Below are positions 1-49,800 of a DNA stretch of 49,800 nt, piece after piece. The notes below the pieces were generated by a model. That model did no database searches, had not been told where the DNA came from, and worked only from the letters and a program-made list of their open reading frames with translations. Within the stretch, counting starts at the first letter, position 1, and each line of letters starts with the position of its first letter. The position numbers and the translations under genes were made by a program. The DNA is from Muribaculaceae bacterium. GTDB lineage: Bacteria > Bacillota > Clostridia > Lachnospirales > Lachnospiraceae. Location of the stretch: positions 1 through 49,800 of the forward strand of contig JAMPCA010000011.1 of assembly GCA_023666425.1 (NCBI GenBank), read 5' to 3'.

Positions 1-3000
1 TTGTGACAGTCTCGGTGGTCTTTGCAACAGAACCGTCTGCCTTTGTCTCGGTAGTTGTCTCTGTCTTCGTGCCGTCGGTCTTGGTCTCGGTAGTTGTCTC
101 TGTCTTCGTGCCGTCAGTCTTGGTCTCCGTAGTGGTCTCTGTCTTCGTGCCGTCAGTCTTGGTCTCCGTAGTAGTCTCCACCTTCGTGCCGTCGGTCTTG
201 GTCTCGGTAGTAGTCTCCACCTTTGTGCCGTCCGGTTTTACCTCGGTACTGGTAGCCGGAGTTGTTACTGTAGTCGAAGAACTGCCGCCGGTAGTCGTTC
301 CTCCGGTGCTTCCGCCAGTTGCTTTCGCTCTTGTAATCGTTATCTCAATGCTTCTCGCTTCATCCGCATAATTATCCTTATCATCGCCAACATATACAGC
401 GACTGCCTTCGTTTCCCCTCCTGCGGTAAGGGCGATTGTGATATCCTTCCATGCCCAGCCAGTCGGCAGAGTCACATTAGCAACGGTAGCACAAGAGTTG
501 TCAACAGACATTGTGGTGTTCGGCTTTCCTTCTATTGTCTGTGCTTTATTGACAGTAATCGTAACCTTCGCACTCACCTCACTGTAATTTTCTGAGTCCG
601 GCTTAAATACAAGCGTATACTCCGTTGTGCCGCTATCTGCTGTCACAGTAGGCTTCTTGTCTTTGTCCGCAGCAATCCACTCAAAGGTTCCTGCCACTGA
701 CGTCTCATTCTCCTCGCTATGCTGTGCCGCTCCTCCCGTTAAAACTGCGTCCGCTACGTTCTGTCCGTAAGTAATGCTTCCTACGGTCGGCAGCGTAATA
801 TAGGGTGTTGCCGAATTAACCACCACTGTCACCGTCACTTCTGCAGCGTCATAATTTGCCTGATTCCCGCTGTCCGGCGTAAAGACTGCTGTATAGCCAT
901 CATTTTCAACCGCCAGCCCAGCATCCGAATTCTTCCATGCCCATGTACCGTTTACCTCTACATCAGCATCGTTCACTGGCCATCTGCCAGTACCATCTGC
1001 CGGAAGCTGCACATCCGCAATCGTCTTGTCCGGGTCGTAGGTAATCTCCGAAACGGCAGGCTCGCTGACAATCGGTGTTGCCTTTTTCACAACAATCTCC
1101 AGCGTTCCCTCGCAAGTCTCATAACTGCTTTCATCGGACGGTGTAAATATCCAGCTGACGGTATTCTCTCCTGCATCCAGTACCAAATCCCCGTCTGCCC
1201 ACGCAAGCGTTCCCGCTACTTCCGTGCCACCATCTGTTACAAACTTTGCATCCTCTACATTCAAAGGAAGATCGCCCAGCTTAGAGCCATAGGTAAGCTC
1301 TTCACCTGCCGCAACTGCAACCTTTGCGTCCGTTTTCTCCTGCACGGCCTGTTTGCTGGACAGTGTAATCGTTACTGTAACGGTAATATTCTCATAGCAT
1401 TCGCTCTCCGCCGTCACCGTAATGCTGGCAGAATTACCTACAGTGCCGGGAGCAACCTGATAGGTCAGAACGCCATCAGTATCCACTGACGCAGAGTCCT
1501 CTACAATAATATTTTCATTATCAGTCTCCACCATAGTGTAGGTTGTCGTTCCTCTGTCATCTGGCAACAACGCTGCAATATCAACCTCTGCCGTAGTATT
1601 ACCCGTTCCTGCACTGGCGAGATAGCTCTTTGAAATGTCAGCAATTCCCGGGGCATCTGCCTTGCCGATCGTCAGCGTAATTTCCACAGCATCTGCCGCA
1701 CTGTAATTCTCTGTCTCTGTCGTTGTAACAGCAATCTTAACCGTTCCCGGCTTCTTTATCGTTACTGTGCCATCGGCAATCTCGATAATCGCTTCGGCAT
1801 CTCCGCCTCCGTCCACAGTTGCCGTATAAGACAGCTCCCCGTCTCCGGTTTTTCTGATTCCCGCAACTTCCTCGATTGAGAATGCGGCATCTCCGAATTT
1901 CTTTGAAATGCTTGACGTCATAACCGTAATCTCAACCGGCAATTTTTGACCAGCTGCCAGTCTTGTAATCGTTACAGTAACATTACGCGCTTCCTCCGTA
2001 TAATTCGCCGCATCTTCACCTATATACACAGCGGCTGCCGTCACGGGCGTGTCTACAGTAAGCTCTTTCGACTGATCTCCCCCTTTCCACTCCCAGCCGT
2101 TTGGCAATTCCACTGCCCCGACAGTCTCAACGTCGTTCAGAACAGACTTTGTGGAAGCCGGTGTATTCGGTGCTGTTGATGCCGGATTGACCGTCACTGA
2201 CACTGTCGTTTCCACAGGCTTATAATTCTTAGTATCCGTCGGCGTAAAGACTGCTGTATAGCCCTCGTTTTCAACCGTCGGCACGATAGAGGCATCCTTC
2301 CATGTCCATGCGCCCGGCACTTCGGTATTCTCATTGTCACCTACTGTCCATGTGCCTTTTGCATCTGCTGGAAGCTCCACTTCGGCAAGCGTCTTCTCCT
2401 GGTCATAGGTAACCGCAGCAACTGTTGGTGATTTAACCTCCGGTTCTGCCTGCTTCACACTAATCGCCACTATTCCCGTGTCCGGTGCATAGGTGTCTGT
2501 ATCATTCGGCGTGAATGTCCACGTTGCTTCAGTGGTTCCCACTTCCGGTAGCAAATTCCCGTCTGCCCACGCAAGCGTTCCCTCCACTTCCGTTTTAGAT
2601 CCATCATCTGTCACAAATTTGACCTCAGCCAACGTAAGAGTGCTCAGCTTTGCTCCATAGGTGAGCTCGTTGCTTTCTTTAATAGATATGTCAGCCGCTG
2701 GCCTCACGTCGGTCAAGACAGCTTCCTGCTTTTTATTAAATGTTACTCCATCATAATTCAGTGTATATTTCACCGGATTACGGCTTTCGTCGCCTCCATC
2801 CAAATCCACTGTAAAACTATATTCCGTCTCCTCTTCCGAATCCATATAGAGAATGACGCTGAAATACCAGCCGCTTGTGCCCTTTTCATCCTTATATTCT
2901 ATATAATCCAGTGCAGTCTGGTCAAACTCCTTCGTTTCCTTTCCCTTGCTGATCACAGAGAATTTCTCTGGCCGAGTACTCTGACCCCCGCCATCTGTCT

Positions 3001-3457
3001 CACTTTCGGCCTCCTTTACCAGGAACTGAAGCGGAAGATAATAGCCCTCCTGCTCTGTATTATCATCTTTATTAAAGCCCGTGAAGCCCTCCACATACTC
3101 TAAGGATCCACCGACCGTAATCGCGCCGCCCGAAGTCACAGCGCCCGCGTTTGTGGTGGCTGCAGTCGCAACCTCATATTCTCCAAACGTTTCAAGACTT
3201 TTGGGGCAGCCAGCCAAGCCATTAGTTTCATCACTATAGAGCGCCAGCACCTCAGCATCCATCTTCTTAAAGTCTACCATGTCCGGGTTTTCCGTCACCG
3301 AACCCGCTCCGGAATCCGCTGTCTGTTCCCCGCCCGGAGCCAGCGTCTCCTGGCCGTCCTGCGCATAAGCTACTGCTGGAGCCACCGGCAGAGCCGTCAC
3401 CACCATGGCGGCAGCGAGCAGACCTGCAAGCAGCTCCCTGATTTTCTTGTTTTTCAT
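1..3457 (-). CDS. Large secreted repeat-rich surface protein (N-terminal 1152 codons; truncated by window edge)
   Basis: The start is the ATG at 3455-3457, behind an AGGAGG site about 6 bases upstream, and the frame stays open to the left edge. Residues 1-30 form a signal peptide (MKNKKIRELL, a hydrophobic core, then AYA before QDG). A unique N-terminal region follows, then beta-rich modules with motifs such as LTYG.KL, GTLAWADG, YTAVFTP and NVTVTITR, typical of Ig-like/MBG-type repeats in Firmicute surface proteins. A module of about 170 residues occurs twice (roughly 2190-2690 and 795-1310), and a shorter NGWEWK/TGWAWK module also occurs twice. A Gly/Ser/Thr linker (about 260-320) leads into 13-residue repeats rich in Thr, Glu and Lys that run to the edge. 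The C terminus and anchor are outside the window. No enzymatic domain is seen; an adhesin or stalk role is an inference. Confidence 0.85.
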   Translation of the reverse strand, partial: MKNKKIRELLAGLLAAAMVVTALPVAPAVAYAQDGQETLAPGGEQTADSGAGSVTENPDMVDFKKMDAEVLALYSDETNGLAGCPKSLETFGEYEVATAATTNAGAVTSGGAITVGGSLEYVEGFTGFNKDDNTEQEGYYLPLQFLVKEAESETDGGGQSTRPEKFSVISKGKETKEFDQTALDYIEYKDEKGTSGWYFSVILYMDSEEETEYSFTVDLDGGDESRNPVKYTLNYDGVTFNKKQEAVLTDVRPAADISIKESNELTYGAKLSTLTLAEVKFVTDDGSKTEVEGTLAWADGNLLPEVGTTEATWTFTPNDTDTYAPDTGIVAISVKQAEPEVKSPTVAAVTYDQEKTLAEVELPADAKGTWTVGDNENTEVPGAWTWKDASIVPTVENEGYTAVFTPTDTKNYKPVETTVSVTVNPASTAPNTPASTKSVLNDVETVGAVELPNGWEWKGGDQSKELTVDTPVTAAAVYIGEDAANYTEEARNVTVTITRLAAGQKLPVEITVMTSSISKKFGDAAFSIEEVAGIRKTGDGELSYTATVDGGGDAEAIIEIADGTVTIKKPGTVKIAVTTTETENYSAADAVEITLTIGKADAPGIADISKSYLASAGTGNTTAEVDIAALLPDDRGTTTYTMVETDNENIIVEDSASVDTDGVLTYQVAPGTVGNSASITVTAESECYENITVTVTITLSSKQAVQEKTDAKVAVAAGEELTYGSKLGDLPLNVEDAKFVTDGGTEVAGTLAWADGDLVLDAGENTVSWIFTPSDESSYETCEGTLEIVVKKATPIVSEPAVSEITYDPDKTIADVQLPADGTGRWPVNDADVEVNGTWAWKNSDAGLAVENDGYTAVFTPDSGNQANYDAAEVTVTVVVNSATPYITLPTVGSITYGQNVADAVLTGGAAQHSEENETSVAGTFEWIAADKDKKPTVTADSGTTEYTLVFKPDSENYSEVSAKVTITVNKAQTIEGKPNTTMSVDNSCATVANVTLPTGWAWKDITIALTAGGETKAVAVYVGDDKDNYADEARSIEITITRAKATGGSTGGTTTGGSSSTTVTTPATSTEVKPDGTKVETTTETKTDGTKVETTTETKTDGTKTETTTETKTDGTKTETTTETKTDGTKTETTTETKADGSVAKTTETVT
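20..253 (-). repeat. 39-bp tandem repeat, six units, coding for a 13-residue Thr-rich motif
   Basis: Six in-frame 39-bp units lie at 20-58, 59-97, 98-136, 137-175, 176-214 and 215-253, and a further partial unit runs off the left edge. On the minus strand each unit encodes a variant of DGTKTETTTETKT. The unit at 20-58 is the most divergent. Length is a multiple of three, so copy-number change would keep the frame. It probably forms an extended, possibly glycosylated stalk. Confidence 0.9.
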
Positions 3458-3577
3458 TCCTTTTCCTCCTAACTGATTTTCTTGCTTTGAAAACAAGGAA
3501 ACCCCCGGTCTCCCACAAATTCCCACAGCGGATATGTAGCTTGCTTTATCCGCCATGGCTTTCGTGAGAAACCAAGA

Positions 3578-3613
3578 ACGAGGTGTAAGTATGCGTCCAC
3601 ACTTACACCTCGT
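3578..3613 (-). promoter_or_regulatory. 13-bp perfect inverted repeat upstream of the surface-protein gene
   Basis: ACGAGGTGTAAGT (3578-3590) and its exact reverse complement (3601-3613) flank a 10-nt spacer, 121 bp before the start codon. There is no T-run after either arm. It could be a protein-binding operator or a stem in the mRNA leader. Confidence 0.5.
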
Positions 3614-3801
3614 CATAATTAGAAAAGGCAAAATTAAACTGCAAGAAAAACCACTTGTAAAATAGCAACAACTGGGCTAAAATAAGAGCGGTGTATCGCA
3701 GTTTATCTGTATCGTGTGGTACTGTGTCTACCATCCCTGCCGGATGCTGCGCCAACAGCATCCGGTGGTACACCTACATGTTTTCTTGATTTCTATCCCC
3801 G

Positions 3802-3830
3802 ATTCTAACACATTCATTTTCTTAATACAA
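3802..3830 (-). promoter_or_regulatory. Possible sigma-A promoter for the surface-protein gene
   Basis: Minus strand TTGTAT (3825-3830), 17-bp spacer, TAGAAT (3802-3807). The -10 matches 5 of 6 consensus bases, the -35 only 3 of 6. It would give a leader of about 340 nt containing all three hairpins. Tentative. Confidence 0.35.
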
Positions 3831-3933
3831 GAGGTTCCTTAACAAAATTTAAAGTTTTATGAATGCGATACCGGGACTATTTTTCTGTCTTTTGCCGAGT
3901 TTTTCTCAAACAGGCAAATTTTGACATCTTTTG

Positions 3934-5052
3934 TCATTTTTCAAATTCTCCGGCCACCTCTTCCAGAATCTTGCGTATCTCTAAATGCTGCGGGCATACC
4001 GTCTCACATTTGCCGCATTTGATACAGTCGCTCGCCTTCCCAAGCCCCATCGTGTGAACCTGATTGTAATAGTAGTCGCTGTTCCAGTCGCGATGCTGAC
4101 GCTTGGCATTCAAATCGGAAAACAGATCCGGTATGGATATTTTTCTCGGGCAGCCCGCCACACAGTAACGGCACGCCGTGCAGGGAATGGCATTCTGCCC
4201 CTTAAAAATCGCACAGACCTTCTCTATCGCCGCATATTCTGCCTCGTTCAAAGGTTTAAAGTCCTTCATCACGCTGATATTGTCCTGCATCTGCTCCAGA
4301 TTACTCATGCCCGAGAGCACCATGAATACCTGTTTACAGCTCGCCGCAAAGCGGATCGCGTAGCCCGCATTGCTCCCGCCTCCTAATTCTTTTAGGATCT
4401 CCTCCGCCGCCTGCGGCAGATTTACAAGGCTTCCTCCCTTGACCGGCTCCATAACCACCACGGGCTTATGGTGCCGCGCGCACACCTCCAGACATGCCCG
4501 CCCCTGCACGCCGGGTTCGTCGTAGTCCACATAATTGATCTGAAGCTGCACAAGCTCCACCTCCGGGTGGTCAGTGAGAATCTTTTCCAAAAATTCCGCG
4601 CTGTCGTGGAAGGACAGTCCCACATGCCGGATTTTCCCCTCCGCCGCAAGCTCCTGCGCCACCTCGTAGGCGCGGCAGCTCTGAAACTTGTCATAATTCG
4701 ATTTTCCCTGCGCGTGCATCAGATAGTAATCAAAATATGTCACCCCGCAGGCCGTTAGCTGTTCCTCAAAGACTTTGCGGATATCCGCCTCACTCTCAAA
4801 GAAATTTGCGGTCAGCTTATCGGTGATGGTGAAGCTCTCCCTTGGATAACGCTTCACAAGACACTCCCTTACCGCCACCTCACTCTGCCCGTCAAGATAG
4901 CCCTTCGCCGTGTCAAAATAAGTAAATCCCGCCTCCATAAAGGCGTCCACCATGCGGTTGCACTCCTCAAAATCAATCTTTCCGTCCTGCATAGGCAAAC
5001 GCATACAGCCGAACCCAAACTTACGGCTGTTCTCTACAAAGCTTTGTTCCAT
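3934..5052 (-). CDS. Aldo/keto reductase with C-terminal double [4Fe-4S] ferredoxin domain
   Basis: 372 residues. The N-terminal part is an aldo/keto reductase TIM barrel with the family tetrad: Asp47 and Tyr52 in FDTAKGY, Lys79 in TDKL and His113 in YLMHAQ. The C-terminal part (about 285-360) carries two cysteine clusters, CTACRYCVAGCP and CIKCGKCETVCP, typical of two [4Fe-4S] clusters. This architecture is common in anaerobic Clostridia (predicted oxidoreductase, COG1453 type). It probably couples NAD(P)H-dependent carbonyl chemistry to ferredoxin-like electron transfer in the cytoplasm; the substrate is unknown. The ATG at 5050-5052 has a GAGGAGGA site. A TATAAT box (5099-5104, minus) and 12-bp direct repeats lie just upstream. 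Divergent from sleC. Confidence 0.9.
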   Translation of the reverse strand: MEQSFVENSRKFGFGCMRLPMQDGKIDFEECNRMVDAFMEAGFTYFDTAKGYLDGQSEVAVRECLVKRYPRESFTITDKLTANFFESEADIRKVFEEQLTACGVTYFDYYLMHAQGKSNYDKFQSCRAYEVAQELAAEGKIRHVGLSFHDSAEFLEKILTDHPEVELVQLQINYVDYDEPGVQGRACLEVCARHHKPVVVMEPVKGGSLVNLPQAAEEILKELGGGSNAGYAIRFAASCKQVFMVLSGMSNLEQMQDNISVMKDFKPLNEAEYAAIEKVCAIFKGQNAIPCTACRYCVAGCPRKISIPDLFSDLNAKRQHRDWNSDYYYNQVHTMGLGKASDCIKCGKCETVCPQHLEIRKILEEVAGEFEK

Positions 5053-5070
5053 AGTAAAATCCTCCTCTCC

Positions 5071-5096
5071 ATTGTCTGTCCTGCATTGTCTGTCCT
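5071..5096. repeat. Direct repeat (2 x 12 bp) at the promoter of the aldo/keto reductase gene
   Basis: ATTGTCTGTCCT occurs at 5071-5082 and again at 5085-5096, a 14-bp period. The copies lie immediately downstream of a TATAAT box (5099-5104, minus strand), where transcription of the reductase gene should begin. A tandem operator or a slippage duplication would both fit. Confidence 0.5.
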
Positions 5097-5181
5097 ATAT
5101 TATAATGCATCTCCGCTAAAAACGCACCTCCTATTTTCTGCCTGCATCGGCCATGCACAGGAAACTTTTTTCTCTCCGGCG

Positions 5182-5190
5182 CATAGGATA
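5182..5190 (+). promoter_or_regulatory. Sporulation-type (sigma-E/sigma-K-like) -10 element of sleC
   Basis: CATAGGATA at 5182-5190 fits the sigma-K -10 consensus CATANNNTA and resembles that of sigma-E. AC lies 16 bp upstream (5164-5165), in the position of a sigma-K -35. The start codon is 29 bp further on, with an AAAAGGA ribosome site between. The same nonamer precedes the csp protease gene at 18968-18976. Inferred from consensus only. Confidence 0.55.
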
Positions 5191-5218
5191 GCATGAGAGC
5201 ATAATAAAAGGAATTCCT

Positions 5219-6478
5219 ATGGATCAGCAACCAAATATGAACGACAATATTGATAAGGGGACACTCCAGATCCACCTCGTGAACCAGTCCACCGGAAACC
5301 CGGTGCAGGGGGCGAAGATCACACTGTCCTACACAGGCAATCCGTCAGCGGCACTGGAGGAGGTGAGCACAGATGAATCCGGAAACACTGAAACGCTTAC
5401 GCTTGACACTCCGCCGCTGGAATACTCCATGGAGCCAAACGAAAACCAGCCCTACGCAGAGTACACGATTCGTGTGGAGGCCCCGGGATATCGGGACATT
5501 ACGGTTTCAGCAATTGATGTCCTCCCTGGCGAGGAAGCTATTCAAAATGTAGAGCTGGAGGCAGAGGATTCGCCGGGCAGCCAGTACGAGGATATCGTCA
5601 TTATGCCCCACACGCTCTTTGCGGACTATCCGCCAAAAATTCCGGAGGACGAGGTCAAGCCCGTATCCGAGACCGGTGAGATCGTACTGAGCCGCGTGGT
5701 CATTCCTGAATACGTCGTGGTGCACGACGGCGCTCCCGGGGACAGCACCGCCGCCAATTATTATATCCGTTACCGGGATTATATCAAGAATGTGGCTTCC
5801 AGCGAGATCTATGCCACCTGGCCCGACGCCACGATCCGGGCGAATGTGCTGGCGATTATGTCTTTTACCTTAAACCGGGTGTATACGGAATGGTACCGGG
5901 GAAAAGGCTACAGCTTTACCATCACCTCCTCCACGGCCTACGACCACAAATTTATTTACGGGCGGAATTACTTCCAGAGCATCTCCACCGTGGTGGACGA
6001 GATGTTTGAAAACTATCTGTCCCGTCCCAATGTGCGCCAGCCGATCCTCACCCAGTACTGCGACGGCCAGCGCGTGACCTGTCCCAACTGGATGTCCCAG
6101 TGGGGCAGCAAATATCTGGGCGACCAGGGCTACTCTGCCATTGAGATTCTGCGCAACTACTACGGCAGCAGCATCTATATCAACACTGCACAGGGGATCT
6201 CCGGCATTCCCGCCTCCTGGCCGGGCTACAATTTGGAGCTTGGCTCCACCGGGGATAAGGTGCGCCAGCTCCAGGAGGAACTGGCAAGGATCTCCCAGTC
6301 CTATCCCGCCATTCCCACCATCACCGCCGACGGCATCTTTGGAAGCCGCACGAAGGAAGCGGTACAGAAATTCCAGTCGGTCTTCGGCCTGCCCGCCACC
6401 GGAATCGTAGACTATCCTACATGGTATAAAATTTCGGATATTTATGTGGGCGTTTCACGAATTGCGGAGTTGCGCTAA
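5219..6478 (+). CDS. sleC: SleC-type spore cortex-lytic enzyme zymogen
   Basis: 419 residues, the usual SleC size. Residues 13-117 are a beta-sandwich (carboxypeptidase-regulatory-like) domain starting GTLQIHLVNQ. A propeptide-like linker follows, then IPEYVVVHDG (162-171), the expected start of the mature enzyme. The catalytic domain (about 180-330) is SpoIID/LytB-like, with the probable catalytic Glu196 in VASSEIYATWP and conserved SFTLNRVYTEWY. A peptidoglycan-binding domain lies at 343-405 (LGSTGDKVRQLQ, DGIFGSRTKEAVQKFQ). SleC is a lytic transglycosylase of spore cortex, activated in germination by Csp proteases; such a protease lies 12.5 kb away. The sporulation-type -10 at 5182 supports mother-cell expression. 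The ATG at 5219 follows AAAAGGA. No N-terminal membrane segment is visible. Confidence 0.88.
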   Translation: MDQQPNMNDNIDKGTLQIHLVNQSTGNPVQGAKITLSYTGNPSAALEEVSTDESGNTETLTLDTPPLEYSMEPNENQPYAEYTIRVEAPGYRDITVSAIDVLPGEEAIQNVELEAEDSPGSQYEDIVIMPHTLFADYPPKIPEDEVKPVSETGEIVLSRVVIPEYVVVHDGAPGDSTAANYYIRYRDYIKNVASSEIYATWPDATIRANVLAIMSFTLNRVYTEWYRGKGYSFTITSSTAYDHKFIYGRNYFQSISTVVDEMFENYLSRPNVRQPILTQYCDGQRVTCPNWMSQWGSKYLGDQGYSAIEILRNYYGSSIYINTAQGISGIPASWPGYNLELGSTGDKVRQLQEELARISQSYPAIPTITADGIFGSRTKEAVQKFQSVFGLPATGIVDYPTWYKISDIYVGVSRIAELR

Positions 6479-6498
6479 TTGTCAGTTTCGCGTATAAT
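6470..6498 (+). promoter_or_regulatory. Sigma-A promoter of the flavin-reductase-like gene
   Basis: TTGCGC (6470-6475), 17-bp spacer, perfect TATAAT (6493-6498). It overlaps the end of sleC and lies 35 bp before the ATG at 6533, so the gene is probably transcribed independently of sleC. It also rules out the upstream in-frame TTG at 6479 as start. Confidence 0.55.
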
Positions 6499-6532
6499 AA
6501 AGGATATGATGAATAAGGAGGAGGGACAGAAT

Positions 6533-7039
6533 ATGCACACCTTTCAACCGTATCCGATTGATCTCCTGGAGATAAACCCCTTTGTCAAAATCGGCAAGGA
6601 GTGGGCGCTGGTGACCGCCGGCAACAAGAAAAAAGCCAACCCCATGACTATCAGCTGGGGCGGCATGGGCGTTCTCTGGGGCAAAAATGTGTTCTACATC
6701 TTTATCCGGGAATCCCGCTATACGAAGGAGCTTCTGGATCACCAGGAATTCTTCTCACTCTCATTTTTGGGGGAGAAGTACCGGGATGCTCTCAACTACT
6801 GCGGCTCCCACAGCGGGCGTGACGAGGACAAATTCCAGAATGCGGGACTGACGCCGGCATTCAAGCTCGGCATTCCCTACCCGGACGAATCCAATCTGGT
6901 TTTTCTGTGCAGCAAGATGGCCGCTGTACCGATTACCGGGGATACTTTTCTTGACCCGCAGATCACAGACAAATGGTACAAGGACAAGGATATGCACACC
7001 ATGTATATCGCCGAGATCATTGATACGATGGCACGGTAA
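6533..7039 (+). CDS. Flavin reductase-like (FMN-binding split-barrel) protein
   Basis: 168 residues from the ATG at 6533, chosen because AAGGAGGAGG lies about 10 bases upstream; the in-frame TTG at 6479 falls inside the promoter. The sequence has flavin reductase-like features: NPMTISWGGMGVLW in the first third, then YIFIRESRYTKELL and FSLSFLGEKYRDAL. These proteins bind FMN and act in flavin or electron transfer in the cytoplasm; the partner is not evident. It ends in a strong bidirectional terminator shared with convergent ilvN. Confidence is high for the family, low for the exact reaction. Confidence 0.85.
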   Translation: MHTFQPYPIDLLEINPFVKIGKEWALVTAGNKKKANPMTISWGGMGVLWGKNVFYIFIRESRYTKELLDHQEFFSLSFLGEKYRDALNYCGSHSGRDEDKFQNAGLTPAFKLGIPYPDESNLVFLCSKMAAVPITGDTFLDPQITDKWYKDKDMHTMYIAEIIDTMAR

Positions 7040-7042
7040 GAC

Positions 7043-7072
7043 AAAAAGCTCCGCCGGACGGCGGAGCTTTTT
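7043..7072. terminator. Bidirectional intrinsic terminator
   Basis: A 13-bp stem (7043-7055 with 7060-7072, GC core AGCTCCGCC) and 4-nt loop, with A5 on one side and T5 on the other. It serves the flavin-reductase-like gene on the plus strand and ilvN on the minus strand. Confidence 0.93.
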
Positions 7073-7089
7073 GTATGGGCTTTCGCGCA

Positions 7090-7611
7090 TTAGCGGCAGC
7101 CCGTGCTTATGGATTCAATGGCGACCGCACCGCCCCGGACAATGGCAACATGCCTAAAATTCGAGCGCAAAAGCGCAATCAGGTCGTTGTTGCGGTGCTC
7201 TGTCAGCATACTCTCCAAAATGACACTGTCATTATTCATATCCACCGGACGGACATTGCCGGAGCCTGCATTGAACACCTCTGCAATCTGAAACAGCTTC
7301 GTCCTTCCCGCCTCGTCCAGCCCCGTGACTCTCGCATATAAAAGCTCCTTCATATGCAATGGCACGTCCGTCAGATCAATGACTTTGATGACCTCCACCA
7401 TGCGGTTCAGCTGCTTTTTGATCTGCTCAAAGGTAATATCGTCGCTGGTCACACAGATGGTCATGCGGGAGACGCTCTCGTCCTCTGTCGTCCCTACAGT
7501 CAGGGACTGGAGGTTGTAGGATTTTGCGGAAAAAAGCCCCGAGACCTTGGCAAGGACGCCCACCTGATTCTCAACGTAGAGTGCAATCCACCGATTCTTC
7601 ATATCTGACAT
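7090..7611 (-). CDS. ilvN: Acetolactate synthase small (regulatory) subunit
   Basis: 173 residues. It begins with an ACT domain (about 5-80: WIALYVENQVGVLAKVSGLFSAKSYNLQSLTVG) followed by the conserved C-terminal ALS small-subunit domain (about 85-165). It regulates the large subunit in the first common step of valine, leucine and isoleucine synthesis, normally conferring branched-chain amino acid feedback inhibition. It starts 12 bp after the ilvB stop, with GGAGG upstream of the ATG, and is the last gene of folA-ilvB-ilvN, ending at the terminator at 7043-7072. ilvH is an alternative name; the symbol cannot be decided from sequence. Confidence 0.93.
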   Translation of the reverse strand: MSDMKNRWIALYVENQVGVLAKVSGLFSAKSYNLQSLTVGTTEDESVSRMTICVTSDDITFEQIKKQLNRMVEVIKVIDLTDVPLHMKELLYARVTGLDEAGRTKLFQIAEVFNAGSGNVRPVDMNNDSVILESMLTEHRNNDLIALLRSNFRHVAIVRGGAVAIESISTGCR

Positions 7612-7623
7612 GTCTTTCCCTCC

Positions 7624-9357
7624 TTACCCTAAGATCATCTCGCTCATGGGGTTGCCGCCCTTTACCATCGGAAGCACCAGCTCGTCGGCCGCAATCATAA
7701 ACTCTATGATCGTCGGCGCATCCGTGTGGCTTTTCGCTTCGGCAAATGCCGCATCGATCTCCTCCTCCCGCTCCACGCGGATACCGTATGCCCCGTAGCT
7801 CTCCGCCAGCTTCACGAAATCCGGCGTATATTTGGGACATGCGCTGCCCGGACTCTTACAGTCCGCAGGGCAGCTGCGGCGCCTGCGCAGACAGGTAGCA
7901 CTGTAACGCTTGCCGTAGAAAAGCTCCTGCATCTGGCGCACCATGCCGAGATACTGGTTGTTCAGCAGGCAGATGGTTATGGCTGTCCCCTGCGTCACGG
8001 CGGTCGCCATCTCCTGAATATTCATCTGCAGGCCGCCGTCTCCGGTGATGCACACCACCTCCCGTCCGGGATTCCCGAGCTTTGCGCCGATGGCCGCCGG
8101 GAGCCCGAAGCCCATGGTGCCCAGCCCCCCGGAAGTGATCAGCCGGTTCTCCTTTTCCAGCTCCAGATACTGGGCCGCCCACATCTGATGCTGCCCCACG
8201 TCTGTGACATAAATGGCCTTCGGATAATTCCTGTTGATATGCTCCATGATCATCTGGGGCGTCATGCCCTTATCCCTGCGCATGGCCAGCGGATTCTCAT
8301 TTTCCCATATCTGAATCTGGTTCTGCCATGGCTTGTGCCGCCCGCCCGCTGCAGGCTGCGGAGACCATTCCAGCAGCTTTTCCAGCGCAAGGCCTGCGTC
8401 GGACACCACCGGCACATCCACAACCACATTTCGGGAAATGGAGGCTGTGTCCACATCAATGTGCACGATTTTTGCGTGCGGCGCAAATTCGTTCAAATCC
8501 CCGGTAATCCGGTCGTTAAAGCGCGTCCCTATGGAAAAAAGCACATCGCAGGCGCTCACTGCCATATTTGCGGCATACTTGCCGTGCATCCCGCAATTGC
8601 CGACATACAGCGCATGGGTCGTGGGAAGCGCGCCCCTTCCCATGATCGTGGTCACCACCGGGATATCCTCCCGCCCGGCAAATTCTAAAAGCTTATCGTT
8701 CGCCTGTGCAATATTGATGCCGCCCCCCGCCAGAATCAGCGGCCGCTCGGCGGATTTTAACAGCTTGTAGGCACGCTTGAGCTGCCCCACATGCACGCTG
8801 GTGTTGGGCTTATAGCCCCGGATATCCACCTTTTTCGGATACTCCGGGGAGCCTGCAGCGGTCTGGATATCCTTGGGAATGTCGATGAGCACCGGGCCGG
8901 GCTTTCCGGTCCTTGCAATGTAAAATGCCATCTTGATGATTTTTCCCAGATCTTCACGGCTCCTCACGGTCACTCCGTACTTTGTGATGCTCCTCGTCAT
9001 ACCGACAATATCCACCTCCTGAAAGGCGTCGTTGCCGATCAGATTCAGGGGAACCTGCCCGGTAAAGCACACCAGCGGAATGCTGTCATAGTGCGCATCC
9101 GCCAGCCCGGTGATAATATTCGTGGCTCCCGGGCCGCTGGTCACCAGACACACACCCACCTTTCCCGCAGACCTCGCGTAACCTTCCGCCTCGTGGATCA
9201 GTCCCTGCTCATGCCGGGGCAGAACCAGTTCAATATTGTCCGTCTTATATAATTCGTCAAACAGATCCGTAACCGTGCCCCCGGGGTAGCCGAAGACGGT
9301 ATCCACGCCCTCCTCCGCCAGGGCTTTTACAAATAGTTTTCTGCCAGTTATATCCAT
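7624..9357 (-). CDS. ilvB: Acetolactate synthase large (catalytic) subunit, with Cys-rich insertion
   Basis: 577 residues, a thiamine diphosphate enzyme condensing pyruvate into acetolactate or acetohydroxybutyrate. Visible features: VFGYPGG near residue 22, the probable catalytic Glu50 in PRHEQG, a central FAD-binding domain, and the C-terminal ThDP-binding domain with GDGGLQMNIQEM (439-450). Near the C terminus, residues 489-507 contain four cysteines spaced C-x6-C-x3-C-x6-C between KRYSAT and TPDFVKLAE, where well-studied homologues have a short loop. The start ATG follows GGAGG. It lies 23 bp downstream of folA and is likely co-transcribed. Confidence 0.94.
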   Translation of the reverse strand: MDITGRKLFVKALAEEGVDTVFGYPGGTVTDLFDELYKTDNIELVLPRHEQGLIHEAEGYARSAGKVGVCLVTSGPGATNIITGLADAHYDSIPLVCFTGQVPLNLIGNDAFQEVDIVGMTRSITKYGVTVRSREDLGKIIKMAFYIARTGKPGPVLIDIPKDIQTAAGSPEYPKKVDIRGYKPNTSVHVGQLKRAYKLLKSAERPLILAGGGINIAQANDKLLEFAGREDIPVVTTIMGRGALPTTHALYVGNCGMHGKYAANMAVSACDVLFSIGTRFNDRITGDLNEFAPHAKIVHIDVDTASISRNVVVDVPVVSDAGLALEKLLEWSPQPAAGGRHKPWQNQIQIWENENPLAMRRDKGMTPQMIMEHINRNYPKAIYVTDVGQHQMWAAQYLELEKENRLITSGGLGTMGFGLPAAIGAKLGNPGREVVCITGDGGLQMNIQEMATAVTQGTAITICLLNNQYLGMVRQMQELFYGKRYSATCLRRRRSCPADCKSPGSACPKYTPDFVKLAESYGAYGIRVEREEEIDAAFAEAKSHTDAPTIIEFMIAADELVLPMVKGGNPMSEMILG

Positions 9358-9380
9358 CTATATTCCCTCCGTGTCCACTC

Positions 9381-9872
9381 TCAGGCTCTGCGCTCATAAC
9401 GGCAAAAGAAGAATTCCAGGTCAAAGCAGGTCTGCTCCTCGCTGTCCTTTGTCTGCACCCACTCCGGCCGCTCGTCCAGATTGGGAAAATACGCATCCGC
9501 GTCGTAGGCGTAGGCAATCTTTGTGATGTCTGCCACATCGCACGCATCCAGCAGCTGTCTGTAGACGCTCTCGCCGCCAATCACATAGACGTCCCTGCTG
9601 TCATATCCGGCCAGCTCCTCCATGAGCGCCTCAAGAGAGTGAACGATAATCGCATTTTTTACATGGTAGCTGGTATTTCTCGTCAGCACGATATTTGTGC
9701 GGTCTGCAAGCGGAAGCCCGCCTGGAAAGCTCTCCAGGGTCTTCCGCCCCATGACGACGACCTTCCCCCTCGTCATCTCCCGGAAATACTGCTGATCCGT
9801 GGGAATCTGTACCAAAAGCCTGCCATTCTTGCCGATGGCCCAGTTACTGTCTACTGCTGCAATGATATTCAT
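9381..9872 (-). CDS. folA: Dihydrofolate reductase
   Basis: 163 residues from the ATG at 9870-9872, chosen because AGGAG lies 7-8 bases upstream; an in-frame start 30 bases earlier lacks one. The protein reduces dihydrofolate to tetrahydrofolate with NADPH. Seen: IIAAVDSNWAIGKNG at the N terminus, Asp in IPTDQQYF (family proton-donor position), VVMGRKTLESFP and YVIGGESVYRQ (cofactor binding). In the substrate loop the usual PW before the P-x-D segment appears as VQ. It heads the folA-ilvB-ilvN set behind a good sigma-A promoter at 9903-9931. Confidence 0.92.
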   Translation of the reverse strand: MNIIAAVDSNWAIGKNGRLLVQIPTDQQYFREMTRGKVVVMGRKTLESFPGGLPLADRTNIVLTRNTSYHVKNAIIVHSLEALMEELAGYDSRDVYVIGGESVYRQLLDACDVADITKIAYAYDADAYFPNLDERPEWVQTKDSEEQTCFDLEFFFCRYERRA

Positions 9873-9902
9873 ACACACGCTCCTATTGATTCTTAAGTAC
9901 AT

Positions 9903-9931
9903 ATTTTACTCAATTTTCCTGCAAATGTCTA
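9903..9931 (-). promoter_or_regulatory. Sigma-A promoter of folA-ilvB-ilvN
   Basis: Minus strand TAGACA (9926-9931), 17-bp spacer, TAAAAT (9903-9908); each hexamer differs from consensus at one position. It lies 30 bp upstream of the chosen folA start. Confidence 0.65.
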
Positions 9932-9996
9932 TGATAAAAATTGATTCCCGGTCAGCAATGTTAAAAACATTTAAGAATTTCTTTAGAAAATCAAAA

Positions 9997-10025
9997 TTGA
10001 CACGCTCCTGCGATGTGTATATAGT
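9997..10025 (+). promoter_or_regulatory. Sigma-A promoter of the TVP38-like gene
   Basis: TTGACA (9997-10002), 17-bp spacer, TATAGT (10020-10025). Transcription should begin near 10032, so the in-frame ATG at 10028 is excluded and the ATG at 10055 is the start. Confidence 0.75.
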
Positions 10026-10054
10026 GTATGTATCCCAGTGAAAAGGAGTCACCA

Positions 10055-10759
10055 ATGAATCCAAAAAAACGAAAGCATACTCTAAACCGCCGCCAGTGGA
10101 TCCAGCTTCTGCTGTCTGTTGCCGCGCTCATTTTTATCTGTATTATCGGCTACGGCATCGGTCGGCCGCTCATACGCTTTGTCTCGGAGCCCGAACAGTT
10201 TCAGGCATGGGTGCAGGACAAGGGATTCCCCGGCGTGCTCGCGTTCATGGGAATGGTGATCCTCCAGGTGTTCCTCGCCGTCATTCCCGGCGGCCCCTTC
10301 GAGGTCGGGGCAGGCTATGCCTTCGGCGTGGTAAAGGGCGTCCTGATCTGCGACCTTGCCACCACAATCGCAAGCCTCCTCGTTTTTCTTTTTGTGCGCC
10401 GCTTCGGCATGAAATTCGTAGAGCTTTTTGTCAGCCGGGAGCAGATAGAATCCGTCCACATACTAAAAAGCTCCGGCAAATCAGAAAGCATTTTATTTCT
10501 GCTCTTCCTGATTCCCGGAACTCCCAAGGATCTGCTGTCCTATCTGGTCGGTCTCACCGACATGAAGGTGTCACACTGGATCTTTATCTGTGCAATCGGC
10601 CGTCTGCCCGCTATCCTGCTGTCCGCCCTAAGCGGCCAGGCGCTGGAAAACGCCGACTACGGCATCGCCGGTGTACTGTTTGCGGCTCTGCTCGTGCTCT
10701 ACATCACCGGTCTTATTGTATACCGCTTTCACAACCGCAATGTTCCCAAAAAACAGTGA
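10055..10759 (+). CDS. TVP38/TMEM64 (DedA-related) family membrane protein
   Basis: 234 residues from the ATG at 10055, preceded by AAAAGGAG. A basic N terminus (MNPKKRKHTLNRR) is followed by several hydrophobic segments. The central region holds the signature of the SNARE-associated/VTT family: IPGGPFEVGAGYAFG, then FLIPGTPKDLLSYLVGLT. Family members are integral membrane proteins linked to lipid scrambling or membrane homeostasis; the substrate here is unknown. The stop codon directly abuts the end of the convergent PAS gene, with no terminator between. Confidence 0.87.
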   Translation: MNPKKRKHTLNRRQWIQLLLSVAALIFICIIGYGIGRPLIRFVSEPEQFQAWVQDKGFPGVLAFMGMVILQVFLAVIPGGPFEVGAGYAFGVVKGVLICDLATTIASLLVFLFVRRFGMKFVELFVSREQIESVHILKSSGKSESILFLLFLIPGTPKDLLSYLVGLTDMKVSHWIFICAIGRLPAILLSALSGQALENADYGIAGVLFAALLVLYITGLIVYRFHNRNVPKKQ

Positions 10760-11236
10760 TTACATAGGCCCGCCGCTGATCCGCTGGTTCTCAATGCTGC
10801 TCTCCGGGCTCAGAATCCGGTTCATGCAGACCTCACAGACGTCTCCGTTCTTATCCTGCACGCGGATCACATGGGTGGACACCCACTGGTACTGGCTCCC
10901 CCTGCCCTTCTGGTAGAGCTTGGCAAATGCCTCCTTCTTCCCCTGGCTGAATGCGCGCAGGAGGCTCTCTCTGGAAAATCTCTCAAGAAACAGGTTCTGA
11001 TAGCTGGGGTGAATATTCTTGACCCCGCTGTCAATCATCTCGTCGTATATTCCGTTCTTCGGCATCTCGTCTGCGAGAAAGCCGTCATCCTTCACCATCA
11101 TGTATGTATTTTTTGACAAATTGGCAAGAACAATCATCGGATAAGTCTCCAGTATTGCCTCAAATACAGACATAAATTCTTCGACGCTGATTCCGTTGAG
11201 CATCTCAAACTCTTCAAACGAATCTCCACACTTCAT
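10760..11236 (-). CDS. Stand-alone PAS-like sensory domain protein
   Basis: 158 residues, cytoplasmic. Residues about 20-145 resemble the PAS-like domain that precedes GGDEF modules in many Lachnospiraceae signalling proteins (VFEAILETYPMIVLANLSKNTYMMV, then YQWVSTHVIRVQDKNGDVCEVCMN). No output domain follows; the protein ends at SGGPM. A sigma-A promoter (TTGTAT, 17 bp, TATAAT at 11284-11312) lies upstream. It might act through a partner protein or be a remnant of a longer gene; no downstream remnant is seen in the convergent neighbour. The function is unassigned. Confidence 0.7.
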   Translation of the reverse strand: MKCGDSFEEFEMLNGISVEEFMSVFEAILETYPMIVLANLSKNTYMMVKDDGFLADEMPKNGIYDEMIDSGVKNIHPSYQNLFLERFSRESLLRAFSQGKKEAFAKLYQKGRGSQYQWVSTHVIRVQDKNGDVCEVCMNRILSPESSIENQRISGGPM

Positions 11237-11283
11237 AGCTTCTTTCCCCCTAATGCATAATCTAATCTTTTCCCCTATAATCT

Positions 11284-11312
11284 ATTATAGCTTCCCCCGT
11301 CAAAAAATACAA
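11284..11312 (-). promoter_or_regulatory. Sigma-A promoter of the PAS-like gene
   Basis: Minus strand TTGTAT (11307-11312), 17-bp spacer, perfect TATAAT (11284-11289), 48 bp upstream of the start codon. Confidence 0.6.
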
Positions 11313-11342
11313 TAGACAGAATGAAAAGAGTGCGGATTTTCG

Positions 11343-12254
11343 TCAAAACTCCAAAAGAAATCCCTGCTTTTGCTTTTTGGGGTTTCCCCTATAGGTAAAA
11401 TTGCCCAATTTTTCATATTTTTCCAGCTCCTCTCTGGATAAGAGTGCCGTCTGCGTCTCAGGCGCCTCCGGGGAAGTAACATGTACCTGCGCAAACTGCT
11501 TTCCCGCAGCCGCTCCTGCCAGCACACTGTGATGCCCCTCCAGCAGACGACAGTATCCGTCCTGCACGGTGACAACCGCCGCAGAGCCCACACACAGGGA
11601 AGCGGACTGCTGCTCCCAGCCCTGAACGCTTCTCACGCCCTCCATGCTCAGCTCTTCCAGGGGCTTCGTCGGGTACAGGCCAAAAAGCCCCAGCTCAATT
11701 CTCTTTCTTTTGTCCCCCGCCTCATACAGCTTCAGGCAGCGCACAATCTCCTCCGTAATCTGCCCGGGGCTGGCGTAGGAGGATTCAATGACCAGATCAT
11801 AATTATCTGCGTCGTAGTAGTTGATCCCGTACAGTTCGGCAAAGCGCTCCCGCTCGCTTTCTGCCCGCTTTTTTAACGCCTCTTTTGCATCCTCCAGGCT
11901 TCCATAGACCTCCGCATTTCTCGCCGCTCCGCAAAACACGCGCTCTGCCGCCACCTCCGGGTCAATCAGCAGAAATACTTTAAAGGAATCCGGGACAAAA
12001 TGCCAGCCCAGCCGAAAGTCAAAAACAGTGTTGTCCACTTCCCGGCCAAGCCTTGCGGTCATGCCGTCAATCTCATCGTCAATCGCGGGATCTCCCTTGA
12101 TCATCTCGTTGAGTTCCATCACGGAGACACCCTTCTGCTCCGCCACCCGGCGAAACACATCGCCACCCGAAAGCGTGTCGTATCCCAGCTTTTTCAGCTC
12201 GTCCCGCACCGTCGTCTTTCCGGCGCCTAAATTGCCCGTAATCGTAATGTTCAT
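11343..12254 (-). CDS. P-loop (cytidylate kinase-like) protein with C-terminal ParB-like domain
   Basis: 303 residues. The first 180 or so form a nucleoside-monophosphate-kinase-like domain: P-loop GNLGAGKTT (7-15), LSGGDVFRR (28-36), FDFRLGWHFVP and FLLIDPEVAAERVF, close to cytidylate kinases. The C-terminal 110 residues contain PTKPLEELSMEGV and DGYCRLLEGHHSVLAGAAAG, which resemble the ParB/Srx fold motif (D/E-G-H-H-x-x-x-A). The substrate is unknown; a second, housekeeping cmk is not in this window. The start ATG follows GAGGAGA. The kinase-like half is secure; the ParB-like call rests on one motif. Confidence 0.75.
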   Translation of the reverse strand: MNITITGNLGAGKTTVRDELKKLGYDTLSGGDVFRRVAEQKGVSVMELNEMIKGDPAIDDEIDGMTARLGREVDNTVFDFRLGWHFVPDSFKVFLLIDPEVAAERVFCGAARNAEVYGSLEDAKEALKKRAESERERFAELYGINYYDADNYDLVIESSYASPGQITEEIVRCLKLYEAGDKRKRIELGLFGLYPTKPLEELSMEGVRSVQGWEQQSASLCVGSAAVVTVQDGYCRLLEGHHSVLAGAAAGKQFAQVHVTSPEAPETQTALLSREELEKYEKLGNFTYRGNPKKQKQGFLLEF

Positions 12255-12371
12255 AAAACCGTCTCCTCTCCTCGTGACACTTCCGTTCTTTTACTGTTTT
12301 ACCTGTGCGTTCTACGCATATTTTACCATATCTCCCCCAAAAAATATAGCCCGTTTGCGCCATATGCCATT

Positions 12372-13295
12372 CTATGTCGCATAGTCCTCATAATACTTTC
12401 TTGCCCGCGCCTTGCGGAGCTTTAACCCCTGGTACCATCGCCCGTTGATTGTGGATACCGCATCGTTGCCGGATGCGGTTCGCCCGACACAGCCCTCAAA
12501 GTACACGCAGAAATAATCGGTTGCATAATCTATGTCCGTCACTTTGCACATCTTATTTCCGACTCTCTCCCGCGTTCCCGACAATTCTATCTGCAGATAC
12601 TGCATCTGGATTTCCATATCCGTCCAGTCCTTCTCCTCTTCCTCCGCCAGCTGGTAAAGTCCCCGGAAGCGTCCGTGGCACATCCAGCCCGCCAGGCCTC
12701 CGCCTCCTTTTCCCCTCTCATAGCTGAAATTTGCGGATTTCGAGGCCGGATCCAGTCCACTCTCCACGGACAGGTTTCCCAACGCGGCGGCAGCCCCCGC
12801 ATCCGTAAAGCCAATACTCTTAAAAAAATCCCAGAGAAGCTCCTCATTGCTCAGCTCTTTCTCCCTGCGCTTCTCCGGCTCCTCCTCCGGCTCGTCCCTT
12901 TCCTCCGGTATCCCAACCTCCTCCTCTTCATCCGTTTTTTGAGGATTCTCTGTCTCCCCCCCGTCTTGTGAATTCTCTGTCCCGGACGCTCTGTCTTTCT
13001 CTTCCATTTTCCCGGTTTCCTTCTCTTCGCCCGCTCTCCCGGACGCCGTCGTGACCGGGGGCGACATCTTTTCTATTTCAAGCGCCGCCTCCTCTATATC
13101 CGCCGTCACTGCAGCCTCCTCCCTGATTTCCGTACTCTCCCCTGCACATTCCACTTCCGGCTCGTCCGCAAGCGCAAGGAAAGCGGATGCCGCCGCGGAT
13201 GCCGAAGTAACAATTGCCACGGCCGATAAAAATACAGCGATATGGGAAGCTGCTGACTTTACCATATGGAGAAGTCTCTTTTTCGTTTCTTTCAT
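12372..13295 (-). CDS. Secreted phage-tail-lysozyme-like protein
   Basis: 307 residues from the ATG at 13293-13295, chosen because AGGAGG sits about 10 bases upstream; the in-frame ATG at 13316 overlaps that site. A basic N terminus and hydrophobic segment (about 14-42) form a signal peptide or anchor. Residues about 45-150 are a low-complexity linker rich in Glu, Lys, Pro and Thr. The C-terminal 150 residues resemble the phage tail lysozyme domain: LLWDFFKSIGFTDAGAAAALGNLSVESGLDP, GGGLAGW, then YFCVYFEGCVG. Such domains cleave peptidoglycan; the Glu in SVESGLDP is the likely catalytic residue. Probably a cell-wall hydrolase. Confidence 0.78.
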   Translation of the reverse strand: MKETKKRLLHMVKSAASHIAVFLSAVAIVTSASAAASAFLALADEPEVECAGESTEIREEAAVTADIEEAALEIEKMSPPVTTASGRAGEEKETGKMEEKDRASGTENSQDGGETENPQKTDEEEEVGIPEERDEPEEEPEKRREKELSNEELLWDFFKSIGFTDAGAAAALGNLSVESGLDPASKSANFSYERGKGGGGLAGWMCHGRFRGLYQLAEEEEKDWTDMEIQMQYLQIELSGTRERVGNKMCKVTDIDYATDYFCVYFEGCVGRTASGNDAVSTINGRWYQGLKLRKARARKYYEDYAT

Positions 13296-13442
13296 GCTTT
13301 TCTTCCTCCTGACCATCCGTCATAATCCGTTTATCATCAGATATTCCATCAGTTTAGCGACTGCTTCTGTATTTTTATAGTCTTTTATGTCGATAAACCT
13401 GACCTGACTGCATAAAATTGGACAGAGGGACAAAAGAGAGGA

Positions 13443-13486
13443 CAAAAAAGCGGGCTGTCACCCGGTTCCCCCGTGTGACAGCCCGC
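13443..13486 (-). terminator. Intrinsic terminator downstream of tRNA-Gly
   Basis: A 12-bp perfect stem (GCGGGCTGTCAC, 13450-13461 with 13475-13486) with a 13-nt loop, followed on the minus strand by TTTTTT (13444-13449). Confidence 0.85.
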
Positions 13487-13544
13487 AGATTTTCAAAATC
13501 GGAATCCCCCATCATCACTGAAAATGGGCTTTCCTGTATGACAA

Positions 13545-13574
13545 AGAGCAGATATCCTGCCGGATATCTGCTCT
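13545..13574 (-). terminator. Hairpin immediately downstream of tRNA-Gly
   Basis: A perfect 13-bp stem (AGAGCAGATATCC, 13545-13557 with 13562-13574) with a 4-nt loop, only 8 bases past the tRNA 3' end. It is followed by TTTGTC, a weak T-run. It may be a first terminator or a barrier that fixes the 3' end of the precursor for processing. Confidence 0.55.
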
Positions 13575-13582
13575 TCATCAAG

Positions 13583-13655
13583 AGCGATAGACGGGGCTCG
13601 AACCCGCGGTCTCGACCTTGGCAAGGTCGCGCGTTACCAACTACGCCACTATCGC
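13583..13655 (-). tRNA. tRNA-Gly (GCC)
   Basis: 73 nt on the minus strand. Acceptor stem GCGATAG (13649-13655) pairs with CTATCGC (13584-13590), discriminator U at 13583. D arm GCGT/ACGC, anticodon stem CGACC/GGTCG with loop TTGCCAA (anticodon GCC), variable AGACC, and T arm with TTCGAGC are all present. CCA is not encoded. A promoter lies at 13690-13718 and two hairpins follow. Confidence 0.97.
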
Positions 13656-13689
13656 ATATGCTGTTCATGTTCTCTCAAACACAAGTAAT

Positions 13690-13718
13690 ATAATATCAGA
13701 AGCTTTTTGATGTGTCAA
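13690..13718 (-). promoter_or_regulatory. Sigma-A promoter of tRNA-Gly
   Basis: Minus strand perfect TTGACA (13713-13718), 17-bp spacer, TATTAT (13690-13695), 35 bp before the mature tRNA 5' end. Confidence 0.8.
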
Positions 13719-13824
13719 CCGTTTTTAAAAAGTTGCTCAATTCAGAATATTTAGGGCAAATGGAATGATTCCGCCGCCTCTCTCATATGATGTAAGGAAC
13801 CAAAAACAGAAATGGAGGCAGAAC

Positions 13825-14259
13825 ATGAGTGCAAAAACAAAAATCGTCGTCCTACACATGAAACGGATGATATTTACTGCCGTAATGGTCGCTCTGGTTC
13901 TCATTCTCGCCGTGATTGTGGCCATTCTGCTGAAACCGAAAGAGGAGGCCATAGAGGAGGCCGTTCCGACCATGTATGTGCCCGGAGTCTACACCTCCTC
14001 CGTTCAGATCAGCGATGCGGCGCTGGATGTGCAGATAGTGGTGGACGAGAATAATATCAACTCCATTTCACTTGTCAATCTGGATGAGACCATGGAGACA
14101 ATGTACCCCCTCATCCGCCCTGCCCTGGACGATCTTGCAGGGCAGATCGTGTCCAATCAGTCTCTGGATAATCTTACATATTCGGAAAACAACCAGTACA
14201 CCTCCATAGTGCTCCTTACTGCAATCGAGGACGCATTAGAAAAGGCGGCGTCGGAATAA
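13825..14259 (+). CDS. Membrane-anchored protein with degenerate FMN-binding-like domain
   Basis: 144 residues from the ATG at 13825, preceded by a GGAGG site; an in-frame start 60 bases upstream lacks one. The N-terminal segment (about 14-36, RMIFTAVMVALVLILAVIVAIL) is a single transmembrane anchor. The outer domain (about 50-140) has the FMN_bind outline: YVPGVYTSSVQI, LDVQIVVDENNINSISL, DETMETMYP and QYTSIVLLTAIEDAL. The SGAT-type motif that carries covalent FMN is replaced by SENNQYTS, so flavin binding is doubtful. The function is unknown; it resembles small conserved membrane proteins of Lachnospiraceae. Confidence 0.7.
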   Translation: MSAKTKIVVLHMKRMIFTAVMVALVLILAVIVAILLKPKEEAIEEAVPTMYVPGVYTSSVQISDAALDVQIVVDENNINSISLVNLDETMETMYPLIRPALDDLAGQIVSNQSLDNLTYSENNQYTSIVLLTAIEDALEKAASE

Positions 14260-14272
14260 TTCCGGCACCGCC
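14240..14272 (-). terminator. Terminator of the small membrane-protein gene, overlapping the convergent gene's stop
   Basis: 13-bp stem (14244-14256 with 14260-14272, one mismatch and one wobble), 3-nt loop that is the stop codon of the convergent gene, then TTTT on the minus strand. No T-run on the plus strand. Confidence 0.6.
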
Positions 14273-14292
14273 TCTTACACCACTGTATCATT

Positions 14293-14541
14293 CTATTCCG
14301 CCGCCTCTGTCTCCAGCCCGCTGATATAGTCGGACATCGCCGTAAGATCCGTATAAACTGTCTCCGTAGGCTGCTTTGCCTCAAAATAGGCATAAGCGGA
14401 ATATCCCGCCCAGCCGACAATTGCCAGCAAAATCGCCCACGCGCACACCCGGGCGGCCATGCGCTGCGCTTTCTCCCTCTGCATAATCTTCCTGCGGTTC
14501 GCCTTGTCCTTTTTATACTGTTCTACCTTCGCCTGACTCAT
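14293..14541 (-). CDS. Small single-pass membrane protein, unknown function
   Basis: 82 residues. A highly basic N-terminal stretch of about 30 residues (VEQYKKDKANRRKIMQREKAQRM) precedes one hydrophobic helix (about 33-53, VCAWAILLAIVGWAGYSAYAYF), then a short acidic tail with SDYISGLETEAAE. By the positive-inside rule the N terminus is cytoplasmic. The start ATG follows a weak site (GAGGAT). A possible promoter (TTGCTT, 17 bp, TAGAAT at 14588-14616) lies upstream. No family recognised beyond being a typical conserved hypothetical of this group. Confidence 0.65.
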   Translation of the reverse strand: MSQAKVEQYKKDKANRRKIMQREKAQRMAARVCAWAILLAIVGWAGYSAYAYFEAKQPTETVYTDLTAMSDYISGLETEAAE

Positions 14542-14664
14542 ACTGTATCCTCACATTTCTCCTATATTCAAAAAGTATTACTATGCTATTCTACACATAC
14601 TACTCCAAAAAAGCAAGGCATACCGGAAAATTTCCCGGATTTTCCGTCTGCTTTCCCTCCGGTT

Positions 14665-15459
14665 CTATATTCCCCGGGAAATCTCCAGACACTTCATCAC
14701 CGCTTCCATCACACAGCTCCGCAGCCCCTTCTCCTCAAGGACGCGCACTGCCTGAATCGTAGTGCCCGCCGGTGAGCAGACCATATCCTTGAGCTCTCCG
14801 GGGTGCGCTCCCGTCTCCAGCAGAAGCTTCGCGCTGCCGAGCACCGCATTCGCCGCAAATTTGTATGCCTGCTTCCGTGGCATACCGCCTGCCACCGCCG
14901 CATCCGCCATCGCCTCGATAAACAAAAACACATAGGCCGGGGAACTGCCGCTCACTGCCGTGACCGTGTCCATCAGGCTCTCCGGGACTATCTCCGTCTC
15001 CGAAAAGCCGCTGCAGATTTCCCGCACCATGGCAAACTCCTCCGCAGAGACCGCAGCCGATGCGCACATGCCGGTCATGCCTGCCTTCACCATCGCGGGG
15101 GTATTGGGCATCATACGAACCAGCTTTATGTCCCGGCCAAACTGCTCCGCAAGCCACTCCAGCGACTTTCCCGGCGCAATTGAGACTACAATGGCAGACT
15201 CCGCGACCGCATCCCGGATCTCCGCGATCACTTCCCCGTAAAACTGGGGCTTCACCGCAAGAAACAAAAGCTCTGCGAAAGCCGCCGTCTTTCGGTTATC
15301 CAGTGTCGTCTGTACGCCCAGCGCGCGCTTCTTCACCTCGAGGGTATCCGCGGTACGGCAGGAGGTCATCAGCTCCTGCGGCTCACATTTCCCGGAATCC
15401 AGTATCCCCTGCATCATGGCTGTGCCCATATTGCCGCAGCCGATAAATCCAATCTTCAT
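14665..15459 (-). CDS. proC: Pyrroline-5-carboxylate reductase
   Basis: 264 residues. NAD(P)-binding Rossmann motif at the N terminus (KIGFIGCGNMGTAMMQG), mid-protein LAVKPQ and MPNTPAMV, and the C-terminal signature VSGSSPAYVFLFIEAM ending in SPAGTTIQAV. It catalyses the last step of proline synthesis, reducing pyrroline-5-carboxylate with NAD(P)H. It starts 7 bp after the citrate synthase stop and has an AAGGAG site, so the two are probably one transcript, linking 2-oxoglutarate/glutamate supply to proline. Confidence 0.95.
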   Translation of the reverse strand: MKIGFIGCGNMGTAMMQGILDSGKCEPQELMTSCRTADTLEVKKRALGVQTTLDNRKTAAFAELLFLAVKPQFYGEVIAEIRDAVAESAIVVSIAPGKSLEWLAEQFGRDIKLVRMMPNTPAMVKAGMTGMCASAAVSAEEFAMVREICSGFSETEIVPESLMDTVTAVSGSSPAYVFLFIEAMADAAVAGGMPRKQAYKFAANAVLGSAKLLLETGAHPGELKDMVCSPAGTTIQAVRVLEEKGLRSCVMEAVMKCLEISRGI

Positions 15460-15466
15460 AACCGTC

Positions 15467-16804
15467 CTACTCCTTCTCGACCATCACGCTCTTGTAAGCC
15501 GGGCGGATGATCTTATTCATACCTACAAACTCCTCCAGCCGGTGCGCACTCCAGCCCGCGATCCGCGCCACCGCAAACAGGGGCGTGAACAGCTCCGTCG
15601 GAATATCCAGCATCTCATACACAAATCCGCTGTAAAAATCGACGTTCGGCGAAACGCCCTTGAAAATGTGCCGCTTCTCGCCGATCAGTTCCGGCGCAAG
15701 CTCCTCGATCAGATTGTAAAGCTGCATCTCCTTCTGCCGCTCCTTCGCCTCCGCCAAATGCTCCACATAGCTCTTAAAGATGCGCTCTCTCGGATCGGAC
15801 AGGGAATACACCGCATGACCCATGCCGTAGATCAGACCCTTGCGGTCAAACGCCTCGCCGTCCAGTATCTTTGCCAGATAGGCGCGCAGCTCGTCGCGAT
15901 CCTCCCAGTCCTTCACATTGTGACGGATATCCTGCATCATCTCCATCACCTTGATGTTTGCCCCGCCATGCTTCGGCCCCTTTAAGGAGGACATCGCCGC
16001 CGCCATCGCCGAATATGTATCCGTGCCCGCAGATGTCACCACCCGGGTCGTGAAGGTACTGTTATTGCCGCCGCCGTGCTCCATGTGCAGCATGAGAGCC
16101 ACGTCTAAGACCTTCGCCTCCAGCTTCGTGTAATGATTGTCCGGCCGCAGCATACGCAGGAAATTCTCTGCGGTGGAAAGCTCGGGCTTCGGCCTGTGGA
16201 TGTACATGCTGGAATCATTCTCATAGTGGTTGTAGGCGTGATAGCCGTATACCGCCAGCATCGGGAATTCCGCCACAAGCTGGATGCACTGGCGTATATT
16301 GTTCTCCAGTGTCGCCTCCGACGTCCGCTTGTCGTAGGCCGCGAGCGTTAAAATACTCCTCGTCATGGAATTCATAATATCCCGGGTCGGAGCCTTCATA
16401 ATGACGTCCCTCGTAAAATTCGTGGGAAGCGTCCGCACATCCGCAAGCACCCGCGTGAACTCCGCCAGCTCCTCCTCACTGGGAAGCTCCCCAAAAATCA
16501 GCAGATAGGCCGTCTTTTCAAAACTGAATTCATTCTCGCCGAGAGAGCTGATCAGCGTCCTGACATTGTAGCCGCGGTACCACAGCTCCCCGTCGCAGGG
16601 AACGAGTTCTCCTTTTCCGTTCTCCCGGAAGGACACGATCTCTGAAATATTTGTAAGACCCGTGAGCACACCCTTCCCCTTTACATCGCGCAGACCACGG
16701 TTCACGCCGTACTCTGCAAACAGACTGTCCGGAATCGTATCATTCGCAATACAAAGCTTGGTTTTTTCGCTGGCATACTTCATCAACTGTTCCTTTTTTG
16801 TCAT
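15467..16804 (-). CDS. Citrate synthase
   Basis: 445 residues, citrate/2-methylcitrate synthase fold. Recognisable: LWYRGYNV near residue 88, HMEHGGGNNSTFTTRVVTSAGTD with an active-site His region (about 225-250), GPKHGGAN, GMGHAVYSLSDPR with the second His, and a late Asp in VDFYSGFVYEML. It condenses acetyl-CoA and oxaloacetate, feeding the oxidative half-cycle to 2-oxoglutarate and glutamate. The AGGAGGGTGA site precedes the ATG. Its leader contains an 11-bp hairpin (16841-16868) and a TATAAT box upstream. Whether it prefers acetyl- or propionyl-CoA cannot be told from sequence. Confidence 0.92.
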   Translation of the reverse strand: MTKKEQLMKYASEKTKLCIANDTIPDSLFAEYGVNRGLRDVKGKGVLTGLTNISEIVSFRENGKGELVPCDGELWYRGYNVRTLISSLGENEFSFEKTAYLLIFGELPSEEELAEFTRVLADVRTLPTNFTRDVIMKAPTRDIMNSMTRSILTLAAYDKRTSEATLENNIRQCIQLVAEFPMLAVYGYHAYNHYENDSSMYIHRPKPELSTAENFLRMLRPDNHYTKLEAKVLDVALMLHMEHGGGNNSTFTTRVVTSAGTDTYSAMAAAMSSLKGPKHGGANIKVMEMMQDIRHNVKDWEDRDELRAYLAKILDGEAFDRKGLIYGMGHAVYSLSDPRERIFKSYVEHLAEAKERQKEMQLYNLIEELAPELIGEKRHIFKGVSPNVDFYSGFVYEMLDIPTELFTPLFAVARIAGWSAHRLEEFVGMNKIIRPAYKSVMVEKE

Positions 16805-16840
16805 GCTTCACCCTCCTTTGCAGAACTTACTATAATAATA

Positions 16841-16868
16841 GGGCTGTTAATTTCTGTATTAACAGCCC
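16841..16868 (-). promoter_or_regulatory. 11-bp hairpin/dyad in the citrate synthase leader
   Basis: GGGCTGTTAAT (16841-16851) and its exact reverse complement (16858-16868) with a 6-nt loop, 37 bp before the start codon. A TATAAT box on the minus strand lies about 15 bp upstream of it, so the dyad would be at the very start of the transcript. It is followed by TATTATTATA, not a pure T-run. It could be an operator or a stem in the leader. Confidence 0.5.
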
Positions 16869-16938
16869 CTAATACTGGTCTATTATAACTGATTACACTG
16901 GTAAAAAAAAGCATTTCACAAAAATTTAATGATTTCTT

Positions 16939-18051
16939 TTATTTTTCCTTGTGGAATAAGAGCTCCCGCATGACACGGCCGCCCTCCTCCGCCAGCCTGC
17001 GCGCATTTTCCCAGAGAATCTCCTGCCCGTCCCTGTCCGGCCTGCGGCTGTTTTTTATAAGCTCCAAAAACCTGCCCGGGTGCATCGCCGCCAGATCGTC
17101 CACCGTGCGGATATCCCCCTCCTCCAGCACGGAAAACAGTACGTCCACAAGTTCCTCCCTCTGTGCGCTGTCCATGCCTGCGAGCCAGGATTTTAAAGTT
17201 CTGTCCAAAATGACGGCTTTTTCGTCCACGGTGCTGCGGTGCACCAGCGAGGGACCCAGCACCTCCCAGCTCATCACGTCGTGCTGACCCGCGCCGCTTC
17301 CACTGCTTTTGACAACCTCAAATTCCTCCTCATGCTCTAAAAGCATCCCGACAATGGAGGACTCGGGAACGATCGTGTGAATCTTTGGAAGCATGCGCTT
17401 ATAGTTTTCTGCAGCGATCATCGTCCCCGAAAAACCGGGGCCGTCGTTGCTGTATATAACCTCGATCCGCTCCATGATTCCGGGATCCGTGTGGGTCGCC
17501 GCATAGACCGACAGATTGCCGCCCTTGGAATGCCCCATGATCCGCAGGGGCAGCGTATTTTCCGCCGCCACCCGGCTCAAATATTCCACCGCCTTTAACT
17601 GTCCCGGGGTCTCCGAGAGAAAGCTCATATTAAAATTCTCCCGCCAGCCCACGATTGTCGCATCCGTGCCAGAATACACGACGTTCAGCCGCCCGTCCCC
17701 CAGATCGACCGTCATGGCACAGAACTGGGACTGCTCCTCTGTACTGATGTCATTGACATAATTCGCCAGGCGGATACCGGAAAAACGCTTCGTCTTCGCC
17801 ATCTCCCGCATCAGAAATGCCGACACTTTCGTGCTGGAAACCCGCTCATTGATCTCCTCGTCTGTGTGCTTCGTAAAAAAAGCGTGGGAGACACCGGCAA
17901 TACCGGCGTCCCCCTCTCCTATACCCGGAACAAATTCCGAGAAATCCACATAAATCAGCTCTGACAGAATCAGATTGTCCACTTCATTAAATTCTGCCGC
18001 ATCCCAGCCGAGATCCCCCCGCCAGAGCAGATAATCCATAATATTTGCCAT
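16939..18051 (-). CDS. DUF2974 (Mbeg1-like) alpha/beta-hydrolase-fold protein
   Basis: 370 residues. The family hallmark is the lipase-like nucleophile elbow IMGHSKGGNLSVYAA (about 168-182). Upstream are LNVVYSGTDATIVGWREN, typical of this family, and downstream YSNDGPGFS with a probable acidic residue; a His lies in GAGQHDVMSW. It is cytoplasmic by appearance, with no signal peptide. The start ATG sits 8 bp after the stop of the DUF6033-like gene, with AAGGAG overlapping that stop, so the two are co-transcribed from the sigma-D-like promoter at 18896-18922. The substrate is unknown. Confidence 0.82.
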   Translation of the reverse strand: MANIMDYLLWRGDLGWDAAEFNEVDNLILSELIYVDFSEFVPGIGEGDAGIAGVSHAFFTKHTDEEINERVSSTKVSAFLMREMAKTKRFSGIRLANYVNDISTEEQSQFCAMTVDLGDGRLNVVYSGTDATIVGWRENFNMSFLSETPGQLKAVEYLSRVAAENTLPLRIMGHSKGGNLSVYAATHTDPGIMERIEVIYSNDGPGFSGTMIAAENYKRMLPKIHTIVPESSIVGMLLEHEEEFEVVKSSGSGAGQHDVMSWEVLGPSLVHRSTVDEKAVILDRTLKSWLAGMDSAQREELVDVLFSVLEEGDIRTVDDLAAMHPGRFLELIKNSRRPDRDGQEILWENARRLAEEGGRVMRELLFHKEK

Positions 18052-18059
18052 ACATCTCC

Positions 18060-18830
18060 TTATAAGCGCAAATCAAACTGCGTGCCTACCTGCATCTCCT
18101 GCTCTGTACGGGCATTGTCGCTCATGTTCGCATAGTAATCGTCGTTCAGGCGCTTGATCAGCTCATCGACCGTCGAGGCTGTGATCGTCTCATACTGCTC
18201 CGACGTCTTATTTGTCTGCGTCTTGTTCTTTTCCTTCGACTTTTCCAGCCGCGCCTCGGAAGCCTCTTTGTTCGCTTCCTTTTTCTCCTCCGCCCTCTTC
18301 TCACGCACCTTCTCAATGCGGTCCTTCTGCTGGCTTAGGGACTTGTCAACCACCGCAAAATAAGAAGCGTTGCCATTGTCGTCCACCTTGATGCCAAAGG
18401 TCTTCACATTCGCAAGCGTCCCGGAGCCGAGCTTATCCGCCATCGCATCGAGCTGGCTGCCCGCATTGGCGATGATGCTCTCATACTTCTTGCGGTAGTC
18501 CTCATCCTCCGCCATCTTCTCCAGTTTTTCCGCGTCGATCAGCACCAGCGTGCGGCCGGAATTCGCGAACTTCGCCGCCTTCTGCTCCGCGCCGTCCACC
18601 TCGTCGTTGCTGACAAGGACAAAATCCATGTTCGCGTTCTTGCTCTTAAGCTGCTCGTAATACTTCGCCGCCTTCTCCGACAGCTGTACATCGCCGATGG
18701 TGTTGCCGTAACTGCCGGACTTCGCCGCGGCACTGCTCTGGGTGCTCTTTGTGCTCTCCCCGGTCTTGGTGTAGGCGCTTGCGGATCTCGCCGCATCGTA
18801 TGCGCTTGTGATGTTTCCTGCTGTACTCAT
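18060..18830 (-). CDS. DUF6033-like protein with motility-type promoter
   Basis: 256 residues. The start is the ATG at 18828-18830, behind AAGGAGGG; the frame is open a further 77 codons upstream but that stretch contains the promoter. The N-terminal 45 residues are Ser/Thr/Ala-rich and begin MSTAGNITSAYDAARSAS, similar to the start of the protein at 27828-28499. The middle (about 50-160) has GDVQLSEKAAKYYEQLKSK and MDFVLVSNDE, which I associate with DUF6033. Residues about 165-215 are a charged, probable coiled-coil segment. No signal peptide or membrane segment. A sigma-D-like promoter lies 66 bp upstream. Confidence 0.75.
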   Translation of the reverse strand: MSTAGNITSAYDAARSASAYTKTGESTKSTQSSAAAKSGSYGNTIGDVQLSEKAAKYYEQLKSKNANMDFVLVSNDEVDGAEQKAAKFANSGRTLVLIDAEKLEKMAEDEDYRKKYESIIANAGSQLDAMADKLGSGTLANVKTFGIKVDDNGNASYFAVVDKSLSQQKDRIEKVREKRAEEKKEANKEASEARLEKSKEKNKTQTNKTSEQYETITASTVDELIKRLNDDYYANMSDNARTEQEMQVGTQFDLRL

Positions 18831-18895
18831 AGTTCTCCCTCCTTGGAATAATTTGTTGGTAAATCCATTTATTGTATATGAGTTCTCTGGAATGT

Positions 18896-18922
18896 ATATC
18901 GGCACAGCGTCCCCTGTACTTA
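18896..18922 (-). promoter_or_regulatory. Sigma-D (FliA)-type promoter of the DUF6033-like/DUF2974 pair
   Basis: Minus strand TAAG (18919-18922), 15-bp spacer, GCCGATAT (18896-18903). The -10 matches the Bacillus sigma-D consensus GCCGATAT fully and the -35 core TAAA in three of four bases. The same layout with GGGGTTAAGTA occurs at 28609-28635. Confidence 0.65.
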
Positions 18923-18967
18923 ACCCCTTTTTCTCATTCTTTTTCAGAAATATATCTGCTCTTGCGG

Positions 18968-18976
18968 CATAGGATA
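18968..18976 (+). promoter_or_regulatory. Sporulation-type (sigma-E/sigma-K-like) -10 element of the csp protease gene
   Basis: CATAGGATA, identical to the element before sleC, 16 bp before the start codon. AAATATA about 13 bp upstream resembles a sigma-E -35. The resulting leader would be only about 10 nt, with AAAAAGG at its 5' end, which is unusually short and lowers confidence. Confidence 0.5.
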
Positions 18977-18992
18977 AAAGAAAAAGGCTTTT

Positions 18993-20690
18993 ATGACCTG
19001 CAACGAAATTATTAAATCCAACGACGTCGTCGACGTCATTATCCCCGTAGAATTTATGCAATGGCCCAGCGATCTTCCCGACTGTATGCAGCCCATCAAC
19101 TCCAGCTACACCATTTACTACTTCGACCGCTCACGGGTAGCGCCCCTCTCTATCCAGGATTACAGCTACTCTTACCTCCCCAAGTGCTTCGGCCTGCTGG
19201 ACACCACCGCCCTTGAGGAGAGCGGTATTTTGCAGCTCCAGACCCAGCCCGCCCTCTCCCTGCGCGGGAGCGGCGTGCTCATGGGCTTTATCGACACCGG
19301 AATCGTCTATGAAAATGCCTGCTTCCGCAATTCCGACGGCAGCAGCCGCATACAGGGCATCTGGGATCAGACCGCCACCCCCGCGGAGGAGGGGGAGGAG
19401 AACCGACCCCCGGGGGGCTTCCTCTACGGCGTCGAGTACAGCCAGGCCGCGCTCAACAATGCCCTCGCCTCCGACGATCCCCGGAGCCTTGTCCCCACCA
19501 CGGACACCGTCGGGCACGGCACCGCCCTTGCGAGCATCGCCTGCGGGAGCGCAGACCCTGCCAGCAACTTTACCGGGGCGGCTCCACTGGCGGACATTCT
19601 GGTCGTCAAACTCAAGCCCGCCAAGCAATATCTCAAAGATTTTTTCTTCATACCGGAGGATACCCTGTGCTATCAGGAAAACGATATCATGGCGGGCGTC
19701 GCCTACCTTGAGGGAAAAGCCAGAGAGTACGGACAGCCCATCATTATCTGCCTCGGACTCGGCACAAACAACGGAAGCCACTCCGGGGGGAGCATCCTGT
19801 CTGAATACTTAAACGATGTGGGCGGGCACTGGCGGCGCTGCATTGTCACCGCCTCCGGCAATGAGGCGCTGGCAAGACACCACTTCCGGGGTCCGGACAG
19901 CCCCATGGGGCCGGAGGGCGTGGAGGTGGAGATCAATGTGGAAGAAAATATGAACGGCTTTTATCTGGAACTGTGGAACACCGCGCCGGATCTGTTTGCC
20001 GTCTCCCTGCGCTCTCCCAGCGGCGCGCTTTTGCCTGCCGTCCCCACCCGCACCACCGGACACCAGGAATATCTGTTCCGGCTGGAAAATACGCAGATTA
20101 TCGTGGACTACCGCACTGTGGGACGCACCCGGGGCGACCAGCTCGTCTTTATACGGCTCACAAATGTGCCCCGGGGAGTCTGGACGCTCCGCGTCTCACC
20201 GGAGGCCGCCATCACCGGCGACTTTCATGTATGGCTTCCCATGACCGGAATGCTGGAACACGACGTCTTTTTTCTCCGGCCTGACCCTGACGTGACGCTG
20301 ACCATTCCGGGCTCCGCCAGCATCCCGATCACGGTCGGCGGCTACAATCCCGGCGGCGGCTCACTCTATTTAAGCTCCGGCCGCGGTTTTACCGTAACGA
20401 ACAATATAAAGCCGGATTTTGTGGCTCCTGCGGTAAATGTGCAGGCCGTCGATATCCGGGGCAATTACACGGCGATAACCGGAACCAGCGCGGCGGCCGC
20501 CGTCACGGCCGGCGCCTGCGCCCAGATCATGGAGTGGGGCGAAATAAGACGAAACGACCTCTCCCTCAATTCTGTGGAGATCGGCAACATTTTAATCCGC
20601 GGCTGTACAAGAGACAGGGACCGCATCTACCCGAACACCCAGTGGGGCTACGGAAAGCTGGACGTGTACCAGGCGTTTCTGCTGCTATAG
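18993..20690 (+). CDS. Subtilisin-like (S8) Csp-type germination protease
   Basis: 565 residues, the size of clostridial Csp proteases. The complete catalytic triad is visible: Asp101 in MGFIDTG, His175 in VGHGTALAS and Ser499 in ITGTSAAAAVTAG, with oxyanion Asn290 in TASGNEA. An N-terminal prodomain of about 90 residues precedes it, and a beta-rich insertion (about 310-430) matches the jelly-roll domain of Csp proteins. No signal peptide, as expected for a protein packaged into spores. Csp proteases cleave pro-SleC in germination; an apparent sleC is at 5219-6478 with the same promoter element. An intact triad argues for a CspB-like active enzyme rather than a CspC-like pseudoprotease. Confidence 0.85.
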   Translation: MTCNEIIKSNDVVDVIIPVEFMQWPSDLPDCMQPINSSYTIYYFDRSRVAPLSIQDYSYSYLPKCFGLLDTTALEESGILQLQTQPALSLRGSGVLMGFIDTGIVYENACFRNSDGSSRIQGIWDQTATPAEEGEENRPPGGFLYGVEYSQAALNNALASDDPRSLVPTTDTVGHGTALASIACGSADPASNFTGAAPLADILVVKLKPAKQYLKDFFFIPEDTLCYQENDIMAGVAYLEGKAREYGQPIIICLGLGTNNGSHSGGSILSEYLNDVGGHWRRCIVTASGNEALARHHFRGPDSPMGPEGVEVEINVEENMNGFYLELWNTAPDLFAVSLRSPSGALLPAVPTRTTGHQEYLFRLENTQIIVDYRTVGRTRGDQLVFIRLTNVPRGVWTLRVSPEAAITGDFHVWLPMTGMLEHDVFFLRPDPDVTLTIPGSASIPITVGGYNPGGGSLYLSSGRGFTVTNNIKPDFVAPAVNVQAVDIRGNYTAITGTSAAAAVTAGACAQIMEWGEIRRNDLSLNSVEIGNILIRGCTRDRDRIYPNTQWGYGKLDVYQAFLLL

Positions 20691-20731
20691 CCGTCTCACG
20701 CAAAATACAGCAGGCTGGGAGATTTCCAATA

Positions 20732-22186
20732 TTACCGGTGCCGCCATGTGCTCCTTGAGGTCAGAAGCAGCATCGGGAAAATCTCCAGCCTTCCCGCCAG
20801 CATATCCACGATCAGCACCACCTTGGAAAACGCACCGTAGACCGAGTAGTTGCAGGTGGGTCCCACCAGCTCCAGGCCTGGCCCGATATTGTTGAAGCAG
20901 GACACCACCGCGGACATATTGGTCGTCACGGAAAGCCCGTCCACGGACACGCACAAAAAGCTCACCAGCAGAATCAGCATGTAGGCCGCAAGATAAGTGT
21001 TGGTATTCCCGATGACCTCCTCGCTCACGGCCTCACCGTTTAAGCGCACCACCTCGACCCTGCGGGGATTGATCATACGGCGCATATTGCGCTTCAATCC
21101 CTTAAAGAGTAAGAGGGCACGCCCCACTTTCATGCCTCCGCCCGTGCTCCCGGCGCAGGCGCCGATAAACATGAGCGCAAGCAGAATGCCCTTCGAGAGA
21201 CTTGGCCAGAGGTCGAAGTCCGTCGTCGCATAGCCGGTACTGCTGATGATGCTCGCCACCTGAAAGGCCACATGCCGGAGCGTCTCCGAAAGCGAAGCGT
21301 AATGTCCCCGCAGATTAAGCGCGATCAGGGCGATGCTGCCGGACACAATGATGAGATACAGCCGCAGCTCCCCGTCTTTTAGCACCGCCTTAAAATTCCT
21401 GAGCAGCAGCATGTAATAGCAGCTGAAATTCACGGCGAACAACAGCATGAATACCGTGCACACGTTTTGAATGTATGGACTGTAGCCCGCCAGACTGTCA
21501 TTTTTGATGCCAAAGCCCCCGGTGCCCGCCGTGCCAAACGCCGTACACACTGCCTCAAACACGGACATCCCGCCGCACAGCAGAAATATAAAGTCCAGTA
21601 CCGTCAGCACGATGTAGAGCAGATACAGAATCCTTGCCGTGGTGCGCATCTTCGGCACCAGCTTGCCCACATTCGGCCCCGGGCTTTCCGCCCGGAGCAG
21701 ATGCATGGTGAAACCGCTCCCTCTCTCCCCGTTTGTGGATACGGCGAGCAGAAATACCAGCACGCCCATGCCGCCGACCCAGTGGCTGAAGCTGCGCCAG
21801 TAGAGCATCGCTTTTGACATGCTCTCCACATCGTTCAGAATCGAGGCTCCCGTAGTGGTAAAGCCGGACACCGTCTCAAAGAGGGCGTCTAAAAAATGCG
21901 GAATCTCAGCGGACACCCAGAAGGGGATACAGCCCAGAAGACTTAAGGCAATCCAGCTCAGCCCCACGCACGCCATTCCCTCCCGCGCGTAAAAGCGTTT
22001 CTGGGCGTTGCGGCATAACAGATAGAGCAAAAGAGCAACTGCCGCCGTCACGGCGATTCCCACACAAAAGCCCAAAACCGCCGCGTCGTTCTGCTCAAAT
22101 AAGGCAATGATCAGCGGAGGAAGCATGAATACCGCCTCCACCAGTAAAATCCGGGAAATAAACTTTCCCATTATTTTGTAATTCAT
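20732..22186 (-). CDS. trkH: TrkH/KtrB-type potassium uptake membrane subunit
   Basis: 484 residues from the ATG at 22184-22186, which has GGGAG 7 bases upstream. An alternative GTG at 22208-22210 would overlap the trkA stop by 4 bp but lacks a site. The protein is hydrophobic throughout with the four pore-loop repeats of the family; the clearest selectivity segments are SGFTTTGASIL, GTAGTGGFGIK, SSTGYATTDF and the related NNIGPGLELVG. It forms the K+-translocating membrane component; TrkA from the adjacent gene supplies regulation by nucleotide. Convergent with csp. Confidence 0.93.
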   Translation of the reverse strand: MNYKIMGKFISRILLVEAVFMLPPLIIALFEQNDAAVLGFCVGIAVTAAVALLLYLLCRNAQKRFYAREGMACVGLSWIALSLLGCIPFWVSAEIPHFLDALFETVSGFTTTGASILNDVESMSKAMLYWRSFSHWVGGMGVLVFLLAVSTNGERGSGFTMHLLRAESPGPNVGKLVPKMRTTARILYLLYIVLTVLDFIFLLCGGMSVFEAVCTAFGTAGTGGFGIKNDSLAGYSPYIQNVCTVFMLLFAVNFSCYYMLLLRNFKAVLKDGELRLYLIIVSGSIALIALNLRGHYASLSETLRHVAFQVASIISSTGYATTDFDLWPSLSKGILLALMFIGACAGSTGGGMKVGRALLLFKGLKRNMRRMINPRRVEVVRLNGEAVSEEVIGNTNTYLAAYMLILLVSFLCVSVDGLSVTTNMSAVVSCFNNIGPGLELVGPTCNYSVYGAFSKVVLIVDMLAGRLEIFPMLLLTSRSTWRHR

Positions 22187-22206
22187 AATCCGACTCCCTG
22201 CGCCCC

Positions 22207-23565
22207 TCACTCAAAAATATCGTTCAACTGCAGGAGGCGCGTTCCTCCCTGCGCAATGACAATCACGGAATCCCTCACATGAAAGGCGGAGTTACCGCTG
22301 GGAATCTCCGTCCTGCTGCCATGGCTGATGCAGGCGATCAGCACGTTCTTACGGATGCGGATATCCTTTAAGGGCTCGTCCACATGCTGCGTCTTCTCAT
22401 CAACCACAAACTCTAAGGCCTCCGCCTGCCCCTCTGCGATACTGTGCATCGTGAGCGCCGCCCCTTCGGTATTTTGCAGGGCGCGCACATAACGGACAAT
22501 GTTGTTCGTGCACAGATCCTTCGGACAGATCATGCTCCCCAGCTCAAGACTGTCGTAGATGCTGGTGTTGTCGGCATGTCCGACCTTGGTGATCACCTGT
22601 CTCGCCCCGCACTTTTTCCCGTAGAGGGCGATGATCATATTCATCTCGTCCATGCCCGTCATAGTGACCAGTGCGTCGCACTCCGCCACCCCCTCGCTGT
22701 CCAAAAGGGACTGGCTGCTGGCGTCGCCCCGGATAATATATGCGCCGGAAAGCCTCTCCGCCAGCTCCGTACAACGCGTCTCGTCCTTCTCAATGATCTG
22801 CACCGTCACCCCGTGCTTTAAGAGCTGCTCCGCCAGATAGTAGCCGATACGCCCGCCGCCGCAGATGATGACCCGCTTGGCCTTTCTGGTGATCACTCCC
22901 AGATTTTTCAGAAGTCTGGTCAGTTCCTCTGCCTCCGCCGTCACAAAAATCAGGTCTCCCGCGCGAAGCACAAAATCTCCGCCCGGGATAAAGGCTTCGC
23001 CGTCCCGGCTGACCACGCAGACCAGCACCCGGCAGTCCACAACGCTTCCGAGGTTATTCAACGCCACATCCTTTAGCCGGCTGTCTGCGTCCACGCGCAG
23101 CTCCACGATCTCTACCCGGCTTCTGGCAAAGGTATCCCTCTGCAGAAAGCCCGGATATTTGATGAGCCGCTCAATCTCCCGCGCCGCCTGCTTCTCGGGA
23201 TTCACCATGAGGGAGAGCTTGTACACATCCCGCATGGTAAAAATCTGCCTGCCGTACTCGGGATTGCGGATCCTCGCAATCGTGTGCAGCTTCGCGTTCA
23301 GCGCGTGCGCCGTCATACAGCTGAGCAGATTGATCTCGTCGGCACTGGTGGCCGCGATCAGCAGCTCCGCCTTTCTTATGTCCGCCTGCTCCAAAACACG
23401 CATGGACGCACAGTTGCCCTGAACGCCCATGACATCATATCTCTCTACACTGGAATCCAGCACCCGCTTGTTCAAATCAATCAGCGTCAGGTCATGCCCC
23501 TCTGCGCCAAGCTTTTCCGTCAGGGACAGGCCTACCTTGCCGTCCCCTGCAATTACAATCTTCAC
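22207..23565 (-). CDS. trkA: TrkA potassium uptake regulatory subunit
   Basis: 452 residues with GTG start (23563-23565) behind GGAGGAAGAG. It has two tandem RCK halves: an N-terminal Rossmann domain beginning KIVIAGDGKVGLSL with TLIDLNK, a first TrkA-C domain (about 150-215), a second Rossmann domain starting VIICGGGRIGYYLAEQL (about 228) and a second TrkA-C. The nucleotide-binding GxGxxG motifs are intact. It gates TrkH on the inner membrane face. A probable promoter (TATAAT at 23587-23592, minus) precedes it. Confidence 0.95.
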   Translation of the reverse strand: MKIVIAGDGKVGLSLTEKLGAEGHDLTLIDLNKRVLDSSVERYDVMGVQGNCASMRVLEQADIRKAELLIAATSADEINLLSCMTAHALNAKLHTIARIRNPEYGRQIFTMRDVYKLSLMVNPEKQAAREIERLIKYPGFLQRDTFARSRVEIVELRVDADSRLKDVALNNLGSVVDCRVLVCVVSRDGEAFIPGGDFVLRAGDLIFVTAEAEELTRLLKNLGVITRKAKRVIICGGGRIGYYLAEQLLKHGVTVQIIEKDETRCTELAERLSGAYIIRGDASSQSLLDSEGVAECDALVTMTGMDEMNMIIALYGKKCGARQVITKVGHADNTSIYDSLELGSMICPKDLCTNNIVRYVRALQNTEGAALTMHSIAEGQAEALEFVVDEKTQHVDEPLKDIRIRKNVLIACISHGSRTEIPSGNSAFHVRDSVIVIAQGGTRLLQLNDIFE

Positions 23566-23661
23566 AGCCTCTTCCTCCTTCTCGATATTATATCAATTCC
23601 CACACAAAAAACAATCTCAACAATTGCCAAAGAATAGAAGAAAAATCGTACATTATTGCAC

Positions 23662-23694
23662 AAAAAAACGACCTGCCCCGTGCGGGCAGGCCGT
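23662..23694 (-). terminator. Intrinsic terminator of the two-component operon
   Basis: Stem CCTGCCC/GGGCAGG (23672-23678 with 23684-23690) and 5-nt loop, then on the minus strand a run of seven T (23662-23668). It begins 7 bases past the histidine kinase stop. Confidence 0.88.
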
Positions 23695-23700
23695 AATCTG

Positions 23701-25749
23701 CTATTTGTCCACTTGTGCGAAGGAGACGATTGCCTTAAACAGATCTCCATCTATCTGTACCGCCATATTTCCGTCCATCAGTCCGGCAAGGCTCTGGGCG
23801 ATGGAGAGGCCGAGCCCGCTCCCCTCGGTGTTTCTCGAGCTGTCCCCGCGGACAAACCGTTCCATCAGCTCCGCGCTGCTGATATTCAGGCGGCATTTGG
23901 ATATATTGCGGAAAGTCATAATCACCATGCCGTGATAGACCTCAAGGTCGATATATACTCTGGTTTTTGGCATGGCATACTTACAGATATTGCTCATCAG
24001 ATTGTCTATGATCCGCCAGAGATGCCTCCCGTCCGCCATGATATAGACCGGGGGCTCCGGCGCTGTCACCACAAGCTCCAGCTCATTTGCGCCCGCACGC
24101 TCCCCAAACTCTCCCACCACCTGGCTTAACATGACGGTGGCGTCACAGCGCTCCAGATTCACCGGGAGATTTCCGGTGGACGCCTTGGATGCCTCCATCA
24201 GGTCCTCGATCAGCTTTTTCAGCCGGGCGGACTGCCGGTCGAGCACCTCCACATATTCCAGAAGCTTTTCGTCGGTAATCTCCTCCTTTTTCATCAGATC
24301 CACATAGTTGATGATCGAAGTCAGGGGCGTCTTGATATCGTGGGACACATTGGTGATAAGCTCGGTCTTAAACCGCTCGCTCTTCATCCGCTCCGCCACC
24401 GCGAGTGAGATGCCGTCCCCCACATGATTGATATTTTCCGCATGGTTTTTAAACTCCCAGAGCATACGGTGTGTGTCGATGGGCTGGCTGTAATCCCCCG
24501 CTGCGATGCGCATCCCGCCCTTTTTCAGGAGGCTCATCTGGTAGATCACATAGACAAAGAGCGGAATCTCCAGCAGCTTATAGAGGAAAAACATGCCGAC
24601 CAGAAACTCTTCGTCATAAGCGCCCATCAGAATCACGATCAGCTGCGCAAAGCTCACGATACCAAGCGCGACAAGCCCCTTTACAAACAGCGGCACATTG
24701 CTCCGCATTGCCCGAAACGCCCATGCCAGCGGTCTGAGCAGATAGTACAGAACCGTGCTGCGCCAGAAGGTCTTTGTCTTTATGCGCACCGCGACGCTCA
24801 TGCAGAATAAAAGGACAAGGACAGCGGCAAGAACCGCAAACGTCAGAGCGCCGCCGACCGCAAGCCCGAAGCTGATGCTTCCCCCGTAATAACCGCCCCA
24901 CACCTCTATAAACCAGATGATTCCAAGCCAGGCCAGCGTGACGGCAAAGCCCACTGCCATAAGGTAGATGCCAAAGGGGATTTTATCCGGCCAGCGCAGG
25001 TGAAGTTCCATGTCCTCCACCCTGCGCCCCGCCGCGCTCATCAGAAAAACAAAGCAGGCAAAAAACACAAGGACTGACACCGCCAGCCAGACGCCGCAGG
25101 TCTTGCGGAAACCATACGCCCATGCCGCAAGCCGCCCCGCCCCATAGGTGTAATCCGGCATCCCGTTGCGGAGTGTCTGCCCGTTTGCCAGCCGCACCGC
25201 GTCCGCATCGATGCCGCTCCACAGATTCCCCACCGACAGATAGGCCGTGTAATGGGGTGCGGGCGTTTCCTCCCCGTCCTCCCCCGTCTCCCAGTAATAG
25301 CTGTATGTGCGTCCGGTTCCAAGCAGCGCATTCCAGAAGCTGCTGCTGTTATAGCTGTAATGCATTTTCTTCTCGGACTCCATATAGGTAATGCAGTTGC
25401 CGGCATCCACTGTCGCGTCATTGCTGTAGAGCACCGTCTCCTTCACTTCCCCATCCGCATCGACTGTGCTCTGCACCAGCGTGTAGCGGATATTGCCGTC
25501 CTCTAAAGCGTCCAGATTCCGCACGTCGGACTCGTCGGTCAGATCCAGCCCCTCCAGCAGCGCCGCCCCATAGGTGGTCAGCAGCCCCTCATCAATCGTC
25601 CGTTCAATCTCCTCTTTTGTCCCCTGAAGCTCCGGCGCACTCCCGAAAAAGAATACCGCTGCAAGGCAGAAAAACGCCCCCCCGCCGGCTACGACCGTCA
25701 TCGCCATCGCGATTACCTTTACCCAGATATTTCCTTTTAACTGTCTCAT
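23701..25749 (-). CDS. Membrane sensor histidine kinase
   Basis: 682 residues. An N-terminal transmembrane helix (about 11-36) and an extracellular sensing region (about 40-215) are followed by a block of several membrane helices (about 218-410). The HisKA domain has His470 in NVSHDIKTPL, and the HATPase domain has the N box (IIDNLMSNICKYA) and G2-like GSGLGLSIAQSLAGLM. In the membrane it would phosphorylate the response regulator encoded 13 bp upstream. Multi-helix membrane sensors of this type often respond to envelope stress, but the signal is not deducible. Confidence 0.9.
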   Translation of the reverse strand: MRQLKGNIWVKVIAMAMTVVAGGGAFFCLAAVFFFGSAPELQGTKEEIERTIDEGLLTTYGAALLEGLDLTDESDVRNLDALEDGNIRYTLVQSTVDADGEVKETVLYSNDATVDAGNCITYMESEKKMHYSYNSSSFWNALLGTGRTYSYYWETGEDGEETPAPHYTAYLSVGNLWSGIDADAVRLANGQTLRNGMPDYTYGAGRLAAWAYGFRKTCGVWLAVSVLVFFACFVFLMSAAGRRVEDMELHLRWPDKIPFGIYLMAVGFAVTLAWLGIIWFIEVWGGYYGGSISFGLAVGGALTFAVLAAVLVLLFCMSVAVRIKTKTFWRSTVLYYLLRPLAWAFRAMRSNVPLFVKGLVALGIVSFAQLIVILMGAYDEEFLVGMFFLYKLLEIPLFVYVIYQMSLLKKGGMRIAAGDYSQPIDTHRMLWEFKNHAENINHVGDGISLAVAERMKSERFKTELITNVSHDIKTPLTSIINYVDLMKKEEITDEKLLEYVEVLDRQSARLKKLIEDLMEASKASTGNLPVNLERCDATVMLSQVVGEFGERAGANELELVVTAPEPPVYIMADGRHLWRIIDNLMSNICKYAMPKTRVYIDLEVYHGMVIMTFRNISKCRLNISSAELMERFVRGDSSRNTEGSGLGLSIAQSLAGLMDGNMAVQIDGDLFKAIVSFAQVDK

Positions 25750-25762
25750 CGCTCTCTCCTTC

Positions 25763-26452
25763 TCATGTGGCCTCCATCTTGTAGCCCCGTCCCCACACGA
25801 CCTTCAAAAACCGGGGCTCCGCCGGATTATACTCCAGCTTTTCACGCAGGTGCCGGATATGTACCGCCACAGTGTTTTCCGTGCCGTAGGGATTGTCGTT
25901 CCACACCCGCTCATAGATCTCATTCGGGGAAAATACCTCCCCGGGATGCTCCATCAAAAGCTTTAGTATGTCGTACTCTGTCCGGGTCAGGCTCACCAGC
26001 TCCCCGTCCAGCGTCACCTCCTTGGACTTATCGTCCAGCTCGATGCCCCCCACGGCCAGCTTCGCCTTCTCCGTCTGCCCGCTCCCAAGGAGCATATAGC
26101 GCCTGAGCTGGGATTTCACCCGCGCCTGCAGCTCCACCGGGTTGAAGGGCTTCGTAATATAGTCGTCCGCCCCCACCGTCAGCCCCAGCACCTTGTCCAT
26201 GTCCTCGCTCTTGGCAGTCAGAAAAATTACGGGCACGTTGGATTTTTCCCGTATCTTTATCATAGTCTTTATGCCGTCCATCTCGGGCATCATAATATCC
26301 ATGAGCACCAGATGAATGTCCTCCTGCTCCATAAGTTCTATGGCCTGCCGCCCGTTGTAGGCCGCATAGACCTGATAGCCCTCGCTCTCGAGATAAATCT
26401 CCAGCGCCGATACAATATCCTTTTCATCATCACAAACTAAAACGTTATACAT
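25763..26452 (-). CDS. OmpR-family response regulator
   Basis: 229 residues. The receiver domain (1-115) has the acidic pocket Asp8/Asp9, phospho-acceptor Asp52 in LVLMDIMMP, Thr in FLTAKS and Lys in ITKPF. The winged-helix DNA-binding domain (about 130-226) has LTRTEYDILKLLMEHPGEVFSPNEIYERVW and VAVHIRHLREKLE. It is paired with the downstream histidine kinase. A promoter (TTGGAA, 17 bp, TACAAT at 26487-26515) and a GGAGGAG site precede it. Targets unknown. Confidence 0.95.
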   Translation of the reverse strand: MYNVLVCDDEKDIVSALEIYLESEGYQVYAAYNGRQAIELMEQEDIHLVLMDIMMPEMDGIKTMIKIREKSNVPVIFLTAKSEDMDKVLGLTVGADDYITKPFNPVELQARVKSQLRRYMLLGSGQTEKAKLAVGGIELDDKSKEVTLDGELVSLTRTEYDILKLLMEHPGEVFSPNEIYERVWNDNPYGTENTVAVHIRHLREKLEYNPAEPRFLKVVWGRGYKMEAT

Positions 26453-26486
26453 AACTGCTCCTCCGGAAGAATTGATTCATGCATAC

Positions 26487-26515
26487 ATTGTAACGGTTTT
26501 ATTATGAATTTCCAA
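26487..26515 (-). promoter_or_regulatory. Probable sigma-A promoter of the two-component operon
   Basis: Minus strand TTGGAA (26510-26515), 17-bp spacer, TACAAT (26487-26492), 34 bp upstream of the response regulator start. Confidence 0.5.
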
Positions 26516-26559
26516 TCGGGTAAGTGATTAAGACTTTTTTAAGATTCTGACCAGAATAT

Positions 26560-26589
26560 AAAGAAACACCGCCGACATACGCCGACGGT
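26560..26589 (-). terminator. Probable terminator of the MalY/PatB-type gene
   Basis: 9-bp stem with two wobble pairs (26568-26576 with 26581-26589), 4-nt loop, followed on the minus strand by GTTTCTTTATATT. Confidence 0.55.
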
Positions 26590-26600
26590 AAATATCTGCC

Positions 26601-27761
26601 TCATTTTTTCCACATCTGCACGCTGCGCTCCAGCCGCTCCATGCCATCCTCCACCAGCGCCCTTCTGGTCGCCACATTCAGGCGCATAAAGCCCTGCCCG
26701 TTGCCGTACTCCTTTCCGCTGGCGAGATACAGACCGCTGTCCTCCCGCAAAAAGCGGTAGAAGGCGTCCGAATCCTCCACAAGATCCCGGCAGTCGAGCC
26801 ACATCAGATAGGTCGCCTCCGATGCCACCGGACGGATCTCCGGCACGCGCTCCCGCAGAAATTCTGTCACATACGCCTTGTTCTCCCAGATATACTCCCG
26901 CAGCCCGGTGAGCCACTCCTCCCCATGGGTAAAAGCCGCCACCGCCGCGTCCACGGCAAATGCGTTCGGCTCCGCCACCTCGTCCGTATTTAACTGTCTC
27001 CACATCCGGTGGCGCAGAAGCGGGTCGGCCGCATAGACCGCGGCGGTCTGCAGCCCCGCCAGATTAAACGCTTTCGTGGGAGCGATGCAGACGACGCTGT
27101 TCTTTTTGCAGACTTCATTTACGGAGGCAAAGGGAACATACTCTTTTCCCGGAGCTGTGAGGTCGCAGTGGATCTCGTCCGAGAGCACCGTCACATGATA
27201 GTCTGCACAGAGCTCTCCCACCCGCGCCAGCGTCTCCTTATCCCAGATCTTCCCCACCGGGTTCTGGGGATTGCATAAAATCATCAGGGAAGTCTGGGGA
27301 TCTGCCAGTTGCTTCTCCAGCGCCTTAAAATCCATGCGGTACTCTCCCCCCTCAAAAAGCAGGCGGTTTTCCACGATATTGCGGCCGTTATTCCGGATGG
27401 AATTAAAGAAAATATTGTAGGTCGGCGTCTGCACCACCACGTTTTCCGCCGGAGTGGTGAGCTTTCGCACTGCGGAGGAAATCGCCGGAACAATCCCGGT
27501 GGTAAACATCAGCCATTCCGCCTCTATGGCAAAGCCATGACGGCGCTTCCACCAGTCCACATAGCTTTTGACCCATGCATCCGGCAGGATCGAGTAGCCA
27601 AACACGCCGTGCTGCGCCCGCTTTATGAGAGCCTCCGTCACGGCGGGAACCGTCTCAAAATCCATGTCCGCCACCCACATGGGCAGCTCCCACTTCGGCA
27701 CATCCCACTTTAAGGAGCCGGTATCTCTTCGGTTTACTTCTTTGTCAAAATCATAACTCAT
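26601..27761 (-). CDS. MalY/PatB-type PLP-dependent aminotransferase/cystathionine beta-lyase
   Basis: 386 residues from the ATG at 27759-27761 (MSYDFDKEVNRR); an upstream in-frame TTG lacks a ribosome site. Fold-type I PLP enzyme with the MalY/PatB pattern: WDVPKWELPMWVADMDF near the N terminus, TPTYNIFF, LCNPQNPVGKIW, SDEIHCDL and the PLP Lys in APTKAFNLAGLQ, then RLNVATRR near the end. Members cleave cystathionine or cysteine to pyruvate, ammonia and a thiol. It sits alone between two terminators. Homology cannot separate beta-lyase from aminotransferase activity. Confidence 0.9.
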   Translation of the reverse strand: MSYDFDKEVNRRDTGSLKWDVPKWELPMWVADMDFETVPAVTEALIKRAQHGVFGYSILPDAWVKSYVDWWKRRHGFAIEAEWLMFTTGIVPAISSAVRKLTTPAENVVVQTPTYNIFFNSIRNNGRNIVENRLLFEGGEYRMDFKALEKQLADPQTSLMILCNPQNPVGKIWDKETLARVGELCADYHVTVLSDEIHCDLTAPGKEYVPFASVNEVCKKNSVVCIAPTKAFNLAGLQTAAVYAADPLLRHRMWRQLNTDEVAEPNAFAVDAAVAAFTHGEEWLTGLREYIWENKAYVTEFLRERVPEIRPVASEATYLMWLDCRDLVEDSDAFYRFLREDSGLYLASGKEYGNGQGFMRLNVATRRALVEDGMERLERSVQMWKK

Positions 27762-27774
27762 ACAATTATACCTC

Positions 27775-27799
27775 AAAAGGCAGCGGATCTACCGCTGCC
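27775..27799 (-). terminator. Terminator of the sigma-D-like gene at 27828-28499
   Basis: Perfect 8-bp stem GGCAGCGG/CCGCTGCC (27779-27786 with 27792-27799), 5-nt loop, then TTTT on the minus strand. Confidence 0.7.
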
Positions 27800-27827
27800 T
27801 CATGCGTTCTTTCAGAAATATGATGTT

Positions 27828-28499
27828 CTACTCCACTGTACTCGCGCTGCTTTCCTTTGACGCGTAATAGTCTTCGAACTTCTTGTTCGCGGCATCCAGC
27901 GTCTGCTGGCAGATGTCAGGAAGCTTGCTTCCCCATGCGCCGGTGGCCTGCTTGAAGCCCTTCTCCATGGCGGCCTGCATCTCCTTCATCTTATCCACAT
28001 CATCCCCCGCCAGCGCGCTCGCGAAATCAAACAGCCGCTCCGAGGTCTGCTTCACGCCATAATAGCCATCCTCAGAGATATCCTGCTGCGCCTGCAGCCT
28101 GGTCTGGGCGTCTACCGTAAAATCACCCTTGGCCAGAAATCTCCACATATCGTTGGCATTCGTGAAAGAAGTGGCCTGCTGGGAAAACATCTTCTGCACC
28201 AGACTCTGTAACTGGCTCTGACGATTTTCCTGATCGGCTTTCAGCTTCTGCACCAATGCCGCCCGATCCTCAGAACTCATCTTATTGACGGAATAGGTCG
28301 CTTTCTTCGAAGTATCCGACTTCTCCTCAGTCTTCTCATATACGACACCGGAAGACTTTGCACTCTCCTCTTCGGACGCTGCCGCCTCAGTCTTGCTGGT
28401 GGTATTCTCTGCCACGGTCTCGGCTGCAGCCGCTGAGGTCGCATAGGAAGTATAGTTCTCGGTTGCCGAAGTTACATTTCCTGTTGCACTTACACTCAT
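27828..28499 (-). CDS. Unknown Ser/Ala-rich soluble protein with motility-type promoter
   Basis: 223 residues; the ATG follows AAGGAGGA. The first 75 residues are low-complexity (Ser, Thr, Ala, Glu, Lys), start MSVSATGNVTSATENYTSYA and resemble the N terminus of the DUF6033-like protein. The remainder is predicted helical with no membrane segment: EDRAALVQKLKADQENRQSQLQSLVQKMFSQQ, then FTVDAQTRLQAQQDISEDGYYGVKQTSERLFDFASAL. No cysteines or enzyme motifs except single aromatic clusters. A sigma-D-like promoter and two leader hairpins precede it and a terminator follows, so it is a single-gene unit. Export by the flagellar apparatus is possible but unproven. Confidence 0.7.
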   Translation of the reverse strand: MSVSATGNVTSATENYTSYATSAAAAETVAENTTSKTEAAASEEESAKSSGVVYEKTEEKSDTSKKATYSVNKMSSEDRAALVQKLKADQENRQSQLQSLVQKMFSQQATSFTNANDMWRFLAKGDFTVDAQTRLQAQQDISEDGYYGVKQTSERLFDFASALAGDDVDKMKEMQAAMEKGFKQATGAWGSKLPDICQQTLDAANKKFEDYYASKESSASTVE

Positions 28500-28523
28500 A
28501 CTCTCATCCTCCTTGAACGTTTA

Positions 28524-28578
28524 GCGGAATGAAAATCCGTTTTCATTCCGCCCCGGCTCTGCACCGACAGAGTCGGGG
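28524..28578 (-). promoter_or_regulatory. Two adjacent hairpins in the leader of the sigma-D-like gene
   Basis: A perfect 12-bp stem (GCGGAATGAAAA, 28524-28535 with 28540-28551, 4-nt loop) directly abuts a second stem of 11 bp with one mismatch (28551-28561 with 28568-28578). Both lie between the promoter and the ribosome site, with no T-run after them. Confidence 0.5.
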
Positions 28579-28608
28579 CAAATTGCTGTATTCTACCTAC
28601 TATATCCT

Positions 28609-28635
28609 TTTTCGGCACATCGCATGGATTACTTA
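28609..28635 (-). promoter_or_regulatory. Sigma-D (FliA)-type promoter of the gene at 27828-28499
   Basis: Minus strand TAAG (28632-28635), 15-bp spacer, GCCGAAAA (28609-28616). It shares GGGGTTAAGTA and TGTGCCGA with the promoter at 18896-18922, at the same spacing. Confidence 0.6.
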
Positions 28636-28670
28636 ACCCCTAATCTGAAAAAATTTTAAAATTTTTCCAG

Positions 28671-29885
28671 TTACATTGCCTGTATCCTTTTCAGCGCTTC
28701 CACCGTGTTCTCATGGTTGCCAAATGCCGTCAGTCTGAAATACCCTTCCCCGCTGGGTCCGAAGCCCGAGCCGGGCGTGCCGACCACGTTCGCGTTTTCC
28801 AGCAGATGGTCGAAAAATTCCCACGAGGTCATGGAATCCGGGGTTTTCAGCCAGATGTAGGGCGCGTTCACACCGCCAAAGACGGTATAGCCCGCCGCCA
28901 CAAGCCCCTCTTTGATGGTCTTTGCATTGTTCATATAGTAAGCCACCTGCTCTTTGAGCTGCGCCTTACCTTCCTGTGAATACACCGCAGCTCCCGCGCG
29001 CTGTACGATATAGGGCGCGCCGTTGAACTTCGTCCCATGGCGTCTCGCCCACATCGCATTTAAGGACACGTCGCCGCACTTTAAATCCTTCGGAACCACC
29101 GTAAAGCCGAGACGCACGCCGGTAAAGCCCGCGTTCTTGGAGAAGCTTCTAAGCTCGATCGCGCAGCTTCTCGCCCCCTTACACTCGTAGATGGAATGCG
29201 CCACGTCCGCATCGCTGATATATGCCTCGTAGGCCGCATCGTAGATAATGACAGCGCCGACACGGTTCGCGTAATCCACCCACTCCTGCAGCTGGCTCTT
29301 CGTGAGCGTCGTCCCGGTGGGGTTGTTCGGCAGGCACAGATAGATGATATCCGGCGTCTCTTTCGGGAATTCCGGCACAAAGGCATTCTCCGCCGTGCAG
29401 GGCATATAGATGACATCGCTCCACGTCTCCGATTCCCTGTCATAGGTTCCGGTGCGCCCAGCCATCACATTGGAATCCACATAGACCGGGTACACCGGGT
29501 CGCAGACAGCGATCCGGCTGTCCGCCGCAAAAATCTCCTGAATATTGGCGGAATCGCTCTTTGCCCCGTCTGAGATAAACACCTCGTCCACCGACACTTC
29601 GCAGCCTCTCGCCGCATAATCGTTCTCCACGATCGCTTTCCGCAGAAACTCATAGCCGAGATCCGGCGCATAGCCCCGGAAGGTCTCAGCACATCCCATC
29701 TCGTCCACGGCCTTATGCATGGCCGCAAGAATGGCGGGCGCCAGCGGCTGGGTCACGTCTCCGATTCCAAGCCGGATGATCTGCCTGCCGGGGTTCGCCT
29801 CCTGATAGGCGTTCACCTTTTTTCCAATGGTGCTGAACAGATAGCTGCCCGGCAGCTTCTGGTAATTGTCGTTGATCTGAAACAT
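28671..29885 (-). CDS. dapL: LL-diaminopimelate aminotransferase
   Basis: 404 residues, class I/II PLP aminotransferase with the DapL-specific N terminus [13 protein letters not shown] and [58 protein letters not shown] and the PLP Lys in [15 protein letters not shown]. It converts tetrahydrodipicolinate directly to LL-DAP using glutamate, a one-step route to the peptidoglycan and lysine precursor. It follows the glnA/ANTAR genes on the same strand with a 77-bp gap that contains a tandem repeat; glutamate supply is a plausible link. Confidence 0.95.
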
Positions 29886-29918
29886 TTCCTGATACCTCTC
29901 TTTCTAATGTAATACTCT

Positions 29919-29974
29919 TATCCGCCTCCTGCAATACGGCTATCCGTCTCCTGCAATACGGCTTATCCGTCTCC
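29919..29974. repeat. 22-bp tandem repeat, 2.5 copies, between the ANTAR gene and dapL
   Basis: Units TATCCG(C/T)CTCCTGCAATACGGC at 29919-29940 and 29941-29962, then a partial copy at 29964-29974 that overlaps the last codons of the ANTAR gene. On the minus strand each unit contains GCAGGAG. It appears to have arisen by duplication of the gene end. Confidence 0.7.
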
Positions 29975-30517
29975 CCAGAGACTCAGAATCATCTGGGAAA
30001 TTTCCACAAGTCCCGTCCCGCTCTCCATACTGCGCCTCTGGATATAGCCGTGCGCCTCCGCCTCCGTCAGACTGTTGCGCTCCATCAGAAGCGCCTTCGC
30101 CCTCCCGATCAGCTCCTGCTCCTCCTTGGAGCGTTTTGCGGGAACCGAATGCATACGCTTTTTCCGGCGGCTGATCTCCCCCTCCATCATGTCCACCGTG
30201 TGCAAGAGCTCGTGCACCTTTAACGGCATGGACAGACAGACCAGATTCTCCACCTGGCGCTCCCGGATCTCGCCCGCCGGGGCGATCAAAAGCATCTGAA
30301 AGCCATCCGGCAGGCACTCGCACAGCTCTGTGTACATCATGTCAATGAAGCGCGGGCCACAGATGAGGATCCCCCCGTCCAGCTCCCCGATGCTGGAGAG
30401 CGCCTGTCCCCCGGTCGTGCAGACCGCCTGCACGCGGTATCCGCTCTGGGCCAGGATCCTGCGAATGCTGGCGGCCGCCTCCTTTCTGGAAAAGGCGACA
30501 ACAATGCTGCACATCAT
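29963..30517 (-). CDS. ANTAR-domain RNA-binding regulator (NasT/AmiR type)
   Basis: 184 residues. The N-terminal half is a receiver-like domain with poor conservation of the phosphorylation pocket ([16 protein letters not shown] instead of a clear Asp). The C-terminal ANTAR three-helix domain (about 125-180) has [41 protein letters not shown] proteins bind paired hairpins in leader RNA and prevent termination, commonly in nitrogen metabolism genes. The ATG overlaps the glnA stop by 4 bp (ATGA), so it is translationally coupled to glutamine synthetase, a frequent pairing in Clostridia. Confidence 0.92.
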
Positions 30518-31845
30518 ATTTTATACAGATACTCCTCGAGCTCCCAGGGCGTCACCTGCGCCCGGTAATGCATCCACTCCCTCTCCTTTGCCTCAAGGTA
30601 CTTCGCTGAAATATGCTCCCCCAGCACTCCGTTGATAAGCGCATCTTTCCGGAACTCCTCCATCGCCTCGTTTAGATCCTCCGGGATCGAATCGATGCCC
30701 TGCCGCCTTTTCTCCTCCTTCGTCAGTTCAAAGACGTTGTTCTGCACCCGCCGGGGCGGCTCGATATGGCGGCGGATCCCGTCGAGCCCCGACGCCAGAC
30801 ATGCCGCAAGGGCAAGATAGGGGTTTGCCGCCGGATCCGGGCTTCTAAGCTCCACCCGCGTCCCCTCTCCCCGCGTGACCGGAATGCGCACTAAGGGACT
30901 CCGGTTCGTCGAAGACCACGCGATATCCGTCGGTGCCTCATAGCCCGGCACGAAGCGTTTGTAGGAATTCACCAGCGGGTTGGTGATCACCGCCATCCCT
31001 TTTGCATGGCTCATAATGCCTCCCATAAAATAGTAGGCCTCTTTACTTAAGCCCAGCTCCCCCTCCGGGTCGTCAAAGATATTCCTGCCGTCTTTAAACA
31101 GCGACATATTGATGTGCATCCCGGAGCCGTTCTCCCCCTGCTTCGGCTTGGGCAGAAAACTGGCGAAAAGACCGTGCCGCTTGGCGATGGTGCGCACCGC
31201 AAGCTTAAAAGTCATTATATTGTCCGCCGTGATCATCGCCTCGTCGTATTTGAAGTCAATCTCGTGCTGTGCGGGAGCCACCTCGTGGTGCGAAGTCTCA
31301 ATCTCAAAGCCCATGCGTTCGAGCATGAGCACCATGTCGCGCCTCGCATTTTCCCCGAGATCCACCGGCCCCAGATCGAAATATCCCGCCTTCTCATGGC
31401 TGATGGTGGTCGGCTGCCCGTTCTCGTCCAGATGAAACAGGAAAAATTCGCACTCCGGCCCCACATAAAAGCGGTAGCCCATTTTTTCGGCCTCCGCAAG
31501 CTGCCGTTTTAGGATGTAGCGGGCGTCCCCGGCAAACGGCGTCCCGTCCGCATTGTAAACGTCACAGATGATCCTCGCTACCTTCCCCTGCTGCGGCCTC
31601 CACGGAAAAATAGTGAAGGTGTCCAGATCCGGGTACAGATACATGTCCGACTCCTCAATCCGCACAAAGCCTTCGATGGAGGAACCGTCAAACATACACT
31701 GGTTGTTCAGCGCTTTCTCCAGCTGGCTGGACGTGATCGCTACATTTTTCAGCGCGCCGAAAATATCCGTGAACTGCAGCCGGATGAACTCCACATCCTC
31801 CTCTTCCACAATCCGCATAATCTCCTGCCTGGTGTATTTGCTCAT
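30514..31845 (-). CDS. glnA: Glutamine synthetase type I
   Basis: 443 residues, the GSI-alpha size. The ATG at 31843-31845 is chosen because AAAGGAG lies 8 bases upstream; the in-frame ATG at 31863 contains that site. Family motifs: [20 protein letters not shown], the metal-binding [23 protein letters not shown] and [17 protein letters not shown], with [14 protein letters not shown]. No adenylylation Tyr motif is apparent, as in other Gram-positive enzymes. It forms glutamine from glutamate, ammonia and ATP. The gene is followed by the overlapping ANTAR regulator. Confidence 0.96.
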
Positions 31846-31859
31846 GCTGCCTGCTCCTT

Positions 31860-32663
31860 TCATGTCATGCTTCCAGAGGAAGCCCTGCTTTTAATATATT
31901 GTAGTACTTTTTCATAGGACATCGGTCCGCCGAACAGATCCAGCGCGCTCCCGATGGTCACATGAAGCTTTCCCTTCCCCAGCTCCCAGACCTCCTCAAG
32001 ATCCGAAAAGCTGTGGACGCCCCCCGCGTAGGTGACGGGCTGCTTTCCCCACTCCCCCAGCAGGGAGACCAGCTCCCGCTCAATTCCGCCGGATTTTCCC
32101 TCCACATCGACCGCGTGAACCAGAAATTCCCGGCAGTACTCCCCCAGCTCGTCTAAGAGCGCAGGCACGATCTGCTCGTTCGTGAATTTCTGCCACCGGT
32201 CCGTCACGATATAGTATTTGCCGTCCGGCTTTTTCCGGCAGGAGAGATCCAGCACCAGATGCTCTCTCCCCACCTCCCGGTACAGCCTTTCCAGATTGCC
32301 GAAATGTATGTAGCCGTCCCGAAAGACATAGGAAGTGACGATCACCGCGGAAGCTCCTGCCTGGAGAAACTCCGCCGCGTTGCCGGCGGTAATGCCGCCC
32401 CCCGCCTGCAGCCCGCCCGGGTACTCGCGAAACGCCGCAAACGCCTGCTGTCTGCCCGCCTCGTAACAGGCGCTGTCCGCGGAGTTCAAAAGAATCACAT
32501 GCCCGTCCCGCAGCCCCTGCCTCCTGTACAGTCCCGCATAAAAGGCGGCGTCCTGCCCGGAGACAAAATTCTCGCGGGCAAAATCCCCCTCGTCCCTGAG
32601 GCTTGCGCCCACAATCTGTTTGACTTTTCCGTTGTGAATATCTATGCACGGACGAAATTCCAT
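31860..32663 (-). CDS. Eukaryotic-type phosphoribosylformimino-AICAR-ribotide isomerase (HisA/HIS6-like)
   Basis: 267 residues, (beta/alpha)8 barrel. The N terminus [22 protein letters not shown] matches the eukaryotic HIS6 form ([17 protein letters not shown]) rather than the usual bacterial HisA. Further signatures: [48 protein letters not shown] and [14 protein letters not shown], with a catalytic Asp in the first strand and a second acid in HAVDVEGK. It isomerises ProFAR to PRFAR in histidine synthesis. No other his genes are nearby; it is upstream of and close to glnA (14 bp gap), perhaps tying histidine synthesis to glutamine. Confidence 0.88.
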
Positions 32664-32747
32664 CGCTTCCCCCCCGCCTGCCTGAGTGTTCTACCGTATA
32701 TCATAGCATATCTTTCCAGATTTAGGAATGCCGAATTTATTATTTTC

Positions 32748-33027
32748 ACGGGAATCAACTCCTGCGGCGGACGGCAGAGCGCGCAAGTGGCTTTCAAAGC
32801 TATCTTTGTGACGGAAAATAGGATTTTCTTCATGTTCTGTACGAAAATCAGCGATGGCGGGACATGGACGTCCCGCAAAGCCCGCACTGAGCCACGATGG
32901 CGAATTGCGGGCGGTCGCGTCGAAGAATGGCACATCTTTTCAGAACATGCGAAAATCCATTTGACGGAACAGATAGCGTGAAAGCCACTTGCGCGCTCTG
33001 CCGTCCGCCGCAGGAGTTGATTCCCGT
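32748..33027. mobile_element. 280-bp MITE-like element with perfect 49-bp terminal inverted repeats
   Basis: The arm at 32748-32796 is the exact reverse complement of 32979-33027. The symmetry continues inward imperfectly, with paired blocks GCTATCT, GGATTTTC and CATGTTCTG. The centre holds a 7-bp hairpin (32857-32876) and two copies of CGATGGCG. It encodes nothing convincing. A clear target-site duplication is not visible, so a MITE is a suggestion; a transcribed structured RNA or a dispersed palindromic repeat is also possible. Confidence 0.6.
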
Positions 33028-33076
33028 ATATGATCTGCAGCCTGGACTACCAGCCGTAAATAGTAACATTTCTATC

Positions 33077-33105
33077 TTGACATTGCCCCCTAAGTTTGCT
33101 ATCAT
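33077..33105 (+). promoter_or_regulatory. Sigma-A promoter of guaB
   Basis: Perfect TTGACA (33077-33082), 17-bp spacer, TATCAT (33100-33105), 39 bp before the start codon and 50 bp beyond the palindromic element. Confidence 0.78.
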
Positions 33106-33111
33106 CTATAA

Positions 33112-34602
<1,491 letters not shown>

Positions 34603-34647
34603 TACGGGCGCTGTCCCACTATCAATTTTTACGAGGTGATTGCAATT

Positions 34648-35922
34648 TTGGAAGCTGACGATATAGCAAAGCTTATCAGCCTGATCGTACTTATATTTCT
34701 CTCCGCGTTCTTTTCGTCCGCGGAGACTGCACTGCTGACCATCAACAAAATACGAATGCGCACGCTCTGCGAGTCCGGCGACAGACGGGCAGAGCGGGTG
34801 CTGAGAATTACCAATGATTCCGGGAAGATGCTCTCTGCAATCCTGATTGGCAACAACATTGTCAACCTCTCGGCCTCCTCTCTGGCGACAACGTTCGCCA
34901 CGAAGTTCTTTGGAAGCGCGGGGGCAGGTATTGCCACCGGCGCGCTCACTTTTGTGATCCTGATCTTTGGCGAGGTCAGCCCGAAGACCATGGCGACCAT
35001 CTATGCCGACCGCATGGCGCTGGCGATCTCCGGGATCATCGAGATACTGATGAAGGTGATGACCCCCTTCATCTTTATCATTAACAAGCTTTCCAGCGGC
35101 TTTCTCTTCCTGCTCCGGGTCAACCCGGCGGATGCGGGCGCGCCGATGACGGAGGAGGAGCTTCGCACAATCGTGGACGTCAGTCAGGAAAGCGGCGTCA
35201 TTGAGGACGAGGAGCGGGACATGATCCACAATCTCTTCGACTTCGGGGATGCGGAGGCCAAGGAGATCATGGTTCCCAGAATCGACATGACCTTTGTGCA
35301 CGCGGACGCTTCCTACGAGGAAGTTCTGGAGGTCTTTCGCGAGGACATGTACACCCGGCTTCCGGTATACGAGGACACCACGGACAATGTGATTGGCATC
35401 ATCAATATGAAGGATTTCCTGCTTCAGGACAACAACGAGAGTTTTTCTGTTCGTTCCATGCTGCGGGAGCCCTATTTTACCTACGAGCACAAAAATACGG
35501 CAGACCTCTTTCTTGAGATGCGCCAGTCCTCGAGTTCTTTTGCCATTGTGCTGGACGAGTATGGAGATACCGCGGGACTCATCACCCTGGAGGATCTTCT
35601 GGAGGAGATTGTCGGCGAGATCAGGGATGAATATGATATGGACGAGGTGGACGATATTACAAGCCTCAACAAGCGCGAATACTTTGTGCTTGGCTCCGCA
35701 AAGCTGGACGATGTCAGCGACGCTCTCGGCGTCAAATTTGAATCCGAGGATTACGACACCATCGGCGGCTACTGTCTCGGGCTCCTGAACCATCTTCCGG
35801 AAAAAAATGAGATTGTTCTCACAGAGGATAACATTCTGCTTCGCATCGACCGGGTGGACAAGAACCGGATCGAGCGCATATATATCCGGCTGCCGGAGCA
35901 GCCTGAAAAAGGAGAAGCCTGA
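34648..35922 (+). CDS. CNNM/CorC (hemolysin family) membrane transporter with CBS pair
   Basis: 424 residues from TTG at 34648, chosen because GAGGTGA lies about 10 bases upstream; an in-frame GTG at 34636 is part of that site. The N-terminal DUF21/CNNM domain (about 1-170) has four hydrophobic helices with SAFFSSAETALLTINKIR and IGNNIVNLSASSLAT. A pair of CBS domains follows (about 185-310, with IMVPRIDMTFV and RLPVYEDTTDNVIGIINMKD), then a CorC_HlyC domain to the end. Members export or import Mg2+/Co2+ or act in divalent ion homeostasis; ion specificity is not visible. Confidence 0.9.
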   Translation: MEADDIAKLISLIVLIFLSAFFSSAETALLTINKIRMRTLCESGDRRAERVLRITNDSGKMLSAILIGNNIVNLSASSLATTFATKFFGSAGAGIATGALTFVILIFGEVSPKTMATIYADRMALAISGIIEILMKVMTPFIFIINKLSSGFLFLLRVNPADAGAPMTEEELRTIVDVSQESGVIEDEERDMIHNLFDFGDAEAKEIMVPRIDMTFVHADASYEEVLEVFREDMYTRLPVYEDTTDNVIGIINMKDFLLQDNNESFSVRSMLREPYFTYEHKNTADLFLEMRQSSSSFAIVLDEYGDTAGLITLEDLLEEIVGEIRDEYDMDEVDDITSLNKREYFVLGSAKLDDVSDALGVKFESEDYDTIGGYCLGLLNHLPEKNEIVLTEDNILLRIDRVDKNRIERIYIRLPEQPEKGEA

Positions 35923-35937
35923 CGGCTTCTCCTTTTT
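35906..35937. terminator. Bidirectional intrinsic terminator
   Basis: 14-bp perfect stem AAAAAGGAGAAGCC (35906-35919 with 35924-35937) with a 4-nt loop containing the stop codon of the CNNM gene. T5 on both strands, so it also serves the convergent Rpn-type gene. Confidence 0.93.
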
Positions 35938-35965
35938 CCTCGTATTTTTCAACTGCCCAAAAGTA

Positions 35966-36757
35966 CTATGCTGACTGCAATTCCTTTTCAAGCTCTATCA
36001 CCTGCTCCAGCGTAAGACCGGAATATAATGCAATCTCCTCAATTGACAATTTATTCGCTTCTATCATTCTTAACGCCGACTGCTTATTTCCCTGCTCGAC
36101 TCCCTGCTCAAATTTTTCCTGATAATGCATTTGCAACGTCATATAATCCACTCTCCATTTCTCATTGCTTCTGACAGACTGCACCGCCTCGTCCAGCTCT
36201 CTGGTGAATTCGTCCGCAGGCTCTTTCCCATCAATGAAATCCAGCAGCTTTTTCATTTCCGGCGTGACGTCCTCCATGGTTCCCTTTGTGTTCAAAATGA
36301 TCTTCGTTGTCCCGTCACCAAGAGCTAGCCCGGGATTTTGAATACAGCGGTTTTCAAAGGTGTAGATGTGTCTTTTCTCACCAAACAAATCAAAGGTACA
36401 TACAAAAATGATAACGCTGCGCTTTAACGCTTTGTAATCCGTCCCCTTCTCTAAAATATTCAGATCCATCATTCCCTGATAATATCTTGTCCTTCGGGGA
36501 AGATTTCTATTTTCCGTTGTCTGCATCTCGATATTGTAGACGGTGTCCCTTCCGTCCTCCACATAGATGTCCAGACGCACACTTTTCGCATTCGCAGAAA
36601 AATTTATCGTCTCCTGCGATTTTGGATATTCGATGCCTGCTATCTTCATATCCAGCACGCGCTCTAAAAAAGGTTTGCAAAATTTCGGATTTCTCATTAT
36701 AACGCCAAACATGAAATCGTCTTTAATCTGCAATTCCTCAAAGGATTTTTCTATCAT
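35966..36757 (-). CDS. Rpn/PD-(D/E)XK nuclease family protein (transposase-like)
   Basis: 263 residues. The N terminus IKDDFMFGVIMRNPKFCKPFLERVL and the nuclease core VRLDIYVEDGRDTVYNIEMQTTENRNLPRRTRYYQG (D-x-n-E-x-Q pattern near residues 63-80) match the Rpn/PD-(D/E)XK family annotated as recombination-promoting nucleases or putative transposases. The C terminus has a Q/E-rich helix (YQEKFEQGVEQGNKQ) and a sigma-like SIEEIALYSGLTLEQVIELEKEL motif. Often multi-copy. No terminal inverted repeats are seen around it. Its own strong promoter lies at 36779-36807. Confidence 0.85.
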   Translation of the reverse strand: MIEKSFEELQIKDDFMFGVIMRNPKFCKPFLERVLDMKIAGIEYPKSQETINFSANAKSVRLDIYVEDGRDTVYNIEMQTTENRNLPRRTRYYQGMMDLNILEKGTDYKALKRSVIIFVCTFDLFGEKRHIYTFENRCIQNPGLALGDGTTKIILNTKGTMEDVTPEMKKLLDFIDGKEPADEFTRELDEAVQSVRSNEKWRVDYMTLQMHYQEKFEQGVEQGNKQSALRMIEANKLSIEEIALYSGLTLEQVIELEKELQSA

Positions 36758-36778
36758 AACATCCCCTATTTTATCTAC

Positions 36779-36807
36779 ATTATAATATGTGTCAGCAGCC
36801 TTGACAA
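36779..36807 (-). promoter_or_regulatory. Sigma-A promoter of the Rpn-type nuclease gene
   Basis: Minus strand TTGTCA (36802-36807), 17-bp spacer, perfect TATAAT (36779-36784), 22 bp upstream of the start codon. Confidence 0.75.
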
Positions 36808-36851
36808 GAACTGATTTGAAAATGGATGCAACTACCGGCGCTCCTACAAGT

Positions 36852-36888
36852 AAACGCTACAGCCACTATAGACAAGCTGCAGCGTTTT
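36852..36888. terminator. Possible terminator at the end of the Tad-like operon
   Basis: 12-bp stem with one mismatch (36852-36863 with 36876-36887), 12-nt loop. On the minus strand it is followed by ACTTG, a poor T-run, 76 bp past the last gene of the operon; on the plus strand by TTCC. Confidence 0.4.
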
Positions 36889-36964
36889 CCTTGTCTGCCC
36901 AGGCGCACACTGGTTTTCTATCCTCCATTGCCCTCCGCTTCCTGCTTTGCCAAAGCAAGTCCTC

Positions 36965-38524
36965 TCATGCTGTCTCCGCCCGCATAAGCACGGATCTTAG
37001 CAGACTCCGCAAAGACAGATCCAGCGCCCAGCGGGAACCTGTGGAAAGACCTCCCCTGCTTTCTGCCACAAGCAGCCCTGCAGCATCCTCAAAATATTTT
37101 TTGCTGATAAAGCGCATCCGAATCGGCGCGACCGTCGGCAAATCATTGTTTGAGGGCGGCGTGGGTTCTGGTATGTCCGGCTCCGGCTCATCCGGCCCGG
37201 GGTCGGGATCCTCCGGCTCATCCGGCTCGTCCGGGTCAGGATCATCGGGGTCGGAATCGTCCGGATCGTCGGGATCCTTCGGCTCGGGGTCGGGATCATC
37301 GGGGTCAGGATTGTCAGGATCCGGGTCGGAATCATCGAAGTCAGAATCGTCCGGATCCGGGTCGGAATCGTCCGGCGTCTCACCCGGGGGTAAAATTATT
37401 TTATCTTCTTCTTCCTCCTCCCCCGGCCACACCGCAAACAAATGCACCTGCGGCGCATATTTGAGTATCCACCCGTCTGTAATCTTCGCATCCAGCGCGT
37501 AGGATGCCTCCACGGCTCCCTGCGACAAGGCGTAGCCAACAGGGCTTTTTCCATCTTTCGTCCAGTTTTCCTTACGCATCCGCTTATCTTTTTGTCCGTA
37601 TACTGCCGTCTGCAGCACAAGCATGGTATCCGCCGCAGATAAATTCCTATGATACACAATCTGTATCTGAATGGGAGACGCCTCCGCCGTCAGAGTGCCC
37701 GCATCATTGACGTAAAAAGTACAGTCTATGCTGTCGCAGGACTTTATTCCCGTCCAGCCCTCAAAGGTGTAGCCTTTTTTCACCTCGGCGGAAGCTGTCA
37801 GCTTTGTGCCGTACAGATAATGTCCGCTTCCGGTCACCGCTTTGATTCCCGTGGACTTTTTGACTTTTATATCATAGAAAAGCCCTTTTACCTCCTTGTC
37901 AAAATAACTTTTGAGGGAGTTCGCGGCGGCGGCGTTCCAGTTTTCGGCTCCCGCGATTCCATCATAGTCGGTATAGACCTTCCCCGTAAAATTCCCGTTA
38001 TCGTCCATGCCGCCTTTGATATCATTCCCTCTCACCACGGTCATGCAGGCGTCCACTGTCATCGTACAGTTTCCCTCTTCCAGCGCCTGCTTTGCCTTTT
38101 CGTTCATTCTCTTTTTCAGACTGCTGAGCATCAGCGCGTAAAGATTGTACTCATACCCGGACTTCTGGCGCGAATCGACCCTTTTCATGTAGGAACCGCC
38201 CAGCTTGAAATAGATGTTTTGCAGCTTCTTTCCGCTCATGTCCCGCACGCTCACCTTCCAGCCCAGCGTCTTATAGCGTATATTCGTGCTTGCAATTTTT
38301 GCGCTCGTCGCATAGCAGATCTCGCCGTCCTTCTCGTTGACCTTCCAGAATTTCACGGAATTGCCATTTTCATTGTAATAAGCACAGGCATTGTCAAACG
38401 CATGGGCGTTCACCGTCGTGGGTGCGATCCCTCCAAACAACAGCGCCGCCGCCAGCATAAGGACAAACAGCCTCCTGCCGCCCGTTTTCAAAAAATGTAT
38501 CCCTCTCAAAAAATACCTCCTCAT
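36965..38524 (-). CDS. Secreted protein with InlB-type repeat and Asp/Pro-rich stalk, last gene of the Tad-like operon
   Basis: 519 residues. The signal peptide is at about 1-40 (basic start, LFVLMLAAALLFGG, then VNA-HAF). A central unknown domain (about 45-235) is followed by a GYTFEGWTG repeat (about 255-280) and an InlB/Flg_new-type domain (IVYHRNLSAADT to HLFAVW, about 288-370). A Glu patch leads to a stalk of Asp-Pro-Asp repeats (about 385-460). The C terminus is basic and lacks LPXTG or a membrane helix. The ATG overlaps the upstream stop by 4 bp; a TTG at 38509 with an ideal AGGAGG is an alternative start. Position suggests a pilus-associated adhesin or tip protein. Confidence 0.8.
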   Translation of the reverse strand: MRRYFLRGIHFLKTGGRRLFVLMLAAALLFGGIAPTTVNAHAFDNACAYYNENGNSVKFWKVNEKDGEICYATSAKIASTNIRYKTLGWKVSVRDMSGKKLQNIYFKLGGSYMKRVDSRQKSGYEYNLYALMLSSLKKRMNEKAKQALEEGNCTMTVDACMTVVRGNDIKGGMDDNGNFTGKVYTDYDGIAGAENWNAAAANSLKSYFDKEVKGLFYDIKVKKSTGIKAVTGSGHYLYGTKLTASAEVKKGYTFEGWTGIKSCDSIDCTFYVNDAGTLTAEASPIQIQIVYHRNLSAADTMLVLQTAVYGQKDKRMRKENWTKDGKSPVGYALSQGAVEASYALDAKITDGWILKYAPQVHLFAVWPGEEEEEDKIILPPGETPDDSDPDPDDSDFDDSDPDPDNPDPDDPDPEPKDPDDPDDSDPDDPDPDEPDEPEDPDPGPDEPEPDIPEPTPPSNNDLPTVAPIRMRFISKKYFEDAAGLLVAESRGGLSTGSRWALDLSLRSLLRSVLMRAETA

Positions 38525-39042
38525 TCTACCACCAGTGTCTTACTGCACTGGATTGTCTTTTTCATACCGTTCGGAAGATAGAACTGCTCCGTGATGCCCA
38601 CGGAAAGTATCCCCTGTTCCATATCGCAGGCATAAACCGATATGCGCACCTTTGAATCTGAGCGAAGCTGCCCGGTGAGATCCTGCTTCACAAAAGCCTC
38701 CACCTGCGCATCGCTGCATTTGCGCACCGGAACATACACAATCTCCCACTCGTCCTCCTCTGTCTCCCCATCTTCCTGCTTCTCTCCTGCCTTATCTTTC
38801 CCGCCTGTCTTGTCTGTCCTGCCTGTCTTTTTGTGTTTTGCTTCTTTCTCCTCCTCCTTTTCCTTTTTGACCCATGTAGGCACAAGCCGGACATAATACT
38901 CGTCCATATTTTGCTTTAACACGGTCGCAAGACAGTTTTCCATCTCATTTCTCCGGCTGGAGATACTGTAAATGGACAGACAGGAAACTACCGTGTAAAT
39001 GACGATAGCCGTACCCAAAAGCCCGAGAATGACCTGCTTCAT
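38521..39042 (-). CDS. TadE-like minor pilus protein with charged central segment
   Basis: 173 residues from the ATG at 39040-39042, supported by GGAGG 8 bases upstream; the longer frame lacks a site and overlaps the next upstream gene. One N-terminal transmembrane helix (about 4-25, VILGLLGTAIVIYTVVSCLSIYS), then an extracellular region. Residues about 58-98 are Lys/Glu-rich low complexity (KKEKEEEKEAKHKKTG), followed by a compact domain (YVPVRKCSDAQVEAFVKQDLTGQL to QFYLPNGMKKTIQ). The topology fits TadE/TadF-like minor pseudopilins; direct similarity is not obvious. It lies within the pilus operon, 1 bp after the 48-residue peptide. Confidence 0.72.
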   Translation of the reverse strand: MKQVILGLLGTAIVIYTVVSCLSIYSISSRRNEMENCLATVLKQNMDEYYVRLVPTWVKKEKEEEKEAKHKKTGRTDKTGGKDKAGEKQEDGETEEDEWEIVYVPVRKCSDAQVEAFVKQDLTGQLRSDSKVRISVYACDMEQGILSVGITEQFYLPNGMKKTIQCSKTLVVE

Positions 39043-39043
39043 A

Positions 39044-39190
39044 TCAGCATCCTCCGTTTCCCCAGAGCTGTACCATCTGTCCCAGCATCCCATCCGGGCA
39101 GAATACCATCTGCCCAACAATGGCAAAAAGCAAAAATGCACCAACTGCCGCAATCACGGCACTTCCGTATTCTCTGATCACCTCTTTCAT
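39044..39190 (-). CDS. 48-residue Flp-pilin-like membrane peptide
   Basis: Start ATG at 39188-39190 with GGAGG 6 bases upstream; stop at 39044-39046. The sequence begins MKEVIREYGSAVIAAVGAFLLFAI, with Glu-Tyr-Gly at residues 7-9 and one hydrophobic helix, ending with QMVQLWGNGGC. In Flp pilins the mature N terminus carries Glu5-Tyr6 before the helix; here the same pattern appears almost directly after the start Met, with no leader. Too short for most gene finders. Part of a run of tightly spaced genes. Confidence 0.75.
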   Translation of the reverse strand: MKEVIREYGSAVIAAVGAFLLFAIVGQMVFCPDGMLGQMVQLWGNGGC

Positions 39191-39191
39191 A

Positions 39192-39299
39192 CTACACCTC
39201 CGCCAATAGTGTCAAAAAAGTGCAAAACGCCGCCAGTATGCCCGTCCCAAGAAACAGCATGGCCGCTCCCGCTCCATATTCCTCAATCAACTGCTGCAT
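39192..39299 (-). CDS. 35-residue Flp-pilin-like membrane peptide
   Basis: Start ATG at 39297-39299 with GGAGGAG 6 bases upstream; stop at 39192-39194. The sequence begins MQQLIEEYGAGAAMLFLGTG, again Glu-Tyr-Gly at 7-9, then a single helix to the C terminus (TLLAEV). The stop is 1 bp before the next start codon. It is probably a membrane peptide or minor pilin; it has almost no extracellular part. Confidence 0.7.
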   Translation of the reverse strand: MQQLIEEYGAGAAMLFLGTGILAAFCTFLTLLAEV

Positions 39300-39310
39300 A
39301 TCTTCTCCTC

Positions 39311-39688
39311 CTATTTCGCATAGCCCCGAAAGGTATGCTCCTTCCGAAAGCCAAATATTTTCATTTCCAGCGGAAAGGTAAGCTCCACCCGCGCCATCGT
39401 CACGCTTTTTGTGTTCGATGGAAGCTGGGAAGCCCTCACGCAGCGCGTGGTTCCGCCGCCGTCATAGTAATAAGTGAGCGCCAGCTCACAGCCGGCTTCT
39501 TTTGCGCGGGTAAAGCATTCCTGCGCTACCCCCGAAGCAAAATGGCTGTTCTCGATCTCGTCCACCATCTGCGCCTGCAGATCCTGCGCCCCCATGACAT
39601 TCAGGTAGGCGGACAGAATCCCCAGCGCCGCCGAGGTCATAAAAAGAATCAAAAACACACCCAGAAAAGTCTTGATAACCTGACTCAT
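39311..39688 (-). CDS. TadE-like pilus protein
   Basis: 125 residues, ATG after GAGGAGG. One N-terminal helix (about 4-28, VIKTFLGVFLILFMTSAALGILSAY), followed by an extracellular domain of about 95 residues with two cysteines (Cys at about 58 and 67 in ECFTRAKEAGCELAL) that might form a disulfide, and VTMARVELTFPLEMKIFG near the end. The helix-then-domain layout, size and position directly after the platform gene are those of TadE/TadF minor pilins. Confidence 0.72.
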   Translation of the reverse strand: MSQVIKTFLGVFLILFMTSAALGILSAYLNVMGAQDLQAQMVDEIENSHFASGVAQECFTRAKEAGCELALTYYYDGGGTTRCVRASQLPSNTKSVTMARVELTFPLEMKIFGFRKEHTFRGYAK

Positions 39689-39697
39689 TTTTCCTCC

Positions 39698-41077
39698 TCA
39701 AATTCCAACTCCTGTGATAAAGGACAACATAAACACAGCCATATCCACCACCAGCTTAAAGGACGCCGTGAGCACCGGAGCCAGAAACAGCAGATACATA
39801 CCGCTGGAAAGGTTTGCCAGACGCTCCTTCTCCGCCGAATCCAGCATCGCAAGGTTCCGGTCGATCAGCTCGGAAAGCTGTCTGTCCGCCTGCAGACTGT
39901 GCCCCATGGATATGGAAAACAGCATACTCATCGCCGCATGAACCTCCGGAATCTCAAAGTCCTGCAAAAAGGCATGATAGGGCTCCGCCGCCTCCGGCTC
40001 CAGCTCCAGTCTGTCATTTAAGAGCAAAAGCTCCGATTCCAGCACTGCCGGGACATGCTCCACGGATTTGCGCATGGACATCTGCACATTCTCGCTCTGC
40101 AGAAGCAATACGATATCCAAAAGCCATGCCGGGAACGCACACTGAATACTCTTTCTGAGATTTTTTTCTGCCAGCCCGTGTCCCAGCCTGTGCTGGTTCA
40201 GCATTAAAAGGGAAAGTGCAAGCAGCGCCGCTGTCAGGACGCTTTTTCCAAACCAGAACGCCGCCCCCGCGCCCAGTATGCAGGGGAGTGCGAGAACCAG
40301 CGACAAGCGCTGCTCCTTTGCGGCACAATAATTTCTGTAGTCCTCCATGCGCTTTTTATCCTTAGGGTCACTGTCCAGATCCATCAAAAGCCAGTCCGGC
40401 GCCATCATCTTCTGCGCCCGGAGCAGAATCCTCTCGTCCAGCACCAGCATCACGGCTGTCAGTGCCTGACAGACCACATTTTTGCTGATATCCATGTCCA
40501 TGACCGGCATATACAGAATAATCCCGCAGATTATGAGTGATGCGGCAATGGACATCACAATGTCGGTAAACATTTTTGAGCGATCCTTCATTGCCAGCAG
40601 AATCCGGTTCTCCCAGCGTTTCTTGTCCGAAAGCAGCAGATCGACTGCGCGCTCGATCCGTCCGCCATAATTCTCAACATGGACAACAAAGTCATGTACT
40701 GTCGCAATCCTTGCACATGGGTATGCTTCCTCAATCCGCCTTAGGGATTCCCGCATCACGTCCGTATCGTCGTAGGTCATGCGCAGATGATCCAGCGCGT
40801 CGCGCACGGTTCTCTGCATACTGCCGCGCATGGCGGCCTCCACATTCTCGAGGGCAATATCCACCTTCTCCTCCTTGGAAAAGGCATAGAGGAGCGTATC
40901 CAGGTACTCCGCCGCATCCGTAAAGCGCCTCCTCTGCAAAAGCATCCCCTGATAGAGCCTGCAATGCTTTGGCAGCACCACCAGTCCATAGACGGTCAAA
41001 AGAAGCGCGGTGATCCAGTGCAGCCGAAGCAGGAGCTTAAGCATGTACACCGCCACCAGAAATGCCAGATAAATCAA
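39698..41077 (-). CDS. TadB/TadC-like membrane platform protein
   Basis: 459 residues, with TTG start (41075-41077) behind GGAGGTGGAGG; the TTGA overlaps the ATPase stop by 4 bp. Hydrophobic helices at about 5-35, 175-200, 255-290 and 430-455 flank cytoplasmic helical regions typical of the T2SSF fold. It should form the inner-membrane platform on which the ATPase works. Tad systems normally encode two such proteins (TadB and TadC, about 300 residues each); here there is one longer protein. Confidence 0.82.
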   Translation of the reverse strand: MIYLAFLVAVYMLKLLLRLHWITALLLTVYGLVVLPKHCRLYQGMLLQRRRFTDAAEYLDTLLYAFSKEEKVDIALENVEAAMRGSMQRTVRDALDHLRMTYDDTDVMRESLRRIEEAYPCARIATVHDFVVHVENYGGRIERAVDLLLSDKKRWENRILLAMKDRSKMFTDIVMSIAASLIICGIILYMPVMDMDISKNVVCQALTAVMLVLDERILLRAQKMMAPDWLLMDLDSDPKDKKRMEDYRNYCAAKEQRLSLVLALPCILGAGAAFWFGKSVLTAALLALSLLMLNQHRLGHGLAEKNLRKSIQCAFPAWLLDIVLLLQSENVQMSMRKSVEHVPAVLESELLLLNDRLELEPEAAEPYHAFLQDFEIPEVHAAMSMLFSISMGHSLQADRQLSELIDRNLAMLDSAEKERLANLSSGMYLLFLAPVLTASFKLVVDMAVFMLSFITGVGI

Positions 41078-42150
41078 GCCTCCACCTCCTTCTCACCGGA
41101 AAGCTCCCGCTCCAGCTCCGCACTCACCCACGGATCCGAAATCTGTGCCCGGGCAAAGCGTCCCCGCAGGCTCTCGGGAAGCGTCTTTATTACCAGTCCT
41201 CCGTCCTGCACTACAGAAATCACATGATTTTTCCCCTTTTCCCTCAGGAAAAAACAGACCTGGTCAATGTAGCGGTATACCTTGTGATTTTCCCCGCGCT
41301 TTTTCCGGATCAGAACGCCAATATCCACCGCCTGATAGACGTCATTTTCCAGACGGTCCGCGTCCACCCGGCTCTCCAGCATATTCAGGATGCGGTCCGG
41401 GATATTGCGCACATCGTCGGTGTGTAGTGTCGTCATGCCTGAGACTCCTGTGGACCAGCTCTCAAGGAGATATTTCACCTCCTTGGAACGCGCCTCCGAG
41501 AGCATGATCCAGCCGGGATTCAGCCTCAGACTTGCCTTGATTGCGTCGGCATAACTAAACAGTTCCGGCTCGACCCGAAGCTCGATACAGTCCTTTCCGG
41601 GATTCGTCACAGCGTAGCGAAGCTCCATCGTATCCTCAATGGTAATGACACGCTCATTTCCCGGAATATAGCCCGAAAAAAACTTGACGCACTCCGTCTT
41701 GCCGATCCCCGGCATCCCGCAGAAAATAAAGTTCATCCGCGCTCTCACACAGTTGATCAGGAGGGCGAGTATCTCCCTGCTGCAATAGTTCTCCTCTAAG
41801 GCCTTTTTCGCGTTCAGGCGGATCACCGGGGGCGTCTTTCTTATGCTGATGCTTCGCCCGGAGCGCGCCACCGACTCGTGCAGCACCGTCACACGCAGCT
41901 CTGTCGTCTCCGCCTCCAGCTCCGGGCTTCTCTTGTTAAACTGACGGCTCACCACATTCGAGATCCGCTGGGTAAACTGCTCCACAAAGGCAGATGTCAG
42001 ATTCTCATCCACATAGGCCTGGCTCACCCGGTAGCGCTCGTTGTAGATATTCGTCAGCCACAGCTCCCGCCCGTTGTAGTCCACGTCCGTGATTTCCCCG
42101 TTGGTGATAAATTTCCACAAGGGGCCAAAATATTCTTTTCCCAGTACCAT
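41074..42150 (-). CDS. TadA/CpaF-type secretion ATPase
   Basis: 358 residues. Walker A GMPGIGKTE (about 144-152), Asp box VITIEDTMELRY, Walker B-like LNPGWIMLSEARSKEVKYLL and His box MTTLHTDDVRNIPDRI are in the order of VirB11/TadA ATPases. The Walker B segment differs from the usual LRMRPDRIIVGEVRG but keeps its Glu. It powers pilus assembly at the cytoplasmic face. It starts 9 bp after the pilin-like gene and overlaps the platform gene by 4 bp. Confidence 0.93.
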   Translation of the reverse strand: MVLGKEYFGPLWKFITNGEITDVDYNGRELWLTNIYNERYRVSQAYVDENLTSAFVEQFTQRISNVVSRQFNKRSPELEAETTELRVTVLHESVARSGRSISIRKTPPVIRLNAKKALEENYCSREILALLINCVRARMNFIFCGMPGIGKTECVKFFSGYIPGNERVITIEDTMELRYAVTNPGKDCIELRVEPELFSYADAIKASLRLNPGWIMLSEARSKEVKYLLESWSTGVSGMTTLHTDDVRNIPDRILNMLESRVDADRLENDVYQAVDIGVLIRKKRGENHKVYRYIDQVCFFLREKGKNHVISVVQDGGLVIKTLPESLRGRFARAQISDPWVSAELERELSGEKEVEA

Positions 42151-42159
42151 GCCATACCT

Positions 42160-42345
42160 CTAATTCCCGGAAATTCCGGTATTGGCATTCGCCTGTGCAA
42201 TAAAATTGTCAATCAGATTGGAAAATGCGGTCCCGATCGGGCCGCCCGCGTCATTACCGACAACCGCCGTAATGACCAGAATCACTGCCAGAATTGCTAC
42301 TACTGTAATCAGTACGCCTCCGTACTCCTGAAAAATCTCTTTCAT
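42160..42345 (-). CDS. 61-residue Flp-pilin-like major subunit candidate
   Basis: Start ATG at 42343-42345, chosen from the AAAGGA site and from similarity to the 35- and 48-residue peptides; a longer in-frame ATG at 42420 lies in the leader dyad. The sequence begins MKEIFQEYGGVLITVVAILAVIL, Glu-Tyr-Gly at 7-9, helix to about residue 30, then a short hydrophilic tail (NDAGGPIGTAFSNLIDNF). First gene of the operon, as usual for the main Flp pilin. Confidence 0.8.
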   Translation of the reverse strand: MKEIFQEYGGVLITVVAILAVILVITAVVGNDAGGPIGTAFSNLIDNFIAQANANTGISGN

Positions 42346-42404
42346 TCTTCTTATCCTTTCTCCATGCTGTGCCTGCCACATGCATCTTCGAAAGGCTTTT
42401 TGGA

Positions 42405-42446
42405 CATAAGAAAAATGCATATGACAACATATGCATAAATCTTATG
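42405..42446. promoter_or_regulatory. 42-bp nested dyad in the leader of the Tad-like operon
   Basis: Centred at 42425.5: CATAAG (42405-42410) with CTTATG (42441-42446) outside, ATGCATATG (42415-42423) with CATATGCAT (42428-42436) inside, 4-nt loop. It lies about 25 nt after the likely transcription start and about 60 nt before the first pilin codon. On the minus strand the inner stem is followed by TTTTC, so attenuation, an operator or a terminator for the upstream receptor gene are all possible. Confidence 0.6.
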
Positions 42447-42469
42447 AAAAACAAAAAAGGGTAATTTTG

Positions 42470-42497
42470 ATTATATACGATTTTTTATGTTTGTAAA
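42470..42497 (-). promoter_or_regulatory. Sigma-A promoter of the Tad-like operon
   Basis: Minus strand TTTACA (42492-42497), 16-bp spacer, perfect TATAAT (42470-42475), in AT-rich DNA. Confidence 0.65.
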
Positions 42498-42521
42498 TAC
42501 CCCAAAAATATTTCCGACAAT

Positions 42522-43514
42522 TTATCTTTTTGTCTGAATATATCTCAGAAGCTCACTGGCCGTCTGGTCGTTCTCCTCATTGCCCGCCTGAATCTCCTCC
42601 ATATATCCGTTGATCGAGGTGACATTCTGCGTCATATCGCTGATAGCGGAAGACGCCTCCTGCGCAGCCGTGGACATCGCCATCACGGAATTGGCAGAAG
42701 TCCCGACCTGCTCTAACAGATTCCTGGACATCTGGGCGAAATCCTGCATCTTATCGTACATATTCTTGGAATCGTTCTGGTACTTATTACCGACGTCCAC
42801 CAGCTCGCCGTAGCTGCCGATGATCTTCTCCTTCATAAAATCGACTACCTTGGCCGCCTCATTGGCCAGATCCGACACTGCCGTGATAACCGTGTTGGAA
42901 ATCTCCTTAATCTGGCTCGCTGTCGCGCTGGAATCCGCCGCAAGCTTTGTGATCTCATCTGCAACCACGGCAAATCCTCTTCCCGCCTCGCCCGCTCTCG
43001 CCGCCTCAATCGAAGCGTTGAGCGCCAGCAGATTGGTCTGGTCTGCAATCTCCAGAATATTCGCTGTCAGATCCGTGATCTTCTGCGCCTCGTTCGACTG
43101 TTTGATCTTCTCTTTTAAGGCCTGCTCCACAGCCACTGCGCGCTCCTCAACCTCCTTGCGCTCCTTCTCGGATCTCGACATGATCTCGAGAGCCTCCTGG
43201 TTGCTGTTCTCGGCGTATTTTGCGCCGTCCTCCGCCTCCTCGTTCATCTCCTGGAAGGAAGTGTTCATCCCCTCCATCACATTGGATATCTCTGTGATAT
43301 TCGCGGTCATCTCCTGCATCGTCGCGGAAAATTCCTGCATGGTGCTGGAAACCTGCGTGGAGTTCTCCACCGTCATGCTCAGCTTGTCCCCTACCTTGTT
43401 CAACGATTCTGCAAGTTTTCGTGCATAATTATCAACCTGTGCAAGAAGCTCCTGCAACTCTCTCTGCTCCTGCAGCGCACTGTCTTCTTTTGCCTTACTG
43501 CCAAATAACCCCAT
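42522..43514 (-). CDS. Cytoplasmic methyl-accepting chemotaxis protein
   Basis: 330 residues, no transmembrane segment and no ligand domain. The protein is one long helical hairpin with the conserved tip [33 protein letters not shown] (about 155-190), which contacts CheA/CheW. N-terminal [11 protein letters not shown] is followed by helix. It probably forms soluble signalling arrays or pairs with another sensor. Its sigma-A promoter is TTTACG, 17 bp, TATAAT at about 43567-43595. Presence supports motility or taxis signalling. No chemotaxis neighbours are in the window. Confidence 0.92.
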
Positions 43515-43618
43515 ATGCTCCTCCTATGTCAATGAATAGTGTATGTACGCTTACCACAACATTCATTATATCAAAGGTACCAGGATTCGTAAAGTAAAAA
43601 AAGAAGAAAATCCGCTAA

Positions 43619-44071
43619 TTATACCGGATTTTCCTCCATAAACTTCTCCAAAATTTCTGCCGCAGAGCCAATCAGCTCTTTACAAGGACGTTTTTTGTAG
43701 TATTCTTCTGTGCGCTTCGACGGCTCGGGCTTATCCCGCCTGTGATCCAGGCCGAGAAGCTCACGGCAGACAATTGAGCCGTTTTGCTCCTCAAAGCGGC
43801 CTGCCAGCTCCTGCACTTTGGCGTAGAGCTCCTTTTTTCCCTCGAAATCCTTCGGCTCATGGTAGCCGTAAAGCATACCCGTGACAAAGAATACCCCGGA
43901 CATACTGCCGCACACCTCCCGGAGACGGCCCATGCCGCCCCCGAAGGCGGACACCAGCTGCGCCAGCGTCTCCTCCGGAATCTCAATCAGATCTGCAAAT
44001 GCCAGCACGACAGACTGTGTACAATTGTACCCCTCTTCAAAGAGGCGCATCGCTTTTTCCCTTCGCGTCAT
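43619..44071 (-). CDS. C_GCAxxG_C_C family redox protein
   Basis: 150 residues from the ATG at 44069-44071 (MTRREKAMRLFEEGYNC), 7 bp after the aminotransferase stop, with GGAGGAG overlapping that stop; a longer GTG-initiated frame adds 12 residues. Family cysteine pattern: Cys in YNCTQSV, the GGGMGRLREVCGSMSG segment (C-G with conserved glycines) and later Cys in VCRELL and RPCKELI. These are thought to be metal- or redox-active cysteines; the function of the family is poorly known. Confidence 0.85.
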   Translation of the reverse strand: MTRREKAMRLFEEGYNCTQSVVLAFADLIEIPEETLAQLVSAFGGGMGRLREVCGSMSGVFFVTGMLYGYHEPKDFEGKKELYAKVQELAGRFEEQNGSIVCRELLGLDHRRDKPEPSKRTEEYYKKRPCKELIGSAAEILEKFMEENPV

Positions 44072-44078
44072 ACTCTGC

Positions 44079-45365
44079 CTATTTCTCCTCCAGCAGCTTT
44101 TCTGCACTCACAAGCTTCACGACGGTGACAAAGACTGCCGCCGCCTGCTTTAATTCCTCCATGGAGGGGTAGGACGGGGCGATGCGAAGCACCTTATCCT
44201 CGGGGTCTTTTCCATAGGGGAAGGAAGCGCCTGCGTCCGTCAGCACAACGCCCACTGCCTTACACTTTTCCACGATGGCCTGCGCGCAGCCCGGAAGGGA
44301 TTCAAAGCATGTGAAGTAGCCTCCCCTGGGGGTAATCCAGCCCGCGATTCCCCTCGCGCCCAGCTCCTCGGCAAGGATTGCATCCAATACCTCAAACTTT
44401 GGCCGCATGATGTCCGCATGTCTGCGCATGTGTGCACGCACGCCGTCCATATCCTTGAAGTAGGCCACATGGCGGAGCTGGTTAATCTTGTCGTGGCCGA
44501 TGGTCTGGATGCCCAGCTTCTTTTTAATGTCCGCGATATTGGCTGCGGATGCGGAGAGCGCCGCGATGCCGGAGCCGGGGAAGGTAATCTTGCTCGTGGA
44601 GCAGAACTGGAATACGATATCGGGATTTCCCGCCTTCTCACATTCCTCTAAAATATTGAGAATCTCCGCCTGCTCGTCCTCGTAGAGGTGATGCACCATA
44701 TAGGCGTTGTCCCAGAAAATACGGAAATCCTCCGCCGCAGGTTTTAGCGCCGCAAATCTGCGCACAGTCTCGTCGGAGTAGACAATCCCCTGCGGATTGG
44801 AATACTTCGGCACACACCAGATTCCCTTGACCGAGGAATCGTTGTTCACATACTGCTCCACCAGATCCATGTCCGGCCCGCTCTCCGTCATCGGAATATT
44901 GATCATCTCGATGCCGAACTCCTGCGTAATGGCAAAATGCCTGTCATACCCCGGAACCGGGCAGAGAAATTTTACCTGATCCAGCTTACACCATGGGGTG
45001 GAACCCATATAGCCGGAGAGCATTCCCCGTGCAATCTGGTCAAACATGATATTTAAGCTGGAATTGCCATAGATGATCACGTTGTCCGGGCTGCAGCCCA
45101 TCATCTCCCCGATGAGCTTTCTCGCCTCCGGGATTCCCTCGAGGGTTCCGTAATTGCGGACGTCGATGCCATCCTCGCTCTTTAAAATCATTCTCGAATT
45201 GATCACGTCCAAAAGTCCCTCCGAGATGGTAAGCTGCTCCGCCGAGGGCTTTCCCCTTGACATGTCCAGCGAAAGTCCCATCTCCCCGATCCGTTTGTAC
45301 TCGGCCTCCAGCGCTTCCTTCTCCTCAAGCAGCTCTTCTTTTGTCATCTTCTGATAGGTTTTCAT
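44079..45365 (-). CDS. PLP-dependent class I aminotransferase (aspartate-type, PF12897-like)
   Basis: 428 residues. The N-terminal helical extension (KEELLEEKEALEAEYKRI) and LSLDMSRGKPSAEQL, then RNYGTLEGIPEARKLIG, IYGNSSLNIMFD, CPVPGYDRHF and the PLP Lys in CSTSKITFPGSGIAA are characteristic of the PF12897 group that includes the Mycobacterium Rv3722c aspartate aminotransferase. It probably transfers the amino group between aspartate or a related amino acid and 2-oxoglutarate. The start overlaps the rarA stop by 4 bp (ATGA), so it is co-transcribed. Confidence 0.88.
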   Translation of the reverse strand: MKTYQKMTKEELLEEKEALEAEYKRIGEMGLSLDMSRGKPSAEQLTISEGLLDVINSRMILKSEDGIDVRNYGTLEGIPEARKLIGEMMGCSPDNVIIYGNSSLNIMFDQIARGMLSGYMGSTPWCKLDQVKFLCPVPGYDRHFAITQEFGIEMINIPMTESGPDMDLVEQYVNNDSSVKGIWCVPKYSNPQGIVYSDETVRRFAALKPAAEDFRIFWDNAYMVHHLYEDEQAEILNILEECEKAGNPDIVFQFCSTSKITFPGSGIAALSASAANIADIKKKLGIQTIGHDKINQLRHVAYFKDMDGVRAHMRRHADIMRPKFEVLDAILAEELGARGIAGWITPRGGYFTCFESLPGCAQAIVEKCKAVGVVLTDAGASFPYGKDPEDKVLRIAPSYPSMEELKQAAAVFVTVVKLVSAEKLLEEK

Positions 45366-46735
45366 TCCGCTTCCTCCCTGATTTTCTTATAATATTCCCG
45401 TATCGCCGCCTCATGGCCGTTTTCCGAAGGCTCGTAGAACACCTGCTCTGTCAGCCCGTCCGGAAGATACTGCTGGCGCACATAATGGTTTTTGTAATTG
45501 TGAGCGTATTTATATCCGATCCCATGCCCCAGCTTTTCCGCGGAGCCATAGTGGGAATCCTGCAGATGGGCCGGCACCGGAGGCGTCTTTGTCTCTTTCA
45601 CCACGTCCATCGCCTTACTGATGGCATTGACCGCCGCATTGCTCTTCGGCGCGCTCGCCATGTAAGTCACTGCCTGCGAGAGAATGATCTGCGACTCCGG
45701 CATCCCGACCCTCTCCACGGCCTGCGCCGCAGCGGAGGCAACTACCAGCGCCATGGGGTCTGCATTTCCGATATCCTCCGAGGCGAGGATCATAATCCGC
45801 CTTGCGATGAACTTCACGTCCTCCCCCGCGTAGAGCATCCGCGCCAGATAGTACACGGCCGCATCCGGGTCAGAGCCGCGCATACTCTTGATAAACGCGG
45901 ATATTGTGTCATAGTGGTTATCTCCCGCCTTATCATAGGAAATCACCCGCTTTTGGATGCACTCGGAGGCCACGTCGATGGTGATGTGGATCACCCCGTC
46001 TTCGCTGCGGGCGGTGGTCAGAATCCCCAGCTCGATGGCTGTAAGCGCCGCCCGGGCGTCCCCGTTGGAGACGTCCGCGAGAAACTCCAGTGCATCCTCA
46101 TCAATTTCTGCGTTGTATGCGCCCATGCCCTTCTCACTGTCCGTCACCGCCCGCAGCAGGAGCGTCCGGATATCCGCAGCAGTCAGCTTTTTCAGCTCAA
46201 AGATCACCGACCGCGACAAAAGCGCCGCATTCACTTCAAAGTAGGGATTTTCCGTGGTGGCTCCGACCAGAATGATTGTGCCGTCCTCCACGAAAGGCAG
46301 GAGATAGTCCTGCTGTCCCTTATTGAAGCGGTGGATCTCGTCAATAAAAAGGATGGTTCTGCGCCCGTACATCCCCTGATTGTTCTTCGCCGCCTCCACA
46401 ACGGCCTCCATATCCTTCTTGCCGGAGGCGGTGGCGTTGAGCTGCATGAACTCCGCGCTGGTGGTGCTTGCAATCACCCGGGCCAGCGTCGTCTTCCCGG
46501 TGCCCGGCGGCCCGTAAAAGAGGATAGAGCTGAGCTTATCCGCCTTGATGGCTCTGTAGAGAAGCTTATCTTTCCCCACAATATGCTGCTGCCCCACTAC
46601 CTCCTCGAGTGTCGTCGGCCGGAGCCTTGATGCCAGCGGAGCCTCTTTTTTAATATTTTGTTCCCTCATGTAATCAAAAAGATCCATGTCCTGCATCTCC
46701 TGCATAAATGAATAATCCTTCTTCGCATCTTTCAT
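45362..46735 (-). CDS. rarA: Replication-associated recombination protein A (RarA/MgsA)
   Basis: 457 residues. AAA+ ATPase with Walker A GPPGTGKTTLARVIA (about 74-88), Walker B ILFIDEIHRFNKGQQDYLLP, sensor VGATTENPYFEVNAALLSR and a C-terminal helical tetramerisation region (SAFIKSMRGSDPDAAVYYLARML). It acts at stalled forks and single-strand gaps. The ATG at 46735 has a poor ribosome site; Met11 at 46705 is better placed behind AAGGA. A possible promoter (TTGTCA, 17 bp, TATCCT at 46822-46850) overlaps an imperfect hairpin at 46793-46843. Confidence 0.95.
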   Translation of the reverse strand: MKDAKKDYSFMQEMQDMDLFDYMREQNIKKEAPLASRLRPTTLEEVVGQQHIVGKDKLLYRAIKADKLSSILFYGPPGTGKTTLARVIASTTSAEFMQLNATASGKKDMEAVVEAAKNNQGMYGRRTILFIDEIHRFNKGQQDYLLPFVEDGTIILVGATTENPYFEVNAALLSRSVIFELKKLTAADIRTLLLRAVTDSEKGMGAYNAEIDEDALEFLADVSNGDARAALTAIELGILTTARSEDGVIHITIDVASECIQKRVISYDKAGDNHYDTISAFIKSMRGSDPDAAVYYLARMLYAGEDVKFIARRIMILASEDIGNADPMALVVASAAAQAVERVGMPESQIILSQAVTYMASAPKSNAAVNAISKAMDVVKETKTPPVPAHLQDSHYGSAEKLGHGIGYKYAHNYKNHYVRQQYLPDGLTEQVFYEPSENGHEAAIREYYKKIREEAE

Positions 46736-46792
46736 TTTACAGTCCGTCTCGGGATATTTTTTCTCTATACTCTATGCAAAATGACAGAAAGA

Positions 46793-46843
46793 GTGCCGGA
46801 AAATTCATCGTTCTTCTTTCTAGGATACATGAATCCCCGGCAC
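46793..46843. promoter_or_regulatory. Imperfect hairpin spanning the rarA promoter region
   Basis: GTGCCGG (46793-46799) pairs with CCGGCAC (46837-46843), with a second paired block (AATTCAT/CATGAAT) inside. A possible minus-strand promoter (TTGTCA 46845-46850, TATCCT 46822-46827) overlaps one arm. No T-run, so not a convincing clpB terminator; a 12-bp palindrome AAAGCGCGCTTT nearby (about 46886-46897) is equally weak for that. Confidence 0.35.
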
Positions 46844-46932
46844 ATGACAATATAAAAGTTTATTTTCCACAAAATGCATGAAAAAGCGCGCTTTCTTTTG
46901 TCTTTCCTATTAAAAATTCCCAAGTCCCCACG

Positions 46933-49518
46933 CTACGGCCTTACATGCGCCTCTAAGGCATCTCCCTGCACGCCGATCTCAATCACATCGCCTGCCCGCA
47001 CTGCATCGGAGAGAATCAGCTTCGCGGAGAGTGTCTCCACATGCTTTTGCAGAAAACGTTTCAGGGGTCTTGCGCCGTAGACTATGTCATAGCCGTGCCC
47101 GACCACATACTGCTCCGCTTCAGGCGTCAGCGCTACGGAAATTTCCCGGTCGGAAAGTCTCTGGTTCAGCTCCTTCATCAGCAGGCCGATAATGCCCGCA
47201 ATGTTCTCTTTTGTCAGGGGCTTAAACATGATGATTTCGTCCAGACGGTTCAAAAACTCCGGCCGGAAATGCCCGCGCACCTCCTCCATGACCAGCGCCT
47301 CCACTTCGGGACGAATGCTGCCGTCGCCTGCAATGCCGTCCAAAAGCTCCGCAGAACCAAGATTGCTGGTCATAATGATGATCGTGTTCTTAAAGTCCAC
47401 TGTGCGCCCCTGCGAATCAGTGATCCGCCCGTCGTCCAGCACCTGCAGCAGCACGTTGAACACATCCGGATGCGCCTTCTCCACCTCGTCAAAAAGCACC
47501 ACTGAATACGGTTTGCGCCGCACGGCCTCCGTGAGCTGTCCGCCCTCGTCGTAGCCCACATAGCCGGGAGGCGCTCCAATCAGGCGGGAGACGGAATATT
47601 TTTCCATGTACTCGCTCATGTCAAGGCGCACCATATTGGCCTCGTCGTCAAAGAGACTGCCCGCCAGCGCCTTGGCAAGCTCCGTTTTTCCCACGCCGGT
47701 GGGTCCCAAAAACAGAAAAGAGCCAATCGGCTTGCCGGGATCCTTGATTCCTGCCCTGGAGCGGATAATTGCATTTGTCACCATCGTGACGCCGTCCTCC
47801 TGTCCGATGATGCGCTTATGCAGCTCGTCGTCCAGATGCAGCGTCTTATTGCGCTCCCCCTCTGTCAGCTTTGCCACCGGAATGCCCGTCCAGCGGGAGA
47901 TGATTTTCGCGATTTCCTCCTCGCTGACCTTCTCCCGCACCAGAGACAGATCCCGGCCTCCCAGCTTCTCCTCCTCGGCCGCCAGCTGCTTCTCCATCTG
48001 GGGCAGCACGCCGTACTGCAGCTCTGCCGCTTTTTCCAGATCATAGCTCTGCTGGGCGGCGGTTATCTCTTTTCTCGTATTCTCAATGCTCTCCCTGAGC
48101 CTGCTGACACGCTCCACCGCCTCTTTCTCGCTGCTCCACTTTGCCTTTTTGCTGTTCAGTGAATCCTTAAGCTCCGCCAGCTCCTTCTGCAGATTTGCAA
48201 GTCTGTCCTGACTCAGCCGGTCAGTCTCTTTTTTTAAAGCCGTCTCCTCAATCTCCAGCTGCATCACCCTGCGGTTTAAGGCATCCAGCTCCGTGGGCAT
48301 GGAATCCAGCTCGGTCTTGATCAGCGCGCAGGCCTCATCGACCAGATCAATGGCTTTATCCGGCAGAAAGCGGTCGGAAATATAGCGGTTCGAGAGCACC
48401 GCAGACGACACCAGCGCGCTGTCGGTGATCTTGACGCCGTGGTAGACCTCGTAGCGTTCCTTTAGCCCCCGCAAAATGGAGATGGTGTCCTCCACGGTCG
48501 GCTCGTCTACCATGACAGGCTGGAAACGGCGCTCCAGCGCCGCGTCCTTTTCGATGTACTCCCGGTACTCATCCAGCGTGGTCGCCCCCACACAGTGCAG
48601 CTCCCCTCTGGCAAGCATCGGCTTTAGCAGCTGCCCCGCGTCCATGGCGCCGTCGGTTCTGCCCGCTCCCACGATGGTGTGCAGCTCATCTATGAACAAA
48701 AGAATCTGTCCGTCCGAGTGCCGGATCTCATCGAGCACCGCCTTTAGGCGCTCCTCAAATTCACCCCGGTATTTTGCGCCCGCCACCAGCGCGCCCATGT
48801 CCAGCGCAAACAGCTTTTTATCCTTTAATCCCTCGGGCACATCGCCCCTGACGATCCTCTGCGCCAGTCCCTCCACCACGGCGGTCTTTCCCACGCCGGG
48901 CTCGCCAATCAGCACCGGATTGTTCTTGGTCTTTCTTGACAAAATCCGAATGACGTTGCGGATCTCCGCGTCCCTGCCGATGACCGGGTCAAGCTTCTGC
49001 TGCCTCGCGCGCTCCACCATATCATAGCCGTATTTTTCCAGTGTATCGTAAGTGGCCTCCGGGTTGTCGCTCGTCACCCTCTGGTTGCCCCTGACTGTGG
49101 AAAGCGCCTGCAGAAAGCGTTCCCGTGTAAGCCCATACTCACTGGCCAGCGACTTTATGGCCGGATTCGGGTATTTGAGCAGGCACAAAAACAAGTGCTC
49201 TACAGAAACGTAGGCGTCGCCCATCTGCTTCGCCTCGTCCTCTGCGTGTATGAGAACCTGATTTAAGTCCTTTCCCACCCGAAGCTCGCCGCCGGATACC
49301 TTCACCCGCGCCGCCAGCCTGTGCTTCGCATTCTCTGTAAAGTGCTCTAAGTTAATCTCCATCTTCTCAATCAGCTTGGGAATTAGCCCGTCCTCCTGCA
49401 AAAGAAGGGACACAAGAAGATGCTCCTGCTCAATCTCCTGATTGCCGTAATCGTAGGCAAGCTTTTCACAGTCATTCACTGCCTCGACTGACTTCTGTGT
49501 AAATTTCTGAATGTTCAT
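46933..49518 (-). CDS. clpB: ATP-dependent chaperone ClpB
   Basis: 861 residues from the ATG at 49516-49518 ([14 protein letters not shown]), behind GGAGGTGAGG; an upstream in-frame extension of 25 codons lies in the promoter. The N domain (1-150) is followed by AAA1 (Walker [16 protein letters not shown]), the coiled-coil middle domain (about 410-530, distinguishing ClpB from ClpC/ClpA) and AAA2 ([15 protein letters not shown]). It solubilises aggregated proteins with DnaK. A CIRCE element overlaps the promoter, implying HrcA repression and heat induction. Confidence 0.96.
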
Positions 49519-49564
49519 AGCCTCACCTCCTGATTTTAAAGTATTATCTCCAAGGTTCATTAGA

Positions 49565-49593
49565 GTTATACCACGATTTGTTAGCACTGTCAA
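49565..49593 (-). promoter_or_regulatory. Sigma-A promoter of clpB
   Basis: Minus strand perfect TTGACA (49588-49593), 17-bp spacer, TATAAC (49565-49570). The -35 lies inside the CIRCE element. Confidence 0.82.
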
Positions 49594-49607
49594 GAGGTGA
49601 GTGCTAA
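49581..49607. promoter_or_regulatory. CIRCE element (HrcA operator) of clpB
   Basis: TTAGCACTG (49581-49589), 9-bp spacer, GAGTGCTAA (49599-49607). It differs from the CIRCE consensus at one position. It covers the clpB -35, so HrcA binding would block polymerase. Confidence 0.92.
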
Positions 49608-49691
49608 AATTTTCAGAAAATTATTACATTTACTGTTTTCCCCCATTTTTACCCCTTTTGCAAATTCATGGAGTACAGAAATAACTGTACC

Positions 49692-49799
49692 TTAGAAAAT
49701 CATACAGCCTATATGGTAAACGATACCTGCCAAAAGAAGCGACACAGCAATATAATAGCCGGCAACCCGCAGCGTCCATTTCAGGGAATGGGTTTCATG
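49692..49799 (-). CDS. C-terminal 35 residues of a membrane protein (truncated by the right edge)
   Basis: The minus-strand frame entering at the edge ends at a TAA (49692-49694). It reads HETHSLKWTLRVAGYYIAVS and then a hydrophobic stretch LLLAGIVYHIGCMIF. One transmembrane helix is visible. Too little remains for a family call. It lies 85 bp before the CIRCE element; a 6-bp inverted repeat GTACAG/CTGTAC (about 49674-49691) follows the stop but has no T-run. Confidence 0.6.
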   Translation of the reverse strand, partial: HETHSLKWTLRVAGYYIAVSLLLAGIVYHIGCMIF

Positions 49800-49800
49800 C

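Follow-up and report, generated by a model that had tools for sequence, protein, structure and literature searches.

The 49,800-nucleotide stretch of DNA analysed here (the window) carries on its minus strand, at 36965..42345, a block of eight genes that the available data support as a compact Tad-like machine, neighbouring genes being separated by -4 to +11 bases. As read from the sequence, no more than eight residues precede an invariant glycine (Gly9) in its small pilin-like subunits, which have no separate long leader. The block probably encodes a Tad-derived (type 4c-like) pilus or pseudopilus machine that displays a linked exported protein. Its features, from the upstream end, are the following:

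42470..42497, minus strand: TTTACA-16-TATAAT, a promoter-like site preceding the first-pilin gene, 11/12 matches.
42160..42345, minus strand: first mini-pilin (p61), 61 aa, beginning MKEIFQEYGG, with a single hydrophobic helix from about residue 11.
41074..42150, minus strand: secretion/pilus ATPase, 358 aa, TadA/VirB11-like (Pfam T2SSE, 2.1e-18).
39698..41077, minus strand: platform protein, 459 aa, TTG start, with a 4-base overlap with the ATPase gene.
39311..39688, minus strand: TadE-like protein, 125 aa, without a separate leader, kept in relatives.
39192..39299, minus strand: mini-pilin p35, 35 aa, alignment of 20 members.
39044..39190, minus strand: mini-pilin p48, 48 aa, alignment of 26 members.
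38521..39042, minus strand: second TadE-like protein, 173 aa, ATG start, kept in relatives.
36965..38524, minus strand: exported protein, 519 aa, or 514 aa from a TTG at 38509.

Promoter-like sites number four in the region, which is not above the level of shuffled sequences (5.0). For the second TadE-like gene, an alternative TTG start would give a product of 210 aa and overlap p48. The same gene order is kept in related genomes, running from the pilin through the ATPase, platform protein, TadE-like protein, p35 and p48 to the second TadE-like protein and the exported protein, with a fourth YG-protein usually encoded in relatives between p48 and the second TadE-like gene and absent from the window. 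The compact locus is present in 42 of the 296 surveyed genomes of the family, presumably Lachnospiraceae. A preliminary description of this DNA had delimited the set at 38521..42420 and called the machine minimal. The parts that it listed were recovered, but the last gene of the block, that of the exported protein (36965..38524), had been left out, and the word minimal has to be abandoned because relatives add further YG-type and TadE-like subunits and the exported protein.

The three peptides of 61, 48 and 35 residues carry Glu-Tyr-Gly (EYG) at residues 7-9, as first noticed, and are exactly the three that do so among the 2168 start codons of the window opening at least 30 residues. In 200 residue shuffles such starts averaged 0.3 and numbered at most 3, and a chance origin of the three was ruled out by this test together with conservation and dN/dS. 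Each of the three starts is preceded by a purine-rich, ribosome-site-like stretch. The first pilin, p61, is kept upstream of the ATPase gene in relatives and has 183 homologues, with Gly9 found in 120/120 and Glu7 in 119/120 among the matches listed. Across 28 first-pilin loci Gly9 is present in all 28, position 7 being Glu in 13, His in 14 and Gln in one. The p48 family comprises 26 aligned members of 47-50 aa, mostly 48 aa. Both of the smallest frames are kept in relatives and are under purifying selection, with dN/dS values of 0.05 for p48 and 0.14 for p35 (window versus the relative locus L039). Moreover, the p61, p48 and p35 families are mutually related, with Met1 aligned on Met1 (profile comparison, 96.9 and 91.1).

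Homology to Flp pilins, which the EYG motif had suggested, was not supported. No PF04964 or PF16982 match was obtained in 24 members, and hhalign comparison with true Flp profiles revealed no significant homology (best 20.2, other 2.4), the positive comparison of Flp with Flp1_like giving 96.5; in addition, Glu7 is replaced by His in half of the first-pilin loci. In p61, its subtype A and p35 (1.0), EYG does coincide with Glu5-Tyr6-Gly7 of Flp, though the homology is non-significant, and this register is not kept in subtype B and p48. Neither Pfam nor NCBIfam recognises the pilins or the platform protein of the window, and we infer that such pilins would also escape pilin finders that rely on leaders.

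To our knowledge, prepilin cleavage is regarded as a universal early step in type IV filament assembly. No conserved upstream start adding a Gly-ending leader was found in the first-pilin loci examined: in 13 of 28 an in-frame stop lies within 30 codons upstream, no start codon following it, and conservation of the upstream stretches, judged by eye, is confined to the nearest relatives. A longer first-pilin start (86 aa, at 42420) was rejected, since a stop interrupts the extension in the nearest relative (L039) and the extension is not conserved. Extra N-terminal residues occur in 7/120 p61 homologues among the matches listed, with no common leader. The initial idea of leaderless subunits therefore stands as regards a separate upstream leader, but its corollary that no processing is needed is one of two possibilities, a nine-residue leader ending in Gly9 fitting as well. 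Uncut assembly with Met1 kept and cleavage after Gly9 by a peptidase encoded at a different locus are about evenly balanced. The former would imply a type IV filament branch whose subunits begin as mature proteins and which assembles without any prepilin peptidase, a reading that is put forward tentatively; such a branch would cover Lachnospiraceae and Erysipelotrichaceae, and perhaps an entire order of gut Bacilli with reduced genomes, and in it Met1 together with the short charged N-terminus would take the place of the freed N-terminus and Glu5.

According to the competing explanation, plausible if doubtful, the first nine residues constitute a class III leader of very small size, which peptidases of the TadV or PilD type, encoded at other places in the genome, would remove by a cut after Gly9, with loss of Glu5. 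In the passages of PMC10191384 that define it, the class III leader is hydrophilic or neutral, of variable length, ends in Gly or Ala and is followed by 20-25 mainly hydrophobic residues, with Glu5 common but not constant behind it. The window pilins, in which Gly9 is directly followed by about 20 hydrophobic residues, satisfy the definition as worded in those passages, which requires neither Glu5 nor a fixed length. Cleavage would also agree with the constancy of Gly9 in the listed p61 homologues and in the 28 loci over which position 7 varies, and with the longer segment preceding the Gly in some versions (L058, L060, L063, L064). Furthermore, Bacilli relatives start with MKEATG or MREAIG, a motif detected by script search in 33 of 61 loci (L080-L140, gene lists being viewed for 14 of the 61), and were not counted as support for leaderless subunits because these starts resemble ordinary six-residue leaders. 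Yet the segment before Gly9 is rarely positive (above zero in 9/96), although the genome's own Flp1-like leader is also acidic, and it has hydrophobic residues at positions 4-5 and a near-constant length. Cleavage would moreover sacrifice the Glu5 that the conventional substrates of the genome keep (judged by eye). The argument from constancy is itself weakened in three ways: Glu7 is nearly as constant as Gly9 among the close homologues listed, the Gly is not constant in the TadE-like proteins (Ser or Cys occupies position 9 in some of subtype B), and the invariance of Gly9 in the p48, p35 and fourth-protein families is partly imposed by the search motif.

The distribution of prepilin peptidases bears on both readings. 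As the preliminary description had stated, none is encoded in the operon or the window (A24 search); the host genome has three A24 peptidases, all on one contig other than that of the window. Nor was any found near the compact ATPase in related genomes: among 30 same-genus relatives bearing this ATPase, an A24 gene lies on the ATPase contig only in G016 and G035, more than 380 kb away. TadV may, in general, be encoded apart from the tad locus. An A24 match is present in every one of the 296 surveyed family genomes (over cut-off in 295), none of them combining the locus with a lack of A24, and cleavage in trans is therefore a possibility. One A24 match each was found in 47 of 50 Erysipelotrichaceae and Bacilli genomes bearing a related locus. 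In one Bacilli order, that of G090 (146 genomes, completeness filter 90%), 116 of the 121 genomes with the locus have an A24 match, the locus being defined by an ATPase match below 1e-100 and two matches at about 1e-33 being counted as without. This abundance would suit cleavage, but peptidase presence does not track the locus, A24 being missing from 5/121 genomes with it and 3/25 without it; incomplete assemblies could explain the A24-less genomes.

The ATPase of the block has a T2SSE match that is over cut-off, with VirB11 (7.5e-28) and TadA (1.4e-21) of NCBIfam both below their cut-offs and with PDB profile matches to VirB11 and CpaF (CpaF 1.5e-18). The TadA-type extension ATPase by which a Tad (type 4c) pilus is recognised is thus present. 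In a midpoint-rooted tree of 82 of 122 rows (Bacilli sampled one in three of 59), the window ATPase groups with those of Erysipelotrichaceae and Bacilli, apart from conventional TadA; the split from the latter has a support of 100, with the ATPase of the host's own conventional locus (L009) on the other side, but the window group as one clade has a support of only 42, some end branches being long.

The platform protein has no Pfam or NCBIfam match of its own, and T2SSF was detected in 4 of 42 members of its family (best 5.4e-5), the window's member not being among them. In hhalign comparisons it matched the TadB-like (86.0, residues 20-231) and TadC-like (98.4, residues 308-406) proteins that Erysipelotrichaceae encode by separate genes, and it matched those of Bacilli relatives as well, both labels being assigned here from gene order and neighbours. 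It gave only 7.4 and 33.3 against the conventional platform proteins of the genome. Its AF2 model (pLDDT 82.5) had no significant Foldseek match. From these sequence comparisons, the protein is probably a TadB-TadC fusion. Neither of the TadE-like proteins (125 and 173 aa) matches Pfam TadE; the shorter resembles the TadE-like family of Bacilli relatives (hhalign probability 90.9), and the N-terminus of the longer aligns with that of the shorter, M1 to M1 (88.7). Of the inventory of one ATPase, one platform protein and two TadE-like proteins given initially, the ATPase was confirmed directly, through T2SSE, and the others are probable from profile comparisons.

It is unlikely that the block forms, instead of a filament, a membrane export or envelope complex resembling the SpoIIIA apparatus of sporulation, which combines a T2SSE-type ATPase with a T2SSF-like protein without prepilins. 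Such a complex would accommodate the undetectable pilin homology, the tiny single-helix proteins without a separate leader and the exported protein within the same block, but relatives have CpaB-like and CpaE-like genes, such as Tad loci typically contain, and NCBIfam spore_III_AA reaches only 14 bits on the ATPase. The CpaB-type assignment, made in the loci of Erysipelotrichaceae and Bacilli that also hold the separate TadB-like and TadC-like genes, derives from TIGR03177 (1.9e-7, below cut-off) and SAF (2.9e-4, over cut-off), and the CpaE-like label from position and a CbiA match of 0.023. A type IV secretion system (T4SS) remnant around a VirB11-like ATPase is very improbable: VirB11 does rank first among the matches to NCBIfam and to PDB profiles, but no VirB4, VirD4 or other T4SS protein was found among the nine region proteins scanned, and the partner of the ATPase is a probable T2SSF-type platform, with which we know of no T4SS.

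The exported protein has a signal-peptide-like N-terminus (judged by eye), followed in a 26-row alignment by a conserved beta-rich domain, an InlB B-repeat, an acidic proline-rich linker and a conserved C-terminal tag (RFIS..YFED..GGL..S.W); Pfam PF18998 is matched at 1.7e-6. The tag occurs once in the host genome, and in 12 of 17 tag-bearing genomes it lies on the ATPase contig, within about 15 kb of the compact ATPase. The AF2 model (pLDDT 78.6) found no close whole-chain match with Foldseek, the best being YwfG, a mannose-binding surface protein (1.8e-5, TM-score <0.2).

In the favoured model of a Tad-derived pilus or pseudopilus, the ATPase, presumably a hexamer, would work beneath the fused TadB-TadC platform, and the single-helix mini-pilins would be driven out of the membrane to build either a thin pilus or a short pseudopilus. 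The main subunit would probably be p61, with p48 and p35 as minor subunits, joined in relatives by the fourth YG-protein, while the two TadE-like proteins would carry outside domains. The exported protein, with its beta-rich, possibly adhesin-like body and its C-terminal tag, would probably serve as tip, cargo or surface partner.

With the Tad/Flp pilus (type 4c; TadA, TadB, TadC, TadE/F, TadV, Flp1) the block shares the ATPase, a probable TadB/TadC-type platform, TadE-like proteins and a single-helix pilin of about 60 residues with EYG ahead of the helix. It differs in its fused platform, in a linked exported protein that bears a C-terminal tag, in having several related mini-pilins without separate leader, the smallest of 35 residues, and in that no TadV, TadZ, TadG or CpaB was recognised in it. 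The host's conventional Tad-like locus (L009) likewise has T2SSE, T2SSF and TadE-like proteins and a small Flp1-like pilin, but this Flp1_like pilin is leadered (the leader ends EDG before IGVVE), and the locus includes two A24 peptidases, two T2SSF proteins, a TadZ-like protein, DUF5702 and an FHA protein; as both loci lie in the same genome, pilins with and without a separate leader are contrasted within one cell. Among monoderms, the Com pilus and the SpoIIIA apparatus are also T2SSE/T2SSF-type machines without secretin, Com pilins being leadered and served by a PilD-type peptidase and SpoIIIA having other subunits. Imam et al. (2011, PMC3244431) described Gram-positive tad-like loci with no apparent prepilin motif, those of C. 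kluyveri, C. cellulolyticum, C. bolteae, C. sp. L2-50 and D. hafniense. Compared by description, in the passages of that paper dealing with them, these Clostridia loci share the lack of an apparent prepilin signal but contain tadV, tadZ and rcpC, which were not recognised in the window block. Peptidase-free or leaderless pilins and Tad pili of Lachnospiraceae or RF39 were unreported in the open-licence PubMed Central titles and abstract openings searched.

The compact locus may thus represent a so far overlooked branch of bacterial pilus machines. Peptidase-free assembly, if true, breaks a defining rule of type IV filaments, and a machine whose subunits function uncut would reveal the true purpose of the leader and its peptidase. 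Should the subunits instead be cut after Gly9 in trans, the locus would still constitute a surface system that has no name yet is widespread among common gut bacteria, and that combines a conserved exported partner with two genes as short as 35 and 48 codons.

The compact pilus-like locus comprises eight minus-strand genes spaced by 9, -4, 9, 11, 1, 1 and -4 bases, and because these gaps are so small the block is very probably a single transcript.

Features of the locus
36965-42345, minus strand: p61, ATPase, platform, 125-aa protein, p35, p48, 173-aa protein, 519-aa exported protein, in this order
42497-42470, minus strand: promoter-like site (sequence match)
36977-37120, minus strand: C-terminal tag of the exported protein, conserved in relatives

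The mini-pilins p61 (the first pilin of the block), p48 and p35, of 61, 48 and 35 residues, are each preceded by purine runs resembling ribosome sites. Downstream of the promoter-like site and ahead of the first pilin there is a stem-loop of nine pairs with a T run (42415-42436, minus strand); it would thus be part of the transcript's 5' leader and could possibly act as a conditional terminator; stem-loop/T-run sites in the region are no more numerous than in shuffles. Directly upstream of the operon, 42522-43514 (minus strand) encodes what looks, by eye, like a soluble methyl-accepting chemotaxis protein.

The observation of three small proteins sharing EYG at residues 7-9 was confirmed, this arrangement occurring at 3 of the 2168 starts in the window, all three of them the mini-pilins, with a shuffle mean of 0.3. 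The frames are real genes, since their dN/dS (NG86) against the nearest relative, L039, is as low (p61 0.12, p48 0.05, p35 0.14) as that of the ATPase (0.10) and platform (0.11), these values being rough given a high dS of 1.2-2.1 for all five. Of 35 relatives labelled as the same genus, 30 have the compact ATPase at an E-value of at most 1e-67, against none of 24 genomes from other families of the order; with the limit at 1e-50, it is present in 42 of the family's 296 genomes (95% completeness filter; window genome included). Named homologues, such as a 95% identical platform in a Blautia sp. metagenome bin and named compact loci, point to Lachnospiraceae as that family. Among 31 loci (30 fetched from relatives, plus the window), 28 have a first pilin with the motif start, 26 have p48 (47-50 residues in 26/26 rows) and 20 have p35. 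The sets were collected largely by a motif requiring Gly, so that some absences reflect variants, such as the MSLEFVIGELG of L058, or contigs that break off. In 22/31 loci there is also a fourth YG-protein, 55-167 aa long, which both the window and L039 lack. The first pilin has two clear subtypes, MKEIFQEYGG and MEQVMKHYGNAIL; L063 and L064 hold a third, in which the first pilin-like protein opens with MPTESSEVGSGFVKIFYG and then the helix, its longer N-terminal segment having the same YG end, and L062 is aberrant.

The preliminary description had proposed that these pilins need no leader processing, and part of this stood. In-frame stops lie upstream of the first pilin within 30 codons in 23/28 loci (13/28 without a start codon after the stop), upstream of p48 in 20/26 and of p35 in 14/20, and no common upstream leader was found across these loci. 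In contrast, the genome's conventional Tad locus encodes a Flp1_like pilin with a leader ending DEDG before IGVVEM, a leader seen in 23 more of 30 Flp1_like loci of this and related genomes (23 rows aligned), which were picked by a pattern requiring it. The lack of a linked prepilin peptidase (A24 family) was likewise borne out, with none near the compact locus in 30 relatives and the three A24 genes of the window genome located elsewhere: a pair belongs to the conventional Tad locus, and the third neighbours a type IV pilin. Since all 296 family genomes have at least one A24 match, co-occurrence cannot decide between cut and uncut pilins.

A leader could also lie within the pilins themselves, Gly9 being the last of nine leader residues. 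Gly9 is invariant over 28 loci and Glu7 is not; moreover, hydrophobic residues start immediately after Gly9, which agrees with the published leader definition, where, in a passage of PMC10191384, Glu5 is "often, but not always" present. However, among the closest homologues listed Glu7 (119/120) and Gly9 (120/120) are equally fixed. The segment before Gly9 is seldom positive, which argues little either way because the leader of the genome's own Flp1-like pilin is likewise acidic. The register first proposed, EYG as Glu5-Tyr6-Gly7 of mature Flp, is the other reading: against a profile built from 22 true clostridial Flp pilins, p61, first-pilin subtype A and p35 align in this register and subtype B and p48 do not, the match not being significant (hhalign probability 20.2 at best versus 96.5 for Flp with Flp1_like).

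Regarding the machinery, Pfam places the ATPase in the T2SSE superfamily; it scores under the respective cut-offs of the VirB11, TadA and TrbB models, and in an unrooted tree it groups with Erysipelotrichaceae and Bacilli ATPases, split from conventional TadA with support 100. The window platform has no Pfam match of its own (T2SSF in 4/42 family members, best 5.4e-5); its halves match separate Erysipelotrichaceae TadB-like (86.0) and TadC-like (98.4) proteins, versus only 7.4 and 33.3, not matching, for its own genome's conventional platform proteins. The loci of these Erysipelotrichaceae relatives hold CpaB-type genes as well. A passage of PMC10191384 describes TadB and TadC as fission products of a two-domain ancestor; in the window platform the two seem to be fused, a state kept or regained. 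The 125-aa protein matches a TadE-like family (90.9) and shares its N-terminus with the 173-aa protein (88.7).

From a signal-peptide-like N-terminus the exported protein runs through a conserved beta-rich domain, an InlB B-repeat and a disordered acidic proline-rich linker to a conserved C-terminal tag of ~45 residues (RFIS..YFED..GGL..S.W). This tag occurs once in the window genome and in 17/36 genomes searched, sharing a contig with a compact ATPase, within ~15 kb, in 12 of the 17, and recurs in relatives, in open frames that range from about 480 to 1900 residues; we infer a putative docking or sorting signal.

Related Tad-like loci with DUF5411, CpaB-like and CpaE-like genes were seen in Erysipelotrichaceae and uncultured Bacilli (L080-L140); DUF5411 may be a TadE-like protein of the pilus, to judge from its match (74.6) to the 173-aa protein. 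In one order of Bacilli, this locus type, identified by its ATPase, is present in 121/146 genomes. Nearly all genomes of that order have exactly one A24 match, PilD-type by frame length, locus or no locus (match missing in 5/121 with and 3/25 without), indicating that the locus brings no peptidase of its own. Bacilli pilins start with MKEATG or MREAIG, possibly ordinary leaders of six residues, and the leaderless claim is therefore not carried over to them. The window genome's own conventional Tad-like locus (L009 5783-15258, contig C11) holds two A24 peptidases, TadZ-like, DUF5702 and FHA proteins, and a flagellin-like gene adjoins it.

Imam 2011 (PMC3244431) already mentions Tad-like loci in which no prepilin motif is apparent, although those have tadV, tadZ and rcpC; in the window's block none of the three genes was recognised. 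The compact locus would work like a Tad pilus, yet we do not count it as one because a Flp family match of the mini-pilins and a linked TadV were looked for and not found, and the two readings of the leader are about equally likely. What the locus does carry is a testable and potentially rule-breaking feature.
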